Assembly: GCA_021775755.1 (NCBI GenBank)
Contig: JAJFHE010000054.1
Span: forward strand, 1 to 64,000
Length of the DNA: 64,000 nt
From: Hyphomicrobiales bacterium
GTDB lineage: Bacteria > Pseudomonadota > Alphaproteobacteria > Rhizobiales > JAJFHB01
Reading direction: 5' to 3'
Every line of letters begins with the position of its first letter. Within the stretch, counting starts at the first letter, position 1. Made by a program: the position numbers and the translations under genes. Below the pieces are notes generated by a model. The model was not told where the DNA came from, did no database searches, and saw only the letters and a program-made list of their open reading frames with translations. Shown here in pieces: positions 1-64,000 of the stretch.

Positions 1-1
1 T

Positions 2-127
2 GCCTTTATCGATGAAAACAACGAAAACCCAAAACCCTACAAATGGACCAAATCGGCAGACGACATCCTCGCATCCGTAAAACGTTTCTGCCACAAAACA
101 AATCAAACATTATGTGGCGAACTTTAG
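2..127 (+). CDS. IS630-family transposase, C-terminal end (cut by window edge)
   Basis: The first 126 bases read in one frame as a 41-residue C-terminus ending in TAG. It contains the segment YKWTKSADDILASVKRFC, which I recognise as the usual tail of IS630-family (Tc1/mariner-like DDE) transposases. The catalytic part lies upstream of the window, so it cannot be judged whether the copy is intact. Its AT-rich, lysine-rich codon use (runs of aaa and aac) differs from the GC-rich genes that follow, as expected for an inserted element. The next gene begins about 90 bp downstream on the same strand. Confidence 0.75.
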   Translation, partial: AFIDENNENPKPYKWTKSADDILASVKRFCHKTNQTLCGEL

Positions 128-217
128 ATTCATGTGACTAGCTCCGACACCGCTTGGCCCTGCGCCCGCAAGCCGTTACAACTGGCGTTCTTTGAGGCAA
201 CTGCGGGACGCTTGGCC

Positions 218-1753
218 ATGAGCTGGCAGAAGGAAGTCGACGAAATCAATGCGCGGCTGGCGCGTACGCTCGAACAAGGCGGCGAGGAAGGCGTCTCGCG
301 CCAGCACAATCAGGGCAGACTCACTCTGCGCGAGCGCTTCAACGCGCTGCTCGATCTCGGCTCCTTCCAGGAAATCGGCCGCGGCGCGGGCTTTGCCGAC
401 GAGGCCGCGGACGAGGCATTCACACCGGCGAACTTCCTGCTCGGCTTCGGCACCATCGATGGCCGCCGCGTCATCGTCGGCGGCGAGGACTTCACGCTGA
501 AAGGCGGCTCGCCAAGCGCTTCCGGACTGCGCAAGTCGATCTACGCCGAAGACCTCGCCCTGCAGTACAAGGTGCCGCTGATCCGCCTGCATGAAGGCGG
601 CGGCGGCAGTGTCGGCGGCAAGGGCCGTTCCATGGGCTCGCCGGTTTACGAAGTGCCCCGCTTCCGCTCCGTCGCCCGCGCCATGGCAACCGTACCCGTC
701 GCCACCGCGGCGCTCGGGCCCGTCGCGGGTTTGCCCGCCTCGCGGCTCGTTGCCGCCCACTTCTCCGTCATGTCGAAGGAAACCGCGCAGGTGCTGATTG
801 CCGGGCCCGCCGTCGTCGAACGCGCGCTCGGTGAAAAGAAAACCAAGGAAGAACTGGGCGACTACAACGTGCACACCAAAAACGGTGTCGTCGATAATGC
901 CGCCGAAGACGAGCCCGATGCACTCGGCCAGATCCGCCAGTTCCTGGGCTACCTGCCTCAGAACGTCTGGGAACTCGCCCCGCGCATCGAGACCGGTGAC
1001 GCACCGGACCGCTGCGAAGAGGCCCTCATCGACATCATTCCGCGCGACCGCCGCAAGGGCTACAACATCCGCCGCCTGCTCGATCATATTGTCGATGAAG
1101 GCACCTTCTTCGAGTTCGGCAAGGGCTATGGCCGCGGCCAGGTGACGGGACTTGCCCGTCTGCACGGCCAGAGCGTCGGCATTCTCTCAAACGATTGCTA
1201 CCATCTCGCCGGCGCCATGACCGCCAACGGCGCCCACAAGGTGCGCCGCTTCGTTGAGCTCTGCGAGACCTTCCACCTGCCGATCGCCAGCTTCGTCGAC
1301 GAGCCGGGCTTCATGATCGGCTCGGCCTCGGAACAGGCCGGCACCATCCGCTACGGCACCTCGGCGGTGCTCACCGTGGCGCTGAGTTCGGTACCGTGGG
1401 CCTGTGTCGTGTTGCGCAAGTCCTTCGGCGTCGCCCAGTCCGCCCACTACGGTCCCGACGCCTACACGCTGTCCTGGCCCTCGGCCGAGACCGGCGCGCT
1501 GCCCGTCGAGGGCGGTGTCGCCGTCGCCTACCGCCGCGAGATCGAGGCCGCCGACGATCCGGACGCCAAGCGCCGCGAGATCGAGGAGCGCCTCGCCGCC
1601 CAGCTCTCGCCCTTCCCGCGCGCCGAAGACTTCGCCGTGCACGACGTCATCGACCCGCGCCGCACCCGGCCCCTGCTGTGCGACTGGGTCGACTGGATCC
1701 AGCCCCGCCTGCCGCAGCTCTTAGGCGAAAGCGCGTTCCCGGTGCGGCCTTAG
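218..1753 (+). CDS. Acyl-CoA carboxylase, carboxyltransferase (beta) subunit
   Basis: A 511-residue protein of the carboxyltransferase family, the subunit that moves carboxyl from carboxybiotin to an acyl-CoA such as propionyl-, acetyl- or methylcrotonyl-CoA. Family signatures include the glycine-rich segment HEGGGGSVGG in the N-terminal half and the C-terminal stretch around FVDEPGFMIG followed by RYGTSAVLTVAL. Length fits the 510-540 residues usual for this subunit. The frame is open from 134, but the ATG at 218 (MSWQKEVDEINARL) matches typical family N-termini and is preferred. No biotin carboxylase gene is adjacent, so the partner must be elsewhere and the acyl substrate is unresolved. 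It stands alone between transposon remnants. Confidence 0.85.
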   Translation: MSWQKEVDEINARLARTLEQGGEEGVSRQHNQGRLTLRERFNALLDLGSFQEIGRGAGFADEAADEAFTPANFLLGFGTIDGRRVIVGGEDFTLKGGSPSASGLRKSIYAEDLALQYKVPLIRLHEGGGGSVGGKGRSMGSPVYEVPRFRSVARAMATVPVATAALGPVAGLPASRLVAAHFSVMSKETAQVLIAGPAVVERALGEKKTKEELGDYNVHTKNGVVDNAAEDEPDALGQIRQFLGYLPQNVWELAPRIETGDAPDRCEEALIDIIPRDRRKGYNIRRLLDHIVDEGTFFEFGKGYGRGQVTGLARLHGQSVGILSNDCYHLAGAMTANGAHKVRRFVELCETFHLPIASFVDEPGFMIGSASEQAGTIRYGTSAVLTVALSSVPWACVVLRKSFGVAQSAHYGPDAYTLSWPSAETGALPVEGGVAVAYRREIEAADDPDAKRREIEERLAAQLSPFPRAEDFAVHDVIDPRRTRPLLCDWVDWIQPRLPQLLGESAFPVRP

Positions 1754-1814
1754 GCTGGGGCATCGCAAATGCCGGATGTGCGAGGGAGTGATCCTGGAAT
1801 TAAGGGGGAATTAA

Positions 1815-2256
1815 GGGGACACAATACTTAATTCGAATAACGGGGGACACAATTCCTAATTGCCACCGCTCCCGCCCCGCCCCAAACTGCACCATGGCCC
1901 GCCTCGCCCGCATCGTCGTCCCCGAATAACGGGAATAACGGGGGAATAACGGGGACACAATACCTAATTGCCACCGCTCCCGCCCCGCCCTAAACTGCAC
2001 CATGGCCCGCCTCGCCCGCATCGTCGTCCCCGGCATCACGTGACGCAGCGCGGCAACCGCCGTCAGGACGTGTTCTTCGAAGATGCCGACTACGCCGCCT
2101 ATGTGGCGCTCGTGTCGGCGGCCTGCGTGCGGGCAAATGTGGCATGCCTTGCCTGGTGTCTCATGCCCAACCACGTGCACCTGATCCTTGTGCCCAGCGA
2201 CGAAGACGGCCTTCGCGCGGCACTCGGCGAGAATTACGGGGACACAATACCTAATT
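1815..2256 (+). repeat. Four copies of a RAYT leader motif and nested partial duplications
   Basis: The motif GGGGACACAAT followed by A/T-C/T-CTAATT or a close variant occurs at 1815, 1843, 1951 and 2238. At 1843, 1951 and 2238 it is followed by TGCCACCGC, then a C-rich tract and the first codons of the downstream transposase (ATG at 1894, 2002 and 2289). The first copy of the coding start ends after 11 codons (1894-1929). The second runs about 230 bp before the motif returns. The last leads into the complete gene. The pattern is that of successive partial tandem duplications of the leader and 5' end of one gene. Confidence 0.85.
2002..2232 (+). pseudogene. Truncated, frameshifted duplicate of the RAYT transposase 5' end
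   Basis: This segment is nearly identical to the first 240 bases of the gene at 2289. Just after the tenth codon it lacks seven bases present in the intact copy, so the ATG at 2002 gives only a 13-residue peptide (ending GIT) before TGA. The remaining reading frame survives from Val-Thr-Gln-Arg-Gly to Leu-Gly-Glu, then runs into the next leader motif. A long open frame starting at 1968 joins this fragment to the intact gene, but its N-terminal part is a by-product of the duplication. Confidence 0.8.
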
Positions 2257-2288
2257 GCCACCGCCCCCGCCCCGCCCTAAACTGCACC

Positions 2289-2975
2289 ATGGCCCGCCTC
2301 GCCCGCATCGTCGTCCCCGGCATCGCGCATCACGTGACGCAGCGCGGCAACCGCCGTCAGGACGTATTCTTCGAAGATGCCGACTACGCCGCCTATGTGG
2401 CGCTCGTGTCGGCGGCCTGCGTGCGGGCAAATGTGGCGTGCCTCGCCTGGTGTCTCATGCCCAACCACGTGCACCTGATTCTCGTGCCCCGCGACGAAGA
2501 CGGCCTTCGCGCGGCACTCGGCGAAGCGCACCGGCGCTATTCGCGGCGCATCAATGTTGAGAACGGCTGGACCGGCTACCTGTGGCAGGGGCGCTTTGCA
2601 AGCTACCCGATGGACGATGCGCATCTGATGGCCGCGCTGCGCTATGTGGAACAGAACCCGGTCCGCGCCGGGCTCGTGCCGCGCGCCGAAGACTGGCGCT
2701 GGTCGAGCGCCCGCGCTCATATCGGCACGGCGGCGGACGGCTTCACCGATCTTGAAAGCCTCGCCGGTGTGCACGCCAACTGGCGCGCCATGCTGGCGTC
2801 GGGCCTTGAGGCGGGCGGTCTGACGCCTGAGGAAGTCGCCGGGATCGAAGCACACGGACGAACCGGCCGGCCACGCGGCGGCGACGCGTTCATCGAAACG
2901 CTGGAGACAAAAACCGGCCGCCCGCTTAAACGCCGCAAACCAGGACCAAAGCCGAAGCGGGCTGTCTCGAACTAG
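2289..2975 (+). CDS. REP-associated tyrosine transposase (RAYT, Y1/IS200-like)
   Basis: A 228-residue Y1-type transposase domain protein. It has the opening MARLARIVVPGIAHHVTQRG seen in this family, the HUH pair in MPNHVHLIL (His-Val-His), and the downstream GRFASYPMD and YVEQNPVRAGLV motifs typical of RAYT proteins. These enzymes nick single-stranded DNA at palindromic REP sequences and are usually single-copy and domesticated rather than part of an IS. The C-terminal 60 residues are basic and likely bind DNA. The start at 2289 follows the third leader copy. No classical SD is evident. Upstream duplications suggest the locus is itself a recombination hot spot. Confidence 0.85.
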   Translation: MARLARIVVPGIAHHVTQRGNRRQDVFFEDADYAAYVALVSAACVRANVACLAWCLMPNHVHLILVPRDEDGLRAALGEAHRRYSRRINVENGWTGYLWQGRFASYPMDDAHLMAALRYVEQNPVRAGLVPRAEDWRWSSARAHIGTAADGFTDLESLAGVHANWRAMLASGLEAGGLTPEEVAGIEAHGRTGRPRGGDAFIETLETKTGRPLKRRKPGPKPKRAVSN

Positions 2976-3028
2976 GTAAGCTGTCCCCGCAATACAACCG
3001 TCCAGAACTCACCGCTGCGCTGCGCACC

Positions 3029-3499
3029 CTAGATGCCCCAGAGCGCCAATGCCTCCTCGCGCATCACACCCGCCGTAACGCTGAACTTGTCGGCGAGCCC
3101 CTTGTTCAGCTCTTCAACCGGCCCGATCGCCTCGCTCATGGATTTCGGGACACGCGTCTTCAACTCGACCATCGAAACGCCGAACACAATGCCGCGTATT
3201 CCAGACCACCACGCTGCGGAGCTGCACATCGAACAGGGCTCGCCGGTACAAACGAGGATGTATCCGGACAAATCAGGCCCGTCCTTTACGATGGCAAGCC
3301 GCACCGCATCCACTTCGGCATGCCGGGTCGGATCGCCATTGCCTTCGACAGTATCGCGTGCTCTCGCGACGATCTGGCCCTCCGTGTCGATAATGACAGC
3401 GCCATAGGGGGCTTCACCATCTGAAAGCGCACCTTTCGCTTCGTCCAGGGCTGCGGTCATTGCCGCCACGATGTATCGGTCGAGCCGTTCCTCGTTCAT
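3029..3499 (-). CDS. Nucleoside/guanine deaminase-type zinc enzyme (CMP/dCMP deaminase fold)
   Basis: A 156-residue member of the cytidine/deoxycytidylate deaminase superfamily. The zinc ligands and catalytic glutamate are visible as RHAEVDAV (His-Ala-Glu) and TGEPCSMC (Pro-Cys-x-x-Cys). The family includes guanine deaminase, tRNA adenosine deaminase and related nucleobase deaminases. The length and the C-terminal VMREEALALW suggest the guanine/nucleobase deaminase group rather than TadA, but the substrate cannot be read from the sequence. It is followed in the same direction, 38 bp upstream on the complement, by a dehydrogenase gene, so the two may be cotranscribed. Confidence 0.8.
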   Translation of the reverse strand: MNEERLDRYIVAAMTAALDEAKGALSDGEAPYGAVIIDTEGQIVARARDTVEGNGDPTRHAEVDAVRLAIVKDGPDLSGYILVCTGEPCSMCSSAAWWSGIRGIVFGVSMVELKTRVPKSMSEAIGPVEELNKGLADKFSVTAGVMREEALALWGI

Positions 3500-3537
3500 T
3501 TCTTTCCGGTTCCAGGTTCAATATTAAACGGGGTCGC

Positions 3538-4425
3538 CTACTCGCCTCCGTCCACAACCTCAAGCAACGCCGGATAATAGTGCTCAGCGTAACCCGCATC
3601 GCGGGTTTCCTCGAGCACCTTGTAGGCGCCCTCCGCACCCCGCGCGCGCACGCCCGTGTCGGCGGCAAGCTCCAGCGCGTAGCCCATGTCCTTGAGGGCA
3701 TAGAGGGTGGAGTATTTGCCGGTCGGATAGGTGCGCGGCGCCAGCGATTTGAGGCCGTGCGAGTTGAGCGCGAAGCTCTCCGCCGAACCGGTCTTGAGCG
3801 CGCCGAACAGCGTCTCCCCGTCAACGCCTGCCCGCTCCGCCATGGCCAGCGCCTCGGCCAGCGCCACCACCGTTTGGGCGCAGACCATGTTGTTGACGAG
3901 CTTCACCACCTGCCCCGAGCCCACCGGCCCGCAATGGCTGTAGTCGGTGCCCATGTGGGCGAAGACCGGCAGCAGCGCCTCGAACACCTCCGCCTCGCCG
4001 CCGACGAAGAAGCTCAATGTGCCCTCCAGTGCCGCCTGCGCGGTGCGCGTTACCGGCGCATCGGCGAAGCGGATACCGGCTTCCGCCATCGCCGCGCCCA
4101 CCTTGCGCGCCGTCGCGACTGAGGTGGTCGAGAGATCGGCGATCACCTGATGGGAGCCCAAGCCGGCGAGAATGCCGCCCGGGCTGAGGCACACCTCCTC
4201 CACTTCGGCCGACCCCGGCAGCGACAGAAGAACAAGCTCCGCCTCCTCCAAAAGCTCGCCCAGAGAGCCGATCGCCTCAACGCCGTTTTGCTCCGCCCGT
4301 TCCAGCGCGGCCTTGCTGATATCGAAGGCCAGCACCCGCGCGTCGCTCTTGCGCTTCAGATTCGCCGACATGGCGCCGCCCATGACGCCGACGCCGACAA
4401 AGCCGATAGTCTCGAAATCCGGCAT
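3538..4425 (-). CDS. 3-hydroxyisobutyrate dehydrogenase-family NAD(P)-dependent oxidoreductase
   Basis: A 295-residue beta-hydroxyacid dehydrogenase. It opens with the Rossmann signature IGFVGVGVMGGAMSANL, has the substrate-binding region DAPVTRTAQAALEGTLSFFVGG and the helix GQVVKLVNNMV carrying the conserved catalytic lysine. Members reduce or oxidise 3-hydroxyisobutyrate, tartronate semialdehyde, glyoxylate or related small acids; which one is not decidable here. The ATG at 4425 is chosen because the complement shows AAGAGGAAACC just before it. The neighbouring deaminase lies downstream. The upstream gene is divergent with about 77 bp between starts. Confidence 0.87.
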   Translation of the reverse strand: MPDFETIGFVGVGVMGGAMSANLKRKSDARVLAFDISKAALERAEQNGVEAIGSLGELLEEAELVLLSLPGSAEVEEVCLSPGGILAGLGSHQVIADLSTTSVATARKVGAAMAEAGIRFADAPVTRTAQAALEGTLSFFVGGEAEVFEALLPVFAHMGTDYSHCGPVGSGQVVKLVNNMVCAQTVVALAEALAMAERAGVDGETLFGALKTGSAESFALNSHGLKSLAPRTYPTGKYSTLYALKDMGYALELAADTGVRARGAEGAYKVLEETRDAGYAEHYYPALLEVVDGGE

Positions 4426-4502
4426 GGTTTCCTCTTGCCTGCACAATCCCTAAGATCGCCCACCATCGCATTGCATGAGATCAGGCAAAAGAGGAAACCC
4501 CC

Positions 4503-5309
4503 GTGAGCGACGAAGGAATTTGGGAAGTCTACGCGGTCAAATACGCCACGCAGCAGAACCGTTACCGGCGCGACAACTTCGTGACCCCGCCCGGCGACAT
4601 CCACGATGCCGCGATGCCGATTGACTACTTCGTCTGGGCCGTGGTCGGGGCGGACCGCACCTATGTGGTCGATACCGGGTTCGATGCGAAGGAAGCCGAA
4701 CAGCGTGGCCGCACGCTCCTGCGTTCACCGGCCGACGGGCTTGCCGCCATCGGCATTGACGCGGGCGCCGTTGAGGACATCATCGTCACCCACTTGCACT
4801 ACGATCACATCGGCGGCTATGACCTGTTTCCGAACGCCAGTTACATCGTGCAGGAAACCGAGATGTCCTATGCCACGGGCCCGCACATGTGCACCCACGC
4901 GCTCAACCATCCCTTCACCGCCGATCATGTGGCGGGCATGGTACACCGGGTCTTCGAGGGGCGCGTACGGTTCGTCGACGGCAGCCGCGAAATCGCGCCG
5001 GGCCTGACGGTCCACCTTGTCGGCGGTCATTCGAAGGGTCTGCAGATCGTGCGCGTGCGCACCCGCCGCGGCTGGGTGGTGCTGGCCTCCGACGCCACTC
5101 ATTTCTACGAGAACATGGAGGCCACGGCCCCCTTCCCGATCGTCTACAATGTGGGAGATATGGTGCGCGGTTACGACACGATGCGCGATCTGGCATCCTC
5201 GCCGGCACATATCGTGCCGGGGCACGATCCTCAGGTTCTGGAAAGATATCCGGCCGCAGCCAAAGGTCTTGAAGGCATCGCCGTTAGGCTCGACGTGGAG
5301 CCCTCTTGA
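4503..5309 (+). CDS. N-acyl homoserine lactonase-like metallo-beta-lactamase-fold hydrolase
   Basis: A 268-residue metallo-hydrolase. The dinuclear metal site is visible: HLHYDHIGG (H-x-H-x-D-H), a further His in VGGHSKG, Asp in LASDATHF and a final His in VPGHDP. Length and motif order fit the AttM/AiiB-type quorum-quenching lactonases, which open acyl-homoserine lactones, but relatives act on other lactones and esters. No signal peptide is seen, so it is probably cytoplasmic. Start is GTG at 4503, preceded by AAAGAGGAAAC. It is divergently transcribed from the hydroxyacid dehydrogenase. No LuxI/LuxR pair is present nearby, so the in vivo substrate is unproven. Confidence 0.8.
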   Translation: MSDEGIWEVYAVKYATQQNRYRRDNFVTPPGDIHDAAMPIDYFVWAVVGADRTYVVDTGFDAKEAEQRGRTLLRSPADGLAAIGIDAGAVEDIIVTHLHYDHIGGYDLFPNASYIVQETEMSYATGPHMCTHALNHPFTADHVAGMVHRVFEGRVRFVDGSREIAPGLTVHLVGGHSKGLQIVRVRTRRGWVVLASDATHFYENMEATAPFPIVYNVGDMVRGYDTMRDLASSPAHIVPGHDPQVLERYPAAAKGLEGIAVRLDVEPS

Positions 5310-5332
5310 GCGGCCGTCCTTGATGTTGCCTC

Positions 5333-5518
5333 TTATCGCGGCAATCTGAAATCGAGTGACCCGACAATTTCGGTGACCGCGCCATGCACGCCGTCTTCCA
5401 GAACCACCGAGGCCTGATGCACTGACGGCAGTTCAACGACGCTCGGCCATTTCGGCGCGGTGCCGACGAGCAGGATGGCAACGACTAACAGGGGATAGAA
5501 GGTTGTGAACTTCTTCAT
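5333..5518 (-). CDS. Small exported or membrane-anchored protein, unknown function
   Basis: A 61-residue open frame starting MKKFTTFYPLLVVAILLVG, a short basic N-terminus followed by a hydrophobic segment, so a signal peptide or single membrane anchor. The rest contains no motif I recognise. The start is supported by AAGGAGAACGC just upstream on the complement, a good ribosome site at proper spacing, which argues for a real gene despite its size. It converges on the lactonase-like gene. Confidence 0.55.
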   Translation of the reverse strand: MKKFTTFYPLLVVAILLVGTAPKWPSVVELPSVHQASVVLEDGVHGAVTEIVGSLDFRLPR

Positions 5519-5632
5519 CTGCGTTCTCCTTGCCCAAAAGACTAGCAATGCCATGTTGCGCGGCTTTTAAGCGAAATACTCCGATTTTAGTTAAATCGGG
5601 AAGCCGAAAACGCGTCAAAGCGGGGCACCGCC

Positions 5633-6067
5633 TCATCCGCCGTGGTCATAGCGGCCGGTCCAGACGAAATCCGGCTCATTGACGAGGCGGCGTTCGCAAT
5701 AGTTCCACAGCCCCTCAAAACTCCGCCCGTCCATGCGGAACCGGAACCGCCCCCAGAAAGGCGACCCCATGATATTGCCGCTGCAGGTTGCCTCCGACGT
5801 TTGCTGAACCCAGTTGCCCTCGTAGATGCCTTTTTGAACGCGGCGCGCGTAAAGGCGGGCCGGGCGTCCCTGATAGGCGTAGTCGGCAACGAAGGAAGAC
5901 CCGTCTATCGCAATAATCTGCAGCGGCCCGTAATTCGTTTTCCAGAACCCGGCAAACTCCGCCGGCGATTGCGCAACGGCTACCGAGCGGGCGGCGAGCA
6001 CCACAATCGCCCCGAGAACCACCAGTGCCACAGCCCGTGCTACAGCTCGTGGATGTGATTTCCTCAT
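5633..6067 (-). CDS. Exported protein of unknown function
   Basis: A 144-residue protein starting MRKSHPRAVARAV, with a hydrophobic stretch and a signal-peptidase-like site near ARSVAVAQ. The mature part is rich in Trp, Tyr and Gly (AGFWKTNYGPLQII, GSPFWGRFRFRMDG, SFEGLWNY). The same general style of repeated Gly-x-Trp strands occurs in the protein encoded at 18868, so it may be a small beta-sheet envelope protein. Three cysteines remain in the mature chain. The ATG at 6067 is chosen over 6094 because the signal peptide begins there and a GA-rich tract precedes it. Transcribed away from the FecR gene. Confidence 0.65.
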   Translation of the reverse strand: MRKSHPRAVARAVALVVLGAIVVLAARSVAVAQSPAEFAGFWKTNYGPLQIIAIDGSSFVADYAYQGRPARLYARRVQKGIYEGNWVQQTSEATCSGNIMGSPFWGRFRFRMDGRSFEGLWNYCERRLVNEPDFVWTGRYDHGG

Positions 6068-6205
6068 TGCCCCCGCCCCTTCGTTTGAAAACAAACCTGC
6101 CGAAGGCTCAAATCATAACGCTACGCCGTTCGCCTGTCTCTTCCCTCGCGCTGGATGTGCAGGCTTCGTTCAGCGAAACTTGTAATCGGTGCAATCCGGT
6201 CCCAC

Positions 6206-6880
6206 ATGCCTGACATGACCCGCGTAAGCGCTTTCCGCGTGCCCCCCCTGACACCGCAGATGTGCCTTGCCGCCCTTATCGTTCCGGTTCTTCTCGCCAT
6301 TTATGGTGCCATGCCCGTGGCTGCCGCAGAGAGGGTCGGCGAAGTGACCCGCATCCAGAAGCAGGCCGACGCGACCACGGAAGGTGCCATCCGCGAACTC
6401 GACACCGGATCGCCGGTTCATCTCGACGACGAGGTGCGCACCGGCGCCGGAGCCCGCCTTGAGATCACTCTCATCGACGGCACCGCGCTGACGCTCGGTG
6501 AGAATGCAACGCTTGTAGTAGACACCTTCGTGTTCGCCGCCGGTCAACAAAACCAGCTGACCGCAACAGTTGAGGGCGCGTTCCGGTTTGTCACCGGTCA
6601 GGTCGGCGCCGCGGTTGACAATGACATCCGCATCGCCACGCCACTTGCCACCATAGGCATCAGAGGCACCGACTTCTGGGGCGGCCCGATCGACCGGCAA
6701 TACGGCGTGTTTCTCATTGACGGTTCGGTAAGTGTCACAACGCCGCAGGGCGAGGCGGTCCTGGTGGAACCGGGCACCGGGGTCAATCTGTCCGGCGCGG
6801 ACGCGCCTCCCGGTCCTGTCACCGAGTGGCCGCAGGACAAGGTAAACCGAGCGGTCTCCACGGTTACCTTCGCTCAATAA
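6206..6880 (+). CDS. Exported FecR-domain protein
   Basis: A protein of about 224 residues with an N-terminal hydrophobic signal segment (LAALIVPVLLAIYG, cleavage likely after PVAAAE) and a FecR domain. FecR hallmarks are ERVGEVTRIQ at the start of the domain, the LTLGENATLVVD strand and ATPLATIGIRGTDFW. FecR domains bind other proteins or saccharides in the envelope. Here there is no sigma factor partner and no C-terminal TonB-type signalling part, so a stand-alone periplasmic role is likely. The start could be 6206 or 6215. It opens the block of exported genes that ends at 16852, though 196 bp separate it from the next gene. Confidence 0.75.
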   Translation: MPDMTRVSAFRVPPLTPQMCLAALIVPVLLAIYGAMPVAAAERVGEVTRIQKQADATTEGAIRELDTGSPVHLDDEVRTGAGARLEITLIDGTALTLGENATLVVDTFVFAAGQQNQLTATVEGAFRFVTGQVGAAVDNDIRIATPLATIGIRGTDFWGGPIDRQYGVFLIDGSVSVTTPQGEAVLVEPGTGVNLSGADAPPGPVTEWPQDKVNRAVSTVTFAQ

Positions 6881-7076
6881 CAGCACCACCCTGAACACCG
6901 ATGCACGGCGCATGGGCGCCCGCACAAATTTGCCTATTGGCTCGAATTACGCCGTTCCGGGGCGTTAACCGGTTTCGTTTGAACACAAAATTTAATTCTT
7001 CGAGCCCTTCACGCGGCACGATTTTATGCGCTAAGGTACTTCCGGGAACCGTTGACAGGTACACGGGAGTACGAGG
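6881..7076. other. Intergenic region upstream of the OmpA/caspase block
   Basis: No gene seen. It holds GCGTTAACCGG near 6964, half of a CtrA-type site without its second half, and an AT-rich stretch (AAAATTTAATTC) followed by GGGAGTACGAGG, which serves as ribosome site for the gene at 7077. No CRP-type palindrome was found in this interval. Confidence 0.4.
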
Positions 7077-7997
7077 ATGAAGCCGATCGCAATTCACCTC
7101 GCCGCAGCCCTTGCAATGGCCCTGGCGTCGAGCACCGCCGCCAACTCAGCCGAAAATTGCACGGATCTGCGCGCGGAGATTGAAGCGGGTGAAGCGACCG
7201 CTACGCCACAGTCCCTCGCGGCCGCCTTCAAACAGGCGCTTGAACTCCAGGACTGCAGCGATGATTTCCGCAGCGCCGTTGGCCGCAAGGCGGCCATTGC
7301 TGTCTATCGCGAATTTCAGGCCGCGACCGAAGACGGTGGCGCCACGGTGGAACACGGCGAGCGGCTGACGAAAAGCCTCACCTACTACCGGCTCTGGCAA
7401 ACTCTTGCCTCTCTTGGCGAAATTGCTTTCGAAGCGCGCGACTTCGGCGCCGCCACGATGCGCTTTCAGGAAACCCTTGAAGCTATTGACGATGAGGAAC
7501 TGACGCGCACCGCTCCCGATGCCGATCAGATTGCGAAATTCTATCAGATCGCGGAAGAAACGCGGCTGGTTGCGGCCACCTATGAAAGCCTGCCGCTCAT
7601 TCGCGGCGGCAAACCGCGCGGCCTGAGCGATCCCGACATCCGCGGATATGAACCGGGAGATGCCGCCTGGCCGATAACGTTCGAAACGGGATCCGCCGAG
7701 CTTACCGAGAAAGGCCAGGCTGCTGCGGAAGATCTCTATGTGCAGATGTCGTACGAGGATTTTCCGCCCATCATTCTCATCGGCTACACCGACGACCGCG
7801 GCGGCGCGGTACGCAACCGGCTGCTGTCGCAGCGCCGTGCGCAGGCGGTAGCCGATTATCTCGGTTCAAAAAACTACCCCGGCAGGATCACCGTTGAAGG
7901 CCGCGGCGAAGAACAACCATATGAACCATCCGACGCATCTCTGTATTCCGATGCTGAGCTTCAGCAAATGAGCAGGCGTGTCGATGTGAGGAGATAG
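7077..7997 (+). CDS. Exported OmpA-C-like protein
   Basis: A 306-residue protein with a signal peptide (MKPIAIHLAAALAMALASS, cleavage near SAENC), a helical middle region with TPR-like character (around YYRLWQTLASLGEIAFEARDFGAA) and a C-terminal OmpA-like domain (residues about 200-306). The peptidoglycan-binding motif is recognisable in LIGYTDDRGGAVRNRLLSQRRAQAVADYL. Such domains anchor envelope proteins non-covalently to peptidoglycan. It is a paralogue of the protein encoded at 8251, with the same architecture and many shared positions. The domain lacks an OmpA beta-barrel, so it is probably periplasmic. The ribosome site is GTACGAGG. Confidence 0.8.
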   Translation: MKPIAIHLAAALAMALASSTAANSAENCTDLRAEIEAGEATATPQSLAAAFKQALELQDCSDDFRSAVGRKAAIAVYREFQAATEDGGATVEHGERLTKSLTYYRLWQTLASLGEIAFEARDFGAATMRFQETLEAIDDEELTRTAPDADQIAKFYQIAEETRLVAATYESLPLIRGGKPRGLSDPDIRGYEPGDAAWPITFETGSAELTEKGQAAAEDLYVQMSYEDFPPIILIGYTDDRGGAVRNRLLSQRRAQAVADYLGSKNYPGRITVEGRGEEQPYEPSDASLYSDAELQQMSRRVDVRR

Positions 7998-8107
7998 CTA
8001 TGCGGAGTAACGCCAAACGTTTCCCGCAGCTCGCTCCAGATTGCAATGCCTCCACAATTTCGGAGAACCTTCGGCGGGCTGCTTATAGGTCATATTTTAC
8101 ATTGCCT

Positions 8108-8123
8108 TGTGATCTGGATCACA
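8108..8123 (+). promoter_or_regulatory. Perfect CRP-type operator with class II promoter geometry
   Basis: The sequence TGTGATCTGGATCACA matches TGTGA-N6-TCACA at all ten consensus positions. Its centre is 8115.5. TAACTT at 8145-8150 and TATCTA at 8150-8155 are -10 candidates at the distance expected when a CRP-family protein overlaps the -35 region. The transcript would start near 8157-8162 and lead into the OmpA/caspase genes from 8251. A Crp/Fnr regulator gene with the matching recognition residues lies at 16923-17642. Confidence 0.7.
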
Positions 8124-8250
8124 CCCGTTACGATTTTGAGCCCCTAACTTATCTAAAGGTTACGGAGTACGAGCATCACAAACCGCCCCGCGCAGTCGCT
8201 GTGCGGCACCGGATGGCATCAGAGCGGGCCTACGCGCCCGGGAGGACTCG

Positions 8251-9168
8251 ATGACAAGAATAGTTCCGTTTCTGGCTGCGGCCCTCGTCTGCATGATATC
8301 GAATGCGGCGCCGTCAAACGCCGCATCGACCTGCGCGGAACTGCGCAGCGATATTCAGTCGGCCGGTTCAAGGCCGGGTTCGACCGCATTGCGCGGTTTC
8401 CACGAGCAAGCCATGGCTCTGCCCAATTGCGATCAGGCGCTGGTCGAGTATCTGTTGCGCCGCATCGCCGTCGCCATGTCACGCGAAGCCGAAACGCAGA
8501 GCCTTACCACATCCGACCGCAAGCGGCGGCTTGAGGCGAGCCTCGAGTATCATCGCCTCTGGCAGGTGCTCAAATCCCTTGGCGATATCGCCTATGAGCG
8601 CCGCGACTATGAGAGCGCGACGCTTCGCTATCAGCAAAGCCTCGAGTCGATCGACGACCCTGAAACCACCGCCGACCGGCATGTGCCGGACGGCGAAGTG
8701 ATCGGTCAGATCTACAGACTGGCCGAAATGACGCGGCTTGTTGCCCAGCGCTATGTCGCCGCCCCTGTCAACCGTGCAGGCGAGCCGACCGGGCTAGGCG
8801 CCGGTGACGTGCGCGGTTTTACCTTCTCGCGGGTTGCCGTGCCGGTGACGTTCGTGTTCGCCAAATCCGATTTCGATCCCGAAGGTGCGCGTGCCGCCGA
8901 CGACCTGCTTGCTCATCTGCGCTCCCAGGGCTCGCCCGACATCACGCTCATCGGCCATACCGACCCGGTAGGCTCGCGCACTGCCAATCAGGCGCTGTCG
9001 GAGCGGCGTGCCAATTCGGTCGCCAGTTTCCTGAGCGCCAACGGATATGAGGGCAATATCAGGACATCCGGCCGTGGCGAGGACGAAGGTTATGCCGTTC
9101 CCGATCCGACGGAATTCTCGCAAGATGAACTGCACCGGCTTTACCGGCGCGTGGAGATTGAGAAATGA
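8251..9168 (+). CDS. Exported OmpA-C-like protein, paralogue of the 7077 gene
   Basis: A 305-residue protein with signal peptide (MTRIVPFLAAALVCMISNA, cleavage near SNAAS), a helical middle part (EASLEYHRLWQVLKSLGDIA) and a C-terminal OmpA-like peptidoglycan-binding domain: VFAKSDFDPEGA, then LIGHTDPVGSRTANQALSERRA. Both regions align with the gene at 7077. GGGAGGACTCG precedes the ATG. Its stop codon overlaps the start of the caspase-like gene at 9165, which implies translational coupling and hence a functional link. The promoter is probably the CRP-type one at 8108-8155. Confidence 0.82.
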   Translation: MTRIVPFLAAALVCMISNAAPSNAASTCAELRSDIQSAGSRPGSTALRGFHEQAMALPNCDQALVEYLLRRIAVAMSREAETQSLTTSDRKRRLEASLEYHRLWQVLKSLGDIAYERRDYESATLRYQQSLESIDDPETTADRHVPDGEVIGQIYRLAEMTRLVAQRYVAAPVNRAGEPTGLGAGDVRGFTFSRVAVPVTFVFAKSDFDPEGARAADDLLAHLRSQGSPDITLIGHTDPVGSRTANQALSERRANSVASFLSANGYEGNIRTSGRGEDEGYAVPDPTEFSQDELHRLYRRVEIEK

Positions 9169-10796
9169 GGCGTTTGCCGAAAACATTTGCCGGCGCCCTG
9201 CTCTCGGCCTCCATGCTCGCAGGCATCGCCTGCACCGCACAGGCTGAGGTCTTTGGTCTTGTTGTCGGAATTGATGACTACCGCAACGACGAAATGCCCG
9301 ACCTTGGCGGAGCGGTCAACGATGCCAACGACATCTACAAGGCGCTGCAGTCGATCAACGTGAAGCACATTACCCGTCTGCTCGATGCGCAGGCCACGCG
9401 CCGCTCGATCTTGGAAGCGTGGGGCGACATCATCGCAAGGGCACAACCCAACGATACCGTGGTGTTCAGCTATGCCGGACACGGCGCCCAGACACGCGAA
9501 CGCATTGCGGGCAGCGAAGACGACGGCCGCGATGAAATGTTCCAGTTGCACGGCTACTCCCGGGGCGCCGGTAACGGCGACCGCATCATGGACGACGAGC
9601 TCAACGCCCTGTTCCGCGATGCCGGCCATCTGCGCATCATCTTTGTCGCCGATTCCTGCCATTCCGGTACTATGACGCGTGGCTTCGACCCGCGCGCCGG
9701 TGGCGGCGCGACACGCGGCGGCGGTTTCGACATCATCGACGATGACGAACTTCCTCCCGCCGACCCGCAAGACGCCGAAATCGAGGAAAGCGACCTCCAA
9801 CATGTGCTGTTCTTCGGCGCCGTCAAGGACAGCCAACTCGTCGTGGAACTGTCGATCGGCGGCCAGTCGCGCGGCGCACTGTCCTGGACCTTCGCCAATG
9901 CTCTTCGAGGTCAAGCGGACGTGGACGGCGACCGTGTTCTGCAGGCGCGTGAGCTTGAGGTCTATGTCCGCGAGACCGTGCGGGTGAAATCCGAAGGCCG
10001 GCAGTTGCCGCAAACCGCACGCCGGTCACGTGACGGCGAAGTCGCCCTTGTGTTGCCGGGCGGCACGGCACCGGAGCCGGTCGTGGACGCGGTACCCGAC
10101 GTGGAAAGCGTTCGCCTCAAAGTGCTTGGCTCCGATGCGCAGCAACAACTCGCATCGGGATTGCGCAATGTCGAACTCGTCACCGACGGCGGTTCCGACC
10201 TCGTCTGGGACGCGGGCGAGAACGAGATCATATCGTCGACCGGCGATGTCGTGGCGCGCTTCGATCACGCGGCGTCCAAGAGCGACATTCAGGCGATTGT
10301 CGACAAGTGGCTGGCGCTGAAAGCCGTGCGCGAGCTTGCCGCCGCGCAGCCGCTCGAACTGCGCTTCCGCGATTATGACAGCGCGCCGGGCGAAGACGAC
10401 GATGTAACCGGCCAACTTCATCCCGAAGGCTCGCGCTTTACGTTCTCGCTGTCCGGCCACGAGTACCGCCACATTACGGTGTTTAACCTCGCGCTTGACG
10501 GCAAGGTTCAGTACCTCATCCCCGAGCCGAACCACCATGAAGTCGCCTATCACGGCATCGCGACGCCTGGAACGACCTACGAATTTCCGCTTCAGGTCTA
10601 CGGACCAGGCCCCTTCGGCGCCGAGCATCTGGTGGTTCTGGCAAGCGAAAAACCATTGGAGGGCCTGCAGGCATCGATCCGCGAGCTCGATCAGATGCCG
10701 CGCGCCCGCGATCTGCGCGATGCGCTGCACCGCCACCTTGAAGGCCAGACATTCCAAGCCGGCTCCGTCACCTTGTTTTCGGCACCGGCACAATAG
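9165..10796 (+). CDS. Exported caspase-like (peptidase C14) protein with DUF4384-type C-terminus
   Basis: A 543-residue protein with a signal peptide (cleavage near AQAEV, residues 25-29) followed directly by a caspase-fold domain. The catalytic pair is intact: His106 in SYAGHGAQ and Cys165 in ADSCHSG. The substrate pocket region around residues 110-145 is rich in Asp and Glu, as in metacaspases that cut after Arg or Lys. A middle region of unknown fold follows, and residues about 425-505 (SLSGHEYRHITVFNLALDGKV, YLIPEPNHH) resemble a DUF4384 module. The gene overlaps the OmpA gene upstream by 4 bp and is 11 bp from a second caspase-like gene. Export makes a periplasmic or surface role more likely than a cytoplasmic death effector. 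Confidence 0.82.
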   Translation: MRRLPKTFAGALLSASMLAGIACTAQAEVFGLVVGIDDYRNDEMPDLGGAVNDANDIYKALQSINVKHITRLLDAQATRRSILEAWGDIIARAQPNDTVVFSYAGHGAQTRERIAGSEDDGRDEMFQLHGYSRGAGNGDRIMDDELNALFRDAGHLRIIFVADSCHSGTMTRGFDPRAGGGATRGGGFDIIDDDELPPADPQDAEIEESDLQHVLFFGAVKDSQLVVELSIGGQSRGALSWTFANALRGQADVDGDRVLQARELEVYVRETVRVKSEGRQLPQTARRSRDGEVALVLPGGTAPEPVVDAVPDVESVRLKVLGSDAQQQLASGLRNVELVTDGGSDLVWDAGENEIISSTGDVVARFDHAASKSDIQAIVDKWLALKAVRELAAAQPLELRFRDYDSAPGEDDDVTGQLHPEGSRFTFSLSGHEYRHITVFNLALDGKVQYLIPEPNHHEVAYHGIATPGTTYEFPLQVYGPGPFGAEHLVVLASEKPLEGLQASIRELDQMPRARDLRDALHRHLEGQTFQAGSVTLFSAPAQ

Positions 10797-10807
10797 GACC
10801 GCATGAA

Positions 10808-12247
10808 ATGATGAGCGCTCGTACACTCGCCGCAACATTTACCCTGGCTCTGGCCACCGGGCTCGCGTCACCGGCCCTTTCCACACCGGCCGCCGCCGCG
10901 CAGACGGCTCTGTTAATCGGTATCGGAGCCTACGAAAACATCTCGCAGCTCAGCGGCCCGGTGAACGACGTGCGGCGCATGAAGGATTTCCTCATCGCGC
11001 ATTTGGGTTTCAGGGAAAACGAGATCACCACCATAACCGACGGCCAGGCGACCTATCGCGGCCTGCAGCAAACCATGCAGCAGGTCCTCGTCGATGGCAC
11101 CAGCCCCGGCGACCGGGTACTCGTCTACTATTCCGGTCATGGCGGCCAGGTGCCCGATCACGATGGTGATGAAGACGATCAGCTCGACGAGACGCTGGTC
11201 TCCGTCGATGCCTATGCCGACCGCGATGAAGGTCACAATCAATTCACCGACGACGAATTCGGCGCCCTACTCGGCCAGATCGAAGACCGCATAGTGACGG
11301 TCATCATCGACGCCTGCCATTCAGGCACAATCACGCGCGGGATGTCGGCGCCCCGTACGATGGCGCAGGCGGTACCGCGCACGCCGATCAGGTTCGCTGG
11401 AACCGTAACGCGCGGCGCGGTCGAAGCGCACCGGGCCGAAGAATCCTACATCCGTTCAACGCCCAACCGCCATGTCTGGTCGGCGGCGGCGGCGTTCCAG
11501 TATTCGTGGGAAAGCGGCGGACTTGGCCTCTTCACGACATATTTCATCGAAGGCGCCGGCGAGCGTCTTGCCGACGCTAACAACAACGGCATGGTTTCGA
11601 ACGCCGAGCTCATCGACTATGCCCGCGGCAAGGCGGAAGCCTGGTGCAGCCAGACACCGGTTTGCGCCAACCTCAATCTCGGTTTCACCCCCGTGCTTGA
11701 GGCACCGTCGGACGCTATGGCCAATGCCATTGTGCCGGTCGGCCAGACCAGCGAAGATCCCACCGATGTCATCGTTCAGAGCAATGACGCGGGCGTTACC
11801 ATCGATGTGCTGCCCTCAAGCAGCGTAAACCTTGGCGAGAACATCTGGTTCCGCGTCTCAAGTCAGCGGCCCGGCTGGCTGGTGCTGCTCGATATCAATG
11901 CCGACGGTGAGGTCACCCAGCTTATTCCCAACGACATCATGACCGAGGAAGGCATCAATCACCGAATTGAGCCCGGCCAGCATGTCACGATCCCGGAAAT
12001 CCCCTCGCCGCTTCAGTTTACGGCGTCGGAACCGGTCGGCGAAGGCACGCTGATGGCCATCGTCACGGAAGACAATGTAGATCTCGGTCAGCTTGTCGAA
12101 GCCAGCCGCAATCTGCGCCCGACCAACGATGCCGGCACCTATCTCACGCAGCTTGCCCAGTCGCTTCTCGACATCTGGCAGGGCGGAGACAACAACCGCG
12201 AACTCAACTGGTCACTGGCAACGTTGAAATACCGGATTTCGCGGTGA
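10808..12247 (+). CDS. Exported caspase-like (peptidase C14) protein with DUF4384 domain
   Basis: A 479-residue protein with a signal peptide (cleavage near AAAAQ, residues 28-32) and a caspase domain. The dyad is intact: His111 in YYSGHGGQ and Cys170 in IIDACHSG. Acidic residues cluster between them (DHDGDEDDQLDE), a metacaspase-like feature that may bind calcium. Residues about 335-430 form a DUF4384 domain (NIWFRVSSQRPGWLVLLDIN, then QLIPND). Only moderate similarity to the caspase upstream is seen, so the pair is old or of separate origin. The last codons overlap a CRP-type site for the next transcript. Confidence 0.84.
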   Translation: MMSARTLAATFTLALATGLASPALSTPAAAAQTALLIGIGAYENISQLSGPVNDVRRMKDFLIAHLGFRENEITTITDGQATYRGLQQTMQQVLVDGTSPGDRVLVYYSGHGGQVPDHDGDEDDQLDETLVSVDAYADRDEGHNQFTDDEFGALLGQIEDRIVTVIIDACHSGTITRGMSAPRTMAQAVPRTPIRFAGTVTRGAVEAHRAEESYIRSTPNRHVWSAAAAFQYSWESGGLGLFTTYFIEGAGERLADANNNGMVSNAELIDYARGKAEAWCSQTPVCANLNLGFTPVLEAPSDAMANAIVPVGQTSEDPTDVIVQSNDAGVTIDVLPSSSVNLGENIWFRVSSQRPGWLVLLDINADGEVTQLIPNDIMTEEGINHRIEPGQHVTIPEIPSPLQFTASEPVGEGTLMAIVTEDNVDLGQLVEASRNLRPTNDAGTYLTQLAQSLLDIWQGGDNNRELNWSLATLKYRISR

Positions 12248-12258
12248 TGTGGATCACA
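12243..12258 (+). promoter_or_regulatory. CRP-type operator upstream of the DUF4384 gene
   Basis: GGTGATGTGGATCACA matches TGTGA-N6-TCACA at nine of ten positions and overlaps the stop codon of the caspase gene. The centre is 12250.5, and TATACA at 12279-12284 is a good -10 hexamer at class II spacing, predicting a start near 12291. The transcript would have a leader of about 170 nt before the ATG at 12464. A 7-bp stem (GGTGCCG with CGGCACC) lies in that leader around 12385-12420. Confidence 0.6.
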
Positions 12259-12463
12259 GGTCATATGACACAGCGCAATATACATAAGAGATCGCTGCCA
12301 TATCCTATAGGGCAGAGAACAAGGAGTAGCTCAGCTCAATGGCAAGCCATCCTCAGTGTTTGCAGGCAACAGCCCTTTGCATCCGGTGCCGGTGCTGCGG
12401 GTCATCCTGTTTCGGCACCTTCTCCCCGTTTCATCCAGATTTTCAGTGAAGGAGGAACTTCCT

Positions 12464-13624
12464 ATGTCGCATAAATTCCCCTATTCGGCACGCCGGCAGA
12501 GTATTGCCAGCCGCCTTCGCAAACTGTGCCTCGCCGTTCCGGCGGCGGCTTTTCTGTTTGCCGGCCTTGCGGCTGAACCCGCAACGGCAGCCCCTGGCCT
12601 CTCCGAACCACAGCGGCAGATTTCCGCTATTGCGGTTCCGGAATCCGACCTGCGCGTCGATGCCTGGGTCAACCACGCAGACTCCGAGTACGCCATTGGC
12701 GAGTCACTTGAAGTCTTCGTGCGCACTAACGCAGACGCCTACATCACGATCTTCAATGTTGATGCCACGGGCGTCGTCCACATGGTGTTCCCCAATGAGT
12801 TCACCCGGGACAACCTGATCCGTGCAAATTCGGTGGTTCAGATCCCGCCGGCAGATGCCAGCTTCCGCCTTAACGTCGGTGGGCCGGCCGGCGCCAACCT
12901 CCTGAAGGTTGTTGCCAGTACGGAAAACCCGTCATTTGCCGATTCGATCGAATTCGCACTGAGCGGTGGATTTCGTTCGTTCTCGGGCGACACCGGCTCT
13001 TTGGCCCGCCAGATCACCGCTGTCATCGACGACGGTAAGGAAGGCGACTGGGCTCAGGAAGAACTGACGGTTGCGATCGTCGACCAGAGCGCGTCAATCA
13101 TGGGCTCGCCGTCGGTCATCATTACCCAGCAGGGCGGCACCGGCGCGGCTCCGATTGCTACACCGTCGGGCGCTTCACTGCTCGGTGATCCGGCGAGCGG
13201 CTTTGGCGTCGTCATGCAGCTGCAGGGCTCGCGTTACCGCGAAGGCGATCACCTCAGCCTGACCATCGCATCGGAGAAAGAGTGCAGACTCCGCCTCATC
13301 GATGTCGACAGCCTGGGCAACGCCACCATGCTGTTTCCGAACTCCATGCAGACCCAAGACGCGCTGAGCGCCGGCACGGTGCACTTCCTGCCCGGTACCG
13401 GCTCCAATGTCGTCTACCAGGTCAATGGTGCACGCGGAACGCACGCAGTCGTCGCGATCTGCACGCGTGAAGAAGGCGATATCCTGTCGCAGCTGCTTGG
13501 CAAGGCACGCACATCCGTTGCGGTCCTCGATTCCAACTCGATTGCCGATCTTGCTGCTCAGGTGAACCAGCTTCCGCAGGCCAATGTCGGCCGTGCAGTC
13601 GTTACCTACGAGATCGTTCGCTAA
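12464..13624 (+). CDS. Exported protein with two DUF4384 domains
   Basis: A 386-residue protein. The N-terminus is a long basic signal peptide (RLRKLCLAVPAAAFLFAGLAA, cleavage near ATAAP). Two DUF4384-type beta-sandwich modules can be seen: one with YAIGESLEVFVRTNADAYITI and MVFPNEFTRDN, the second with YREGDHLSLTIASEKECRLRL and MLFPNSMQ. This domain is also at the C-terminus of the two caspase-like proteins, so a shared binding partner is plausible. The ATG at 12464 is preceded by GAAGGAGGAAC, a strong ribosome site. The frame is open from 12356 but that extension carries no signal peptide. Confidence 0.78.
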   Translation: MSHKFPYSARRQSIASRLRKLCLAVPAAAFLFAGLAAEPATAAPGLSEPQRQISAIAVPESDLRVDAWVNHADSEYAIGESLEVFVRTNADAYITIFNVDATGVVHMVFPNEFTRDNLIRANSVVQIPPADASFRLNVGGPAGANLLKVVASTENPSFADSIEFALSGGFRSFSGDTGSLARQITAVIDDGKEGDWAQEELTVAIVDQSASIMGSPSVIITQQGGTGAAPIATPSGASLLGDPASGFGVVMQLQGSRYREGDHLSLTIASEKECRLRLIDVDSLGNATMLFPNSMQTQDALSAGTVHFLPGTGSNVVYQVNGARGTHAVVAICTREEGDILSQLLGKARTSVAVLDSNSIADLAAQVNQLPQANVGRAVVTYEIVR

Positions 13625-13671
13625 GCGAGGAAACCTCGGCAAATCTGCCAACCTATGAGGAGACTTGAACA

Positions 13672-14181
13672 ATGAACGTCTTAGTCAGATCGATTGCAGC
13701 GGCAGCCCTCGCGCTGGTGTTTGCATCAAGTCTCGCAACCGCTGCCGAACAGGCGCCGCGGTTGCGGACCATGGTGCAGGAAAACGTCACCACCGATGAG
13801 GTGATCCGCTCGCTGACGCCGGTCGCGGTGCCTGAAGGCACCGAGGTTAGCGTTGCCGCGCAGGTCAACTTCCGTTTCGACTCGTCCCAGCTCACCGGCA
13901 ATGCCCGTGATCTTCTCGACCGCATCGCGGCCGCTCTCAATTCACCGCAATTGCAGGGTTTCCGTTTTGTCATCGAGGGTCACACGGATGCCAAAGGGAC
14001 AACGGGCTACAATCAGGGCCTGTCGGAGCGGCGTGCCGCTGCGGTCTTCAACTACCTCGTGAGCCGTGGTGTCGACATTTCGGCCCTCGCGGCGATCGGT
14101 TACGGGGAAACCCACATCCTGCCCGGTGCCAATCCGCTTGACGGTTTGAACCGGCGCGTGGAAGTGGTTCGTCTCCCCTGA
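13672..14181 (+). CDS. Small exported OmpA-C-like protein
   Basis: A 169-residue protein with a signal peptide (IAAAALALVFASSLATAAE) and an OmpA-like domain covering residues about 60-169: VNFRFDSSQLTGNARDLLDR, VIEGHTDAKGTTGYNQGLSERRA and IGYGETHILPGANPLDGLNRRV. All conserved peptidoglycan-contact positions (Asp in HTDA and Arg in LSERRA) are present. It lies 47 bp after the DUF4384 gene and is followed by another DUF4384 gene, so an envelope complex of these families is suggested. The ribosome site is TGAGGAGACTTG. Confidence 0.85.
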   Translation: MNVLVRSIAAAALALVFASSLATAAEQAPRLRTMVQENVTTDEVIRSLTPVAVPEGTEVSVAAQVNFRFDSSQLTGNARDLLDRIAAALNSPQLQGFRFVIEGHTDAKGTTGYNQGLSERRAAAVFNYLVSRGVDISALAAIGYGETHILPGANPLDGLNRRVEVVRLP

Positions 14182-14213
14182 TGCCTGACATTCAGGCGGT
14201 TTGCATATGAACC

Positions 14214-14245
14214 CTGGTGGTTGGAGCCTAGGCTTCGACCACCAG
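14214..14245 (+). other. Long hairpin between OmpA and DUF4384 genes
   Basis: A near-perfect inverted repeat: CTGGTGGTTGGAGCC, a two-base loop, then GGCTTCGACCACCAG, about 13 of 15 pairs matching. No T-run follows, so it is more likely an mRNA processing or stabilising element, or an attenuator inside the operon, than a full terminator. It ends 24 bp before the next start codon at 14270. Confidence 0.5.
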
Positions 14246-14269
14246 CACTCAACGCGAGAGGATAGAACC

Positions 14270-14878
14270 ATGCTCAGTATGGCCTCACGTCTCACACTCT
14301 GCACAGGCGTACTACTGTGCTTGGCGGCTGGCCCGGTTTTGGCTGCTGAAGATGTTGTGGACCCTAGAAACCTCGTGCCATCTGGCGGCGCCCGCAGTGG
14401 GCTTACTCTGTCGATGACAAAGCTCGATGACACCGGCGACCGCAGCACCATGCGTGATGGCGAAAGTGCGGTAGCCATCGGTGATAAAGTAAAGGTTTGC
14501 TTCGAGTCCGGTGAAGCCGGGTTTATCACCTTATGGTCTCATGACGCCGAAGGCGGCGTTGCACGCATCCTGCCGAACCAATACACGCAGGGCGGCACGA
14601 GCCAGACAGCTATTGAACTGCCGCCCGGGCAACGCTACTGCGTCGCCGAGAACGGTCTGGCAGCCGAAGGTGGTGATGGCAGCGACACGGCACGCTGGTG
14701 GTTTGAGGTGTCCGCACCGGCTGGCAAGGCCGATCTTTACCTGCACTGGACGCGCACCGAAGCCGATCAGCTTCCCGACGACAGCTTTGTGGACGTCGAT
14801 GCCCTTGGCCGCGCGGTGACAAGCCGAGACGCTGCAAACTACTCATCAGCCTGGTTTTCGTACCAAGTGAACCAGTAA
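14270..14878 (+). CDS. Exported DUF4384-type protein
   Basis: A 202-residue protein with a signal peptide (LTLCTGVLLCLAAGPVLAAE). The mature part resembles a single DUF4384 module: VAIGDKVKVCFESGEAGFITLW, ARILPNQYTQGG and an AIELPPGQRYCV segment with a cysteine pair. It is shorter than the gene at 12464 and probably corresponds to one of its repeats. The frame is open from 14201, but the ATG at 14270 has GAGAGGATAG upstream and starts the signal peptide. It sits between an OmpA gene and two trypsin-like genes in the same orientation. Confidence 0.7.
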   Translation: MLSMASRLTLCTGVLLCLAAGPVLAAEDVVDPRNLVPSGGARSGLTLSMTKLDDTGDRSTMRDGESAVAIGDKVKVCFESGEAGFITLWSHDAEGGVARILPNQYTQGGTSQTAIELPPGQRYCVAENGLAAEGGDGSDTARWWFEVSAPAGKADLYLHWTRTEADQLPDDSFVDVDALGRAVTSRDAANYSSAWFSYQVNQ

Positions 14879-14962
14879 AGTACGAACACTGCACCGCGTG
14901 GCGGGCCGCTTATGAGCGGCGGCCACGCGATGCGGAAACGACCGACAAGCGGAGGATCGAAC

Positions 14963-15874
14963 ATGTTCGGCAGAACACTCATTCGGCATGCGTCCAAAAC
15001 CACCGTGATGCTGCTCGCGCTTGTCACGGTGGCGAGTGGCACCGCGTTTGCTCAGCAAAGCACCTTTAACTGCCTCACACCGTCAAGACAGGCCACCGCC
15101 CGCATTGTTGGCGGCCAGTCGGCGACCTACAACCAGTTTCCCTGGCAGGTCTCGATCGGCATTCGCGGCCGCGATGCCTATGACGGACATTTCTGCGGCG
15201 GCGTTCTGATCGGAGCACGCTGGGTGCTGACCGCCGGCCACTGTGTTCAGGGCCAGGCGTCGGATCCCGCCAACCTGCACATCGTGCACGGCGTGACCAA
15301 CCTGCGCTCCGAGCAAGGCAACATGTACAACGTTGAGCGCATCGTTCCCCATCCCGACTACAATAATGACGACGTCGGCCAGGGCAACGATATCGCGCTG
15401 ATCAAGCTCGACCGCGCCGCATCCGCCGGCCGCGGCGCCTATGCGCTCCTGCCGCAGGCGAGCATTGCCCGCAATTTCGTCTTCCCCGAAGCCTGCGCGG
15501 TTGTCACCGGGTGGGGAACGACGCGGCCGGAAGATCAGGCCCCCAACACCATGCAGGCGGTGGCAATGCCGATCATTTCGAATGAGGAATGCCGACGCGC
15601 CTATGGTGTCCACGGCTTTTCACCTGACGCCATCCCCGACAGCGATGTCTGTGCCGGCTTCCTGCAAGGCGGCGTCGATTCGTGCCAGGGCGACAGCGGC
15701 GGTCCGCTGGTCGTCGAAGGCGGGCCAAAGGGATTTGTGCTCGCCGGCATCGTCTCGCGCGGCGGTTACGACAACCCGACAGGTTTTTGGTGTGCACTCG
15801 AAGAGGGTTACGGCATCTACACCCGTGTAGAATCATTCGTGCCCTGGATTGTGCAGACCATCCGCGACAACTGA
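14963..15874 (+). CDS. Exported trypsin-like serine protease zymogen (S1), copy 1
   Basis: A 303-residue chymotrypsin-fold protease. A signal peptide (cleavage near TAFAQQ, residue 30) is followed by a short propeptide ending in Arg47, then Ile-Val-Gly-Gly at 48-51, the classical activation site. The triad is complete: His93 in TAGHC, Asp143 in NDIALIK and Ser245 in GDSGGP. Asp239, six residues before the serine, predicts cleavage after Arg or Lys, so self-activation is possible. Cysteines pair as in animal-type trypsins. GGAGGATCG precedes the ATG. It is followed after 66 bp by a close paralogue of identical length. Confidence 0.9.
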   Translation: MFGRTLIRHASKTTVMLLALVTVASGTAFAQQSTFNCLTPSRQATARIVGGQSATYNQFPWQVSIGIRGRDAYDGHFCGGVLIGARWVLTAGHCVQGQASDPANLHIVHGVTNLRSEQGNMYNVERIVPHPDYNNDDVGQGNDIALIKLDRAASAGRGAYALLPQASIARNFVFPEACAVVTGWGTTRPEDQAPNTMQAVAMPIISNEECRRAYGVHGFSPDAIPDSDVCAGFLQGGVDSCQGDSGGPLVVEGGPKGFVLAGIVSRGGYDNPTGFWCALEEGYGIYTRVESFVPWIVQTIRDN

Positions 15875-15940
15875 ACAAGTATGTGGTGCTGAACTTAGGG
15901 TCGGCCCGAATTCTGGACTGAACGTGCTGGAGGAAATGCA

Positions 15941-16852
15941 ATGATAGGCAAGAAGCTTCAACGATACGTCGCAAAGACAGCTGCAATGGTGCTGGCGTTC
16001 ACAGCGTTTGCGGGCAGTGCCGCCCTCGCCCAGCAAAGCACATTCAACTGTCTCACGCCCTCGCGTCAGGCCACCGCCCGTATCGTCGGCGGCCAGACCA
16101 CGTCCTACAATCAGTTTCCCTGGCAGGTTTCGATCGGCGCCAAGGGCCGCGGCACGTACGATGCTCATTTTTGCGGCGGCGTCCTGATCGGTGCGCGCTG
16201 GGTCGTTACCGCGGGACACTGCGTCTACGCCTTCGGCCCGCTCGCCGAACCCGACCAGTTGCATGTGGTGCACGGCATTTCCAATCTGCGCTCAGAACAG
16301 GGCGCGACGTATGATGTGGAACGTGTCATCCCGCACCCCAATTACGCCAACGAGAACATCGACCGCGGAAACGATATCGCATTGATCAAGCTTTCCCAGC
16401 CGGTGTCGGCGAATTCAGCTGCCTACGCACTTCTGCCGCAGGCCAGCATCGCCCGCAATTTTGTCTTTCCCGAAGCCTGCTCGGTCGTCACGGGATGGGG
16501 CACGACACGGCCCGGCGAGCCGCTGCCGAACGACATGCAGGCCGTGGCCATGCCTATAATATCCAACGAAGAGTGCGCCCGCGCCTACGCCAATCATGGC
16601 CGCCCGGCACCGCTCGACAGCGATGTGTGTGCCGGTTTCCTGCAAGGCGGCATTGACTCATGCCAGGGCGACAGCGGTGGACCGCTCGTCGTCGAAGGCG
16701 GGCCGAAGGGCTACGTCCTCGCCGGCATCGTCTCACGCGGCGGCTACGACAATCCAACCGGTTTTTGGTGTGCGCTTGAAGAAGGCTACGGCATCTACAC
16801 CCGCGTCGAATCCTTCGTGCCCTGGATCGTGCAGACCATCCGCGACAACTGA
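15941..16852 (+). CDS. Exported trypsin-like serine protease zymogen (S1), copy 2
   Basis: A 303-residue paralogue of the gene at 14963; from the propeptide (QQSTFNCLTPSRQATARIVG) to the C-terminus most positions are identical. Triad His93, Asp145, Ser245 and specificity residue Asp239 are all kept, as is the Arg-Ile-Val-Gly-Gly activation site. Divergence is concentrated in the signal peptide and in the loops after TAGHC and around the segment ANHGRPAP. Maintained catalytic residues in both copies imply both are active, with possibly different substrates or partners. The ribosome site is TGGAGGAAATGC. A strong terminator follows at 16878. Confidence 0.9.
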   Translation: MIGKKLQRYVAKTAAMVLAFTAFAGSAALAQQSTFNCLTPSRQATARIVGGQTTSYNQFPWQVSIGAKGRGTYDAHFCGGVLIGARWVVTAGHCVYAFGPLAEPDQLHVVHGISNLRSEQGATYDVERVIPHPNYANENIDRGNDIALIKLSQPVSANSAAYALLPQASIARNFVFPEACSVVTGWGTTRPGEPLPNDMQAVAMPIISNEECARAYANHGRPAPLDSDVCAGFLQGGIDSCQGDSGGPLVVEGGPKGYVLAGIVSRGGYDNPTGFWCALEEGYGIYTRVESFVPWIVQTIRDN

Positions 16853-16877
16853 CAGCGTTGCGAGCCCGAACAAAAAG

Positions 16878-16910
16878 CGGCCCCGGATCAACTCCGGGGC
16901 CGTTTATTTT
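16878..16910 (+). terminator. Strong intrinsic terminator closing the exported-protein block
   Basis: A perfect 10-bp stem (CGGCCCCGGA with TCCGGGGCCG), a 5-base loop and a TTTATTTT tail. On the complement the stem is followed by CTTTTTG, so it can also stop transcripts of the convergent Crp/Fnr gene that ends at 16923. Confidence 0.9.
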
Positions 16911-16922
16911 GAGGTCTTTGGC

Positions 16923-17642
16923 TCAGTCGAAATCGTCGGCGATATCCTCAAGCCGGTCACGGTCGAGCACCGTGATGACGCCCTTGTCGACATCGATGAT
17001 GCCGCCGTCGCGCCATTCGCGCAGCTGCCGGTTCACCGCCTCGCGCGTCGCATCGACCATGGCGCCGAGTTCGCTCTGGCTGAGGCTCAACTCAATGCGC
17101 GCGCCCTGCCCGTCATCGGTTCCATAATGTTCGGCAAACGCGACCAGCTTCTTTGCAAGCCGCGCCTGCAGCTCAAGGAACGCCACATCCTCGATATAGA
17201 CCGTTGAATGGCGGATGCGTTCACACAGCACGTTGAGTAACCCGATCGCCACTTTTGCGTCACGCTCAAGCAGTGGCAGAAAGTCCCGCCGTTCAAGCCA
17301 CAGGAACTTGCATTTCTCCAGGCTCCAGGCATCGGCGGTGCGCTCCAGCCCGTCGAGAAACGCGATCTCCCCGAACATTTCGCCGGGATTCATGATGTTG
17401 AAGACAATCTCGCGCCCGTCGACCGACTGCGACGTGATTTTCACCCGCCCCTCGATCACCACGATCATCGCGTCTCCGGGGTCGTGCTTGCGGAATATCG
17501 GCTTGCCCTTGCCGAAATCGACAACGCGGGAGAACTGGGCGAGCCGGTCAAGGTCGTGATCATCGAGATGCCGCAACAGATACTGTTGTTTCAGTACGTC
17601 GCACTTGTCCTCATTCGACAGATAAGCCATCGCCTCTTTCAT
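16923..17642 (-). CDS. Crp/Fnr-family transcriptional regulator, CRP-like DNA specificity
   Basis: A 239-residue regulator with an N-terminal cyclic-nucleotide-binding domain and C-terminal winged helix. The phosphate-binding cassette MFGEIAFLDGLERTADA keeps Gly91, Glu92, Arg101 and Thr102, so cNMP binding is plausible; the Cys pattern of oxygen-sensing FNR is absent. The recognition helix ATREAVNRQLREW has Arg200, Glu201 and Arg205, the R-E-x-x-x-R pattern by which E. coli CRP reads TGTGA. Three such operators occur in this window at 8108, 12243 and 18496, two inside the neighbouring gene block. It is convergent with the trypsin-like genes. I infer, but cannot show, that it controls the block. 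Confidence 0.87.
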   Translation of the reverse strand: MKEAMAYLSNEDKCDVLKQQYLLRHLDDHDLDRLAQFSRVVDFGKGKPIFRKHDPGDAMIVVIEGRVKITSQSVDGREIVFNIMNPGEMFGEIAFLDGLERTADAWSLEKCKFLWLERRDFLPLLERDAKVAIGLLNVLCERIRHSTVYIEDVAFLELQARLAKKLVAFAEHYGTDDGQGARIELSLSQSELGAMVDATREAVNRQLREWRDGGIIDVDKGVITVLDRDRLEDIADDFD

Positions 17643-17684
17643 CCCCGTTTCGCCACAGAGTGCAGCCTGAAAACGATACTAAAG

Positions 17685-17698
17685 CGGATCATGATCCG
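17685..17698. promoter_or_regulatory. Perfect 14-bp palindrome upstream of the Crp/Fnr gene
   Basis: CGGATCATGATCCG is fully symmetric and sits 43 bp upstream of the regulator start, so it could be an operator. It does not match the CRP-type consensus. Similar GATCATGATC palindromes are scattered as repeats in Hyphomicrobiales genomes, so a repeat origin is as likely. Confidence 0.35.
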
Positions 17699-17788
17699 GC
17701 GAAACCGTTTGGTGGCGATCTCATAGCGGACCATGCGCGCTTATCGGGCTTGCTTTTATCGGATGTGTCGGCCACATGAGGGGAACCA

Positions 17789-18460
17789 TTGTTGACGGGC
17801 TCACCGGGAGGCGCCTGCGTGAACGCAGACCATCATACGCAACCGCAAACAGCGACCCCGCAAACGCCTGGCCTGTTGCGGCTCGTCTATTTCAACGCGT
17901 TTTCGACCGGCGCCGTCATCATGGCCTTCGAAATGCTCGGCAGCCGCTATCTGAACCCTTATTTCGGCAGCGGCATCTATACTTGGGCGGCTTTGATATC
18001 GAGCGTTCTCGCGGCTTTGTCGCTTGGCTATTTCGTCGGCGGCTGGCTCGGCGACAGGCGGCCAAGTCCGGCTATCCTTGGCGTCTGCATTATCGTGGCG
18101 TCCGCCTATCTGCTGTGCGTCCCGCTGATCGCGGAAGCGAGCTTTGCATCCATATTCAAGGCTATAGAAGACCCCCGCCTCGGCTCCATCGTGGCGGCTC
18201 TGGTGATCCTGTTTGCCCCGCTCATGGTGCTCGGCTTCTATTCGCCTTTCGCCATCCGCCTTGTCCTCTTCGACACCACCCAATCGGGCCGCGTTTCGGG
18301 CAGGATCTACGGAATTTCGACCTTCGGATCGATCTTCGGGACGCTGTTCACAACGTTCTACCTCGTGCCCACCATGGGCACGCGCAACATCACCTATCTG
18401 CTGGCGGCCTGTGCGTTCCTCGCCGGCGCCTCGTTCCTGCTCGCCGCGCGCCGGCGTTAG
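17789..18460 (+). CDS. Membrane domain of the spermidine synthase-like/MFS family, without synthase domain
   Basis: A protein of 223 residues with about six membrane segments. The segment EMLGSRYLNPYFGSGIYTW, followed by ALSLGYFVGGWLGDRR, is the hallmark of the N-terminal membrane half of proteins annotated as fused MFS/spermidine synthase. In those proteins a soluble aminopropyltransferase-like domain follows; here the frame stops after the last membrane helix and no such domain is encoded downstream. The start is probably TTG at 17789, which has GAGGGGAACC upstream; GTG at 17819 is the alternative. Function unknown; possibly a transporter subunit. Confidence 0.7.
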   Translation: MLTGSPGGACVNADHHTQPQTATPQTPGLLRLVYFNAFSTGAVIMAFEMLGSRYLNPYFGSGIYTWAALISSVLAALSLGYFVGGWLGDRRPSPAILGVCIIVASAYLLCVPLIAEASFASIFKAIEDPRLGSIVAALVILFAPLMVLGFYSPFAIRLVLFDTTQSGRVSGRIYGISTFGSIFGTLFTTFYLVPTMGTRNITYLLAACAFLAGASFLLAARRR

Positions 18461-18495
18461 CGCCAAACCGTAAAATCCGAAGAAATACCACGTGC

Positions 18496-18511
18496 TGTGA
18501 CGTCCATCACA
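18496..18511 (+). promoter_or_regulatory. Perfect CRP-type operator ahead of a candidate noncoding transcript
   Basis: TGTGACGTCCATCACA matches TGTGA-N6-TCACA at every consensus position. The centre is 18503.5 and TATATC at 18533-18538 gives a -10 element at the same distance seen for the sites at 8108 and 12243. The predicted start is near 18544. No protein gene follows on this strand before the terminator at 18783. Confidence 0.65.
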
Positions 18512-18543
18512 CGCGCCGGCACTGCGCGCCTCTATATCAAGAT

Positions 18544-18834
18544 CAGTAACAAGCTGAAGAGACCGGGGTGCACTCCCGCCAACCGCAACCGGTCTCCAAA
18601 GCGCCCCGTTCGCCGGGATGGTATTTGCCCGAGCCGAAAACCGGCTCCCGACGCGCTGCCGGATGTCCCTCCGGAATGCTGATTGGCTAGGCAGATTCAC
18701 CACCCGCCGTGGGAACGGGCCACCGTGGTGCCACGGACGCCGGATGCATGTCACCGGCGGCCCTCAAACCGAGGCACCCGGCACCGGGGGCGCGCGGGCG
18801 CCGGTTCCCAGCCCCGCGTCCCCGGTTTTATTTC
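18544..18834 (+). ncRNA. Candidate CRP-controlled structured small RNA
   Basis: Between a CRP-type promoter and an intrinsic terminator lie about 290 bases without a convincing protein gene. The stretch holds several stems: GAGACCGG (18560 region) with CCGGTCTC 22 bases later; GGTGCC near 18730 with GGCACC near 18773, enclosing GCCGG/CCGGC; and the terminator stem. I could not match it to RNase P, tmRNA, SRP RNA or a riboswitch from memory; 6S RNA could not be excluded. The downstream gene at 18868 is convergent, so this is not a leader. GC-rich DNA folds easily, so structure alone is weak evidence; the promoter and terminator pairing is the main support. Confidence 0.45.
18783..18834 (+). 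terminator. Intrinsic terminator of the candidate small RNA
   Basis: Stem ACCGGGGGCGCG pairs with CGCGTCCCCGGT (11 of 12), with an inner GC-rich loop of 20 bases, followed by TTTATTTCTT. The position on the + strand, with no + strand gene just upstream other than the one ending at 18460, suits an independent transcript. Confidence 0.7.
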
Positions 18835-18867
18835 TTCTGCCCTCGAATTATCTCTCCCGCCCCGGTT

Positions 18868-19437
18868 TTACCTCTTCCGTAATGTCAGAGACAGCACTTC
18901 GAATCGCCGGTTTGTGTCGGGGTCGACGGAGCGTACGATATTGGTGATGCGGCCGTTGCCGAGACGGATCACGACGGTGCTTCTGACACTTTCACCGCTT
19001 TTGGGGTCGCGGCTCGTGAGCGTCAGCGTCAGCGAGTTGCCGCGGCGGCGGCCCGCGACGCTCGCCTGGCCGATGCCGCCGCCGGCGCGCCACTGGCCTT
19101 CATAGACGTTCGGCCGCGACAGCGCCACGAGAAAGCCCGACGACGAGAACTCAACGTCGACGCCCTTGCATTTCATGTTCATTTTCAAGCGCTTACCACT
19201 GGCGTTCCAGCTGGCGTCCATGCGACAGCTGACGCGCTCGCGCCCCGCCGTGGGCGATGGCCTGACGCGGCCATTACCGCGCCACTGGCCGTCCATACGC
19301 GCCAGAAACGCGTCGTCGGCCCGGGCGGCCTCGGCGGGCTGCGGCGCAACCCAGAATCCGGCCGCAACAACGGCCATGAATACGGCGGCGATCGCAGCCC
19401 CACGGGCAACGGATCGCGAAAGACTGAATAAGCTCAT
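18868..19437 (-). CDS. Exported protein of unknown function, MMPL operon partner
   Basis: A 189-residue protein starting MSLFSLSRSVARGAAIAAV with a signal peptide (cleavage near AEAARAD). The mature part has Gly-x-Trp strands (MDGQWRGNGRVRP, EGQWRAGGGIG) and basic patches, resembling small lipocalin-like or beta-barrel envelope proteins, but no family is recognised. The ATG at 19437 lies 6 bp after the end of the MMPL exporter gene, whose last codons contain its ribosome site AAGGGA, so the two are cotranscribed and probably work together in envelope lipid or metabolite handling. Confidence 0.7.
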   Translation of the reverse strand: MSLFSLSRSVARGAAIAAVFMAVVAAGFWVAPQPAEAARADDAFLARMDGQWRGNGRVRPSPTAGRERVSCRMDASWNASGKRLKMNMKCKGVDVEFSSSGFLVALSRPNVYEGQWRAGGGIGQASVAGRRRGNSLTLTLTSRDPKSGESVRSTVVIRLGNGRITNIVRSVDPDTNRRFEVLSLTLRKR

Positions 19438-19442
19438 GTGAG

Positions 19443-21740
19443 TTAAATCCCTTGATGTCGTCTGGATACAAGCAGGATCATCGCCGGCAACACCAACAGC
19501 GTGGCGAACAGTGCCGTACATAATATGACAATGCAGAGTCTGCCAAAAAGCTCAACCATCGGCAGGACGGAGAACTGGGTTACAAGAAGGCCGAGCGCCA
19601 ATACGGCGGTCGCCGCGATGAGCACCGGTCCAACGGTCGTCATGGTTGCCGCCAGCGCTTGCGAAACGTCCTGTCCGCGGCGCTCAAGCCGATAGCGGTG
19701 AATGAAATGCACCGTGTTGTCGACGGCAATGCCGAAAGCGACGGTGAGCGCGATGGCGCTGGTGAACTGAAAACCGCTGTCGAGCACGGCAAGCGCTGCC
19801 GCGACGATCGTCAGCGACATGATGTTGGGCACGGCGGCAAGCCCCGCGAGAACCATGGAACCCGATGTCAGCGCAATGATGGCGAGGATCACGAACACGG
19901 CGAGCGTCAGATTGGTCTTGAGCCCCATGATCATGTTGCCGCTTTCGCGCGCCGCGACGGTGACGAGGCCGGTGACGGAGAGGTCATAGCCGGGCGATGC
20001 CGCACGCACGCCGTCAAGCGCCTTCTCGATCGTGTCGAGCCGTGCCAGCGTGACCGGCGACGGGGTGGCCGGTATATAGCCGGACAACAGCCAGGCATCG
20101 CCGGAGCGCGCCGCGAAACGGTGGGCGTAGTGATCCGGCAACCGCTCGAGCAGCTCCTGCCCCGCTTCCGGCGATGTCCCTTCCCCCGCGTCCGGCAATG
20201 TCCCTTCCTCCGGCACCAGCCACTCGATCGCGCTCATCAGCGATATGACGTTCAGAAGGTCCGGCACCTCCTCCATTGCGTGATGGGCGGCGCGCACCAC
20301 GGCGACCGGATCGGGAGCATCGGCGCTCTCCCCGCCGGTGCGTTCCACCAGCACGAACACGCTGTCGGTGCCGCCGAGCTTGTCGTTGATGCGGTCGATT
20401 GCCAGGTTGGCCTCGCTTTCGCGCGACAGGTATTCGCGATAATCGTATTTCGGCTCAAGCTGAAGATAGCCGATGCCCGTGACGACAAGGACGGCAAGCC
20501 CCGTCCCCGCCACGGCGTAAGGCGCCCGGTTGATGCCGCGCCACGCCGCCTCGCTGGCACTGCGGGCATAGTCCATAATACGCACGGACGATCCGGTGCT
20601 CTGCTGCATCTGTTGCGGCAACACCAGCATAGCCATTGCCGGCACCAGTCCGACCACGGCGACGAACGCGCCGAACACCGCCAGCGCCCCGACCATCCCG
20701 AACTCCGCAACCGTCAGCGACTGGCTCATCATCAAGGAGCCGAGCGCGATCATGGTGGTGATCGTGGTCATCGCGCAGGCCGGCCCGACTTCGCTGACGG
20801 AGCGGCGCACCGCGTCCGCGGGCACCGAACCCGCGAGCATGTAGCGGCGGATCGAACTCACCATGTGCAGCGAATCGGAAAAGCCGATCACCAGGATCAG
20901 CGTCGGCAGAATGTTGGACATGGCGGTGACCTTGATACCGGTCAGCCCGAACCCGCCCAGCGTCCACAACACCCCGACCAGCGGTGCCAGGCTCGCCAGC
21001 AGCACCCAGAGCGGCCGGCGGAACAAGAACGCGCACACCGTAATGGCGATCAGTGCGCCGAAGAGGTTGAGCATGTGCAGGTCGCTGCGGATCGTGTTGA
21101 GCACTTCAAGCCGGAATGCCGGGGCGCCGGTCGCGACCACCGATACTCCGGAGTCTTCCGTTGCAAAGTCCGCGACGTCCATGATGCCGGCCATCGTCTC
21201 AGACAGCTCGTCGAATTCGCTCAAACCTTCGCGCAACCCAACGATCACGAGAGTAGCCGTACCATCCGGGGCCAGCATCTTGCCGCCGAGCAACGGATGG
21301 GCGCGTGCCTCGTCGACAAGCGCGCGAAGCGCCTGCCCCTCAGGCAGATCTTCAGGAAAAACCGGCTCGGGATCGCCATTTTCGTTAGGCGGTTGACGGG
21401 CGGTGAATATGGAAACAACCGAACTCACGCCGTCCACGAACTGCAGGTCCAGATGAAGGTTGCGCAACGCTTCAAGCCGATCGCGCACAATCAGGTCATC
21501 GCCCTCGGCCAGCAGAAAGATCTGATTTTCAATGTCGGTGAACTGCGTGAAAAAGCGGTCATAGACCTGGAAGGTCTCGCTCTTGGAACGCATCAGGGAT
21601 CGCAGATCGTCTTCAAATCCCAGACGCGTCACGCCGTAAGCGCTTATCGCCGAAATGGCGGCGAGCACCAGCACAGCGATCAACGGTCGCCGCACGCTGA
21701 CGAGGCCCAGCGATTCCAGGCCAAATGCGAATGTGCTCAT
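19443..21740 (-). CDS. MMPL/RND-superfamily exporter
   Basis: A 765-residue membrane protein with the twofold RND layout: membrane helix, large periplasmic loop, five helices, then the same again. The first loop spans residues about 40-200 and ends before LFGALIAITVCAFLF. The second half has the motif IALTVAFGIAVDNTVHFIHRY, typical of MMPL and hopanoid-type RND exporters, with acidic residues in the membrane. Substrates in this group include lipids and hopanoids. The open frame extends to 22199, but the signal-anchor start MSTFAFGLESLGLVSVRRP at 21740 is correct because the upstream part is antisense to glpK. Followed by a small exported partner gene. Confidence 0.85.
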   Translation of the reverse strand: MSTFAFGLESLGLVSVRRPLIAVLVLAAISAISAYGVTRLGFEDDLRSLMRSKSETFQVYDRFFTQFTDIENQIFLLAEGDDLIVRDRLEALRNLHLDLQFVDGVSSVVSIFTARQPPNENGDPEPVFPEDLPEGQALRALVDEARAHPLLGGKMLAPDGTATLVIVGLREGLSEFDELSETMAGIMDVADFATEDSGVSVVATGAPAFRLEVLNTIRSDLHMLNLFGALIAITVCAFLFRRPLWVLLASLAPLVGVLWTLGGFGLTGIKVTAMSNILPTLILVIGFSDSLHMVSSIRRYMLAGSVPADAVRRSVSEVGPACAMTTITTMIALGSLMMSQSLTVAEFGMVGALAVFGAFVAVVGLVPAMAMLVLPQQMQQSTGSSVRIMDYARSASEAAWRGINRAPYAVAGTGLAVLVVTGIGYLQLEPKYDYREYLSRESEANLAIDRINDKLGGTDSVFVLVERTGGESADAPDPVAVVRAAHHAMEEVPDLLNVISLMSAIEWLVPEEGTLPDAGEGTSPEAGQELLERLPDHYAHRFAARSGDAWLLSGYIPATPSPVTLARLDTIEKALDGVRAASPGYDLSVTGLVTVAARESGNMIMGLKTNLTLAVFVILAIIALTSGSMVLAGLAAVPNIMSLTIVAAALAVLDSGFQFTSAIALTVAFGIAVDNTVHFIHRYRLERRGQDVSQALAATMTTVGPVLIAATAVLALGLLVTQFSVLPMVELFGRLCIVILCTALFATLLVLPAMILLVSRRHQGI

Positions 21741-21969
21741 GCTCTGGTTCCAGCTTCCCGTGGGAAGGTGCCACTCACAGTGCCGCGCTGCTTTGCCGGC
21801 GTGCCCCTGTTGAAGAAATACAGCTTCGCTGGCACCGTAATTCGGCGGCAGCGGTATGTTGCACTGCACACAAATGCCCTCTCCCGTCCGATTTTGCAAC
21901 CCCGAAACGCAAGCTGGCGAACTAATGCGCGCAGACACCACACGCTTGCGGCAAAAATGTGCCGCCCGT
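21741..21969. other. Intergenic region between glpK and the MMPL gene
   Basis: About 230 bp without a gene. It must contain the promoter for the leftward MMPL operon and the end of the glpK transcript, but no clear -35/-10 pair, operator palindrome or T-tailed hairpin was found. Confidence 0.4.
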
Positions 21970-23469
21970 TCAGTCCGCCGACCGCACCCGCGCGACCGCG
22001 GCCTGCCAGCCGGCATAGGCCATATCGGCACGGTCAAGGTCCAGCGCCGGTTCGAACACGGCATCGCTTTGCCACATCGCCGCCAGACTATCCAGGTTGT
22101 CGAACACTCCCGCTTCCAGTCCCGCCAGATAGGCGGCCCCCATGGCCGTGGCTTCGCTATAGCGGGCACGTTCCACCACGATGCCGAGCTGATCGGCAAG
22201 GAACTGCATGAGCCAGGAGTTGGCTACCATGCCGCCATCGACGCGCAGCCGTTGCGGCGCTTCAAGCCCCGCGTGCGCCATATCGCCAGCCACGGCGTTG
22301 AGCAGATCACGCGTCTGATAGGCGACCGCCTCGAGCCCTGCCCGCACGATCTCCGCGCTTCCGCATCCGCGCGTCAGGCCGACAATGGCGCCCTGCGCCC
22401 CGGCATCCCAGTAAGGCGCGCCCAGCCCGGCAAAAGCGGGCACGAGATAGACACCGGACGTATCTGAAAGGCTGCGTGCGATGGACTCGGACTGCGCCGC
22501 GTCGTCGAGGATGCCAAGCCCGTCGCGCAGCCACTGCACGGTCGCACCCGCCATGAAGATGCTGCCTTCCAGAGCGTAAACCGGACGCCCGCCAAGGCGC
22601 CACGCAACTGTCGTCAGCAACCGGTTTGCGGACGGCACCGCCTGTTCGCCGGCATTGGCGAGCAAAAAACAACCGGTCCCGAAGGTCGCTTTGACCATGC
22701 CGGTTTCGAAACAGGCTTGACCGAAACTCGCCGCCTGCTGGTCGCCGGCCATGCCGAGGATCGGTATCGACGTATCGAATAGTCCGTTCCAGGTGGCGCC
22801 AAACTCCGCCTGGCAATCGACGATCTCGGGCAGGATGGCCGCTGGAACGTCGAACAGGCCCAGCAACTCGTCATTCCATTGCGTATCGGTCAAATCGAGA
22901 AGCAGCGTGCGTGCCGCATTACTTGCATCGGTTACATGCCGCACGCCTCCGGTCAGTTTCCAGACAAGCCAGCTGTCGATCGTCCCGCAGCACAGTTCGC
23001 CGCGTTCCGCACGTGCCCGCGCACCTTCGATGTTGTCCAGCAGCCAGGCGATCTTTGTCGCCGAGAAATAGGGATCGAGAACAAGGCCGGTGAGTGCGCG
23101 AACGCGTGATTCGTGGCCCTCGCGTTCAAGCCGCCGGCAAACGTCCGCCGTACGGCGGTCCTGCCAGACCAGTGCGCGGTGCAAAGGCTCGCCTGTCATC
23201 CGGTCCCACAAAACCGTCGTTTCGCGCTGGTTCGTAATGCCGATGGCCGCTATCGAGTGCGCTCCGCCCGCATGCTTCACAGCTTCCGCCAGCAGTATTT
23301 CAACGTCACGCGCGATCGCGGCCGCGTCATGTTCCACCCAGCCCGGTTGCGGAAAATACTGCTCGACGGGCTTTGCCACGCTGAATACGGGCGCGCCCGC
23401 GCCATCGACGAGAACCACGCGCGTGCTGGTCGTGCCCTGATCTATGGCGGCAATGAAACGCGAATCCAT
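21970..23469 (-). CDS. glpK: Glycerol kinase
   Basis: A 499-residue FGGY-family kinase that phosphorylates glycerol to glycerol 3-phosphate with ATP. The start [19 protein letters not shown] holds the ATP-binding phosphate 1 motif, [16 protein letters not shown] and [11 protein letters not shown] are glycerol kinase-specific segments, and the C-terminal FGGY signature region includes [19 protein letters not shown]. Length equals that of known GlpK proteins. The gene stands alone, with no glpF, glpD or glpR beside it, and is divergent from nadK with about 100 bp between starts. Confidence 0.93.
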
Positions 23470-23571
23470 AAAGCACCCCGTCTAGACACGTGCGTTGAAC
23501 CCCGTGCAGGCGTTAGCCACCGGGCAACAAAGCTATTGATAGAGTGTGAGAAACATGTGAGGCAATCACTT

Positions 23572-24339
23572 ATGGGAGATCTGAAACTCGCCTTCATCGC
23601 CAGCGATGCGCCCGAAGCACAAGACGCCGCACGCGCGCTGGCCAAACGTTACGGCAGCGTCGATGCCCAGGAAGCCGATATTATTGTTGCGCTGGGCGGC
23701 GATGGACTGATGCTGCAAACGCTGCACAGTGTTCTTGACGACGGCAAGGCGATTTACGGCATGAACCGCGGTTCGGTCGGTTTTCTCATGAACGAATATG
23801 GCGAAGAGGATCTCAGGGGCCGGCTGCAAAGCGCCGCCGTAACGAAGATCCACCCGCTGCGGATGTCGGCAACCGACATCGAAGGAAAGCAGCATAACGC
23901 CCTGGCATTCAACGAAGTTTCGCTTCTGCGCCAAACCCATCAAGCGGCCAAGATCCGCATTTCCGTCGACCGCAAAGTGCGCCTTGAGGAACTGATTTGC
24001 GATGGTATTTTGATTGCCACACCCGCCGGCAGCACGGCTTACAATCTTTCCGCACAAGGCCCCATTCTGCCGATCAGCTCCCCGCTTTTGGCCCTCACAC
24101 CGATCAGCGCGTTCCGTCCTCGCCGCTGGCGCGGCGCAATTCTGCCGCGCGAGGCGGAAATCCGGCTCACCATCCTCGAAACCGCAAAGCGGCCCGTAAG
24201 CGCGGTGGCGGATCATAATGAATTCCGCAACGTCACCGATGTTCAGGTGCACGAAGATTCCACCATATCCGTCAACATGCTGTTCGATGAGGGCCACAGC
24301 CTGGAGGAACGTGTTGTACGCGAGCAGTTTCTCTATTGA
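23572..24339 (+). CDS. nadK: NAD kinase
   Basis: A 255-residue NAD kinase, which makes NADP from NAD and ATP or polyphosphate. The GGDG motif is at residues 42-45 ([12 protein letters not shown]), with the NE/D-binding segment FNEVSLLRQ and the conserved glycine-rich [22 protein letters not shown]. Length is that of the compact alphaproteobacterial form. The frame is open from 23113 on this strand, but the upstream part is antisense to glpK, and [17 protein letters not shown] is the family start. A receiver gene follows after 140 bp. Confidence 0.93.
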
Positions 24340-24481
24340 TTTCTGCGAATTTTCGGGATGTATCGGCACGCTCCGGTTCAGGGAATATTAATTGCTGCTC
24401 CCTAACCTGACCGTGAATTCGTGGACCGGTGGCATCGGATGTACGGTAATACCGTGCGTTGGCAATAATCATTGAGCGGGC

Positions 24482-25054
24482 ATGGCACGCGTTCAGTTTC
24501 ACCGATTGAGCTTCGCGATCGTCGACGACAACTCTCATGTTCGACGGCTGCTGCGAACCGTTCTTTACTCATTCGGCGCCCGGGAAATCTACGAAGCAGA
24601 AGACGGCTTGTTGGGGCTGGAGGCGGTCGACCGCCACCACCCGGACATCTTGATCACGGATCTCGTTATGCCGAACTACGACGGATTTGAACTTGTGCGA
24701 ACTATCCGTAACCCGCGGGGTTGCAGTCATTCCACCGTGCCGATTATCATGTTGACGGGTCACGCGGAAAAGCGGCACGTTTTGATGGCTCGGGAATTGG
24801 GTGTCTCAGAGTTCCTGTGCAAGCCGTTTTCAGCAGACTCGGTCTATCAACGAGTACGCAGCATCATCGAGAGGCCGCGCGCCTTTCTGAACGTTGAAGG
24901 TTATTACGGCCCGGAATTGAGAGCGCCGACGAAAGCACCGGAGGAACAGAGAACATCTCCCGTTGTCCCGGCATCCCGGCCCGCGCGTGAACCGGCCGAG
25001 CATCGCAGCGAGGTTTTTAATCCGGAAGACAATATGATGGAAATTGAAATCTAA
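24482..25054 (+). CDS. CheY-like receiver protein with C-terminal tail
   Basis: A 190-residue response regulator. The receiver domain fills residues 8-130 with the acidic pair Asp15-Asp16, phosphoacceptor Asp60 (ILITDLVMP), Thr92 (MLTGH) and Lys114 (LCKPF), so it should be phosphorylatable. No DNA-binding or enzymatic output domain follows; the last 50 residues are Pro/Glu-rich and likely disordered. It is 19 bp upstream of an Hpt gene, giving a receiver-Hpt pair of the phosphorelay type. Genes of this arrangement with DUF2336 next door are common in alphaproteobacteria with CtrA-type control. Confidence 0.87.
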   Translation: MARVQFHRLSFAIVDDNSHVRRLLRTVLYSFGAREIYEAEDGLLGLEAVDRHHPDILITDLVMPNYDGFELVRTIRNPRGCSHSTVPIIMLTGHAEKRHVLMARELGVSEFLCKPFSADSVYQRVRSIIERPRAFLNVEGYYGPELRAPTKAPEEQRTSPVVPASRPAREPAEHRSEVFNPEDNMMEIEI

Positions 25055-25073
25055 AACCGTCTAAGGGGATCCG

Positions 25074-25610
25074 ATGATGGCCGGCGAGAGCGCGGAGAAA
25101 GTTCAATTGGTTGAGGTTGCAAACAACCTCAAGGAAAAGGTCAAGATAACCGGAACGGGAAAGATAAACATGGATGCGGTTGAGCGGGCCGAAGCAGCCC
25201 TCAAGGAGCTCTCTTCCCAGTTCGATGGATGGCTTGACGAAGAAATAGAGCGGCTGGGACGGACACACGATGCCGTGCGTGAACACGGACTGGTCCCTCC
25301 CCACTCCGATGAACTCTACCGCTCCGCGCATGACATCAAGGGTCAGGGCGACACATTTGGCTACCCCCTTGCGGCAACCATTTGCGGTTCGCTGTGCAAG
25401 CTTCTGGGCTCCGTCGAAGACCAGACGCAAATTCCCATGGAGCTGATAGATCATCACGTCAACGCGGTACGCCGCGTCAAACTTGACGGCATCAAGACGC
25501 TCGACCACCCCACCGGCCGCGCGGTCGCGGAGCAATTGGGTGATCTGGTGTTGAGCTACATTGAAACCGCGGCGCCTGCCGAAGACAACGGCGACGCCGC
25601 CGCCTCGTAA
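25074..25610 (+). CDS. Histidine phosphotransfer (Hpt) domain protein
   Basis: A 178-residue protein. The Hpt motif is SAHDIKGQGDTFG with phosphorylatable His86 and Lys89-Gly90, followed by the helix LAATICGSLCKLL. A heptad-like N-terminal segment (VERAEAALKELSSQFDGWL) probably extends the helical bundle. It would shuttle phosphate between a hybrid kinase and a receiver such as the one encoded just upstream. No kinase is encoded here, so partners are elsewhere. Spacing of 19 bp and shared direction make an operon likely; it converges on the DUF2336 gene. Confidence 0.85.
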   Translation: MMAGESAEKVQLVEVANNLKEKVKITGTGKINMDAVERAEAALKELSSQFDGWLDEEIERLGRTHDAVREHGLVPPHSDELYRSAHDIKGQGDTFGYPLAATICGSLCKLLGSVEDQTQIPMELIDHHVNAVRRVKLDGIKTLDHPTGRAVAEQLGDLVLSYIETAAPAEDNGDAAAS

Positions 25611-25640
25611 CCGCCCGCGCTTAAGGCCGCCTCCCTGTGT

Positions 25641-26795
25641 TCAGGCTGCCATCGCAAGATCGTCGATGACCTGATTGAGCAGCGGCTGGGCCTCTTCTCC
25701 GGCATATTTACGCAGCGTCGACAGGAGATACTTCTTGTCGGCGTCGGAAAACTCTTCGTATTGCGTCAAAATGCGCTCGATCATCCGCCGGCCGAACTGT
25801 GCCTCCGTCCACTCCCCCATTGTAGCGTGAAGCTCGCGGAACACATCGACCGCCACACGCATTGCCGGATACATCTTGCCGGGAAGCTTCGCCTTGAAAT
25901 AAAGCGCCTTGAAGCCGACGCTGCCGCGCGCGTACATCATCGAATGCACAAGCGATGACGGCATGGCGGTGTAGCGGCCGATCGCCACTTCGACGAAATC
26001 CATCTTGCCGATGCATGCCGCACGCAAAAGCAATGTCGGGGTAATACGGTCGCGGAGCATCAACTCGCTGACGAAGCTTTGCTCGCGGGCCGGGTCCGAT
26101 CTGGCAATAATCCGGACCAGCCCCTGCTCCTTTGCATCGGAGATCACCCGCGCCGCCTTGTCGGCGTCGAGCCAGTTCTTCTGGCTTGCATGTTTGAGAA
26201 GCCGCTCGGACACCGCATCGACCATATCGAGCGCCAGCATCGACGGCACATCGCGGCGCTTCATCAACAGCGACTCAAAGCGCTTGAGCGAGCCGTGACG
26301 GGTTTCAATCGCGCCATAGGCGGCCTCGTCCAGCCGGCCGGCCGGATTGGCAAGCACCGCGCGCACCACCAGTTCATCGCCGTGCTCTATCAATGTACGG
26401 CCAAGGCGCGGCGGGAGCGACGTACGTTCGCACATCGCAAGCTGGCGCGGCGTATCGCATATTTTGGCAATACCGACGAGTACGTTGTCGTCGAGCACCG
26501 GGCTCAATTTCAGGATATCGCACGCCATGTCCTCTTCGTCCGCGACGAAGGCGACGGCCACATCCATCGGTACGCGCGTGCTTGCCTTGATGCGGCCGAG
26601 CAACGTGCGCCGGACAACGGCGGAATCGTCATCGCAGATTTTCAGCAAAACCGGAGCGATTGCATCGCGCTCGGCTTCCCGGCTCTCCTCGTCTTCGAGA
26701 AAGTCGCAAAGCTGCATGACGAGCTTTACGCGGGTATAGATTTCGGGATCGGCGGCAACCGCCAGCAGGTACTCGGTATCGAGACTGGAAGACAT
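25641..26795 (-). CDS. DUF2336 domain protein
   Basis: A 384-residue, mostly helical protein of the DUF2336 family, found almost only in alphaproteobacteria and often near motility and signalling genes. Helical repeats resembling HEAT units can be traced (DDDSAVVRRTLLGRI, LDDNVLVGIAKICDTPRQLAM, DELVVRAVLANPAGRLDEAAY). No catalytic motif is seen. The frame is open to a TTG at 26864, but the ATG at 26795 (MSSSLDTEYLLAVAAD) fits family N-termini. A near-perfect CtrA-type site lies about 75 bp upstream, consistent with a CtrA regulon member. Confidence 0.8.
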   Translation of the reverse strand: MSSSLDTEYLLAVAADPEIYTRVKLVMQLCDFLEDEESREAERDAIAPVLLKICDDDSAVVRRTLLGRIKASTRVPMDVAVAFVADEEDMACDILKLSPVLDDNVLVGIAKICDTPRQLAMCERTSLPPRLGRTLIEHGDELVVRAVLANPAGRLDEAAYGAIETRHGSLKRFESLLMKRRDVPSMLALDMVDAVSERLLKHASQKNWLDADKAARVISDAKEQGLVRIIARSDPAREQSFVSELMLRDRITPTLLLRAACIGKMDFVEVAIGRYTAMPSSLVHSMMYARGSVGFKALYFKAKLPGKMYPAMRVAVDVFRELHATMGEWTEAQFGRRMIERILTQYEEFSDADKKYLLSTLRKYAGEEAQPLLNQVIDDLAMAA

Positions 26796-26867
26796 GATGG
26801 AAACGCCACTCACTGTACTGACAACACCGATCGAACGATTCGGCATGCCCACTGTGCCAGCCAAGTT

Positions 26868-26883
26868 TTAATGAATGGTTCAC
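26868..26883. promoter_or_regulatory. CtrA-type box with one mismatch upstream of the DUF2336 gene
   Basis: TTAATGAATGGTTCAC fits TTAA-N7-TTAAC with a single change (TTCAC). It lies 73-88 bp upstream of the DUF2336 ATG. On its own the match is modest; it gains weight from exact matches at 29940 and 30128. Confidence 0.4.
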
Positions 26884-26924
26884 CATGTTCCCGTGGAGCC
26901 GCGGTCAGTCCCTTATGACGCCCA

Positions 26925-28202
26925 TCAACCGGATTTCCCGGCCTTCTCCAGGGCTTCATCGACCCCTGCCAGGACGTCGATTTCTTCCGCGACCGCTCCC
27001 GCGGCAACCGGCGTCGTACGCGGTGCGATAAGCATAAAGTCGCCCTGCTCCTCAAGCGGCACCGCAGCGCGCCGTGTCATGCGGTAAACCGCGAAGCTGC
27101 CGACGAGAGCGAATGTCGCGGCAAGGTAGAGCACGAACCCGTCCGGGCCGCCCCTGTCCATGCTGGCGCCCGCCGCGAATGGCCCGATACTCGCGCCGAT
27201 ACCGAAGATCAGCACCAGTTTTGCCGAGGCTCCGAGTAACTGATCGGGTTCAAGATAATCGTTGGCATGCGCAATCGCCAGCGAGTAGAGCGGCAGCGAT
27301 ATGGCGCCGAACACCGTAAACACGGCGGCCAGAACCAGAAACGAGACGTCGGCGGCCGCGATGCAGGACACCGCCAGCACCATCGACAGGAATGTCAGCA
27401 CCGTCAGAACGGTACGCCGGTCGAACCGGTCCGACAGCATGCCGATCGGGTACTGCGAAAACACCACGCCCAGAAACGGCACGCTCATGAGGAGCGACAC
27501 CTGAGCAACGCCGAGACCGAGCGAGGCCGCGTACACCGCCCCCATGGAGAAGAACGCGCTCTGGGCAAGTCCATTGCCGAAACAGGCCACGACCGCCAAA
27601 GGAGATGCACGGTACATATCGCTCAACCCGATGCCCTTCGGGCTCTCCATCGGCGGCGCCTTCACGTTGGCGAGCGAGATCGGCACAAGCGCGAGAGAGA
27701 CCAGCGCGGACACCATGATAAACAGGACGAAGCCTTCCGGATCCGCCGTGTTCAAGAGGAACTGCCCGAGCCCGATGGCGAGAAATGTGATCGTCATATA
27801 GATCGACAGGAGCTTGCCGCGATCCTGGTTGGCGGAAGCCTGATTGATCCAGCTTTCCGAAACGATATAGAGGCCGGCCATGCAGACGCCGTTGGCAAAC
27901 CGCAGAGCGATCCACGAAACCGGGTTTACAAACACCGCATAGAGCAGAACAGCGGTGGAAACCACCGACGCAAAGGCGGCAAACACCCTGATATGACCCA
28001 CCCTTGAGATCAGTTTCGGCGTCTCGAACGACCCCACCAGCAGCCCCACCGAATAGGCCGACATGATGATACCTGTCATGACCGGCCCGAAACTTTCCGA
28101 CGATGCGCGAATGCCCAGCAACGTGCCCTGCAGGCCATTGCCAAGCGACAGCAGCGCAATGCCGAACAATAGCGGCCAGGCACCTTTTAGAACCGTCAAC
28201 AT
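26925..28202 (-). CDS. Major facilitator superfamily transporter
   Basis: A 425-residue transporter with about 12 hydrophobic segments in two halves. Loop motifs include SFETPKLISRVGHIRVFA in the first half and GMLSDRFDRRTVLTVLTFLS in the second, both the usual loop 2-3 and 8-9 signatures (G-x-x-x-D-R-x-x-R-R). It resembles the YcaD-type MFS group. Substrate unknown. The C-terminal 40 residues are acidic and cytoplasmic. About 130 bp separate its end from the DUF2336 start on the same strand, and that interval includes the CtrA-like site. Confidence 0.85.
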   Translation of the reverse strand: MLTVLKGAWPLLFGIALLSLGNGLQGTLLGIRASSESFGPVMTGIIMSAYSVGLLVGSFETPKLISRVGHIRVFAAFASVVSTAVLLYAVFVNPVSWIALRFANGVCMAGLYIVSESWINQASANQDRGKLLSIYMTITFLAIGLGQFLLNTADPEGFVLFIMVSALVSLALVPISLANVKAPPMESPKGIGLSDMYRASPLAVVACFGNGLAQSAFFSMGAVYAASLGLGVAQVSLLMSVPFLGVVFSQYPIGMLSDRFDRRTVLTVLTFLSMVLAVSCIAAADVSFLVLAAVFTVFGAISLPLYSLAIAHANDYLEPDQLLGASAKLVLIFGIGASIGPFAAGASMDRGGPDGFVLYLAATFALVGSFAVYRMTRRAAVPLEEQGDFMLIAPRTTPVAAGAVAEEIDVLAGVDEALEKAGKSG

Positions 28203-28382
28203 CGAGGCTTATCCATTTATCCCGCGCCGTCGGTTTCGGGGCCCGCAACCGGCGAATCGGCGCGCACATTGACGCAAACGCTGCTGCATTGCGAACGAAA
28301 TATTCTCTTCGTAAACAGTGGCTGCGCACCTCGGAAATGCCGCACTGAGCCCGGCGCCCTGCTTCCCGGCCGCAAGCGCGCT

Positions 28383-29396
28383 TCAGGTGGTGCGGAAGAG
28401 CTCGTAAAGCGGTGCAAAGCGCTGCAGCAGGCCAAGCGGACGCGCGCCCGTGATCCGGCTGACCCCCGGCCCCGTGTAATGCCGCGAAATCGCGCCAAGC
28501 TTGCCGTGAGCATTGTCGTCATAGCTGCCGGTCCGCACGGCTTCGGGTATAATATTGAGAGGCCCGCCGGTGGGCCGCGCGGGGCTTGCCGCGGGCTCGA
28601 TACGCACGGTGTCGAAGAAGGACGCCGCGGTTGGCGGGGAAGCGGGAGAAGAAGCGCCGGGTGCCTGCACAAAGTGGCTGGCAAGGACAAGCCGCGGTCC
28701 GGCAGGGTCGCCGGCTGGAGCGGGAACCGTATCGGGTGCGGGTTGCACACCATCGAACCTGGCGACTTCGGTTCCGTGCTTCGCCATGAGATTTTCGTAA
28801 ACTTCCGCCACAGTGCGCGCACTGCCGTCCCGATCATAGAAAATTGGCCGATTGGCGCGCGCAGCGCGCGGAAACAACTCGCGCGCTTCCACGTCAGGGG
28901 TCGCCTCTGCGGCGCTAATGAGACGCACCGCTCCGTCGCTGCCGAGAAAATGCGCAACATAGAGTTCGCCCACCTTTGGCGCACGGCCGAGCGCCGACTG
29001 AAGCGTGTTGCCGCTGTCCCTCGTATACACGCCCGCCATCAGCGAGGCGGTTTCCGGGTCGCGCCGCAGGGCAAGAATTTCCTGCCTGAGCTCCTGGTCG
29101 GCAACATTGTACCGGCCGTCGGAGCGGCGCGTTATGGCGTTTGCATAATCGCCCAGGCCAAACTGATGCCCTGCCTGTTTAACGGTTTCAAACCACGTTT
29201 GTTCGATGAACTGAAATAGCCCGGTTGCCGACGAAGTGTTTGATTTTGCTTGCGGTCTCAGCCCGCTCTCGCGTTGCGCCGTGCGCAGCAGATAGTCGAA
29301 ATCCGTGCCCGTCGCGACACTTGCGTGACGCAGGGCTCTCTCGATCTGGGGTGTTGCAGATATACCTGTGACGCTTGCCATATGCTCCATCCGCAT
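28383..29396 (-). CDS. Lytic transglycosylase-like (SLT fold) protein
   Basis: A 337-residue protein. Residues about 20-150 contain the lysozyme-like fold: LLRTAQRESGLRPQAKSNTSSATGLFQFI has the catalytic glutamate in RESGL, and a typical GLFQF follows. The N-terminus has no clear signal peptide, so export could be through the flagellar or another route, or the start is misjudged: ATGs at 29396, 29390 and 29381 are all possible, the last with GGAG just before it. The second half is Pro/Ala-rich. It resembles transglycosylases that open peptidoglycan for envelope machines in alphaproteobacteria. Confidence 0.75.
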   Translation of the reverse strand: MRMEHMASVTGISATPQIERALRHASVATGTDFDYLLRTAQRESGLRPQAKSNTSSATGLFQFIEQTWFETVKQAGHQFGLGDYANAITRRSDGRYNVADQELRQEILALRRDPETASLMAGVYTRDSGNTLQSALGRAPKVGELYVAHFLGSDGAVRLISAAEATPDVEARELFPRAARANRPIFYDRDGSARTVAEVYENLMAKHGTEVARFDGVQPAPDTVPAPAGDPAGPRLVLASHFVQAPGASSPASPPTAASFFDTVRIEPAASPARPTGGPLNIIPEAVRTGSYDDNAHGKLGAISRHYTGPGVSRITGARPLGLLQRFAPLYELFRTT

Positions 29397-29471
29397 TCTT
29401 AGATCATTGTAAGGAGCAAGCGCCGTGCCAGAAGCGGGACCGGCGCGCAGCCGGCCCCTCCCTGTTGCTAC

Positions 29472-29861
29472 TCAGGCGGCAACCGGCACATGACCGGCAA
29501 TTAGACCGGCCTGTTTGAGCTTGAACCTCAGCAAGTCCGCATCGAACGGCTTGATCAGACATTCCGCAGCACCGCGCCATATGGCGGCACCCATGGTCTC
29601 GGCGTCCGCCGAGCCTGAGCAGAAGAACACGGTCGGGTGATCCCCGCCGCGTATCCGCTGCAGTCTGGTCAGGAAGTCGAGCCCGTCCAATTGTGGCGGT
29701 TTGTGGTCGATCAGGATGCAATCCGGCATCGCCAACCGGCACATGGACAAAGCTGCATCGCTGTTCGTGGCTTCCAGAACCTCAAAACCGAGGCCTTTCA
29801 GAAACACGAAAGCGATTTGACGGTCATCACGGCTATCATCGACAATTAGGCACTTTTTCAT
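29472..29861 (-). CDS. Single-domain response regulator
   Basis: A 129-residue stand-alone receiver. Key residues are Asp8-Asp9 (LIVDDSRDD), phosphoacceptor Asp52 in CILIDHKPP, Ser82 in FFCSGS and Lys104 in LIKPF. The loop after Asp52 (His-Lys-Pro-Pro) departs from the usual x-x-M-P, which may alter partner choice. The ATG at 29861 is preceded on the complement by AGTGGGGCTG. Its upstream region carries two exact CtrA-type sites, a DnaA box and an 8-1-8 palindrome, so it is probably controlled by the cell cycle. Confidence 0.85.
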   Translation of the reverse strand: MKKCLIVDDSRDDRQIAFVFLKGLGFEVLEATNSDAALSMCRLAMPDCILIDHKPPQLDGLDFLTRLQRIRGGDHPTVFFCSGSADAETMGAAIWRGAAECLIKPFDADLLRFKLKQAGLIAGHVPVAA

Positions 29862-29913
29862 ATCAGCCCCACTCTTACTGTTGCCGTACTGTGCCGTCCC
29901 TAGACAGTGCACC

Positions 29914-29930
29914 TTATACGAGTCGTATAA
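29914..29930. promoter_or_regulatory. Palindrome TTATACGA-G-TCGTATAA
   Basis: Two perfect 8-bp arms around one central base, 53 bp upstream of the receiver start. The pattern suits a dimeric regulator. A second pair, CTAGAC at 29900 and GTCTAG at 29934, encloses it slightly off centre. The cognate regulator is not apparent. Confidence 0.5.
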
Positions 29931-29939
29931 ATCGTCTAG

Positions 29940-29955
29940 TTAATGCCTCGTTAAC
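29940..29955. promoter_or_regulatory. Exact CtrA box 1
   Basis: TTAATGCCTCGTTAAC matches TTAA-N7-TTAAC without mismatch. It lies 79 bp upstream of the receiver start and 3 bp from a DnaA box. Confidence 0.65.
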
Positions 29956-29958
29956 AGG

Positions 29959-29967
29959 TTATCCACA
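29959..29967 (+). promoter_or_regulatory. Consensus DnaA box
   Basis: TTATCCACA equals the strong DnaA-box consensus. It is embedded in a hairpin-forming TCCACAG-CAAA-CTGTGGA. Only one such box was found here, so promoter regulation by DnaA is more likely than an origin. Confidence 0.55.
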
Positions 29968-30127
29968 GCAAACTGTGGACGAAATATGGCCAAATTTCAG
30001 CAACTTAAGGCCGATACTGGAATCACATTCAAAAGCAGTGAAAATCCGCTGTTGCGGAATCGTGACTCGCATAACGACTCACACTGATTCTTTTTCTATC
30101 TATAATTGTGCATACGTACCTGAAACG

Positions 30128-30143
30128 TTAAAAGTGTGTTAAC
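30128..30143. promoter_or_regulatory. Exact CtrA box 2
   Basis: TTAAAAGTGTGTTAAC matches TTAA-N7-TTAAC without mismatch. It is 188 bp from box 1 and about 100 bp upstream of the MaoC gene, so each divergent gene has a box at a promoter-like distance. Confidence 0.65.
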
Positions 30144-30244
30144 GGTTCGCCCCCCGCTTCACCTTGTGTATTTCGCTGCCGTAGGTCATGAAAGACCAAG
30201 ACGCGAATTATGCCGCGCCCGGGCACCCCACAACGGAGACCGAC

Positions 30245-30706
30245 ATGCCAGGACTGTATTTTGAGGACTTTGAAGACGGCAAAATTTTCGAACACACGCT
30301 GCGTCGCACGGTCACCGAAATGGACAACATGTTGTTCTCCAACATGACGCTCAACCCGCAGCCGCTTCACATCGACCGGCACTTCTGCGAAACCCAGACC
30401 GAATGGGGCCAGCCGCTCATGAACAGCCTCTTCACGCTCGGGCTCATGATCGGCATTTCCGTCAACGATCTGACGGTCGGAACGACGATTGCCAATCTCG
30501 GCATGACCGATGTGAAGTTCCCACACCCGCTGTTCCACGGCGACACCGTACATGCCGCCACCGAGGTGGTGTCCAAACGCGAGAGCAACTCGCGGCCGGA
30601 TGCGGGTATCGTCAACCTGATGCACCGTGCCTACAATCAGGACGACAAGCTCGTCGCCGAGTGTCTTCGCCAGGCCTTTATGCGCAAGCGGCCGGCAGAG
30701 GCCTGA
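30245..30706 (+). CDS. MaoC-like acyl-CoA hydratase/dehydratase
   Basis: A 153-residue hot-dog-fold hydratase. The family signature is present in LNPQPLHIDRHFCETQTEWG and in the strand YNQDDKLVAECLRQAFM. Relatives hydrate mesaconyl-CoA, methylmalyl-CoA or other enoyl-CoAs. It ends 6 bp before a CitE-like CoA lyase gene, a pairing that suggests hydration followed by C-C cleavage of a malyl- or methylmalyl-type CoA ester, as in the ethylmalonyl-CoA pathway. ATG at 30245 follows ACGGAGACCG; a start at 30188 would add 19 residues. Confidence 0.8.
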   Translation: MPGLYFEDFEDGKIFEHTLRRTVTEMDNMLFSNMTLNPQPLHIDRHFCETQTEWGQPLMNSLFTLGLMIGISVNDLTVGTTIANLGMTDVKFPHPLFHGDTVHAATEVVSKRESNSRPDAGIVNLMHRAYNQDDKLVAECLRQAFMRKRPAEA

Positions 30707-30712
30707 ACGGGC

Positions 30713-31606
30713 ATGAGGTCACTTCTCTTCGTCCCCGGCGACAGCGAGCGCAAGATCGCCAAAGCACTGGCCAGCAGCGCCGATCTGGTAATTTTCGATC
30801 TTGAAGATTCCGTCGCCCCGGATGCCAAGGACACCGCCCGTGAAACCGTCCGCGAGCAGCTCCTGGGTCTCGGAGATCGGGAGCGCGCGGATGGCCCTGC
30901 ACTCTGCGTCCGCGTCAATGCCCTCGATACCGGCCTGACCGATGCGGATCTTGCGCGCATCGTTGGCGCCCGCCCTGACAGTATCATGCAGCCGAAGACG
31001 CGCAGCGGCGCCGACGTTGCCGTCCTGTCGACCAGGATAAACGGCCTGGAACAAACAGCGGGCCTTGAAGCCGGTGCAATTTCGGTGATTGCCGTGGCGA
31101 CGGAAACGGCGGCCGCCATGTTCAATCTCGGCACCTACGATCAGGCCGGGGCCCGGCTTACCGCCATGACCTGGGGCGCGGAGGACCTGAGCGCCGATAT
31201 CGGGGCCACCACCAACAAGGATGCCAATGGCGTCTACACCGGCCCCTATCAGCTGGCGCGCACGCTGTGCCTTCTCGGCGCGGTTGCCGCGGGCGTCGAT
31301 CCGGTCGACACCGTCAACGTGAACTTCCGCGACCCGCAGGCCCTGCGCGTGGAAGCTGAAGCCGCCATGCGGGACGGTTTCACCGGCAAGATGGCCATCC
31401 ATCCTGATCAGGTCGCCATCATCAACGAGGTGTTTACACCTTCAGCCGAAGCGGTTGAGCGCGCCCGGCACATCATCGATGCCTTCGCGGCGGCCGGCGA
31501 TGCAGGCGTCATCGGCCTTGACGGCGAGATGCTCGACCGGCCGCACATTGCGCGCGCGGAAAAGTTGCTCGCACGGGCAAAGCGCCATCCGGGAAACCCG
31601 GCATAG
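30713..31606 (+). CDS. CitE-like CoA ester lyase (HpcH/HpaI family)
   Basis: A 297-residue TIM-barrel lyase. MRSLLFVPGDSERKIAKAL is the family start, FDLEDSVAPD and a later glutamate in AVATETAAAMFN and the WGAEDLSADIGA segment bind Mg2+ and the CoA substrate. Activities in this family include L-malyl-CoA/beta-methylmalyl-CoA lyase, malyl-CoA thioesterase and citramalyl-CoA lyase. Pairing with MaoC favours a malyl- or citramalyl-type ester. The ATG lies 6 bp after the MaoC stop, and the two form a clear operon. Confidence 0.85.
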   Translation: MRSLLFVPGDSERKIAKALASSADLVIFDLEDSVAPDAKDTARETVREQLLGLGDRERADGPALCVRVNALDTGLTDADLARIVGARPDSIMQPKTRSGADVAVLSTRINGLEQTAGLEAGAISVIAVATETAAAMFNLGTYDQAGARLTAMTWGAEDLSADIGATTNKDANGVYTGPYQLARTLCLLGAVAAGVDPVDTVNVNFRDPQALRVEAEAAMRDGFTGKMAIHPDQVAIINEVFTPSAEAVERARHIIDAFAAAGDAGVIGLDGEMLDRPHIARAEKLLARAKRHPGNPA

Positions 31607-31663
31607 CTCGTGCGTCGGACCGAGAGGCCCTGCCCATGAATGAACCAGCCCAGTCCCGGCTAC

Positions 31664-32527
31664 TCAGCCATCGAGTTGCCGCACCAGATCTTCGGCACAA
31701 TCCTTGGCGAACTCAGCGAAGGCGGTTGCCGGTCGCCCCATCGCCTTTTCGAACCCGTCGGACAGTCCGCCATAGCGGCCGGCTCTGATGTTGACGTAGA
31801 GCTGCAATCTCAGGTCGACACTCCAGGCCTCGTTACCAAGCGCAATCTGGCGCTCGCGATAGGCCTCGGGTGCCATGTCGACATAGACGAACTCGCGGCC
31901 CGTCGCCTCCGACATAATGCGGGCAAGGTCTCCATAGGAGAGCGCCTCGGGTCCGCTGATGCTGTAGCACTTGCCGTCGTGACCGGGTTCGGTGAGCACC
32001 TTCACCGCCAACTCGGCGATATCGCGAGTGTCGATCCAGCCGATACGCCCTTCACCGCCGGGCAACTCCATGCGCCCGCCAGGGGCATAGCCGAACATCA
32101 TCTGCATGAACCAGCTCGGCTGAATATGGGTCCATTCGAGCCCTGATCGCTCCAGCACCTGTTCGGCCACTCCGTGACGACGCGCCAGGTCGTCCGTGGA
32201 GTTGATATCCGCCGATCGCGCCGACAGGCGCACAACATGGCGAACACCGGCAGGTTTTGCCGAGGCCAGGAAATTCTCAAGCATGACAATATTGTCCTCA
32301 GGGTCGGGCGTCGCATAGTACGCCGTCTCAATACCCTCGACCGCTGCCGGCAGCGATGCGCGATCACGCAAGTCTCCCTCGACCACCTCGCCGGGCGCCA
32401 CGCCCAGATCATCGGCTCCGTTCCGGTCGCGCGTCATGACGCGCACATCATGTCCGCCGGTCTTGAGAATACGTACAACCTCGCGGCCGACATGGCCGGT
32501 CGCGCCAATCACAAGAACAGGTGTCAT
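31664..32527 (-). CDS. NmrA-like NAD(P)H-binding oxidoreductase
   Basis: A 287-residue atypical short-chain dehydrogenase. Nucleotide-binding GATGHVGREV is at the N-terminus and DLRDRASL plus ARSADIN follow the NmrA pattern; the YxxxK catalytic pair is absent, as in NmrA-type redox sensors and NAD(P)H quinone oxidoreductase relatives. It converges on the CoA lyase gene and lies downstream, in the same direction, of a gamma-glutamylcyclotransferase gene. Its exact substrate is unknown. Confidence 0.8.
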   Translation of the reverse strand: MTPVLVIGATGHVGREVVRILKTGGHDVRVMTRDRNGADDLGVAPGEVVEGDLRDRASLPAAVEGIETAYYATPDPEDNIVMLENFLASAKPAGVRHVVRLSARSADINSTDDLARRHGVAEQVLERSGLEWTHIQPSWFMQMMFGYAPGGRMELPGGEGRIGWIDTRDIAELAVKVLTEPGHDGKCYSISGPEALSYGDLARIMSEATGREFVYVDMAPEAYRERQIALGNEAWSVDLRLQLYVNIRAGRYGGLSDGFEKAMGRPATAFAEFAKDCAEDLVRQLDG

Positions 32528-32613
32528 CTGAACCTCACGTGTTGGGCGGCCTGATTTTCAGCTCGCTCCGTTTGGAAAAAGCTAAACTATCCGCGCTGCA
32601 TTGCGTCTGTTCC

Positions 32614-33345
32614 TCAGTGTGATAGGGCGTACGCATGCGTTTCGCGTAACAGCGTTGCGACGTCCTCGTCATGAATCCCAAGTGCTGTGAACTGCTTCTC
32701 GATGTTTCTCAGATAATCGAGGCTGGACCCCCAAAATCCGGCACCGGTGGCAAGATAATGGATCTGCTCCGCGCGGGTCAGGTTCGCATCGATGATTTCC
32801 GCGTCGTGATCAGCGACGAATGTGAGTGCTGTTACGGTTTGGTTTTCAACAAGTGCGTCAACGAAGGTTGCGACGTAGGCAGGTCCGACCTGTTCGCGGC
32901 GCCAGAGCACTTCGGTTTCTTCTTCTACATTTTCCCGGGCAATCCGGAACAGGAGCCCGTCACAACCTGCCCCCGTATCGAGAGCCGCCATCAGACCGGG
33001 CGCGTCAAATGTGCCTCGCGCACCGTAGATATCCTTGAGAATGAAGCGGCGTGCATGATCGCCCACGTGGGCGCGCCGTACTTCGGCAAAGCGAAATGCC
33101 GGATCCCACATCAAGGATCCGTACGCGAAGACCCAAAGATCGTCGCCGCGCCACCCCGCAAGCGCCTGAGTTCGCAGCGTTTCACGCTCCTCATCTGAGT
33201 ACCACCAGTCCATCGGCAACCCCAGCTCTTTGGCCTTGGCGGCCAGATCCGCCGTCGTGAATGTCCGCATGAATGATTGCAATGGGTCCGCAATCTCGTC
33301 GCGCAACTCCGGGTGATGGGAGAACGGGTCTGTCTTGGCACTCAT
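32614..33345 (-). CDS. ChaC-like gamma-glutamylcyclotransferase
   Basis: A 243-residue protein. The AIG2/ChaC signature VFAYGSLMWDPAF lies near residue 75, and the EEETEVLWRREQVG segment carries the acidic residue that acts as general base in ChaC proteins. These enzymes release 5-oxoproline from glutathione or gamma-glutamyl peptides. The true start is the ATG at 33345 (MSAKTDPFSHHPE); the frame continues open to 33537 but runs into the region upstream of the divergent VOC gene. No transporter or calcium partner is present nearby. Confidence 0.8.
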   Translation of the reverse strand: MSAKTDPFSHHPELRDEIADPLQSFMRTFTTADLAAKAKELGLPMDWWYSDEERETLRTQALAGWRGDDLWVFAYGSLMWDPAFRFAEVRRAHVGDHARRFILKDIYGARGTFDAPGLMAALDTGAGCDGLLFRIARENVEEETEVLWRREQVGPAYVATFVDALVENQTVTALTFVADHDAEIIDANLTRAEQIHYLATGAGFWGSSLDYLRNIEKQFTALGIHDEDVATLLRETHAYALSH

Positions 33346-33539
33346 CGGCTGAATCCTGGGAGCAATGCGTCTTTCGCAAACGATGGACGCGCCGACAGTT
33401 TCAGATACGGGTAACCGTTGCAACAATTGCGCTTTCGAATGCCGGACCGGGCTCTCAAGCTCATTCACTTTCTTTCTGCGCGACATTTTCCGGCGCAGAA
33501 AGCATGATTGTGCCATCGCAAGCGGAGAAGTCCACACTC

Positions 33540-33947
33540 ATGAAAATCAAACGCCTTGAGCATGTCGCCATTACGGTCAAGAACATGGACCAGGCCCGCG
33601 ACACCTGGATGAATGTTCTGGGGATCGGACAGGAGTACGACGAAATGGTCGGCCAAACCAGACTGGCGATGCTGCCGGTCGGCCAGACCTACATCGAGCT
33701 GTTGAGTTCGGAAGGCCCGGATTCGCCGGTCAACGAATGGATGGACCGCAACGGCGAAAGCATTTGGCATTTGTGCTTCGAAGTCGAAGACATCGATGAA
33801 GCACTGGCGGAGCTGAAGGGCAAAGGGGTTAAACTCCTGAACAATGAGCCCCAGTCCGGCCATGGCGGCAGCCGCATTGCGTTTATCGACCCTTGTGACA
33901 CCGGCAATGTTCTGATCGAGTTGGCAGAGATCCCGGAACACCACTAG
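33540..33947 (+). CDS. VOC-family protein resembling methylmalonyl-CoA epimerase
   Basis: A 135-residue protein with two beta-alpha-beta-beta-beta modules. MKIKRLEHVAITVKNMDQA, QTYIELLSS, WHLCFEVEDI and DTGNVLIELAE follow the methylmalonyl-CoA epimerase pattern: metal ligands would be the His in LEHVAI, Gln/Glu in YIELL, His in WHLCF and Glu in LIELAE. It lacks some residues that would fix the assignment, so another VOC activity is possible. It starts at the ATG spanning the end of a poor upstream frame. Confidence 0.75.
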   Translation: MKIKRLEHVAITVKNMDQARDTWMNVLGIGQEYDEMVGQTRLAMLPVGQTYIELLSSEGPDSPVNEWMDRNGESIWHLCFEVEDIDEALAELKGKGVKLLNNEPQSGHGGSRIAFIDPCDTGNVLIELAEIPEHH

Positions 33948-33974
33948 TCTCGGCCGGTTCAAGCGAGCTGCAAA

Positions 33975-34568
33975 CTACTCCGGCCGCTTCATCGTGAACG
34001 GTTCATCGACCACCGTGTAATCGTGATAACCGAGCCGCGCGATCGGCTTGATGCGGGTAATATCGACCATTCCGTCATCGATGACGCTGTCATCGATGAA
34101 TATGCCGACCACGGTGCCGAAGACGACAAAGTTAGGCTCGCCGTTCGACGGCGCCAGTTCAACGGTCTGCAGGTAGGTGCACTCCAGAGCCACGGGCGAA
34201 GCCGCGACGCGGGGCGGCTTGACCAAGCGCGACGGCGCTTTCTCCAGACCCGCGTAGTCCATTTCATCGACTTCCGGCGGCAGGATCGCGGAACTGAGGT
34301 TCATTTCCTCACGCAAGGCCCATGTCGCCATGTTGCACACGAACTCGCCGGTCGCCTCGATGTTCTCCACCGAGTCCTTGCGTCCTCCGCTGGCAAACAT
34401 AACCACATGCGGTGTCGTCGAGACCCCGTTGAAGAAACTGTAGGGCGCAAGATTGACGACCCCATCTGCGCTCAGCGACGAGATCCAGCCGATCGGGCGC
34501 GGTGCCACGAGCTGCTTGAAGGGGTCGTGTTTCAGGCCGTGCACGTTATTCGTTGCGTCGTAGAACAT
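33975..34568 (-). CDS. Flavin reductase-like (flavoredoxin-type) protein
   Basis: A 197-residue FMN-binding split-barrel protein. The region LVAPRPIGWISSLSADGVVNLAPYSFFNGVST is the family signature for FMN contact, followed by KDSVENIEATGEFVCNMAT. Members donate reduced flavin to monooxygenases or act as oxidoreductases. It is upstream of no monooxygenase here. The same-strand HAD and nitroreductase genes upstream (34591-35885) make a three-gene run, all spaced closely, so cotranscription is likely. Confidence 0.82.
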   Translation of the reverse strand: MFYDATNNVHGLKHDPFKQLVAPRPIGWISSLSADGVVNLAPYSFFNGVSTTPHVVMFASGGRKDSVENIEATGEFVCNMATWALREEMNLSSAILPPEVDEMDYAGLEKAPSRLVKPPRVAASPVALECTYLQTVELAPSNGEPNFVVFGTVVGIFIDDSVIDDGMVDITRIKPIARLGYHDYTVVDEPFTMKRPE

Positions 34569-34590
34569 GATATCCCGTCTTTATTGATTG

Positions 34591-35301
34591 TTAGAGTTCC
34601 AGGCCGAGCGTGCGTGGCAGATCGCCAATGCCTGCCACAACCACATCCGCGTCGGCGGCAAGGTCGTCATGCGAACTCGATCCGCTGAGCACGCCGACAG
34701 AGACAGCAACCTGGGCCGCCTGCCCCATTTGCACGTCATGCGTACTGTCGCCAACCACCGCGATCTCGCCGGGCTTAAGCGAACACGCCTGGCAAAACGC
34801 GTAGACCATGTCAGGCGCCGGTTTGGGCCGCTCCACCCCGTCGTAACCGATTATGAAATCGAACACGTCATCGAGGTCGAGAGCTTCGGCGCAGCCTTGC
34901 GCGGACTGAGTGCCGTCATTGGTCGCAATGCCAAGCTTCAGGCCGCGCCGCTTGAAGCCCCGGACCAGTTCCACCATCCCGTCGAGGGCCTTTACATGTA
35001 TCCTCGCACCTTCGGCAAACATCGCATCGACTGAGGCGATCATTGATGTACGCGCCGCTGCATCGAGCTCCGGCACCCACAGGTCGACGATTTCATCCGT
35101 TGTACCGGCGGACAGAGGGGCGCCTGCACGGCAGCGTTGGGCCTGGAAGTCATAGCCCGCCATCTCAAGCATCGACCTCGCGGTAGCTTCATCGCCTCCG
35201 CTCATGTGGTGCGCCACCTCGAAATAGACCGGCTGCCACGTCGCCTCGTGGTCGATGAGTGTGCCATCCTTGTCAAAAAGGATGCCGCGTATCGCCGTCA
35301 T
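34591..35301 (-). CDS. HAD-superfamily phosphatase, phosphoglycolate phosphatase-like
   Basis: A 236-residue HAD hydrolase. Motif I is FDKDGTLIDHEATW (nucleophile Asp; the usual second Asp is present as D-K-D), motif II Thr or Ser lies in GIATNDGTQ, motif III Lys is in RPKPAPDMV, and motif IV is VVGDSTHDVQMG. The cap fits subfamily IA. Substrates could be phosphoglycolate or other small phosphates. The ATG overlaps the nitroreductase stop by 4 bp, so translation is coupled. The frame upstream of 35301 is a shadow of that gene. Confidence 0.85.
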   Translation of the reverse strand: MTAIRGILFDKDGTLIDHEATWQPVYFEVAHHMSGGDEATARSMLEMAGYDFQAQRCRAGAPLSAGTTDEIVDLWVPELDAAARTSMIASVDAMFAEGARIHVKALDGMVELVRGFKRRGLKLGIATNDGTQSAQGCAEALDLDDVFDFIIGYDGVERPKPAPDMVYAFCQACSLKPGEIAVVGDSTHDVQMGQAAQVAVSVGVLSGSSSHDDLAADADVVVAGIGDLPRTLGLEL

Positions 35302-35885
35302 GTCCCGCTCCAGTGCGAAACAATATCTTCCATCGCCGGTCGGGCCCGCTCTCCCGGCGCCTGTTTGGCGGACGCGATGTATATGAACCCGGCGACGCAT
35401 TCAGGGTCTTCCAGGCCGAGCGCACGGTCGATTGCCTCATCGAAACTGTACCATTCGCTCAGCCATTGCGAGGCAAACCCCATCGCCGCCGACGCGGTGA
35501 GCAGGTTCTGGCACACCGCCCCCGCGGAGAGCTGCTGTTCCCACTCGGGAATTTTCGCATGCGGCGTCGCGCGCGAAACAACTCCGACAACGACCGGAGC
35601 CCGCTCAAAGCGCTGCCGTTCGACCGCCAGTTGCCGCTCATCCGCGTCCGGGTGCAATTCGTGAAACCGCGCTTCCAGAACCGCCCCGAACTTTGAGCGC
35701 GCCTCGCCTGTGAAAACTATGAACCGCCACGGTGCGAGTTTGCCGTGATCGGGCACACGCGCCGCGATACGCAACAGGCGCTCAAGCTGTGCCGCGTCCG
35801 GCCCGGGCGGCACCATCTCGTTTGCCACGAGGGAACGCCGGCGTTCCAGCAACGAGAGAAAGTCTTCCACTGTGAGGTTCTCCAC
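35298..35885 (-). CDS. Nitroreductase-family flavoprotein
   Basis: A 195-residue FMN-dependent nitroreductase. Typical segments are the N-terminal RRSL...PPGPDAAQLERLL, the RVPDHGKLAPWRFIVF loop and the C-terminal GFIYIASAK. It resembles the compact YdjA/RutE-type nitroreductases, which use NAD(P)H to reduce nitro compounds or quinones. Overlaps by 4 bp with the HAD gene that follows. It begins the leftward three-gene run to 33975. Confidence 0.84.
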   Translation of the reverse strand: MENLTVEDFLSLLERRRSLVANEMVPPGPDAAQLERLLRIAARVPDHGKLAPWRFIVFTGEARSKFGAVLEARFHELHPDADERQLAVERQRFERAPVVVGVVSRATPHAKIPEWEQQLSAGAVCQNLLTASAAMGFASQWLSEWYSFDEAIDRALGLEDPECVAGFIYIASAKQAPGERARPAMEDIVSHWSGT

Positions 35886-36199
35886 AATGCCACCTGCTGT
35901 GCGGCCGCGTCATTTGAGCGCCGACCCACCGGTGTGCTCGGCGATACGGAGCGGTTTGTCAACGCCGCAAGGAGCCGGTTCGGCTTTCGGGCATTCGCTT
36001 TTGCGCGAAATGGAAAACTCAGTCAACACACGCTCCTGCGATACGGCATCCGCCTTATCCAGGGGATTACCCGGAAACACCGGAAAGTGCGCCATTTTTG
36101 CTTGCGCCGAATCATAGAATCGCGAAAGTCCTGAAAGGGGACGAACTGCGTAAAATCGCTGGTGAAACAAAGCCAAGAGGCTGTCGGGAAGCGTCCGGG
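35886..36199. other. Gene-free divergent interval
   Basis: About 310 bp between the leftward nitroreductase and the rightward VWA gene. I find no conserved promoter, operator or repeat beyond a short GGAAACACCGG inverted repeat near 36075. It presumably holds both promoters. Confidence 0.4.
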
Positions 36200-38308
36200 A
36201 TGACACTCGTTCGGTGCGGACATTCTCAGCGGTGGTCGGTGTCGGTGTATTCGTGCGCCTGTTTGTGCGCCGTGACCATAGCGCTGTTAATAAGTATCAG
36301 TTCGGCACGCAGTGAGGGCGTGGTCGTTGCGCTTGACGGTTCGCGCAGCATGTGGGGCGTCGTCGGCGGCACGCCGAAGTACATGATGGTGCACGGCGCA
36401 TTCGCCAATGCTCTGGCATCGCCCGAGCGCGCACCCGATCATACCTTTGGCCTCGTCGCCTTCGGCAACCGCTCGCCCTCAAGCTGCTCGGACATCAACG
36501 TTCTGGTGCGCCCCGACGCGGGCGACCCCGGTGCGTTTCTGGACGCCATCAAGGGCATCAGACCGTGGGGAATGACGCCGATTTCCCGCGTGCTGCAGAC
36601 GGCAGCCAACCAGGTTCCCGACGGCTCGCCTGAACGCAACATCCTCCTGATTACGGATGGCATCGACAATTGCCGCGGCGATCCCTGCAGCATCGCTGCC
36701 GCACTGCATGCAAACGATCGCCCCGCCATCATCGATGTCATTGCCCTCGACGTGCCGCAACAAGACAGCGCGCGCCTTGCCTGCATTGCCGAAAACTCTA
36801 CCGGCACCTTCCACAACGTCACAACACGCGCTGAACTCGACGGCGCGCTGGCGGAGATCCTCAACGCGCTTGCCGAACGCGCCGAGGCCCGTGTACCCGC
36901 GGTCTCTTCCGCGCAACTGACCGAGCCCGCGACTCGTCGTGAAACGGTGGCGCTTCACCTGCCGCCGCGCGGCCACGACCCGGCGAGGACCAGCACCTCC
37001 CGCCCGTTACCGATTTACGCGCGGCCCGACATCGTCGTGCCCCTGCCGCAGGACCACCCCCAGGCATTAATCAGACGCATGGCGTCCATGCTGCCGCCCG
37101 AAAAGCCGGCCCTTGAAACCGCCGGCGAACTGGTGCGTACCGCAACGGTGGAGGAAGACCCGCAAACCGCCGAGATACAGGACCCCGTCCAGGCTGCAAC
37201 AACCGAACCCTCCGTCCGCGAAACGGAAGCACCGTCAGCCGGCCCCGAGGCAGGCACACCCGGTGAGCCCGGCGCGGAGGCGACAGCTCTCGTGGCGAGC
37301 GTTCGTGAGCCGCAAATACAAGCATCTCCCGAACTGACGGGTGATCCCATCACGACTGGCTCGATCCCCGAAGCGGATACACCGATTGCCTCGGCTATAC
37401 CCGATCCGGCGGCCGCGCCGGCCCAACCGCCAGCTGGCCAGCCCCCTGCCAGTCAAGACACCGCAAGCCGCCAGGCCGAACCTGACAACACGCCACCACG
37501 TAGCGGCGCAGCGCCGGAACTGGATATCGAATCCGGTGAAGCGGAAGAACAGCAGGGGTTGACCCTGCGCGCCCAGCTCACCGCCAATCTCCGGCCGATC
37601 ACGCGGCCCGTACAGTGGAGGGTCTTTGCGGTGCAGGGCGCCGACGAGGCGTTGTGGCCGCAGGTCGCGGCGGTGCGCGATGCGAGCCCGACATTCGTGT
37701 TGCCGCCGGGCGCCTATCAGGTCCGCGTCGGATACGGACACGTCACCGCCGTCAAGCAGCTCACGGTGCGCGAAAACAGCGTCACCGATGCAACGTTCAT
37801 CCTGAATGCCGGGGGACTGCGCATTCTCTCCCATCTCGTGTTCGTCGATGCGCCCGGCCAGCCTGCCGCAACGCATTTCGTCTACACCGGCGCACGTGAT
37901 GAAAACGGCATGCGCCAGCTCATCACCAAGTCGCAGATTCAAGGTGAAATCATCCGCCTGAACGCCGGCACCTATCATCTCGTCAGCCGGCTTGGAAACG
38001 CCAATTCCGTTGTGGAGACGGATGTGGAGGTCGACCCCGGTGTTCTCACCGCCGTTGAGGTGAACCACAAGGCAGGCGTCGTCTCATTCGCGGTTAGCGG
38101 CATCCAGAACGATGCCGCCGATCCGGTGGTCACTCAGATTCTCGATGAAACCGGCGCCGTTGTCGCGCGCATCCGCGGCCTGAACGGCCACGCCATTCTG
38201 GCACCCGGCGATTATACCGCGAAGGTTGACGCCGCCGGGCGGCGCGGCGCAACGCAGTTCCAGGTGCGCACCGGCGAAGCCAAGGCCATCGACCTGACGG
38301 TGCAGTAA
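36200..38308 (+). CDS. Exported von Willebrand factor A domain protein
   Basis: A 702-residue protein with a signal peptide (LCAVTIALLISISSARSE) followed directly by a VWA domain, residues about 40-230. The metal-ion-dependent adhesion site is visible: VVVALDGSRSMWG (D-x-S-x-S), a Thr in GMTPISRV and an Asp in LLITDGIDNC. A long Pro/Ala/Glu-rich linker spans residues about 270-440. The C-terminal half has repeated beta-sandwich-like segments (FVLPPGAYQVRVGYG, IRLNAGTYHLVSRLG, AILAPGDYTAKVD), suggesting three similar modules. Probably a periplasmic or surface adhesion or scaffold protein. The ATG at 36200 starts the signal peptide; the frame is open further upstream. Confidence 0.8.
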   Translation: MTLVRCGHSQRWSVSVYSCACLCAVTIALLISISSARSEGVVVALDGSRSMWGVVGGTPKYMMVHGAFANALASPERAPDHTFGLVAFGNRSPSSCSDINVLVRPDAGDPGAFLDAIKGIRPWGMTPISRVLQTAANQVPDGSPERNILLITDGIDNCRGDPCSIAAALHANDRPAIIDVIALDVPQQDSARLACIAENSTGTFHNVTTRAELDGALAEILNALAERAEARVPAVSSAQLTEPATRRETVALHLPPRGHDPARTSTSRPLPIYARPDIVVPLPQDHPQALIRRMASMLPPEKPALETAGELVRTATVEEDPQTAEIQDPVQAATTEPSVRETEAPSAGPEAGTPGEPGAEATALVASVREPQIQASPELTGDPITTGSIPEADTPIASAIPDPAAAPAQPPAGQPPASQDTASRQAEPDNTPPRSGAAPELDIESGEAEEQQGLTLRAQLTANLRPITRPVQWRVFAVQGADEALWPQVAAVRDASPTFVLPPGAYQVRVGYGHVTAVKQLTVRENSVTDATFILNAGGLRILSHLVFVDAPGQPAATHFVYTGARDENGMRQLITKSQIQGEIIRLNAGTYHLVSRLGNANSVVETDVEVDPGVLTAVEVNHKAGVVSFAVSGIQNDAADPVVTQILDETGAVVARIRGLNGHAILAPGDYTAKVDAAGRRGATQFQVRTGEAKAIDLTVQ

Positions 38309-38324
38309 CGCTCTGGAAAACTGC

Positions 38325-40277
38325 CTATTCCGCCGCCTGCAAGTCCACGCCCATCGCCCGCGCCGCATCTGGCGCCACAGCTTCCGCAACCAGCGATGCA
38401 ATCGCCTCATCGAGGCTCATGGACCTTTGATCCTTGGAGCCCAGCCGCCGCACATTGACACTGCGCTCATCGACCTCGCGTTTGCCGGCAACGAGGATGA
38501 CCGGCACTTTCGTCAGCGAGTGCTCACGCACCTTGTAGTTGATCTTCTCGTTGCGCAGATCGGCTTCCGCGCGCAACCCCGCCGCATTGCAGGCCTCCAT
38601 CACTTCAAGCGCGTAATCATCGGCATCGGAGACAATCGTTGCGACAACGATCTGCAGGGGTGCAAGCCATAGCGGGAAATGCCCCGCGTGGTGCTCCACA
38701 AGAATGCCGGCGAACCGCTCCAGCGAACCGAACATCGCCCGGTGCAGCATCACCGGCACATGTTTATCGCCATCGGCTGCGATATAGAATGCGCCGAGCC
38801 GCTCCGGCAGATTGAGGTCTACCTGCAGCGTACCGCACTGCCATTCACGGCCGATCGCATCACGCAGGGTGTATTCAAGCTTCGGCCCGTAAAAGGCGCC
38901 TTCGCCCGGATTGAACACACAGTCCTGACCTGCGGATTCCACCGCATGCTGAAGCGCTGCTTCCGCCTTGTCCCAGACGTCATCTGCGCCGACGCGTATT
39001 TCAGGCCGGTCGGCGAACTTGACGATCACATCCTCAAAGCCGAAGTCCGAGTAGATGCTCATCATGAGCTCATGAACCTTGACGCACTCTTCGTTGATCT
39101 GCTCGGTGGTGCAGAAAATATGCGCATCGTCCTGCGTGAACGAACGTACCCGTAACATTCCGTGCAGCGCACCCGAGGGCTCATAGCGGTGCACCTTGCC
39201 GAACTCGGCGTATTTCACCGGCAGGTCGCGATAACTCTTGAGACCGTGCTTGAAGATCTGCACATGCCCCGGGCAATTCATCGGCTTCAGTGCAAAGGTC
39301 CGCTCATCGGGTGTGTCGGACGTGAACATGTTCTCGCCGAACTTCTCCCAGTGGCCGGAACGCTCCCACAAGGAACGGTCCATCATGTCGGGCGAGTTCA
39401 CCTCCCGGTAGCCGGCATCGTCCTGGCGCCGGCGCATATAGGAAATCAGCGTTTGGAACAGCGTCCAGCCTTTCGGGTGCCAGAACACCGAGCCCGGCGC
39501 CTCTTCCTGGAAATGAAAGAGGTTCATCTCACGGCCGAGACGGCGGTGATCGCGCTTCTCCGCTTCTTCAAGCTGTGTCAGATAGGCCTTGAGGTCGCCC
39601 TCGCCCGCCCATGCGGTGCCGTAAATGCGCTGCAGCATGGGGTTATTGGAATCGCCGCGCCAATAGGCGCCGGCAAGCTTCAATAGCTTGAAGGCGGTGC
39701 CGACCTTGCCGGTCGACGGCATATGCGGCCCGCGGCAAAGGTCGAACCAGTCGCCTTGCGCGTAGACGCGCAGATCCTCGCCCTCGGCGATGGCGTCGAC
39801 AAGCTCAACCTTGAAGTCCTCGCCCATAACGGCAAACACCTGCTTGGCCTTGTCGCGGCTCCAGATTTCTTTGGTGAAGGGTGAATTGCGCTGAATTATT
39901 TCGCGCATTTTCTTTTCGATATTCGGGAGGTCTTCAGGCGTGAAGGGCTCCTCGCGCGCAAAGTCGTAGTAGAAGCCGTTCTCGATCACCGGCCCGATGG
40001 TCACCTGCGTACCCGGAAACAGCGATTGCACGGCCTCGGCCATGACGTGCGCCGCGTCGTGACGGATCAGCTCAAGTGCCGCAGCGTCGTCGCGGGTGAC
40101 GATTTCGAGCGCGCAATCCGCAGCCAAAGGGTCGCTCAGGTCGCTCAACGCCCCGTCGACCTTCATGGCGACGGATTTCTTGGCGAGCGACTTTGAAATG
40201 GAAGCGGCAAGTTCGGCGCCGGTAATCCCGGCGTCATACTGGCGCGAGGCGCCATCTGGAAATGTGATGGTGATCAT
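38325..40277 (-). CDS. thrS: Threonyl-tRNA synthetase
   Basis: A 650-residue class II synthetase that charges tRNA-Thr. It has the N-terminal TGS domain ([20 protein letters not shown]), the editing domain with [16 protein letters not shown], the catalytic core with the zinc-ligand motif [12 protein letters not shown], motif 2 around [21 protein letters not shown], and the anticodon-binding C-terminal domain. Length agrees with bacterial ThrRS. The ATG at 40277 is preceded on the complement by CAGGAGATCC. No T-box is visible. Confidence 0.96.
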
Positions 40278-40456
40278 CGTGGATCTCCTGCTCACTCTCT
40301 GCATACCACGCAGGTAAGTCTTGAGACGTTGGTTGGATGTCGATAGTGGCGCGGTTTTAGCGATTCGTTCCAGAGGGCGCAATGGGGCAAAACGGCTGGA
40401 CTTTCAGACTGGGGACGTAGAACAGCCGTGGGTCTTTTGCGCGACACCAAGGGCAG
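40278..40456. other. thrS upstream interval
   Basis: No gene seen. It should contain the thrS promoter. The leftover gene-free stretch up to 40848 is mostly filled by the palindromic element at 40457. Confidence 0.4.
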
Positions 40457-40724
40457 CTAGAGCCCATGTGATGAATTCGAAGCCACTTTGACCGGGTTGT
40501 CTTGTTGCGTGGTCAGGCGCGCTTCGCAATGCGATGGGGGACATCTCATAAGAAGCGCAACGCCGCCACGCGGCAAGACAACCCGGCCTTTGGTGGACCA
40601 AATCAGTCCGCCGGCAGCGTTGCGCCGCTTGCCCGATGCTCCGCATCGCGCTGCGCGCCGCGCCTTACCGGTCGAACTGATTTGGTCCATCAAAGTGACT
40701 CCGAATTCATCACATGGGCTCTAG
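40457..40724. repeat. 268-bp palindromic element folding as a three-way junction
   Basis: The ends are 35-bp inverted repeats starting with CTAGAGCCCATGTGATGAAT, with only two mismatches. Inside are two further inverted repeats: 40492-40509 with 40569-40586 (18 pairs, two of them G-T) and 40594-40607 with 40676-40689 (14 perfect pairs). The outer arm ends at 40491 where the second begins at 40492, and the third ends at 40689 where the outer return arm begins at 40690, so the whole folds as an outer stem with two hairpins. A truncated further copy of the left end follows at 40721-40745, sharing the CTAG. No open frame is plausible. It is either a MITE/REP-like repeat or a structured transcript. 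Confidence 0.8.
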
Positions 40725-40848
40725 GGCCCATGTGATGAATTCGAAAGGCACGTAGCGCGAAATTCCTGCGAGCAATCTTGTTCATGCACGGCCCATGCGC
40801 CACAATTCTCCGCCAACACCGTTGACCCGGCCCCGGAGGCAACAACGC

Positions 40849-41286
40849 ATGAAATTCGGCCACGTCAGCATGGTTGCACGCGATACCGATCGCCTTGCCG
40901 ATTTTTACAAAGCGGTCTTCGGCTGTCAGGACACTGTTGAACGATGGAGCATGTCCGGCGACCTGCTGTCTCAGGGCAATGGCGTCCCCAACTCCGAGAT
41001 TTATGCGGCATGGTTGAGCCTGCCCGGCACAGACGGCCCGTTCCTGGAGATCTTTCAGTACAAAAACATCCAGGAGCGCCCGACGCCATCGGTCACTGAA
41101 CCCGGCTACGGACACATATGTTTCGAAGTAGAAGACATCCGGGCCACGTTCGACGCGGTCGTCGAGGCGGGAGGATCGCCGCTCGGTAAGATAACCGATC
41201 TGGGGACTGCGGAAGCCCCTTGCCTATGTGTCTATGTACGCGATCCTGAGGGAAACGTCGTGGAACTGGAGCAGCTTACCGCATAA
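40849..41286 (+). CDS. Glyoxalase/VOC-family protein
   Basis: A 145-residue VOC-fold protein. It begins MKFGHVSMVARDTDRLADFY, with the metal-ligand His at position 5, and closes with YVRDPEGNVVELEQL, whose Glu is the final ligand. The GHICFEVEDI segment gives another His. Members include glyoxalase I, epimerases and dioxygenases; no specific activity can be chosen. CCGGAGGCAAC precedes the ATG. It is unlike the VOC protein at 33540 in length and motifs. Confidence 0.8.
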   Translation: MKFGHVSMVARDTDRLADFYKAVFGCQDTVERWSMSGDLLSQGNGVPNSEIYAAWLSLPGTDGPFLEIFQYKNIQERPTPSVTEPGYGHICFEVEDIRATFDAVVEAGGSPLGKITDLGTAEAPCLCVYVRDPEGNVVELEQLTA

Positions 41287-41298
41287 CGAAGACCGCGT

Positions 41299-41469
41299 TT
41301 ATGAGTGTGTGAAATAGGACGTGGACTCATAAACACGTAGCCACAATCTGATTGCCGCGAGCTTGATGAAGGCGAGGAAGTTGGCCCCCAGCTTGTCGTG
41401 GCAAGTGGCTATCCGCCTGCGATATTTGATTCGATTGAAGAATCGCCCAACGGGGTTGCGGGTGCACTT
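41299..41469 (-). pseudogene. IS5-family transposase relic, C-terminal 56 codons
   Basis: The complement reads KCTRNPVGRFFNRIKYRRR, then IATCHDKLGANFLAFIKLAA and IRLWLRVYES, ending in TAA. This is the C-terminal block of IS5/IS427-group transposases. The usual motif there is R-N-x-I-E-R-F-F; here the catalytic Glu of the DDE triad is Gly, and an in-frame stop (TGA) lies immediately upstream. The remaining upstream 180 bp show no further match in this frame. The element is therefore dead and truncated. Confidence 0.85.
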
Positions 41470-41698
41470 TCACCGTCCGTTTGACAGGCTGGAAAAGGGG
41501 CCATTGACCCTTCTCGGAAGAACACCTTCCATCTTTCGGATGGCTTTGTCGCAGGCGTTCAAGCACTGGTCGCTGACCTGCCGCTTCGCACCGTTCTCAA
41601 CACTGCTTCGGCAGATAATCTCAACGACTGCGCCCATGCAAGCTGATGCTCGACTGCGAAATATGAGATAACCCTTATTGTGGAGTTAGAGGATCAAC

Positions 41699-42469
41699 AT
41701 GAACGCAGACGAATCCAATCAAATCTGGGACGCGGAGCAGTACGCCGGCAATGCGCGTTTCGTTTCCGACCTTGGGTCGCCGGTGCTCGACTTGCTGGCC
41801 CCGGGGCCGGGTCAGAAGGTGCTCGATATCGGTTGCGGCGACGGTGCGCTGACCGCCCGCATTGCCGCCACCGGCGCCAATGTCGTGGCTATTGATCACA
41901 GTCAGAGCCAAGTCGAGGCGGCCCGGGATCGAGGCCTGGAGGCCCGGCAACTGAGCGCCCTGGAGCTGGATTTCGAGGATGAATTCGACGCTGTCTTTTC
42001 CAACGCCGCCCTGCACTGGATCAAACCGCCGGACCTGGTCGTCGCCAATGTCGCCCGCGCCCTGAAGCCGGGAGGCCGATTTGTTGGCGAATTTGGCGGC
42101 GCCGGTAATGTGGGGAAAATCCGCCAAGCGGCGATGGCCGCCTTACGATCTCGTGGGCTAGACGGCGAGTTCGTCGAGCCCTGGTATTTTCCAAATGCCG
42201 AGGAATACGGAGCACTGCTACAGGCAGCGGACTTTCGCGTGGATAGCGTCGAACTCATTCCCCGTCCGACTGCACTTCCGGGAGGCGTAGCCGAGTGGAT
42301 CAAGACACTGGCCCAGGATTTCATAGCACCGGTACCCGAAGAAGAACGGCCGGCCTTCCTGATTGACGTCGAGAAGACCTTGGAAAAAGATTTGCGCGAT
42401 TCCGACGGCGTCTGGTGGGCGGATTACGTACGTTTGCGTTTCGCCGCAATGCTGGCTTCGGCGCCATGA
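41699..42469 (+). CDS. Class I SAM-dependent methyltransferase
   Basis: A 256-residue methyltransferase. Motif I is VLDIGCGDGALTARI, motif II has the acidic residue in VVAIDHSQSQVEAAR, and motif IV is FDAVFSNAALHWI. The ALHWIKPPDLVVANVARALKPGGRF stretch resembles trans-aconitate 2-methyltransferase and malonyl-ACP methyltransferase groups. Substrate unknown. Upstream lies an IS5 relic. The start has GAGTTAGAGGATCAAC before it. Confidence 0.85.
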   Translation: MNADESNQIWDAEQYAGNARFVSDLGSPVLDLLAPGPGQKVLDIGCGDGALTARIAATGANVVAIDHSQSQVEAARDRGLEARQLSALELDFEDEFDAVFSNAALHWIKPPDLVVANVARALKPGGRFVGEFGGAGNVGKIRQAAMAALRSRGLDGEFVEPWYFPNAEEYGALLQAADFRVDSVELIPRPTALPGGVAEWIKTLAQDFIAPVPEEERPAFLIDVEKTLEKDLRDSDGVWWADYVRLRFAAMLASAP

Positions 42470-42840
42470 GGTAAGTCGGGGCCTTCGGGGCGGCGCAGTT
42501 TGTATCTCCGCGCGCTGCGGCAGACGTATCCTGTCGGTCGGCAAAGTAACGTCTGTTTCTGGCACACAAAATCTCCGTTCCGACCGAAGTTGGCGCACTT
42601 CAGTTTTCTGTGCCAAGGCGGACGTTGGGCGCGCGATTGGTCCGGAATGTCCGAACTTGGAGGCGGAGCGGAAGTCCCACCGCCGGACTCAGAACGGTAG
42701 ATAATGACCCGAAGCCGACCCGCGATGCAATCGACACCTCACGACAACAATGCGGACTTTGCTGCCCTTCGCTTCAACGCGGTCGACATCATTTGATGAG
42801 AGTCAATGACTGCAGCGTTTATCGTCTTCATGAACATGTA
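42470..42840. other. Gene-free interval upstream of the FAD oxidoreductase
   Basis: About 370 bp. An imperfect inverted repeat can be drawn between CGTCTGTTTCTGGCACAC near 42550 and TCTGTGCCAAGGCGGACG near 42613. Open frames through it do not look like genes. It may be relic or regulatory. Confidence 0.35.
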
Positions 42841-44436
42841 ATGGCAAAGTCACCTCCATCTGACGAATTCGACGTCATCGTAATTGGATCCGGCATGGGC
42901 GGCATGGCTGCGGGTGCGGCTTTGAGCCGTGTCGGGAACAAGGTGCTTCTGCTCGAGCAGCATCAGACGCTCGGAGGGTTGACGCACAGCTTTTCCCGCG
43001 ACGGCTTCACCTGGGACGTGGGTATTCATTATCTAAGCGGCCTGGCACCGGGAGACACCGGGCGCGAACTGCTCGACTGGCTGTCTGAGACGCCCATCGA
43101 ATTCGTGTCGTTGGGCTCGATCTACGACACTTTGCACATCGGATCAGCAAAGCCTCTGTCACTCTCTCGACCCTACGAAGCGCACGAAAGGGACCTCAAG
43201 GACCGCTTCCCCGATCAGACGGAGGCAATCGAGGCGTGGACCCATGCGCTGCGCGAAGGGCGGGACACGATGTACAAGATCTTCCCGACCCGCGCGATGC
43301 CGGAGTTCGCGGGCGACATGCTCGACTGGTGGAACAGGCACGACATTGCAAAATGGTGCGCCCGGACGACAAAGGAGGTCATCGACGAGATCACCGACCA
43401 TCCAGAGCTTGCTGCCGTGATGGCCGCGCAATGGGGCGATCACGGCGGGCGCCCGCGCAAGGCGAGTTTTGCCATGCATGCGCTGATTTCAGCATCGTAC
43501 CTGAATAGCGGATCCTGGTACCCCGTGGGGGGCAGCGTCGCGTTTGCCGAGCACATAATCCCGACGATAACCCAAAACGGGGGTGAGGCCCGCACCGGGG
43601 TCCGCGTCGGCGGGCTGCTGTTCGAGGACGACACTGTTGTGGGCGTCCGGACCGACGATGGCACAGAGATCCGGGCGAATGCCGTGATCTCCGATATCGG
43701 TGCACGCGAGACCATCGACACGCTCTTGCCCGAGGCGTGCGGGCACCAGGACTGGATCGCGGAAATCCGCGCGCTGTCTTCCAGTATCGCGCATTTCACC
43801 CTGTTCCTCGGCTTCGAAGGCGACATTGAGGCGGCCGGCGCCACAAAAGCCAACCATTGGCTTTTCCCGACCGGGGAGGTCGACGTCCTCTGGACGACGG
43901 CACCTGACGGCGCGCCGCCCTGCTTGGTCGCGACCTTTGGCTCGCTCAAGGATCCAAAGGTCGCGACCATGACCTTTGGCTCGCTCAAGGATCCAACGTA
44001 TGACCCCGGCTCGCGGCAGAAACACACCGGCCAGTTTCTGGTCTGGGCCGACTGGGCCTCGGTCGCCCAATGGGCGGACCAACCCATCGGCGCGCGCGGC
44101 GACGACTATGCCGACTTCAAGCGCCGGGTCGAAGAGACGCTGACGGGACAATTCGAGCGCTACTTCCCCGATCTCGCCAAGATGGTTGTGTATCGCGAAC
44201 TGGCCACGCCGCTGTCCACGGTCACCTATACCGGGCATCGCAAAGGGGCGTTCTATGGTCTCGACGTGACCCCGGAGCGTGTCATGTGCGACGCCCTACG
44301 GGCCAAGACGCCAATCCCGGGTCTCTTCCTCGCGGGCCAGGACGTGGCGAGCCCCGGCGTTCCAGGGGCACTCATGGGTGGCCTTCTCGGGGCAGCCAGC
44401 ATCGATCCGAAAGTGATCAGCCATATCAGGGAATGA
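42841..44436 (+). CDS. Phytoene desaturase/retinol saturase-like FAD oxidoreductase
   Basis: A 531-residue flavoprotein of the CrtI/all-trans-retinol 13,14-reductase group. The FAD-binding Rossmann motif is VIVIGSGMGGMAAGAALSRVG, followed by GGLTHSFSRDGFTWDVGIHY, and the C-terminal FAD region includes GLFLAGQDVASPGVPGALMGG. Substrate might be a polyene or a lipid; no other carotenoid genes are nearby. It carries an in-frame duplication of 13 residues around GSLKDP (43932-43996). The ATG at 42841 is favoured because the Rossmann fold follows at residue 12. The start of a 45-residue membrane protein overlaps its stop. Confidence 0.82.
   Translation: MAKSPPSDEFDVIVIGSGMGGMAAGAALSRVGNKVLLLEQHQTLGGLTHSFSRDGFTWDVGIHYLSGLAPGDTGRELLDWLSETPIEFVSLGSIYDTLHIGSAKPLSLSRPYEAHERDLKDRFPDQTEAIEAWTHALREGRDTMYKIFPTRAMPEFAGDMLDWWNRHDIAKWCARTTKEVIDEITDHPELAAVMAAQWGDHGGRPRKASFAMHALISASYLNSGSWYPVGGSVAFAEHIIPTITQNGGEARTGVRVGGLLFEDDTVVGVRTDDGTEIRANAVISDIGARETIDTLLPEACGHQDWIAEIRALSSSIAHFTLFLGFEGDIEAAGATKANHWLFPTGEVDVLWTTAPDGAPPCLVATFGSLKDPKVATMTFGSLKDPTYDPGSRQKHTGQFLVWADWASVAQWADQPIGARGDDYADFKRRVEETLTGQFERYFPDLAKMVVYRELATPLSTVTYTGHRKGAFYGLDVTPERVMCDALRAKTPIPGLFLAGQDVASPGVPGALMGGLLGAASIDPKVISHIRE
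43932..43996 (+). repeat. In-frame 39-bp tandem duplication within the FAD oxidoreductase
   Basis: The 26-base string starting GACCTTTGGCTCGCTCAAGG occurs at 43932 and again at 43971, a 39-base (13-codon) offset. The protein reads TFGSLKDPKVATM then TFGSLKDPTYDPG. Exact identity at DNA level shows the duplication is recent. Reading frame is kept. Confidence 0.85.
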
Positions 44437-44570
44437 CGGCGGCTGCCTTTGCCCACGTCGGAATTGGCTTGATTGTTGCCGGTGTCGTCGTGCTGAACGC
44501 GCTGTCTTATACCAAGGGCGGCAAGCGGTTAGCGCCCGGAGCAGAGTTTCACTTCCCAAATGTGTGTTGA
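44433..44570 (+). CDS. Small single-pass membrane protein
   Basis: A 45-residue frame whose ATG overlaps the TGA of the FAD oxidoreductase (ATGA), the classic arrangement for coupled translation. Residues 4-24 (AAFAHVGIGLIVAGVVVLNAL) form one membrane segment, followed by a basic turn TKGGKR. No family is recognised. Its position suggests a subunit or anchor for the oxidoreductase, but its size leaves doubt. Confidence 0.4.
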   Translation: MTAAAFAHVGIGLIVAGVVVLNALSYTKGGKRLAPGAEFHFPNVC

Positions 44571-44777
44571 GTGGTAGGCGAGAGCCGGCATTCGCCGCAC
44601 GGTGAACAACGTCCGCGGAAGAGCTCCAAGCAGTAGTTCGCTGCACAAGCGACGAATGTCGGCAGATGGCACATTGGTCTTCCCCGTGCCGCTGGCCGTA
44701 CGAAAACGTCTTGAGTTGCGTGCTAACCGGACATGTTTCCGAGCGGCGTCAACGGTTCGCGTTTATGAGTTCACGGC
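44571..44777. other. Short gene-free interval with a possible IS5 tail
   Basis: The only notable string is at 44758-44781, which reads RVYEFTA-stop on the + strand and resembles the C-terminus of the IS5 relic at 41299 (RVYESTS). The match is about 8 codons, so chance is possible. Confidence 0.35.
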
Positions 44778-45074
44778 CTAATATCCGTACCGGCCCGCAA
44801 GCGCGGCGAGTACCATAAACGCCAGAGCGGCCATGAGGAGACACATAAAGACGAAAGCCGCGTTGAACGTCTTGTGGTAGTGCGCCATGCCTTCGTGGGT
44901 GAAGTACCTTTCGGCCCGCTTCGGGCGCCACATGAACGGATCTATCATGCTCATCCAAAGCATGCCTTTGCGCGCATAGCTCAGCATCTTGAAGTTGTGA
45001 AGTGCCATGAACAGCCAGGTAACGGCACTCGCGGCAATACAAACGAAAAAGAAGAATATAAATACCTTGCTCAT
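44778..45074 (-). CDS. Small membrane protein, two transmembrane helices
   Basis: A 98-residue protein. The hydrophobic helices are FIFFFFVCIAASAVTWLFMA near the N-terminus and AAFVFMCLLMAALAFMVLAA near the C-terminus, with a basic, aromatic loop (MWRPKRAERYFTHEGMAHYH) between. The two His in the loop may bind a metal or heme, but no family is recognised. No good ribosome site precedes the ATG. Upstream DNA is strikingly AT-rich. Confidence 0.55.
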   Translation of the reverse strand: MSKVFIFFFFVCIAASAVTWLFMALHNFKMLSYARKGMLWMSMIDPFMWRPKRAERYFTHEGMAHYHKTFNAAFVFMCLLMAALAFMVLAALAGRYGY

Positions 45075-45270
45075 GACTATTTAATAGTACACAATTCCGT
45101 CGATTTTATGACGAAGAGTATATATATTTTGTTTTATTATGTTTTCTTGAGGATGAAAGGAAAGACAAAAAAATTTTCGTCGGAATATTTAAAACATTAG
45201 ATAATACACATTTACTGAGAATCATCCTGCCAGAATCATTGAATTACAACTTATTCAGGGCAACGACGCA
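45075..45270. other. AT-rich island
   Basis: About 200 bp with long A/T runs (TATATATATTTTGTTTTATTATG, AAAAAAATTTTCG) in an otherwise GC-rich genome. A 30-codon frame (starting near 45109) encodes a Lys/Phe/Tyr-rich peptide but has no support. Such islands mark transferred DNA or promoter regions bound by silencing proteins. Confidence 0.4.
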
Positions 45271-46062
45271 TCACCCAGGTGTAGCCAGGTCCACTTTGGC
45301 CACCAACGCGCGCCATTGAGCGCCCGTCAACTGTTTCGGTTCCTGCAAGGCGCCGCCTTGCACCGAGACATAGTCCCTTGGCCTCAGATCTTCGCGGCTG
45401 CTCCCCGCACTCACGGTCATGCCGCCACTGTTGATCGCGGCAAGGAGCGTCCGCTTGTCGTCGTCATAGAAGATAACACCGTCAGCGCCCCGAAGACTGC
45501 ACAGCGACCCGATAACGCGAACGCTGAATTCCGGTCTGTGACTACCGACACCCAGCCCGTTCAACAGCCAGCGCAGCCCGCCGCGAATGAGCTGCAACGT
45601 CGATTTTTGCCGCTGCAGGTCAGGCCGGAAATGTGTCAGGCACAATTTGCTGTTCGGGCCGAGGCTCATCAGGCTCGGTCCCTCGCCTCTAACCTTGTCG
45701 CGATCGTTGAACCGAAGGCGAACCCGGCCTTCGCCGGTTTGGATGCAGTTGTCGATTTCGACATGGTCGCCCGGCGAGAGCCTCCGGCGGCCATGACAAT
45801 CCTGTACGGTTGCATCGCCGCTCATGGCAATGACCCAGGCGACCAGCGGCGCGTCAGGCCCCGGACCGATGCGCCCCTGCGCAACGGCTTGCGCATAAAC
45901 GGCATGGCAACCGGCAAGCGTCTCGGCTGATGCCGGCCGGGGCTGCACGAACGGATACGCAAAAGCACAAATCAAAACCAGCAGGGGTACAAACCAGTGA
46001 GCCAGTCCTGGGTGTAGTTCGGTGTTCGTGATTTCCTGCTTGATCCGTGTCATTGCGATCAT
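45271..46062 (-). CDS. Exported FecR-like protein, paralogue A
   Basis: A 263-residue protein with an N-terminal signal or anchor (FVPLLVLICAFAYPFV) and a FecR-like beta domain. Shared with the protein at 48435 are AQGRI, the C-x-G-x-RRLS strand, EIDNCIQT, CLTHFRPDLQ, LIRGGLR and RGADGVIFY, including four conserved cysteines likely forming two disulfides. GIRGTD in classical FecR corresponds to SLRGADGV here. The start is the ATG at 46062, preceded by AGAGGAGGTT; the TTG at 46077 merely overlaps that site. Role unknown, probably periplasmic binding. Confidence 0.65.
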   Translation of the reverse strand: MIAMTRIKQEITNTELHPGLAHWFVPLLVLICAFAYPFVQPRPASAETLAGCHAVYAQAVAQGRIGPGPDAPLVAWVIAMSGDATVQDCHGRRRLSPGDHVEIDNCIQTGEGRVRLRFNDRDKVRGEGPSLMSLGPNSKLCLTHFRPDLQRQKSTLQLIRGGLRWLLNGLGVGSHRPEFSVRVIGSLCSLRGADGVIFYDDDKRTLLAAINSGGMTVSAGSSREDLRPRDYVSVQGGALQEPKQLTGAQWRALVAKVDLATPG

Positions 46063-46118
46063 AACCTCCTCTTTCAAGGAACTCCTCCGCTCACAAGAGC
46101 CACGACAGTCCGCAGTCT

Positions 46119-46817
46119 CTACCGCGAAACGTATCTGGCATTCACCCAGCCGGTTACATTCCGGTAACGAATGAGAATCCAGGTTGTCGATCCGTTGGTG
46201 CGGGCATCGTCCAGATACTGAATACCGCGTCCACGCGCAGGAATGCTGCCGACGCGGCTGCTGCTGGCTGAAGGCCGAGAGCGGATGTTCAGGACATCGT
46301 TTGAAGCCACATTCACAACATGCAGCGTTCCCGCGTTGCCACTATCGTTGCCGCTTCCCGGTGTAAGATACCGGCTGTTCGCCCAGCCGCATTGATCCTG
46401 CACGCAAATGCCGGTCCAGCGGCTTCCGTTGGACTGCCTTTGTGGCTGGCCGCCCCGAACGTTCGCCCCATCGCGCACCCGGAAGAGCCGCCGTGCCTGA
46501 TGGTGCGGCCGCGCCCTTACGCTCAGGGTATCGCCTGCCGGAACATCCACGATGTAAGAATTTACCGCACCTTCGGCGATGGAGAGAGGATCGGAAAGAT
46601 CCACAGGATCCTCGCCGGGAACAGAGATTGTGCCCGACGGACCTGACGGAGGTGTTGAACCCGATTCCTCGGGCGGAGGACAGTGGCCCGGCAGCCATAT
46701 CCCATTGCAAAAGCAGCCGTTGTGTTCCCATTTGCAGGAAGGGTCATACTGCGCATGCGCGCCTGTCACACCAAGAAAAAGGGGGATGATAAAAGCAAAG
46801 AGCGAAAGCTTATACAT
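46119..46817 (-). CDS. Exported SH3-domain (SH3b-like) protein
   Basis: A 232-residue protein with a signal peptide (LSLFAFIIPLFLGVTGAHAQ), a Cys-rich N-terminal piece (CKWEHNGCFCNGIWLPGHCPPP), a Ser/Pro-rich linker and two SH3b-like modules. The second is clear: VLNIRSRPSASSSRVGSIPA then WILIRYRNVTGWVNARYV. The first has TLSVRARPHHQARRLF and CGWANSRYLT. Bacterial SH3b domains bind peptidoglycan or other cell-wall parts. It lies 57 bp upstream of FecR-like paralogue A on the same strand, so an envelope operon is likely. Confidence 0.78.
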   Translation of the reverse strand: MYKLSLFAFIIPLFLGVTGAHAQYDPSCKWEHNGCFCNGIWLPGHCPPPEESGSTPPSGPSGTISVPGEDPVDLSDPLSIAEGAVNSYIVDVPAGDTLSVRARPHHQARRLFRVRDGANVRGGQPQRQSNGSRWTGICVQDQCGWANSRYLTPGSGNDSGNAGTLHVVNVASNDVLNIRSRPSASSSRVGSIPARGRGIQYLDDARTNGSTTWILIRYRNVTGWVNARYVSR

Positions 46818-47100
46818 TGAACGCTGGCCTCTTTCTCGGCCCCCGCTCAATACTATGTCACCCGCTGATTTTAGCGTCAAACCAGCCTGCGCGGCATATT
46901 GACTTAAGCTGACACAACACCGACGCATCTATCCTTGCGAATACACATAATTCAAGGCATTGAGAACGACGCAATCATCAGGAAGTGGGCTCAAACGAGC
47001 TTCCGAAGCAGTAGGACGCGGTCCGTCGTGGAGTCAAATCAACAGCGCAAGGTATCTTCGACTGTACTGAAATTTCGAAACATCCCGATGGAATAGCTAG

Positions 47101-48324
47101 ATGACACAACGCCCTTTGGCAAAAAATGTCTCGGACGAAAACAATGCGCTTCGGCGCCCGTTGGAACTTCCCTGCGGTGCCATCCTTAAGAATCGCCTCG
47201 CAAAGGCAGCTATGTCGGATTCGCTTGGGGACGGTGGCGGTGATCCCACCGAGGCGCAAATGCGACTCTACGAAAGATGGGCGGAGGGCGGAACAGCACT
47301 ATCGCTCATCGGTGAGGTGCAAGTCGGCCCTCACTACCCGGAGAAACCCGGAAACCTTGTACTCAGCTCAAAATCCGATCAACGGGCGCTGCAGTCGTTG
47401 GCCAGGCGAGGTTTGATCGATGGTGCGCATTTGTGGCCGCAGCTCGGACATGCCGGTGCCCTTTCGCACTTGCCGATTAGTCAGCCCAAGGGACCATCGC
47501 CCTTGGACGTCGAGGGTCTTCAATGCGAAGGCATGTCAATTGAAGAAATACAGGTACTACCGGAGCTCTATGCGAGAGCCGCTACCCGCGCGAAAACCGC
47601 TGGATTCAGCGGCATTCAAATTCACGCCGGACACGGTTTCTTGTTCAGTCAGTTCCTTTCCCCATTGTTCAACCACCGAAGTGACGGTTATGGCGGATCG
47701 ATTGAGGCGCGGTTCCGTGTGGTGCATGAGGTGATAGACGAAGTACGGCGCGCCGTCGGTCCGTCATTTCCAATCGGTATCAAGATAAACTCAACGGACA
47801 AATTGGAAGGTGGTCTGACAGAAGATGATGCTTTGGAGGTGGTGCGCATTCTCGATCAAACTTCTGTCGATCTGATTGACGTAAGTGGCGGGACCTATTT
47901 TCCCGGAGCACCGGCAAGCTCCGATGGTCCATCGCAAAGAGGTCCCTACTTCCTGGATTTTGCACGGCGCGCCAAGGGGCTGACCAAGATCCCTGTGATG
48001 GCGACGGGCGGCTTCAAGAAACGTGAGCAGGCAGTGGATGCAGTAGCCGGCGGTGCGGTTGATATGGTGTGCCTGGGTCGTGCAATGGCTCTCGATCCGC
48101 GACTTGCAAAGGTCTGGATGACCGAAGACGGTGGTGATCCCGAGTTTCCGATGTTCGAGCCGCTGCCCGATGGCGGAATAACCATCTGGTACACTATGCG
48201 ACTGACGGCATTGGGAGAAGACGCGGAGAATGAGTTCACTCTGGACCCTCAGTCTGCCATACGCATTTACCAAGAACGCGATGAACAACGCTGCATTACA
48301 TGGCGGCAGAAATTCTTCGGCTGA
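47101..48324 (+). CDS. Old yellow enzyme-family NADH:flavin oxidoreductase
   Basis: A 407-residue TIM-barrel flavoenzyme. Features are the N-terminal LKNRLAKAAMSD, QLGHAGALSH, FSGIQIHAGHGFLFSQFLSP (with His-Ala-Gly-His), HRSDGYGGSIEARFR and a C-terminal GGAVDMVCLGRAMALDP. It corresponds to the OYE half of 2,4-dienoyl-CoA reductase-type proteins, without the second flavin/iron-sulfur domain. The last 80 residues extend beyond the barrel. It divides two FecR-like paralogues and is transcribed opposite to them. Confidence 0.85.
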   Translation: MTQRPLAKNVSDENNALRRPLELPCGAILKNRLAKAAMSDSLGDGGGDPTEAQMRLYERWAEGGTALSLIGEVQVGPHYPEKPGNLVLSSKSDQRALQSLARRGLIDGAHLWPQLGHAGALSHLPISQPKGPSPLDVEGLQCEGMSIEEIQVLPELYARAATRAKTAGFSGIQIHAGHGFLFSQFLSPLFNHRSDGYGGSIEARFRVVHEVIDEVRRAVGPSFPIGIKINSTDKLEGGLTEDDALEVVRILDQTSVDLIDVSGGTYFPGAPASSDGPSQRGPYFLDFARRAKGLTKIPVMATGGFKKREQAVDAVAGGAVDMVCLGRAMALDPRLAKVWMTEDGGDPEFPMFEPLPDGGITIWYTMRLTALGEDAENEFTLDPQSAIRIYQERDEQRCITWRQKFFG

Positions 48325-48434
48325 GCGGCTTGAAGGTCGCTCTCCTCGTACGGTCAGATCCCGCGATTGCCGTCAATTATCACTGTTCCGTTTGCCCTAC
48401 GCGTCTCGAGAACTTCAGAAGCCGGGCCGTGAAG

Positions 48435-49157
48435 TCAACTGGGATTGTTCGAAACGTTGGTTTTCTCGATGAGCTTGCGCCACTGCGTTCCGCTCAGTTG
48501 CTGGACCTGCTCCATCGACCCGTTTCTGACGGCAACAAACTGATTGGGCCCGAGAGTCTCCCGCTTGCCACCCGTGGCAACAGTCATCCGGCCCTCATGA
48601 AGGGCCGCCACGACCGCCCCGGCATTGCGCTGAAAAAACACCACTCCGTCTGTCCCGCGAAACCCGGTAATCGTCGTTCCCGCTTTGACATTGAACACCG
48701 AACCCGCTCCCCACCCTTGCGATATCGAGCGCAGTCCGCCACGCACCAGATCCATCACCGCCCGCAATGGCTGGAAGGGCCGAAAGTGGCTGATGCAAAC
48801 CTTGGTGCTCGATGCAATATCGACAAAGCTGAACCGCGAATTGGTGCTCTCCACGAACATCAAACGAACCCTGCCGCTGGATTCGGTTTCAATGCAGCTG
48901 TCGATTTCAACTACCGACTCCGAAGAGAGCCGACGGTGCCCAAGACAGCCCCGGATCGTCGCGCTTCCAAACATACCGATTACCCGGGCGACGACAGGTC
49001 CCCCGGCACCTTGCTCAATCCGCCCTTGAGCAAGCGCTTGAGCATAGGTTTCATCGCAATTGCCGCTTGCCGAGACAGGGTCCGCACTGGAGAATACCAG
49101 AAGTATTCCAACCGAAATCAGAATGAATTGACGCACATTTTGTTGAATTCTAAACAT
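48435..49157 (-). CDS. Exported FecR-like protein, paralogue B
   Basis: A 240-residue protein with signal peptide (FILISVGILLVFSSADPVSAS) and the same FecR-like domain as the gene at 45271: AQGRIEQG, LGHRRLSSESVVEIDSCIET, KVCISHFRPF, VRGGLRSI, FRGTDGVVFF. Here the motif FRGTDG is closer to classical FecR (GIRGTD). The conserved cysteines are also kept. It converges on the OYE gene. The function is probably to bind a ligand in the periplasm. The ATG lies close to an AGG, so the ribosome site is weak. Confidence 0.65.
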   Translation of the reverse strand: MFRIQQNVRQFILISVGILLVFSSADPVSASGNCDETYAQALAQGRIEQGAGGPVVARVIGMFGSATIRGCLGHRRLSSESVVEIDSCIETESSGRVRLMFVESTNSRFSFVDIASSTKVCISHFRPFQPLRAVMDLVRGGLRSISQGWGAGSVFNVKAGTTITGFRGTDGVVFFQRNAGAVVAALHEGRMTVATGGKRETLGPNQFVAVRNGSMEQVQQLSGTQWRKLIEKTNVSNNPS

Positions 49158-49541
49158 CCTGGCGACCCCGCGTTGTCACCCCCAAAGAACACGCTACCAC
49201 GCGTGCGTTAAGCCGAACAAGTTACAGGGACATTATGAAGCACATCGCAGGTAATCCGCCTGGTAATTTATGTGGAGCCTCCGCATGTCTCGCGGGAACT
49301 GAAATGCGGTTCAATTCAATTGCGTTGCACCTCCACGTGTACGGACTTAATCGCCGTTCCCGCAGTTCCGGCCTGCCAGAGCCCAATTGATGAATTGGTT
49401 TGAACATCGGCGGCTCCCGAATAACACTCATGCAGCAACAAATCGGGTCAGGCTTCCTACGACAAGACCGATCGTGGCCGTCACGGCAAGAACAGGACGG
49501 AGCTGCAGGCGCTGTAAGGCACCTGCCCAGGAGAGATCAAA
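49158..49541. other. Gene-poor interval with a crotonase relic
   Basis: Apart from the relic described at 49452, no gene is visible. Near 49377 the string AGAGCCCAATTGATGAATT resembles the left end of the palindromic element at 40457, but no return arm was found. Confidence 0.4.
49452..49517 (+). pseudogene. Relic of an enoyl-CoA hydratase C-terminus
   Basis: In one frame this reads ASYDKTDRGRHGKNRTEL and ends LQAL-stop. The C-terminus of the intact hydratase at 54896 reads SFYDKTDRGRHGVNQTPLT. The shared YDKTDRGRHG-x-N motif shows a common origin. Upstream codons do not match and a stop lies at 49422, so only the last 20 or so codons survive. A complete but different crotonase gene follows 25 bp downstream. 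Confidence 0.75.
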
Positions 49542-50357
49542 ATGACCGTCAGAATTGAAAAATCAGGCAACGTGTGGACAGTCATTCACGCACGCCCCGA
49601 AGTCCGCAATGCCATGGACCCTGACAGCGCAGGGGCGCTTTATGACGCCTTCCTTGAATTCGATAGCGACGACAGCGCGTCAGTCGCGGTGTTCTGGGGC
49701 GAAGGCGGCGCCTTTTGCGCGGGCTGGGACCTCAAATTCGCCTCTACACTGGAAGGCGAAGACCCGCTCGGCGGGCTCGACCTGCCGCAGGACGGCGGAT
49801 CGCGCGGCAATGGCGGCGATGTTGAACGCGGACCCATGGGCCCGAGCCGGCTTGAGCTCGACAAGCCGGTGATCGGCGCCATTGCCGGACCGGCCGTTGC
49901 CGGCGGCATGGAGCTTGCTCTTTGGTGCGACTTCAGGGTGATGGAGGAAAGCGCTTACCTCGGCGTTTACTGCCGGCGCTGGGGCATCCCCCTGATAGAT
50001 GGCGGAACGGTACGCCTGCCCCGCCTCGTCGGTCAGGGCCGCGCCATGGAAATCCTTTTGACCGGCCGCAAGGTGCCGGCTGAAGAATGCGCACGGATCG
50101 GCCTTTGCGAATACGTTGTCGAAGACGGTCACTCACGCGGCAGGGCGGAGGAACTCGCCCAAGAGATCGCCCGCTTCCCGCAAAGCTGCGTCCGCACCGA
50201 CAGGCGCTCGGCGATCCGCCAGCGCGGCCTGCCAATGCGCGATGCGTTGGTTCAGGAGTGGTACAACGGCAAACCTGAAATCGCCGCCGGCGGCGTCGCC
50301 GGGGTTGGCCGCTTTGCCGGTGGTGCCGGACGCCACGGCGATTTCAGCAAGATTTGA
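49542..50357 (+). CDS. Enoyl-CoA hydratase/isomerase (crotonase) family protein
   Basis: A 271-residue crotonase. It shows RPEVRNAMDPDSA, the oxyanion loop GEGGAFCAGWDLKFA and GPAVAGGMELALWCDFRVM with the second oxyanion glycine. The two catalytic Glu of true hydratases are not clear: after GGMELALWCD comes YLGVYCRRWGIPLIDGG, in which the expected Glu of the hydratase motif is absent, so the reaction may differ (isomerase or hydrolase). The C-terminus is Gly-rich and short. Followed by a GNAT-cNMP fusion gene 102 bp downstream in the same direction. Confidence 0.82.
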   Translation: MTVRIEKSGNVWTVIHARPEVRNAMDPDSAGALYDAFLEFDSDDSASVAVFWGEGGAFCAGWDLKFASTLEGEDPLGGLDLPQDGGSRGNGGDVERGPMGPSRLELDKPVIGAIAGPAVAGGMELALWCDFRVMEESAYLGVYCRRWGIPLIDGGTVRLPRLVGQGRAMEILLTGRKVPAEECARIGLCEYVVEDGHSRGRAEELAQEIARFPQSCVRTDRRSAIRQRGLPMRDALVQEWYNGKPEIAAGGVAGVGRFAGGAGRHGDFSKI

Positions 50358-50459
50358 CCGGAAACGAAAAGCACAGTGCTGGAAAGCCTGGCGCTCGGCA
50401 TTGAACCGGATAAGCTGCGCTCCAACGATTCTGAGCCGAAACAGCTTCTGGAGGAAGCA

Positions 50460-51584
50460 ATGAGCACGCCGGCCCCGGTTATCAAACCGGCCAAGGTCGA
50501 CGCCGAGAAAAACGCGATTTATCGATTGCGCTACGATGTTTACGTGCGCGAGATGAATCGATATCGCAACGCCGCCGACCACGAACGCGAGTTCCTGCGC
50601 GAACCCGAAGACGACATCTCCCGGCTCTATTGCGCCGTCGACAACACTTACAACGTGGTGGGCACCATGCGCCTCACCTGGGGTGGAGACGCGCCGATTC
50701 CCGAACGAATGATCGCGCAGTACGATCTCGAACCTTTTCTGGCGCGTATCCCGAGCGAGCAGATCATCGTCGGCGAGCGCTTCATGGTAACGACGGCCTA
50801 CCGCGGCACGGATCTCATATTCCGACTGTTCAAGACATATTTGGAACTCGTCAATGAACACCGCATTCAGCTGATCTTCGGCGACTGCGAACCGCATCTC
50901 CTCAATCTCTATCTGGGTCTCGGCTTCCGCACCTACACCCGCAAGAACGTCAACAGTGCCGAGACGGGCTATCTCATCCCGCTGGTCATGATCCCCGAAG
51001 ACATCGACTATTTCCGTCAGGTGTCCTCGCCGCTTGCAAACATCGTCAAGAATTTCGGCGAAGACTGCCGAACCCCTGCCTGTGTCGCGGATATCCTCGC
51101 AAAAGGCAGCGCGGTGCAGTCGGAACGCCTGGTGTCGAAACAGGAATACTGGTCCGAAGTGCACCAGGCGCTGAGCCGTCTGACGGAAAGCCGCCCTCTC
51201 CTTTTCGACGGCATGAGCGAGCAGCAGATCGAGCACTGCCTGTCGAAAAGCAACGTGATTGAATGCCGAAGAGGCGACCGCATCATCAAGAAGGGCAACA
51301 CGGCCCAGAATATGTACGTCGCCCTGTCGGGCACACTTGAAGTGCGCGACCGCGACAACGTGGTGGGCGTCATCTCCGCCGGCGATGTCGTTGGCGAAAT
51401 GGCGTTCCTTTTGAACACCGCCCGCACCATGGACGTAGTGGCTGCAACCGACGATGTCAGGATCCTCAGCCTCTCTGAGAGCATCATAAAGGAGATCATG
51501 AAGTCGGATCCGGAAAGCGCGGCAGCCCTGCTTCTCAATGTGTCCAAGATGCTCTGTCTCAAGCTCTTGAAGCGCCCTGCCTGA
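50460..51584 (+). CDS. FeeM/LuxI-like acyltransferase fused to a cyclic-nucleotide-binding domain
   Basis: A 374-residue two-domain protein. The N-terminal 190 residues have the GNAT-like fold of FeeM/autoinducer-synthase acyltransferases: IYRLRYDVYVREMNRY, YNVVGTMRLTWGG and IIVGERFMVTTAYRG, then IFGDCEPHLLNLYLGLGF. The C-terminal 130 residues form a cNMP-binding domain with the phosphate cassette GDVVGEMAFLLNTARTMDVV (Gly-Glu and Arg-Thr kept), and no DNA-binding helix. So acyl transfer could be gated by cAMP or cGMP. ATG at 50460 is chosen because CTGGAGGAAGC precedes it; an in-frame GTG at 50376 is the alternative. A GNAT gene follows 7 bp later. Confidence 0.75.
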   Translation: MSTPAPVIKPAKVDAEKNAIYRLRYDVYVREMNRYRNAADHEREFLREPEDDISRLYCAVDNTYNVVGTMRLTWGGDAPIPERMIAQYDLEPFLARIPSEQIIVGERFMVTTAYRGTDLIFRLFKTYLELVNEHRIQLIFGDCEPHLLNLYLGLGFRTYTRKNVNSAETGYLIPLVMIPEDIDYFRQVSSPLANIVKNFGEDCRTPACVADILAKGSAVQSERLVSKQEYWSEVHQALSRLTESRPLLFDGMSEQQIEHCLSKSNVIECRRGDRIIKKGNTAQNMYVALSGTLEVRDRDNVVGVISAGDVVGEMAFLLNTARTMDVVAATDDVRILSLSESIIKEIMKSDPESAAALLLNVSKMLCLKLLKRPA

Positions 51585-51591
51585 GGCGGCG

Positions 51592-52098
51592 GTGACACTC
51601 GTTCCCAAACTCTCCCTTGGTCAGGCAAGCGCCGGCGATATCAGCTGGATCGTCGAACTTGAAGCCCGCCCCGAATTCGAAGCCTTCATCCACCGCTGGC
51701 CGCATGAGGAGCACACCGCCAACCTGTCGCGGCGCGACATGCGTTATCTCATGATGTCGGACGAGCGCGGCCAACGCGCGGGCTTCGTCATCCTGGCCGG
51801 CCTCAAAAACCGCGCCCGCTCCATAGAGCTCGTACGCATCGCGATTGCCGAGCCCGGACGGGGCCTCGCCCGCCACCTCCTGCCGCTGATCGTTTCCTAC
51901 GCGTTCACATCGCTCAGTGCCAACCGGTTGTGGCTCGACGTGTTCGACGACAACGAACGGGCGCGCCGGGCCTACATGCGCGCCGGCTTCCGCGAAGAAG
52001 GTGTATTGCGCGAAGCCTCGCTCAAGACCAGCGGAACCCTCGGTTCCCTCGTCATCATGTCGATCCTCGCATCGGAAGTCCGCAATTTGCAGGGGTAG
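51592..52098 (+). CDS. GNAT-family N-acetyltransferase
   Basis: A 168-residue acetyltransferase. Acetyl-CoA-binding segments are VRIAIAEPGRGLARHLLPLIV, with the pyrophosphate loop, and the RimJ/RimL-type C-terminal RARRAYMRAGFREEGVLREA. Substrate unknown. The start is a GTG 7 bp after the stop of the FeeM-cNMP gene, with CTGAGGCGGC as ribosome site, so both belong to one operon, perhaps including the crotonase gene. Confidence 0.82.
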   Translation: MTLVPKLSLGQASAGDISWIVELEARPEFEAFIHRWPHEEHTANLSRRDMRYLMMSDERGQRAGFVILAGLKNRARSIELVRIAIAEPGRGLARHLLPLIVSYAFTSLSANRLWLDVFDDNERARRAYMRAGFREEGVLREASLKTSGTLGSLVIMSILASEVRNLQG

Positions 52099-52260
52099 TA
52101 CCAACAAGCAATAATCACAAACCCCGGCTCCATTTCCACGTGGGGGGGGTGAACCTGGACGCCATAGGATGCGCACCGTGTTTCAACCAAGTTCGGGTGA
52201 GTCTCGTCTTCTGGCCTATCCTGGATGATCTGTACGCAACCGGGTGCCCGGGCGTTTCCC
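52099..52260. other. Convergent intergenic interval
   Basis: 162 bp between convergent genes. It includes an uninterrupted run of eight or more G (near 52143). No clear terminator hairpin was recognised. Confidence 0.35.
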
Positions 52261-53976
52261 TCAGCCAGTTTGACTGATCGCGGCTCTATCGATGATCTTC
52301 CGCAGTGGTGCACCGGTTTCTTGCAAGGTGCCAAATTCATATGCCCATTCGCCACCAAGCCGCGACGCACAGAAGGTATCGGCGACCTCCTGGGTAGATT
52401 GGCGGATGAGCAAGCTGCCTTGCAGTGCCTGGGCAATCATGGACATCAACCGACGGGCGTGCGGTTCCATCATGTCCGTGGAACGGCCAAGTTCACCTTC
52501 CAGGTTTTTGACATAGGCGTCGAAATGCCGGTCGGACCCTGTTGCCAGTTTGATTTCATGAACGAGGGCGTCGCGGGAATCGGGAAAAGCATCGAACGCG
52601 CGTATCATGTCCAGACCCATCATCGCGGATGTGCCTTCCCAAATGCTGTTCAGCGGAGCCTCGCGGTAAAGACGGGCGATGGTTTGCTCTTCCACATAAC
52701 CCATTCCGCCATGGCACTCCATGGCTTCAAGCGTCACCGCACTGGCGCGCCGGCAGTTCCAGTATTTCGCGACGGGAACAAGAATTCTGCTGAGCAGCTT
52801 GTCCGTGTCACTCGTGGGCGAATCGTCCACCGCCTTTGCCGCTCGCAGGCCCAGGAGGAAGGCTGCCTCGCTTTCGATCGCCAGATCGGCCAGCGTGTTG
52901 CTCATTTGCGGCAAATCGTGGATCGTCGAGCCAAAGGCGCTGCGATTGCTCGTGTGATGCAAGGCCAGCGTCAGAGCGCACCGCATGATACCTGCGGAAC
53001 CGGTCGAAAGCCCCATCCGGATATTTTGCGTCATGTATTTGATAAACTGACGAATGCCGCGCCCGTCTTCGCCGATGCGGTAGGCCACGGTGTTGTTGAG
53101 CTCAACCTCCGAACTCGCGTTGGATGTGTTGCCGAGCTTGTCCTTCAGCCGCTGAATATGGATGCTGTTGCGCTCGCCATTGGCCAGTGTACGCGGTGCA
53201 ATGAACAAGGTGACGCCGCTGTCTGTTTTCGCCGTCAGCAAAAGGAGGTCACCCATCGGCGCGGAAACGAAGAACTTTTGCCCCGACAGATGATACTCCC
53301 GCTCATTCCCGGTAGGGACCGCCTGCGTGTCGTTGGACCGCAAATCCGAACCGCCCTGCCTCTCGGTCATGGCCATCGCAACCGTAAGACCGGGTTTTTC
53401 GTCCGCATGCAGAGGTCTTGGATCGTACTCGGTCGACAGGACCTTCGACAGCCACCTGTCGCCGATCTGCGGATCGCTTCGCAATAAGGGGACGATGGCG
53501 TAGGACATGAGATTGGCGCAACCGACGGTCCCGTTCTCTACCTGGTTCCAAAGATAAAACAGGATGGTTCTGGCGGTTTGCGGACGCTTTTCGTTCGTCG
53601 TCCAGGCAAGCGAATGAACCTCGGAGCGAAACGTCTCCGCCATCAGCTCGTGATAGGCAGGATGAAACTCAACAAAGTCGATACGGCGGCCGATTCTGTC
53701 ATGCGTTCTCAGAACCGGTTTGTTCTCGTTGGCGAGGCGCGCCAGTTCCCTGAAATGTCGACTTCCTGCTGTTTTGCCAGCGGCCTCTGCGCGGTCGTTG
53801 ATCCATTGCACGCCTTCCCGGCTGCAGGCTGCCACGAGGGCTTCATCGCCAAGAAAGAGGTTCTGGTCGGGCAATTCCGGCGGCATATTCTCGACTTCTA
53901 CGGCTTGATGGCCGTAGCCCGACTGCGGCATTGGACATGCGGTGGCAAAGTCACCAGGCCGGCTGGATGTTTTCAT
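52261..53976 (-). CDS. AidB-like acyl-CoA dehydrogenase
   Basis: A 571-residue flavoprotein of the AidB branch. Distinct marks are the extended N-terminus (PQSGYGHQAVEVENMPPELPDQNLF), GLTVAMAMTERQGGSDLRSN in the FAD/substrate region, and the long C-terminal part after ECHGGMGYVEEQTIARLYREAPLN, where the Glu in REAP and the segment SIWEGTSAMMGLD match the catalytic region of isovaleryl-type dehydrogenases. AidB binds DNA in E. coli and protects against alkylation; whether this one oxidises acyl-CoA is unknown. Ribosome site CAGGAGCGCG precedes the ATG at 53976. It follows a TetR gene by 25 bp, so the regulator probably controls it. Confidence 0.87.
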   Translation of the reverse strand: MKTSSRPGDFATACPMPQSGYGHQAVEVENMPPELPDQNLFLGDEALVAACSREGVQWINDRAEAAGKTAGSRHFRELARLANENKPVLRTHDRIGRRIDFVEFHPAYHELMAETFRSEVHSLAWTTNEKRPQTARTILFYLWNQVENGTVGCANLMSYAIVPLLRSDPQIGDRWLSKVLSTEYDPRPLHADEKPGLTVAMAMTERQGGSDLRSNDTQAVPTGNEREYHLSGQKFFVSAPMGDLLLLTAKTDSGVTLFIAPRTLANGERNSIHIQRLKDKLGNTSNASSEVELNNTVAYRIGEDGRGIRQFIKYMTQNIRMGLSTGSAGIMRCALTLALHHTSNRSAFGSTIHDLPQMSNTLADLAIESEAAFLLGLRAAKAVDDSPTSDTDKLLSRILVPVAKYWNCRRASAVTLEAMECHGGMGYVEEQTIARLYREAPLNSIWEGTSAMMGLDMIRAFDAFPDSRDALVHEIKLATGSDRHFDAYVKNLEGELGRSTDMMEPHARRLMSMIAQALQGSLLIRQSTQEVADTFCASRLGGEWAYEFGTLQETGAPLRKIIDRAAISQTG

Positions 53977-54001
53977 ATCGCGCTCCTGTCGTCTCTTTGG
54001 T

Positions 54002-54640
54002 TCAGAATTCCGGCACTTCCGGCCGCCCGGGAGCACATCCCTTGAAGCGTGACCTGATCAACTGTTTCAGTTGCGTTGGATACGCGCTGGACAATTCGCT
54101 GAATGATTCCTTTCCGAACATCTGCGTCAGCGTCGGTCCCGACATCACGATGTAGTTGATGGCGCCCAGGAGTTGGTAAACCACCGCCAGCGCTTCGGCA
54201 TGGGTACGGTCCTCCTCGCCGGGAATACGTCTGACGATCGAGACAAGAGCATCCAAAAACGGCTTCAAGTACCACTGTGTCGCGTGCTCTGCCCGGTCCT
54301 GATTGTCCATGAGCTCGCGCATCACAACACGCGCGTCCTCCGTATCCTTGGATTGACTTTCCAGTTGATTGATCATGAGCTCTTCAAGCTGGCGGCGCGG
54401 GTCGGAAATCTCGACCTGGGCCTGGAAGATCCGGGCGACATATCGGGCTGAAATCTCTTTCAACACCTCCCCGTAGAGCCTCTCTTTCGTGCCAAAATGA
54501 TGCAGCAGGGCTTGTTTGCTCAGTCCCAGTTCACTCGCGATTCCGGCGATGCTGGCGCCGTAAAAGCCTTTCTGCGCGAACTGTCGCTGAGCGACTTTGA
54601 GGAGGTGCTCACGTGTTTTTGCAGCCAATTCATCACCCAA
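54002..54640 (-). CDS. TetR-family transcriptional repressor
   Basis: A 212-residue TetR regulator. The N-terminal helix-turn-helix is AQKGFYGASIAGIASELGLSKQALLHHF, followed by the ligand-binding helical domain. The start is TTG at 54640 or 54628; no ATG fits the frame. Two palindromes flanking the divergent promoters (TTACCTAAAGGTAA at 54642 and TTACCGAACGGTAG at 54766) share the core TTACC-N4-GGTA, so both are probable operators of this protein, which would regulate itself, the AidB-like gene, and the crotonase gene on the other strand. The ligand is probably an acyl-CoA, given the neighbours. Confidence 0.87.
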   Translation of the reverse strand: MGDELAAKTREHLLKVAQRQFAQKGFYGASIAGIASELGLSKQALLHHFGTKERLYGEVLKEISARYVARIFQAQVEISDPRRQLEELMINQLESQSKDTEDARVVMRELMDNQDRAEHATQWYLKPFLDALVSIVRRIPGEEDRTHAEALAVVYQLLGAINYIVMSGPTLTQMFGKESFSELSSAYPTQLKQLIRSRFKGCAPGRPEVPEF

Positions 54641-54641
54641 A

Positions 54642-54655
54642 CTTACCTAAAGGTA
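54642..54655. promoter_or_regulatory. TetR operator 1
   Basis: TTACCTAAAGGTAA has perfect 6-bp arms around AA. It begins two bases upstream of the TTG start of the TetR gene, so the repressor would block its own transcription or translation. Confidence 0.7.
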
Positions 54656-54756
54656 AACTTATATCTCAATGAGAGTGTCAACTCGATTTTACCAATGTTT
54701 AGACACATAACACTCTTTTCATTAGATAAAGTCAACGCATCTTCGTAGACATTTTA

Positions 54757-54785
54757 TTGACAACTTACCGAACGGTAGGTATTTA
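54757..54785 (+). promoter_or_regulatory. Promoter with TetR operator 2
   Basis: TTGACA at 54757-54762 and TATTTA at 54780-54785 are separated by exactly 17 bases. In the spacer lies ACTTACCGAACGGTAGGT (54763-54780), a palindrome with one mismatch that shares TTACC-N4-GGTA with operator 1. A repressor there would cover the -10 to -35 gap. It faces the crotonase gene starting at 54896. Confidence 0.75.
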
Positions 54786-54895
54786 TGGGTGACGAGAAGG
54801 AACAAAGAGCTGGGCACAACAAAGCACACCGAGAATTTCAACATCCGGCGAGATCACAAACACGGGCCGAGCCGATCAACAAAGGAGAACAAAGC

Positions 54896-55702
54896 ATGAG
54901 CCCCGTCACATACGAAAAGCGAGACCGGATTGCGTATGTCACGCTGAACCGGCCCGAAGCCAAGAATGCGATCAACCCGGAAACCCACACGAGACTATGG
55001 GAAGTTTGGGAAGACTTTCGCGATGACGATGCGGTTGACGTCGCGATCATCACTGGAACCGGCGATGCGTTCTGCGCCGGCGCGGATCTCAAGTCCTATA
55101 TGAACCGCTGGCCCGGCGCGAGCCCCGAAGCGGTCCGGAAAAATGTTGACGATGGCCTCGGAGGCCTTACCCGCGGCCTGCACCGCATCCCGAAACCGAT
55201 CATCGCTGCGGTGAACGGCTGGGCGCTTGCCGGCGGTTGCGAAACGGCCCTTGCTTGTGACATCCGCATCGCCTCGGAGCGCGCAATGTTCGGTTCCTTC
55301 GAAGCACGTCGGGGCTTCCACCACGCAGACGGCGGCATTCCCCGTCTCGTCAACTCAGCCGGCGTTTCGGCCGCCATGTACATGTTGCTCACCGCCGAAC
55401 CGATCACGGCTGATCTGGCGCATAAATGGGGCCTGGTCGCCGCCGTCGTACCGCATGATCAACTGATGGAGCATGCCGAACTCGTCGCCCGGCAGATCCT
55501 GCGCAACGATCAGGTTGCGGTTCGTTCCGCCAAGGAAACCATTTTGGACATGATTGGCCGGAACCTCGACGACCAATTGCGCATCGAAGCGATGAACGGT
55601 TACAGCGTCGCGACCCGGTCGGGCGTATCGGACCGCTTGCAAAGTTTCTATGACAAGACCGACCGTGGCCGCCATGGTGTCAATCAGACGCCGCTGACCT
55701 GA
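54896..55702 (+). CDS. Enoyl-CoA hydratase (crotonase family)
   Basis: A 268-residue crotonase. Signature segments are LNRPEAKNAINPETHTRLWE, the oxyanion loop GTGDAFCAGADLKSYMNRW and NGWALAGGCETALACDIRIAS, followed by EARRGFHHADGGIPRLV. Substrate unresolved. The ATG at 54896 is preceded by AAAGGAGAAC; the frame is open from 54785, but that stretch contains the leader. It is the target of the TetR-operated promoter at 54757 and lies opposite to the TetR-aidB pair, so all three form a regulated unit for acyl-CoA metabolism. Confidence 0.88.
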   Translation: MSPVTYEKRDRIAYVTLNRPEAKNAINPETHTRLWEVWEDFRDDDAVDVAIITGTGDAFCAGADLKSYMNRWPGASPEAVRKNVDDGLGGLTRGLHRIPKPIIAAVNGWALAGGCETALACDIRIASERAMFGSFEARRGFHHADGGIPRLVNSAGVSAAMYMLLTAEPITADLAHKWGLVAAVVPHDQLMEHAELVARQILRNDQVAVRSAKETILDMIGRNLDDQLRIEAMNGYSVATRSGVSDRLQSFYDKTDRGRHGVNQTPLT

Positions 55703-55766
55703 AACCTCCGAAGAAATGCATCAGGAACCGGCCCGACGCCTCTTGGCGTAACAGCTGCAACGACAG

Positions 55767-56078
55767 TCATACCCGGGTTCTGTAGCGCCAAAACCTCAGC
55801 CCGTGGTCTGGAAGATCGTCGGGCACCGGGTCATGGCCGGAACCGCCGCCGGGCCGGCAGCTTGCGATGCGGAACGCCGCCAGCCAGCCGCCGCGCCAGG
55901 CGCCGTAACGCGCGATCGCCTCAAGCGAATATTCCGAACAGGTCGGAAGGTAGCGGCAGGTGCGGCCGATGAAGGCCGACAGCGTGTAACGGTAGAGGTG
56001 GATAAGACCAACCATGAACAGCGCCACCGGACCGGCGCGCTTGCGGTGAATTTGGGTCTCAGGGCGCGATGTACTCAT
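55767..56078 (-). CDS. yidD: Membrane protein insertion efficiency factor YidD
   Basis: A 103-residue YidD family protein, a small amphipathic protein at the inner membrane that helps YidC-dependent insertion. The signature is LIHLYRYTLSAFIGRTCRYLP, then TCSEYSLEAIARYGAWRGG with its conserved cysteines and a C-terminal CRPGGGSGHDPVP. The start is the ATG at 56078 (MSTSRPETQIHRK). It is away from yidC and rpmH, as is common in alphaproteobacteria, and next to the DUF922 and IscU-like genes. Confidence 0.9.
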   Translation of the reverse strand: MSTSRPETQIHRKRAGPVALFMVGLIHLYRYTLSAFIGRTCRYLPTCSEYSLEAIARYGAWRGGWLAAFRIASCRPGGGSGHDPVPDDLPDHGLRFWRYRTRV

Positions 56079-56127
56079 GTGTCTCGCTCCGCAGCGCGCA
56101 GACGCATCTGCACGTGCCGAAAAGCGT

Positions 56128-56838
56128 CTAGCGAATATCCGCTGCCTGCAGTGTCCGGCGTGTTGTTGGAGTGCTCTGACGGGTGGTCCGCGACTGGGCG
56201 CGCTGCGAGGCAGAGGGGCGGCGTGAGGGCCGTGAGGCGTGCACAATAAGTGGTAAGCGCCTTATGCGCGCCTCCTCCGCCCGGTCATAGGCGGCGTGGC
56301 GCTGGTCGCAGCGGCGGTTCTCTTCATTGAAAACCTGGCGCATGCGCGCCGACAGCGCGCGGCACGACATGGTGCCGTTGAGCGCCCGCACACGCCGTTC
56401 GATGCGTTTTGCGCACTGCGTGTAAATCGCCTTGTGGCGGTTCTCGTGATTGCGCACGTGATTTGCGAAATTGTTCCAGCGGCTGCGCGTGCCCGATGTC
56501 AGGTTCTGACCATTGGCAAGCCGTGGCAGCGTGATGGTCATATTGAGTGTTACGCGGTGATTGCGCAGGCGGCAGCGTGCCTCGCCGTTGAACTGCGAAT
56601 TCTGCGTAAGCCGCGCCCGCGTCGTACCCAACGCGCGTCCGCTGTGGCCGCCCGGCCCGCGGCTGATCATATAGCTCAAGAGCTCAGCCGGGGTCGATCC
56701 ACGTACCGTGTAGTAGACCGTTTTGGACGTTATTTGCGGAGCCGCGTGCGATTGCGGCACGCAAACCACTGCGGCGACCCATAGGCCCGCAGCCACAATG
56801 AAGCCCGAACGGAACAAACGGTACATTGCCTGTGTCAT
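56128..56838 (-). CDS. Exported DUF922-family (putative metallopeptidase) protein
   Basis: A 236-residue protein with signal peptide (SGFIVAAGLWVAAVVCVPQSHAA) and a DUF922 domain. The metallopeptidase-like motif is NHVRNHENRHKAIY (H-E-x-x-H), with upstream strands TVYYTVRGSTPAELLSYM. The C-terminus is Arg/Ser/Thr-rich and likely disordered. The ATG at 56838 is chosen because GGGAGGGC lies seven bases upstream; ATG at 56844 is too close to it. Function unproven. The gene stands between yidD and the scaffold gene on the same strand. Confidence 0.8.
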   Translation of the reverse strand: MTQAMYRLFRSGFIVAAGLWVAAVVCVPQSHAAPQITSKTVYYTVRGSTPAELLSYMISRGPGGHSGRALGTTRARLTQNSQFNGEARCRLRNHRVTLNMTITLPRLANGQNLTSGTRSRWNNFANHVRNHENRHKAIYTQCAKRIERRVRALNGTMSCRALSARMRQVFNEENRRCDQRHAAYDRAEEARIRRLPLIVHASRPSRRPSASQRAQSRTTRQSTPTTRRTLQAADIR

Positions 56839-56888
56839 GCACATGCCCTCCCTGAGCTTGCCGCCACACTTGTTCTCTATGGCCGCAA

Positions 56889-57347
56889 CTATACAGCGGC
56901 GTGTTGTTCGGCCTCATTTTCACGCGCTTCGATCTGCGCGATCGCATCGCACACCGCATCGAAGGTCAACAGCGTCGAGGCATGGCGCGCCTTGTAGTCG
57001 CGCACCGGCTCGAGGATCTCCAGATCGGACCACCGCCCCTCTGGTGACGGGCCCCCCTCCTTCAGCATCGCCGCCATTTCGTCGCGCACACGGCGTAGCT
57101 CATCAGGTTTTGAGCCGACGATATTACGCGCCATGATCGACGATGATGCCTGTCCAAGCGCACACGCTTTCACGTCATGCCCGAACGCGGTTACCACACC
57201 GTCCTTCATCTTGAGATCGACGGTTACCTTGCTGCCGCACAGGCGCGACACCTTCGACGCCGTTGCATCAGCGTCCACCAGCCGCTCGGTGAGCGGTATG
57301 TCGGCTGCGAATTTCAGGATTCGCTTATTGTAAATTTCGTTCAGCAT
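56889..57347 (-). CDS. IscU/NifU-N-like iron-sulfur scaffold protein
   Basis: A 152-residue protein of the IscU/SufU family. MLNEIYNKRILKFAADI matches the family start. Conserved cysteines are in RLCGSKVTVDLKMKDG and in KACALGQASSSIMA, and the third position comes late, where His replaces the usual cysteine in HASTLLTFDAVCDAI. Such proteins hold nascent Fe-S clusters; this alphaproteobacterial variant is usually next to folE rather than in the suf operon, so its role is unclear. Confidence 0.85.
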   Translation of the reverse strand: MLNEIYNKRILKFAADIPLTERLVDADATASKVSRLCGSKVTVDLKMKDGVVTAFGHDVKACALGQASSSIMARNIVGSKPDELRRVRDEMAAMLKEGGPSPEGRWSDLEILEPVRDYKARHASTLLTFDAVCDAIAQIEARENEAEQHAAV

Positions 57348-57714
57348 GACCCTGTGCTTCTAGCGCAAATACGCCATTCCCGCATATGCTTTTCCGTCGC
57401 ATGACGTGCATCCGTCTGGCTGTTTCCCGCAGATCGGACAGCAAATCAACCGCACTACAGCCCGATTTTTGCGTCGCGGCAAATCCGCTGTTGCTGCGGT
57501 TTCGCTCTTGAAGCAGATGGCTGCCCGTTATATATGCTGGCCGGGACGAAGAACCATACATGACACGGAAGCTGCTGCGATTGCTGGCCGTTTGAGATCA
57601 TGCTAGCGTTTCGCACGAAACAATGTGTTTACCGCAGCGTCGATTCTCGCCAGGAAACGGCGAACAGCCAAAGCATGCGGCGGGGCTGCACAACGGAATT
57701 CAGGAATAGACGGA
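57348..57714. other. Gene-free divergent interval upstream of folE
   Basis: About 370 bp without a convincing gene. TTATATATG near 57530 could be a -10 region. No operator palindrome or riboswitch motif was recognised, although folE is sometimes riboswitch- or zinc-controlled in bacteria. Confidence 0.4.
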
Positions 57715-58353
57715 ATGGACGCCATCATCAAAAAGATGCCGGAGCGCGGCCCTGTTATTGGCCGTGGACCCGATATCACTCGCCCCTCAAAGGCAGAGGC
57801 GGAAGCAGCGGTGCGCACGCTGATCGCCTGGGCCGGAGACGACCCCCAGCGTGAAGGCCTTCTCGACACGCCGCGCCGTGTGGTGGATGCGTATTCCGAG
57901 TTTTTCAACGGCTACGGCGATTGCCCCATCGAGGCTTTGTCGCGCACGTTCGAGGAAGTCGGCGGCTATGACGATATCGTGATGCTGCGCGATATCGACC
58001 TCAATTCCCATTGCGAGCACCACATGATCCCGTTCATCGGACGCGCCCATGTGGCCTACTATCCGACCGACCGGGTGGTAGGCATCTCCAAACTTGCCCG
58101 CGTCGTGGAGATTTTCGCACGCCGTCTCCAGACACAGGAGACCATGACCGCGCAGATCGCCGAAACCATCAATCAGGTTCTGAAACCCCGCGGCGTCGCC
58201 GTGATGATCGAGGCGGTGCACCAGTGCATGTCCCTGCGCGGTGTGCAAAAACGCGATGTCGCGACGATCACGACCCAGTTTGTCGGCGAATTCAAATCCG
58301 ACCCGGCGCTTCAGGCACGTTTCATGATGTTGATCCGTCAGTCCCAGAGCTGA
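57715..58353 (+). CDS. folE: GTP cyclohydrolase I
   Basis: A 212-residue enzyme that converts GTP to dihydroneopterin triphosphate, the first step of folate and tetrahydrobiopterin-type pterin synthesis. The zinc and active-site motifs are [20 protein letters not shown] and [14 protein letters not shown]-like [36 protein letters not shown] is also diagnostic. The ATG at 57715 starts [12 protein letters not shown]. The gene hisI follows 50 bp downstream, an arrangement common in Hyphomicrobiales. Confidence 0.96.
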
Positions 58354-58403
58354 TCTTGCGAGCTGACCTTGAGATCTGACGTTAAAATTCGGCTGTAACT
58401 CCC

Positions 58404-58883
58404 ATGAACGACTCCACTTTTGCACCTCGAACCAGCGTCGAACAGGTTGAGGAAGGCGAAGATCTGGCGCCTAAGTTTGACGCCGAGGGTCTTATGCCCG
58501 TGGTGACGACGGACGCCGCAACCGGTGAAGTCCTGATGCTCGGTTACATGAACGCCGAGGCGTTCACGAAAACCATCGAAACCGGCGAGGCGCATTACTG
58601 GAGCCGTTCGCGCGGTGTGCTGTGGCACAAGGGAGCGACCAGCGGCCTTGTGCAGAAGGTGATCGACCTGCGCATCGATGACGATCAGGACGCGGTGTGG
58701 ATGGCTGTCGACGTTGCGGGCTCGGGCGCCAGCTGTCACGTTGGCTACCGTTCGTGTTTCTACCGCTCCGTGCCGACAGGCGCCGCGCCGACGCCGGAAC
58801 TGCGGCTCATTTACCGTGAAGGCGAAAAGACGTTCGACCCCAAGGACGTTTACGGCGACGCGCCCAATCCGACGAAGCTTTAA
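58404..58883 (+). CDS. hisI: Phosphoribosyl-AMP cyclohydrolase
   Basis: A 159-residue single-domain HisI, which opens the purine ring of phosphoribosyl-AMP in histidine synthesis. The signature [16 protein letters not shown] is present, as are the zinc ligands in the C-terminal [13 protein letters not shown]. HisE is not fused, as usual in alphaproteobacteria where hisE is with other his genes. It probably shares a transcript with folE. Confidence 0.95.
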
Positions 58884-59040
58884 AACCTCACAAAATTGCG
58901 TAAGTTTTGGTGATCGCACGCGCGCCGGCCGGCGTGCTGCCGGCTGCATTGTGACGCTGTGGCTTGTAATCGCCGGACCGATTGCATTTATCAAAAATTA
59001 GACACTGTTGTGTAGTCTGGTGAGCGAATGCAAAGCGGTG

Positions 59041-60027
59041 ATGGAGATGATCAAAGGGCATTTAAAGCCGGTTCCCGTCAGTACGATCCCGGACGCGGGC
59101 GACGAGCCCGTCCCTGCCGCGAAACTTGGCATAGCGTTGGGTGCAGGAGTTGCCAAAGGCTGGGCTCATATCGGCGTCATCCAGAGGCTTGAGGAAGCCG
59201 GCATCGTTGCCGATGTCACCGCGGGCACATCAATCGGCGCGCTGTGCGGCGGCTGCCATGTTGCTGGCAAGCTCAATGAATTGGAGAATTTCGCCCGGGG
59301 CCTGACCCGGCGGCGCATTTTCTCTTTAATGGATTTTTCCTGGCGTGGCAGCGGCCTGATCTCCGGCAACAAACTTGCCCAGATGCTCGACGAGGAAATC
59401 GGCGACATGCTGATCCAGGACCTCAAACGGCCTTTCATCTGCATTGCGACCGAACTCCTGACCGGCCATGAAATCTGGCTGAAGAACGGCCCGCTGGTTC
59501 CGGCAATTCGCGCGTCCTATGCACTGCCCGGCGTCTTCAAGCCGGTCAACATCGACGACATGTGGCTGCTCGACGGCGCCGTCGTAAATCCGATCCCCGT
59601 TTCGACCTGCCGCGCCATGGGCGCGCGCGTTGTCATCGCCGTCAATCTGAATACGGAATCATTCGGCTCCGGCACGGTTATCCAGGCGCCGCTGAAGAAC
59701 GGCGACGGCAATGGCAACGCAGTGGACGATGCCGCAACGGCCGAACAGGCGCGCACGGCGTTTCTGCATCAGCTGTTTGGCCGGCCGGGCGAAGGCCCGG
59801 GTATAACCGCCGTTCTGGTTGCCGCCTTCAATATATCGCAGGACCGTCTCGCCAGGTCACGCCTCGCCGGCGATCCGCCCGATATTGTCATCACCCCACG
59901 CGCACCCGACGTGGGACTGTTTGATTTCGATAAGGCCGACGAGTGCATCGAAGCAGGCCGCGAAGCGGCCGAACGCGTCCTGCCCGACATCGAACATGCA
60001 ATGAAAGCGCTCAGGCCCGCACACTGA
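59041..60027 (+). CDS. Patatin-like phospholipase
   Basis: A 328-residue patatin-domain hydrolase. The oxyanion glycine region is LGIALGAGVAKGWAHIG (G-x-G-x-x-K/R-G), the nucleophile serine is in TAGTSIGALCGG (G-x-S-x-G), and the Asp of the dyad is in LLDGAVVNPIPV (D-G-A/G). Related to RssA/NTE-type proteins acting on membrane lipids. No signal peptide is seen. Start choice is uncertain: ATG at 59041, GTG at 59020 or TTG at 59008; no good ribosome site marks any. It follows hisI, as is usual in related genomes. Confidence 0.85.
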   Translation: MEMIKGHLKPVPVSTIPDAGDEPVPAAKLGIALGAGVAKGWAHIGVIQRLEEAGIVADVTAGTSIGALCGGCHVAGKLNELENFARGLTRRRIFSLMDFSWRGSGLISGNKLAQMLDEEIGDMLIQDLKRPFICIATELLTGHEIWLKNGPLVPAIRASYALPGVFKPVNIDDMWLLDGAVVNPIPVSTCRAMGARVVIAVNLNTESFGSGTVIQAPLKNGDGNGNAVDDAATAEQARTAFLHQLFGRPGEGPGITAVLVAAFNISQDRLARSRLAGDPPDIVITPRAPDVGLFDFDKADECIEAGREAAERVLPDIEHAMKALRPAH

Positions 60028-60038
60028 AAGAGCGCTCG

Positions 60039-60470
60039 TCACCCAGAAGCGATATAACCCCGCATCGCTTCAACCTCGAGTTCGGACTCTGCGATACGCT
60101 GCTTCACCACATCTCCAATCGAGATGATGCCAACCAACGCGTCGTTTTCCACTACCGGCAGGTGCCGGAAACGCCCCTCGGTCATGCGCGACATGAGCTC
60201 TGCCACCGTGTCGTCCGGCCCGCAGGTCACGACATTGGCGGTCATGAAAGTCTTGACGTCGCTTTGCAGCGAGTGCGGACCGTTTTCCGCAATGGCACGT
60301 ACGATATCGCGTTCCGATATGATGCCGCGCAAATCGCCTTTCTCATCGGTAACGACAATCGCTCCGATATTGTGTGAAGTCAGCGTTTGTGCCGTATCCT
60401 GCAAGGAATCGGAAGGACGCGCGGTGATCAGATCACCGTCCTTGAGCTTTAGTATTCCAGCAACATTCAT
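60039..60470 (-). CDS. CBS-domain pair protein
   Basis: A 143-residue protein made of two CBS repeats: the first spans residues about 10-60 (DTAQTLTSHNIGAIVVTDEKG, RGIISERDIVRA), the second 75-125 (TVAELMSRMTEGRFRHLPVVEN, VGIISIGDVVK). Stand-alone CBS pairs bind adenosyl ligands such as AMP or NADH and regulate partner proteins. No partner is evident. The ATG at 60470 has GAGGAGCC upstream. It converges on the patatin gene and is followed by a rhomboid gene upstream on the same strand. Confidence 0.9.
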   Translation of the reverse strand: MNVAGILKLKDGDLITARPSDSLQDTAQTLTSHNIGAIVVTDEKGDLRGIISERDIVRAIAENGPHSLQSDVKTFMTANVVTCGPDDTVAELMSRMTEGRFRHLPVVENDALVGIISIGDVVKQRIAESELEVEAMRGYIASG

Positions 60471-60593
60471 TAAAGGCTCCTCGACCTGGCCGGCCACCGA
60501 GACTCTGGAACGTAATGATGCGGTACGGAGCTTCGCTTTGGCAAGCTCCAGAGGGCATTTTCTGCAATGAATTGCGGCAAGCCCGGAACCTGC

Positions 60594-61325
60594 TCAGGTA
60601 CGCACCGTTCGATCAAACAGACCAAAAAGCAAAAGTCCGGCAAGGAAGCCGCCCAGGTGCGCCTCCCAGGCGACCTGGCCTTCCACGCCGGGAATGAACG
60701 AGTTGGACACGCCGAACAGCAGATTGATACCAATCCAAACGCCCAGGAACGCCAGCGCACGGGGGTTGGAGAAAACCTGCGATAGCGATTCGGCACGCAT
60801 ATGGTGAGGATGCATGCGGCTTGCCTGAAAGAGGTTGGAGGGCCGCGAGAAAATAAACCGGACGGCTCCGGCCATTTGACCGGATATGGCTGCCGATGCC
60901 CCGATCACCGGCACCATCTCGCCCCAGTAAACGCCAAGATGAAGCGCCGCGCCGGCGACCGCGCACACCAGGCTGAACACAATGAACCGGATGGCGCCGA
61001 ACCGTCGGGCCACCACGCTGCCGAACGCCAGCATCCAGAAGCTGTTGACGGCGAGATGGAGCCAGTCCGCGTGCAACATTGAATATGTTGCGAACGTCCA
61101 CACGTTGGCCGCGGTGCCGCCGGGAAATTTCACGTAAAGCGCTTCGGCGCCTGTAAGATACCGCGCCGGAATGAATGCATAGGTCAGCAACAGCAACAGT
61201 TCCTCATCCTCGGTTATCGATCCCCGCCACACATGAACAGCGATGAATGCCGCAACCGACAGAATGACGACAAGCGGCGCGTTGACCGCACGCGTGGATG
61301 CATTTGCACTTTGATCTGACATCAT
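60594..61325 (-). CDS. Rhomboid-family intramembrane serine protease
   Basis: A 243-residue membrane protein with about six helices. The catalytic Ser is in VIGASAAISG (G-x-S-x-x-x-x-G), the His in WEAHLGGFLAG, and the helix with HADWLHLAVNSFWML carries the conserved His and Asn that form the oxyanion site. It cleaves membrane-anchored substrates, unknown here. The start MMSDQSANAST begins the cytoplasmic N-terminus. It lies 124 bp upstream of the CBS gene on the same strand. Confidence 0.9.
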   Translation of the reverse strand: MMSDQSANASTRAVNAPLVVILSVAAFIAVHVWRGSITEDEELLLLLTYAFIPARYLTGAEALYVKFPGGTAANVWTFATYSMLHADWLHLAVNSFWMLAFGSVVARRFGAIRFIVFSLVCAVAGAALHLGVYWGEMVPVIGASAAISGQMAGAVRFIFSRPSNLFQASRMHPHHMRAESLSQVFSNPRALAFLGVWIGINLLFGVSNSFIPGVEGQVAWEAHLGGFLAGLLLFGLFDRTVRT

Positions 61326-61515
61326 AAAACCGCGCTTGCTCGTGTTGGGCGCTCATCGAAGTTTAGGGCCTGGCCCCAGGCGCACCCCCCTGCACCGGCT
61401 TAGCACAGGTTCCCCTCTTCTTGGGCGCCTGTGTCGCCCCCTGTCAACGCCGGATTGGCGCACGCTGCGTAATTTTCGCGCCGCCAGCATGCTTGTCCGC
61501 CTGCGATCTGGTTAA

Positions 61516-61531
61516 TGGCACGGAAACTGCT
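61516..61531 (+). promoter_or_regulatory. Sigma-54-type promoter candidate
   Basis: TGGCACGGAAACTGCT matches TGGCACG-N4-TTGCT with one change (C for the first T of TTGC), and the GG and GC pairs are 12 bases apart as required. It faces the PAS gene, whose ATG is about 165 bp downstream. No enhancer-binding protein gene is in the window. Confidence 0.4.
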
Positions 61532-61577
61532 CTGTTTAGGCCAGAACATGGAGATTGATGCGCAGGTGTATCAAAAC

Positions 61578-61625
61578 TGGACGGCCGGACCGGCATCTGA
61601 ACAAAAACAAACGGCCGGCCGTCCA
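61578..61625 (+). other. Inverted repeat in the PAS gene leader
   Basis: TGGACGGCCGG and CCGGCCGTCCA form perfect 11-bp arms around a 26-base, A-rich loop. It could fold in the leader transcript or bind a dimeric regulator. No T-tail follows. Confidence 0.5.
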
Positions 61626-61697
61626 GGACAGCCCCTGCAGCTCATCTGAGACGCAAAAGAACGAACCGCAGCGCAAAACAGGACAGGCAGCTCGAGC

Positions 61698-62324
61698 ATG
61701 AAGCATCCCGAAACGAGAAAGCTGTACGACTACTGGAACAGCTTGCGCCTGTCACGGTCGGCTCCGCTGAGAAGCGACATCAACCCGCGGGAAATCAAGA
61801 CTCTGCTGCCGCGGCTCTTCATTCTGCAGCGCGAAACCGAACGCAGCTACCGCTACCGGCTTGCCGGCACCGACCTCTGCCGCTTCTTCGATGGCGAACT
61901 GCGCGACCGCAATTTTCTTGCCGACTGGCAAGATAACGAGCGCGCCAGCATGGTGTCGCTGTTTCAAAGCATAACTGAAGAAAAGTCTGCCGCCGTTCTC
62001 GGTGTCAAGGCAAACGACGGCGACTACAACGAATGTCAGATGGAGTATCTGCTTGTGCCTGTCCGTCTCGACGGCAGTTCGGAGGTGCGGATTATCGGCT
62101 GCGTCGGCATATTCGAGCCGTGCGCATGGCTTGGCCGCACACCAATCCAGCATCAGGAGATCACAGGGCTGCGCCTTCTGCGGCCCGACGAAGCGCCGCG
62201 TTTCCTTGAGCACCGCCAGGACGCCCTGTGCGAACCTGCCGAAACGGTTGCCACCGCATCCGCCCCCGAAGGCGCGGAGCGCCATGGCCACCTGTGGGTC
62301 ATCGACGGCGGCGCCGCACGGTGA
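61698..62324 (+). CDS. PAS-domain protein (PAS_5/DUF1464-type)
   Basis: A 208-residue single-domain protein of the alphaproteobacterial PAS family. Characteristic are YDYWNSLRLSRSAPLRSDINP, RYRLAGTDLCRFFDGELRDRNFL and the C-terminal VRIIGCVGIFEPCAWLG. It has no kinase, cyclase or DNA-binding part, so it may act as a sensor subunit. Neighbouring PilZ gene suggests a link to surface or motility signalling. The family name is from memory; the domain itself is well supported. Confidence 0.75.
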   Translation: MKHPETRKLYDYWNSLRLSRSAPLRSDINPREIKTLLPRLFILQRETERSYRYRLAGTDLCRFFDGELRDRNFLADWQDNERASMVSLFQSITEEKSAAVLGVKANDGDYNECQMEYLLVPVRLDGSSEVRIIGCVGIFEPCAWLGRTPIQHQEITGLRLLRPDEAPRFLEHRQDALCEPAETVATASAPEGAERHGHLWVIDGGAAR

Positions 62325-62382
62325 ACATCATATCCGGCGCCCACACTGGGAATATTTCACCGCACACTCATCTATTGCATCT

Positions 62383-62398
62383 TTAACTGCCCGTTAAA
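62383..62398. promoter_or_regulatory. CtrA-type box upstream of the PilZ gene
   Basis: TTAACTGCCCGTTAAA matches TTAA-N7-TTAA with A in place of the final C. It lies 85-100 bp before the GTG start of the PilZ gene, a promoter-like position. Confidence 0.5.
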
Positions 62399-62482
62399 GC
62401 GGCGTGCCTATTCTTAGTGAGTTGGAGTCTGCTTGCGTTACGGCATTCAGGCCATCTGCAACTATGACGTGAAGGTGCCGCA

Positions 62483-63073
62483 GTGTCCTTATTGTCTCAA
62501 GTTCTTGAGGACGAGGAGTCGAAGCCGGTTTCGTCGATACTGTTCGGACGCTACATGCTTCCGGACAGGACCGAGCACGCCAGCCAGATCAAGGACATCT
62601 CTCCCACCGAAGCAACATTTTCGTGCGCGGCACCGCCTCAGATCGGCGACCATATCATTGCCTATATCGAAGAGATTGGCCGTGTTGAGGGCGATGTTGC
62701 AACGGTTACAACCACTGAATTCCATGTCGAGTTCACGGTTCCTGAATCCAAACGCAACAAAATTGCTGCAAAACTCAATTGGATGCAGACAAATGCCGAA
62801 GAGGGCTCTAGCGAACAGCGCCGCCATGCGCGCTTTGAGCCTGATGCCGGCAACACGGTCCTCACGATGCCCGACGGCCGCCAGTATGGCTGCGAAGTGC
62901 TCGATATGTCGCTGAGCGGAGCAGCCATCAGAGTTTCAGTCATCCCGAGCATCGGCACCAACGTGACGCTTGGCAAAATGCGCGGCACGGTGACCCGAAT
63001 TCACGAATGCGGCTTTGCACTCGAGTTCAATCACCTGCTCGACGAACCGGACCTGCACAAACACCTCTCCTGA
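62483..63073 (+). CDS. PilZ-domain protein, likely c-di-GMP effector
   Basis: A 196-residue protein. The C-terminal PilZ domain shows both c-di-GMP-binding motifs: RRHAR near residue 113 (R-x-x-x-R) and DMSLSGAAIRV (D/N-x-S-x-x-G). The N-terminal half, with KDISPTEATFSCAAPPQIGDHII, looks like a second, degenerate PilZ-like barrel lacking the arginines. The start is GTG at 62483 with GAAGGTGCC upstream. The CtrA-like box 90 bp upstream fits a motility or surface role. Confidence 0.85.
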   Translation: MSLLSQVLEDEESKPVSSILFGRYMLPDRTEHASQIKDISPTEATFSCAAPPQIGDHIIAYIEEIGRVEGDVATVTTTEFHVEFTVPESKRNKIAAKLNWMQTNAEEGSSEQRRHARFEPDAGNTVLTMPDGRQYGCEVLDMSLSGAAIRVSVIPSIGTNVTLGKMRGTVTRIHECGFALEFNHLLDEPDLHKHLS

Positions 63074-63599
63074 TATTGAATGCCGAGGGTTCCGACGGCC
63101 GGGCCGCGACGCAACCCTTCCATGACATGACGTAACGCTGTTCCGGGTTTTTTGCCGGTGACCGACGGCGTCTGGTACCCGCACGCGGCTTTCGCGCCCG
63201 TCTTGCCGCGCGAAGAGATGCACAAAAAGTGCACGGGCCTCGTATTTTTTCTTCGCCGGTTCCTCCGCCACCACATTAAACGCAGCTCCGCCACTCCTGA
63301 GCGCCGCGTGTCCACCACGTCTGCTCGTTCCCCAGGCGGCGCCCCGGAGTTACATAAACGCCTGTGCAATTAGTAACGCAAGGCTCATGAAATGGCTGAA
63401 ATCCTCATATTTCCAGCGAAACGGCGAGAGTTCACGGCGCGCCAGCGGATTTAACAGAGTAAAAACACGATAGATAAAATTTTATTCAATTCTATTCTGT
63501 GTTTTATTGGAATTACACTTAAACATTACTTGTAAGTTTGACGTGATATAAAAATCTTCATGGCAAAGTACCCCCACAATCGAGGCAGGGGTACAGGAA
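63074..63599. other. Gene-free interval before the BTLCP gene
   Basis: About 525 bp with no convincing gene on either strand. The last 150 bp are AT-rich (GATAAAATTTTATTCAATTC, then TATAAAAATC), so a promoter for the gene at 63600 is likely. TTGACG near 63538 with GATATA closely after it is too tightly spaced for a standard promoter. Confidence 0.4.
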
Positions 63600-64000
63600 A
63601 TGAAAAACATAATAAGCGCCCTGATGTTGGGAGGCTGCGTCATCGCTGGAATGTCCACAAGCGCACTGTCGGTCGAATGGTCGAATAACTCGGACCGTGG
63701 CCCGAACGCCAGCGTGCACTTGCGGTCCTACGGCGAAACCACACCGCCGATCGGCTTTGTTAATTTCTGCCGCCAGTACGGGCAGCAGTGCCGCGACGGC
63801 GCAAACCGCGACACGGTTGTCGCCATGGACAATTCGCGCTGGGCGGAACTGTCGCGCATCAATGACTACGTTAATGCGAAAATTGCGCCGGTCACCGATC
63901 AGGAACTTTATAACGTGCCCGAGCACTGGACATATCCGCAGTCACAAGGCGATTGCGAAGACTATGTGCTGCTCAAGAAACACTATCTTGAAGGCCTTGG
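63600..64000 (+). CDS. Transglutaminase-like cysteine peptidase, BTLCP family (cut by window end)
   Basis: The first 133 residues of an exported protein: signal peptide MKNIISALMLGGCVIAGMST, then PIGFVNFCRQYGQQCR and the catalytic cysteine motif SQGDCEDYVLLKKHYLE. This matches the BTLCP family (bacterial transglutaminase-like cysteine peptidases), common in alphaproteobacteria and including LapG-type periplasmic proteases that act under c-di-GMP control of adhesins. The neighbouring PilZ gene makes a c-di-GMP link tempting but unproven. The His and Asp residues lie beyond the window. Confidence 0.88.
   Translation, partial: MKNIISALMLGGCVIAGMSTSALSVEWSNNSDRGPNASVHLRSYGETTPPIGFVNFCRQYGQQCRDGANRDTVVAMDNSRWAELSRINDYVNAKIAPVTDQELYNVPEHWTYPQSQGDCEDYVLLKKHYLEGL

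Follow-up and report, generated by a model that had tools for sequence, protein, structure and literature searches.

The 268-bp palindromic element examined here is most probably a MITE moved by IS630-type transposases, a reading to which we assign a probability of about 0.88. It lies in the window, i.e., the whole stretch of 64,000 nucleotides analyzed (positions 1 to 64,000, forward strand, of contig JAJFHE010000054.1, assembly GCA_021775755.1, Hyphomicrobiales bacterium), in which it is the only arm-paired element. Related elements occur in many copies at duplicated target sites, one of them nested within another and two in tandem sharing a TA; IS630 transposons with the same kind of ends and targets are present in related genomes, and some shortened derivatives carry one arm copied from the other. 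The element itself (265 bp) encodes no transposase, and the largest listed ORF that mostly overlaps it, of 80 amino acids, extends past it.

Table 1. Coordinates in the window of the element, its parts, and its neighbors
Feature	Coordinates	Strand	Remark
Whole element plus flanking target bases C...G	40457..40724	+	268 bases
Mobile unit GAGCCC...GGGCTC	40460-40721		bounded by TA duplications
Left TA, target duplication	40458..40459	.	YTAR flank statistics
Right TA	40722..40723	.	common to the element and the second, truncated copy; geometry as in G001 L189:640-641
Outer left arm (terminal inverted repeat)	40457..40491	+
Outer right arm (terminal inverted repeat)	40690..40724	-
Inner hairpin H1	40492..40586	+
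Inner hairpin H2	40588..40695	+	most conserved module; model R1 match 40591-40693, 120 bits
Truncated second copy	40721..40745	+	left end only; has CATGTGATGAATTCGAA in common with the first left arm
thrS-like gene	38325..40278	-	upstream end towards the element; start approximate
Glyoxalase-family gene	40849..41286	+	other neighbor, divergent from thrS

All arms of the palindrome described in the original prediction were found, and the fold is far more stable than that of shuffled sequences, with an RNA folding energy of -178.7 kcal/mol compared to -95.7 ± 5.4 kcal/mol (z -15.3) and a z score of -16.9 for the DNA fold. The outer arms (35 nt) are 94% complementary, the H1 arms (40492-40512 and 40566-40586; 21 nt) contain two mismatches, both T-G, and the H2 arms (40588-40610 and 40673-40695; 23 nt) pair at 91%; the conserved hairpin of the family is GCTTGCCCGATGC..GCATCGCGC. 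The proposed three-way junction is therefore present, but to call its pairing perfect was a slight overstatement, given the last 6 nt of the H2 arm, 40690-40695, that have two possible partners, the H2 arm or the outer left arm. A second left end does begin at the same CTAG, which is common to both copies, and 24 of its 25 nt are identical to the first left arm; the palindrome spanning the join, predicted as 17 bp and perfect, is in fact 2 x 21 nt with one mismatch. Because the variant set CATGTG and TTCGAA is exclusive to these two left ends and absent elsewhere in the genome, the truncated copy is a sister of the first.

Neither unique and unconserved nor represented by copies devoid of the internal stems, the element is repeated genome-wide. 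Searching its own genome with the 268 bases returned six full-length copies (93-100%), several copies with one hairpin lost, and about 25 places that match the second hairpin alone at about 80%. The last of these belong to another subfamily whose outer arms differ (CTAGACCGTTTCACGTTCATATGGAA...), the tip of which occurs 61 times in this genome versus 0 for a reversed-pattern control. Altogether, at least 40 sites of its own genome belong to the family, with dozens more in relatives of the same family and order, and the terminal inverted repeats recur in many copies dispersed over these genomes. When TA-ended paired arms were sought around matches in the own genome and relatives, 89 distinct arm-paired elements were obtained, the complete ones being 258-268 bp; intact copies overall measure 258-270 bp and follow a common plan of an outer stem and two inner hairpins at a three-way junction. 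The outer arms are nearly wholly different among subfamilies, and within each copy both arms pair. One plasmid each of Agrobacterium and Thalassospira and one IMG/VR contig also carry this plan with other arms. When a covariance model of H2 was run against 289 sampled genomes of Alphaproteobacteria, 27 of them, representing about two dozen families, gave matches; the elements there measure 264-270 bp and have TAGAGC or TACCAA ends. Several of the sampled genomes have two adjacent matches to this model on opposite strands, which suggests that H1 is a diverged mirror copy of H2; by whole-sequence comparison, H1 resembles the reverse complement of H2 barely better than shuffles do (0.58 versus 0.54). 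In G039 and G001, genomes of relatives, many contigs stop inside elements or tens of bases away (e.g., L243, L245-L248, and L192); palindromes seem to break assemblies, and since contigs end at elements, the copy counts are lower bounds.

Among the 65 TAG-type elements with both flanks available, C...G stands outside the TA in 46, and a YTAR target fits in about 61; because the bases outside vary while the inner G is constant, the duplication in this type is TA, as in an IS630-type MITE. The TACC-ended subfamily departs from this pattern with 3-bp direct repeats of the form TNA, namely, TAA/TAA three times and TGA/TGA in the own genome and relatives, TGA/TGA in a viral contig, and TCA/TCA in Agrobacterium. 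On contig C42 of the own genome (L030:1214-1473), a TACC copy is nested within H1 of a TAGACC copy, and the pre-insertion site is visible in dozens of uninterrupted paralogues, with only the TAA region duplicated; the nesting and the uninterrupted paralogues together constitute a natural empty site. In a relative (L189), two whole elements have one TA in common, with the same geometry as the window element and its truncated neighbor. The family as a whole shows both target duplications (TA in YTAR, and TNA) and, in the nested copy, an empty site. For the window copy itself, no orthologous base-level empty site was found at relatives' thrS regions; the element is absent there, but the gene order differs from that of the window.

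IS630-family transposons (NF033545; DDE_3) of the same order have ends TAGAGC...GGAATCG. Two of them have ends (TAGAGCGTTTCACGTTTTGACGGAAACG) that are identical to element ends of the family at 25 of 30 positions in equal register, a match that applies to the TAGATCG/TAGAGCG subfamilies, and their flanks are YTAR-type, C-TA...TA-G, as in the elements. We built a weight matrix from 26 IS630 ends and scored it also without the first 6 bases; in this shortened form, element ends scored 7.0 compared to -17.2 (sd 7.6) for shuffles. The window's own subfamily gave a smaller difference, -5.0 versus -18.7 (sd 7.8), and no transposon closely matching its ends (GAGCCC...) was found, the best IS630 end matching at 21 of 30 positions. 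A second IS630 group has ends TACCA(A/T)(C/G)GG...TGAC (TACCAACGG...TGAC). The usual target duplication for the IS630 family is TA; two TACC-ended IS630 copies (L272 and L273) show the 3-bp duplications TAA/TAA and TGA/TGA, in agreement with the TACC elements, and a third (L258) shows TTA/TAA. In the own genome, the right ends of two TACC-type IS630 copies (contigs C44 and C29; TACCATCGGCGATCACCTTTGACC) are followed by TAA and TTA. IS630 transposase genes of this genome are contig-start fragments only (L160, L161, and L162 on contigs C22, C44, and C29), and these copies were rejected as immediate ancestors of the window's subfamily, being fragments at contig ends with termini that are TACC-type or unrelated. 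Because end sequence, register, and target duplications match, we infer that IS630 enzymes move the element in trans.

Other DDE families could in principle leave similar traces: IS5 groups (such as IS427/IS1031) also use TA in YTAR and TNA targets, IS481 or IS5-type enzymes can use CTAG/TA-like sites, and CTAG-like flanks likewise border an IS481-like transposon of this genome (L160). That such an enzyme moves the MITE is very improbable, as six DDE_Tnp_1 genes (PF01609, IS5-type) from this genome, which made up the entire non-IS630 comparison, are without matching ends, whereas for both kinds of terminus the IS630 transposons agree with the elements in the sequence of the ends, in their register, and in the target duplication.

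The window copy sits between the divergent thrS and glyoxalase genes, and 33 of 37 copies placed in a rough gene survey are intergenic, in all orientations. In about eight copies (L022, L134, L140, L144, L152, L002, L025, and L027), the TAG stop of the neighboring gene coincides exactly with the element terminus, which insertion at CTAG allows; such a coincidence would be expected if stop-codon CTAG were a favored and harmless target.

Another candidate mover is the RAYT encoded in the window (Y1 transposase, 1968-2975), which the original prediction had proposed for a REP-type repeat; the gene is real (Y1_Tnp match), and the element is palindromic with xTAG ends. That it is a REP/BIME-type repeat so mobilized is, however, extremely unlikely: over the whole window, the RAYT gene has no element end close to it, and the element has two symmetric, IS630-type ends and TA or TNA duplications, whereas Y1 enzymes are not known to make target duplications. 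Its length of ~265 bp also places it outside the definition of REPs, which are hairpins of 20-40 bp tagged with GTAG or CGTC at one end (PMC3733652). At 1800-2990 of the window, the 5' part of the RAYT-like ORF (1968-2975) is partially duplicated in tandem within the ORF itself, with repeated ggggacacaatacctaatt blocks upstream.

A fold this stable might instead belong to a structural RNA gene or a cis-acting RNA (e.g., a thrS leader or a terminator-like structure) selected on the transcript, also an option offered originally. Across distant subfamilies, H2 covaries strongly, at 17 of 25 pairs, with 84 double-change cells compared to 18.8 in shuffles. Mispairs and covariation were counted per cluster, as a single global alignment of all subfamilies misaligned H1. 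In a 40-member cluster, G-T and A-C mispairs per column numbered 19/19 in H1, 16/20 in H2, and 8/13 in the outer arms, and because the two types are equally common, there is no sign of selection on one RNA strand; the two T-G mismatches of the first inner stem are real but lose their value as an RNA clue for the same reason. In cell counts, H1 and H2 lean in opposite directions, which fits two mirror-placed hairpins and not one transcript. Raw per-copy mispair counts, apparently strand-biased, were rejected as RNA evidence because the column counts are even and the two hairpins lean opposite ways. A scan of Rfam 15 returned no family above the gathering cut-off, with weak microRNA matches far below cut-offs being rejected. 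With ends fixed at duplicated target sites and copies facing every direction between genes, selection on a transcript is a very improbable origin of the fold.

What, then, keeps the arms paired in a MITE? Within the window's subfamily, the outer arms show 12 double-change types versus 16 single, H1 shows 5 versus 27, and H2 shows 1 versus 24. Many of the outer-arm double changes are transversion pairs, which cannot arise via a G-T intermediate step. The compensatory differences that the original prediction proposed to look for exist in the outer arms and, across distant subfamilies, in H2, but lack a single-RNA-strand signal. In the shortened copies L024, L186, and L008, one arm, extending into the hairpin stem, is a reverse-complement copy of the other, and one hairpin is gone; the perfect fold-back spans 51 bases in L024 and 48 bases in L186. 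Copying between the arms, which these shortened copies show directly, partly accounts for their continued pairing, and template switching within a folded strand would be its simplest explanation, rather than selection alone. The covariation of H2 indicates long-term maintenance of its shape as well, whether by selection, arm copying, or both.

For the element as an IS630-type MITE, the following course of events may be envisaged from its sequence. A Tc1/mariner-like transposase of the IS630 family (DDE_3), produced elsewhere in the cell, would recognize the terminal inverted repeats, excise or copy the element, and insert it at YTAR, mostly CTAG, with duplication of TA. The two inverted hairpins of the body would let a single strand fold into a Y, and while single-stranded or extruded as a cruciform, the element could undergo arm-to-arm template switching, which would keep its arms identical while both drift along with the transposase and would occasionally delete one hairpin. 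At this locus, a first copy presumably inserted upstream of thrS; a sister copy would then have inserted at, or been duplicated into, the right-end CTAG, with loss of all but 25 bp. More tentatively, the two-hairpin core may be more than passive filler: it may act as a conserved module to which a host or transposase factor binds, or which is required in folded single-stranded form, and it would have persisted across Alphaproteobacteria with its ends repeatedly re-matched to IS630 groups with different duplications (TA and TNA), making it a transposase-switching satellite; we regard this extension as possible but doubtful.

As a kind, the IS630-type MITE is already known. The apparent novelty lies in a three-armed architecture that keeps a constant length across the class, with a core common to the ends of two IS630 groups that differ in target duplication. 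No earlier account of such a family was returned by full-text literature searches, which left out the 1995 RIME paper, and a prior description is possible. MITE families are usually shallow, and it is unclear which transposon gave rise to them; in this family, a single architecture can be traced class-wide together with probable transposase partners, which allows one to ask how a nonautonomous element keeps up with changing transposases. Arm-to-arm copying makes inverted repeats covary without RNA, a caution for covariation-based RNA discovery, and the family accounts for some assembly breaks and for a strong intergenic hairpin beside many genes.

Among known systems, RIME (Rhizobium intergenic mosaic elements; Osteras 1995, cited in PMC2873474) and Bru-RS are likewise palindromic repeats that lie between genes and occur in the same bacterial class. 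RIME are ~100-130 bp long. This length and that of Bru-RS, 103-105 bp (PMC2267715), are unlike the ~265 bp of the element. A search of 72,556 plasmids yielded one Agrobacterium and one Thalassospira match only, with no match on a rhizobial Sym plasmid, so that plasmid-borne RIMEs of rhizobia apparently do not resemble the element in sequence. REPs and REPINs with their RAYTs are also palindromic, extragenic, and nonautonomous but differ in size, ends, target duplication, and transposase class (PMC3733652, PMC3116915). Correia/NEMIS, ERIC, and other TA-ended bacterial MITEs have in common with the element their TA ends, long paired fold, and dispersed intergenic locations; they differ in being 100-200 bp with a single main stem, in other taxa, and with different ends (PMC2229807). 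RUP of Streptococcus pneumoniae, for which IS630-Spn1 is the proposed mover, is similarly noncoding, intergenic, and multicopy, with TA duplication and inverted-repeat ends matching an IS630-family transposon (PMC2229807); RUP is ~107 bp with a 9-bp terminal inverted repeat, whereas the element has ~265 bp, ~30-bp arms, two inner hairpins, a class-wide distribution, and two types of target duplication.
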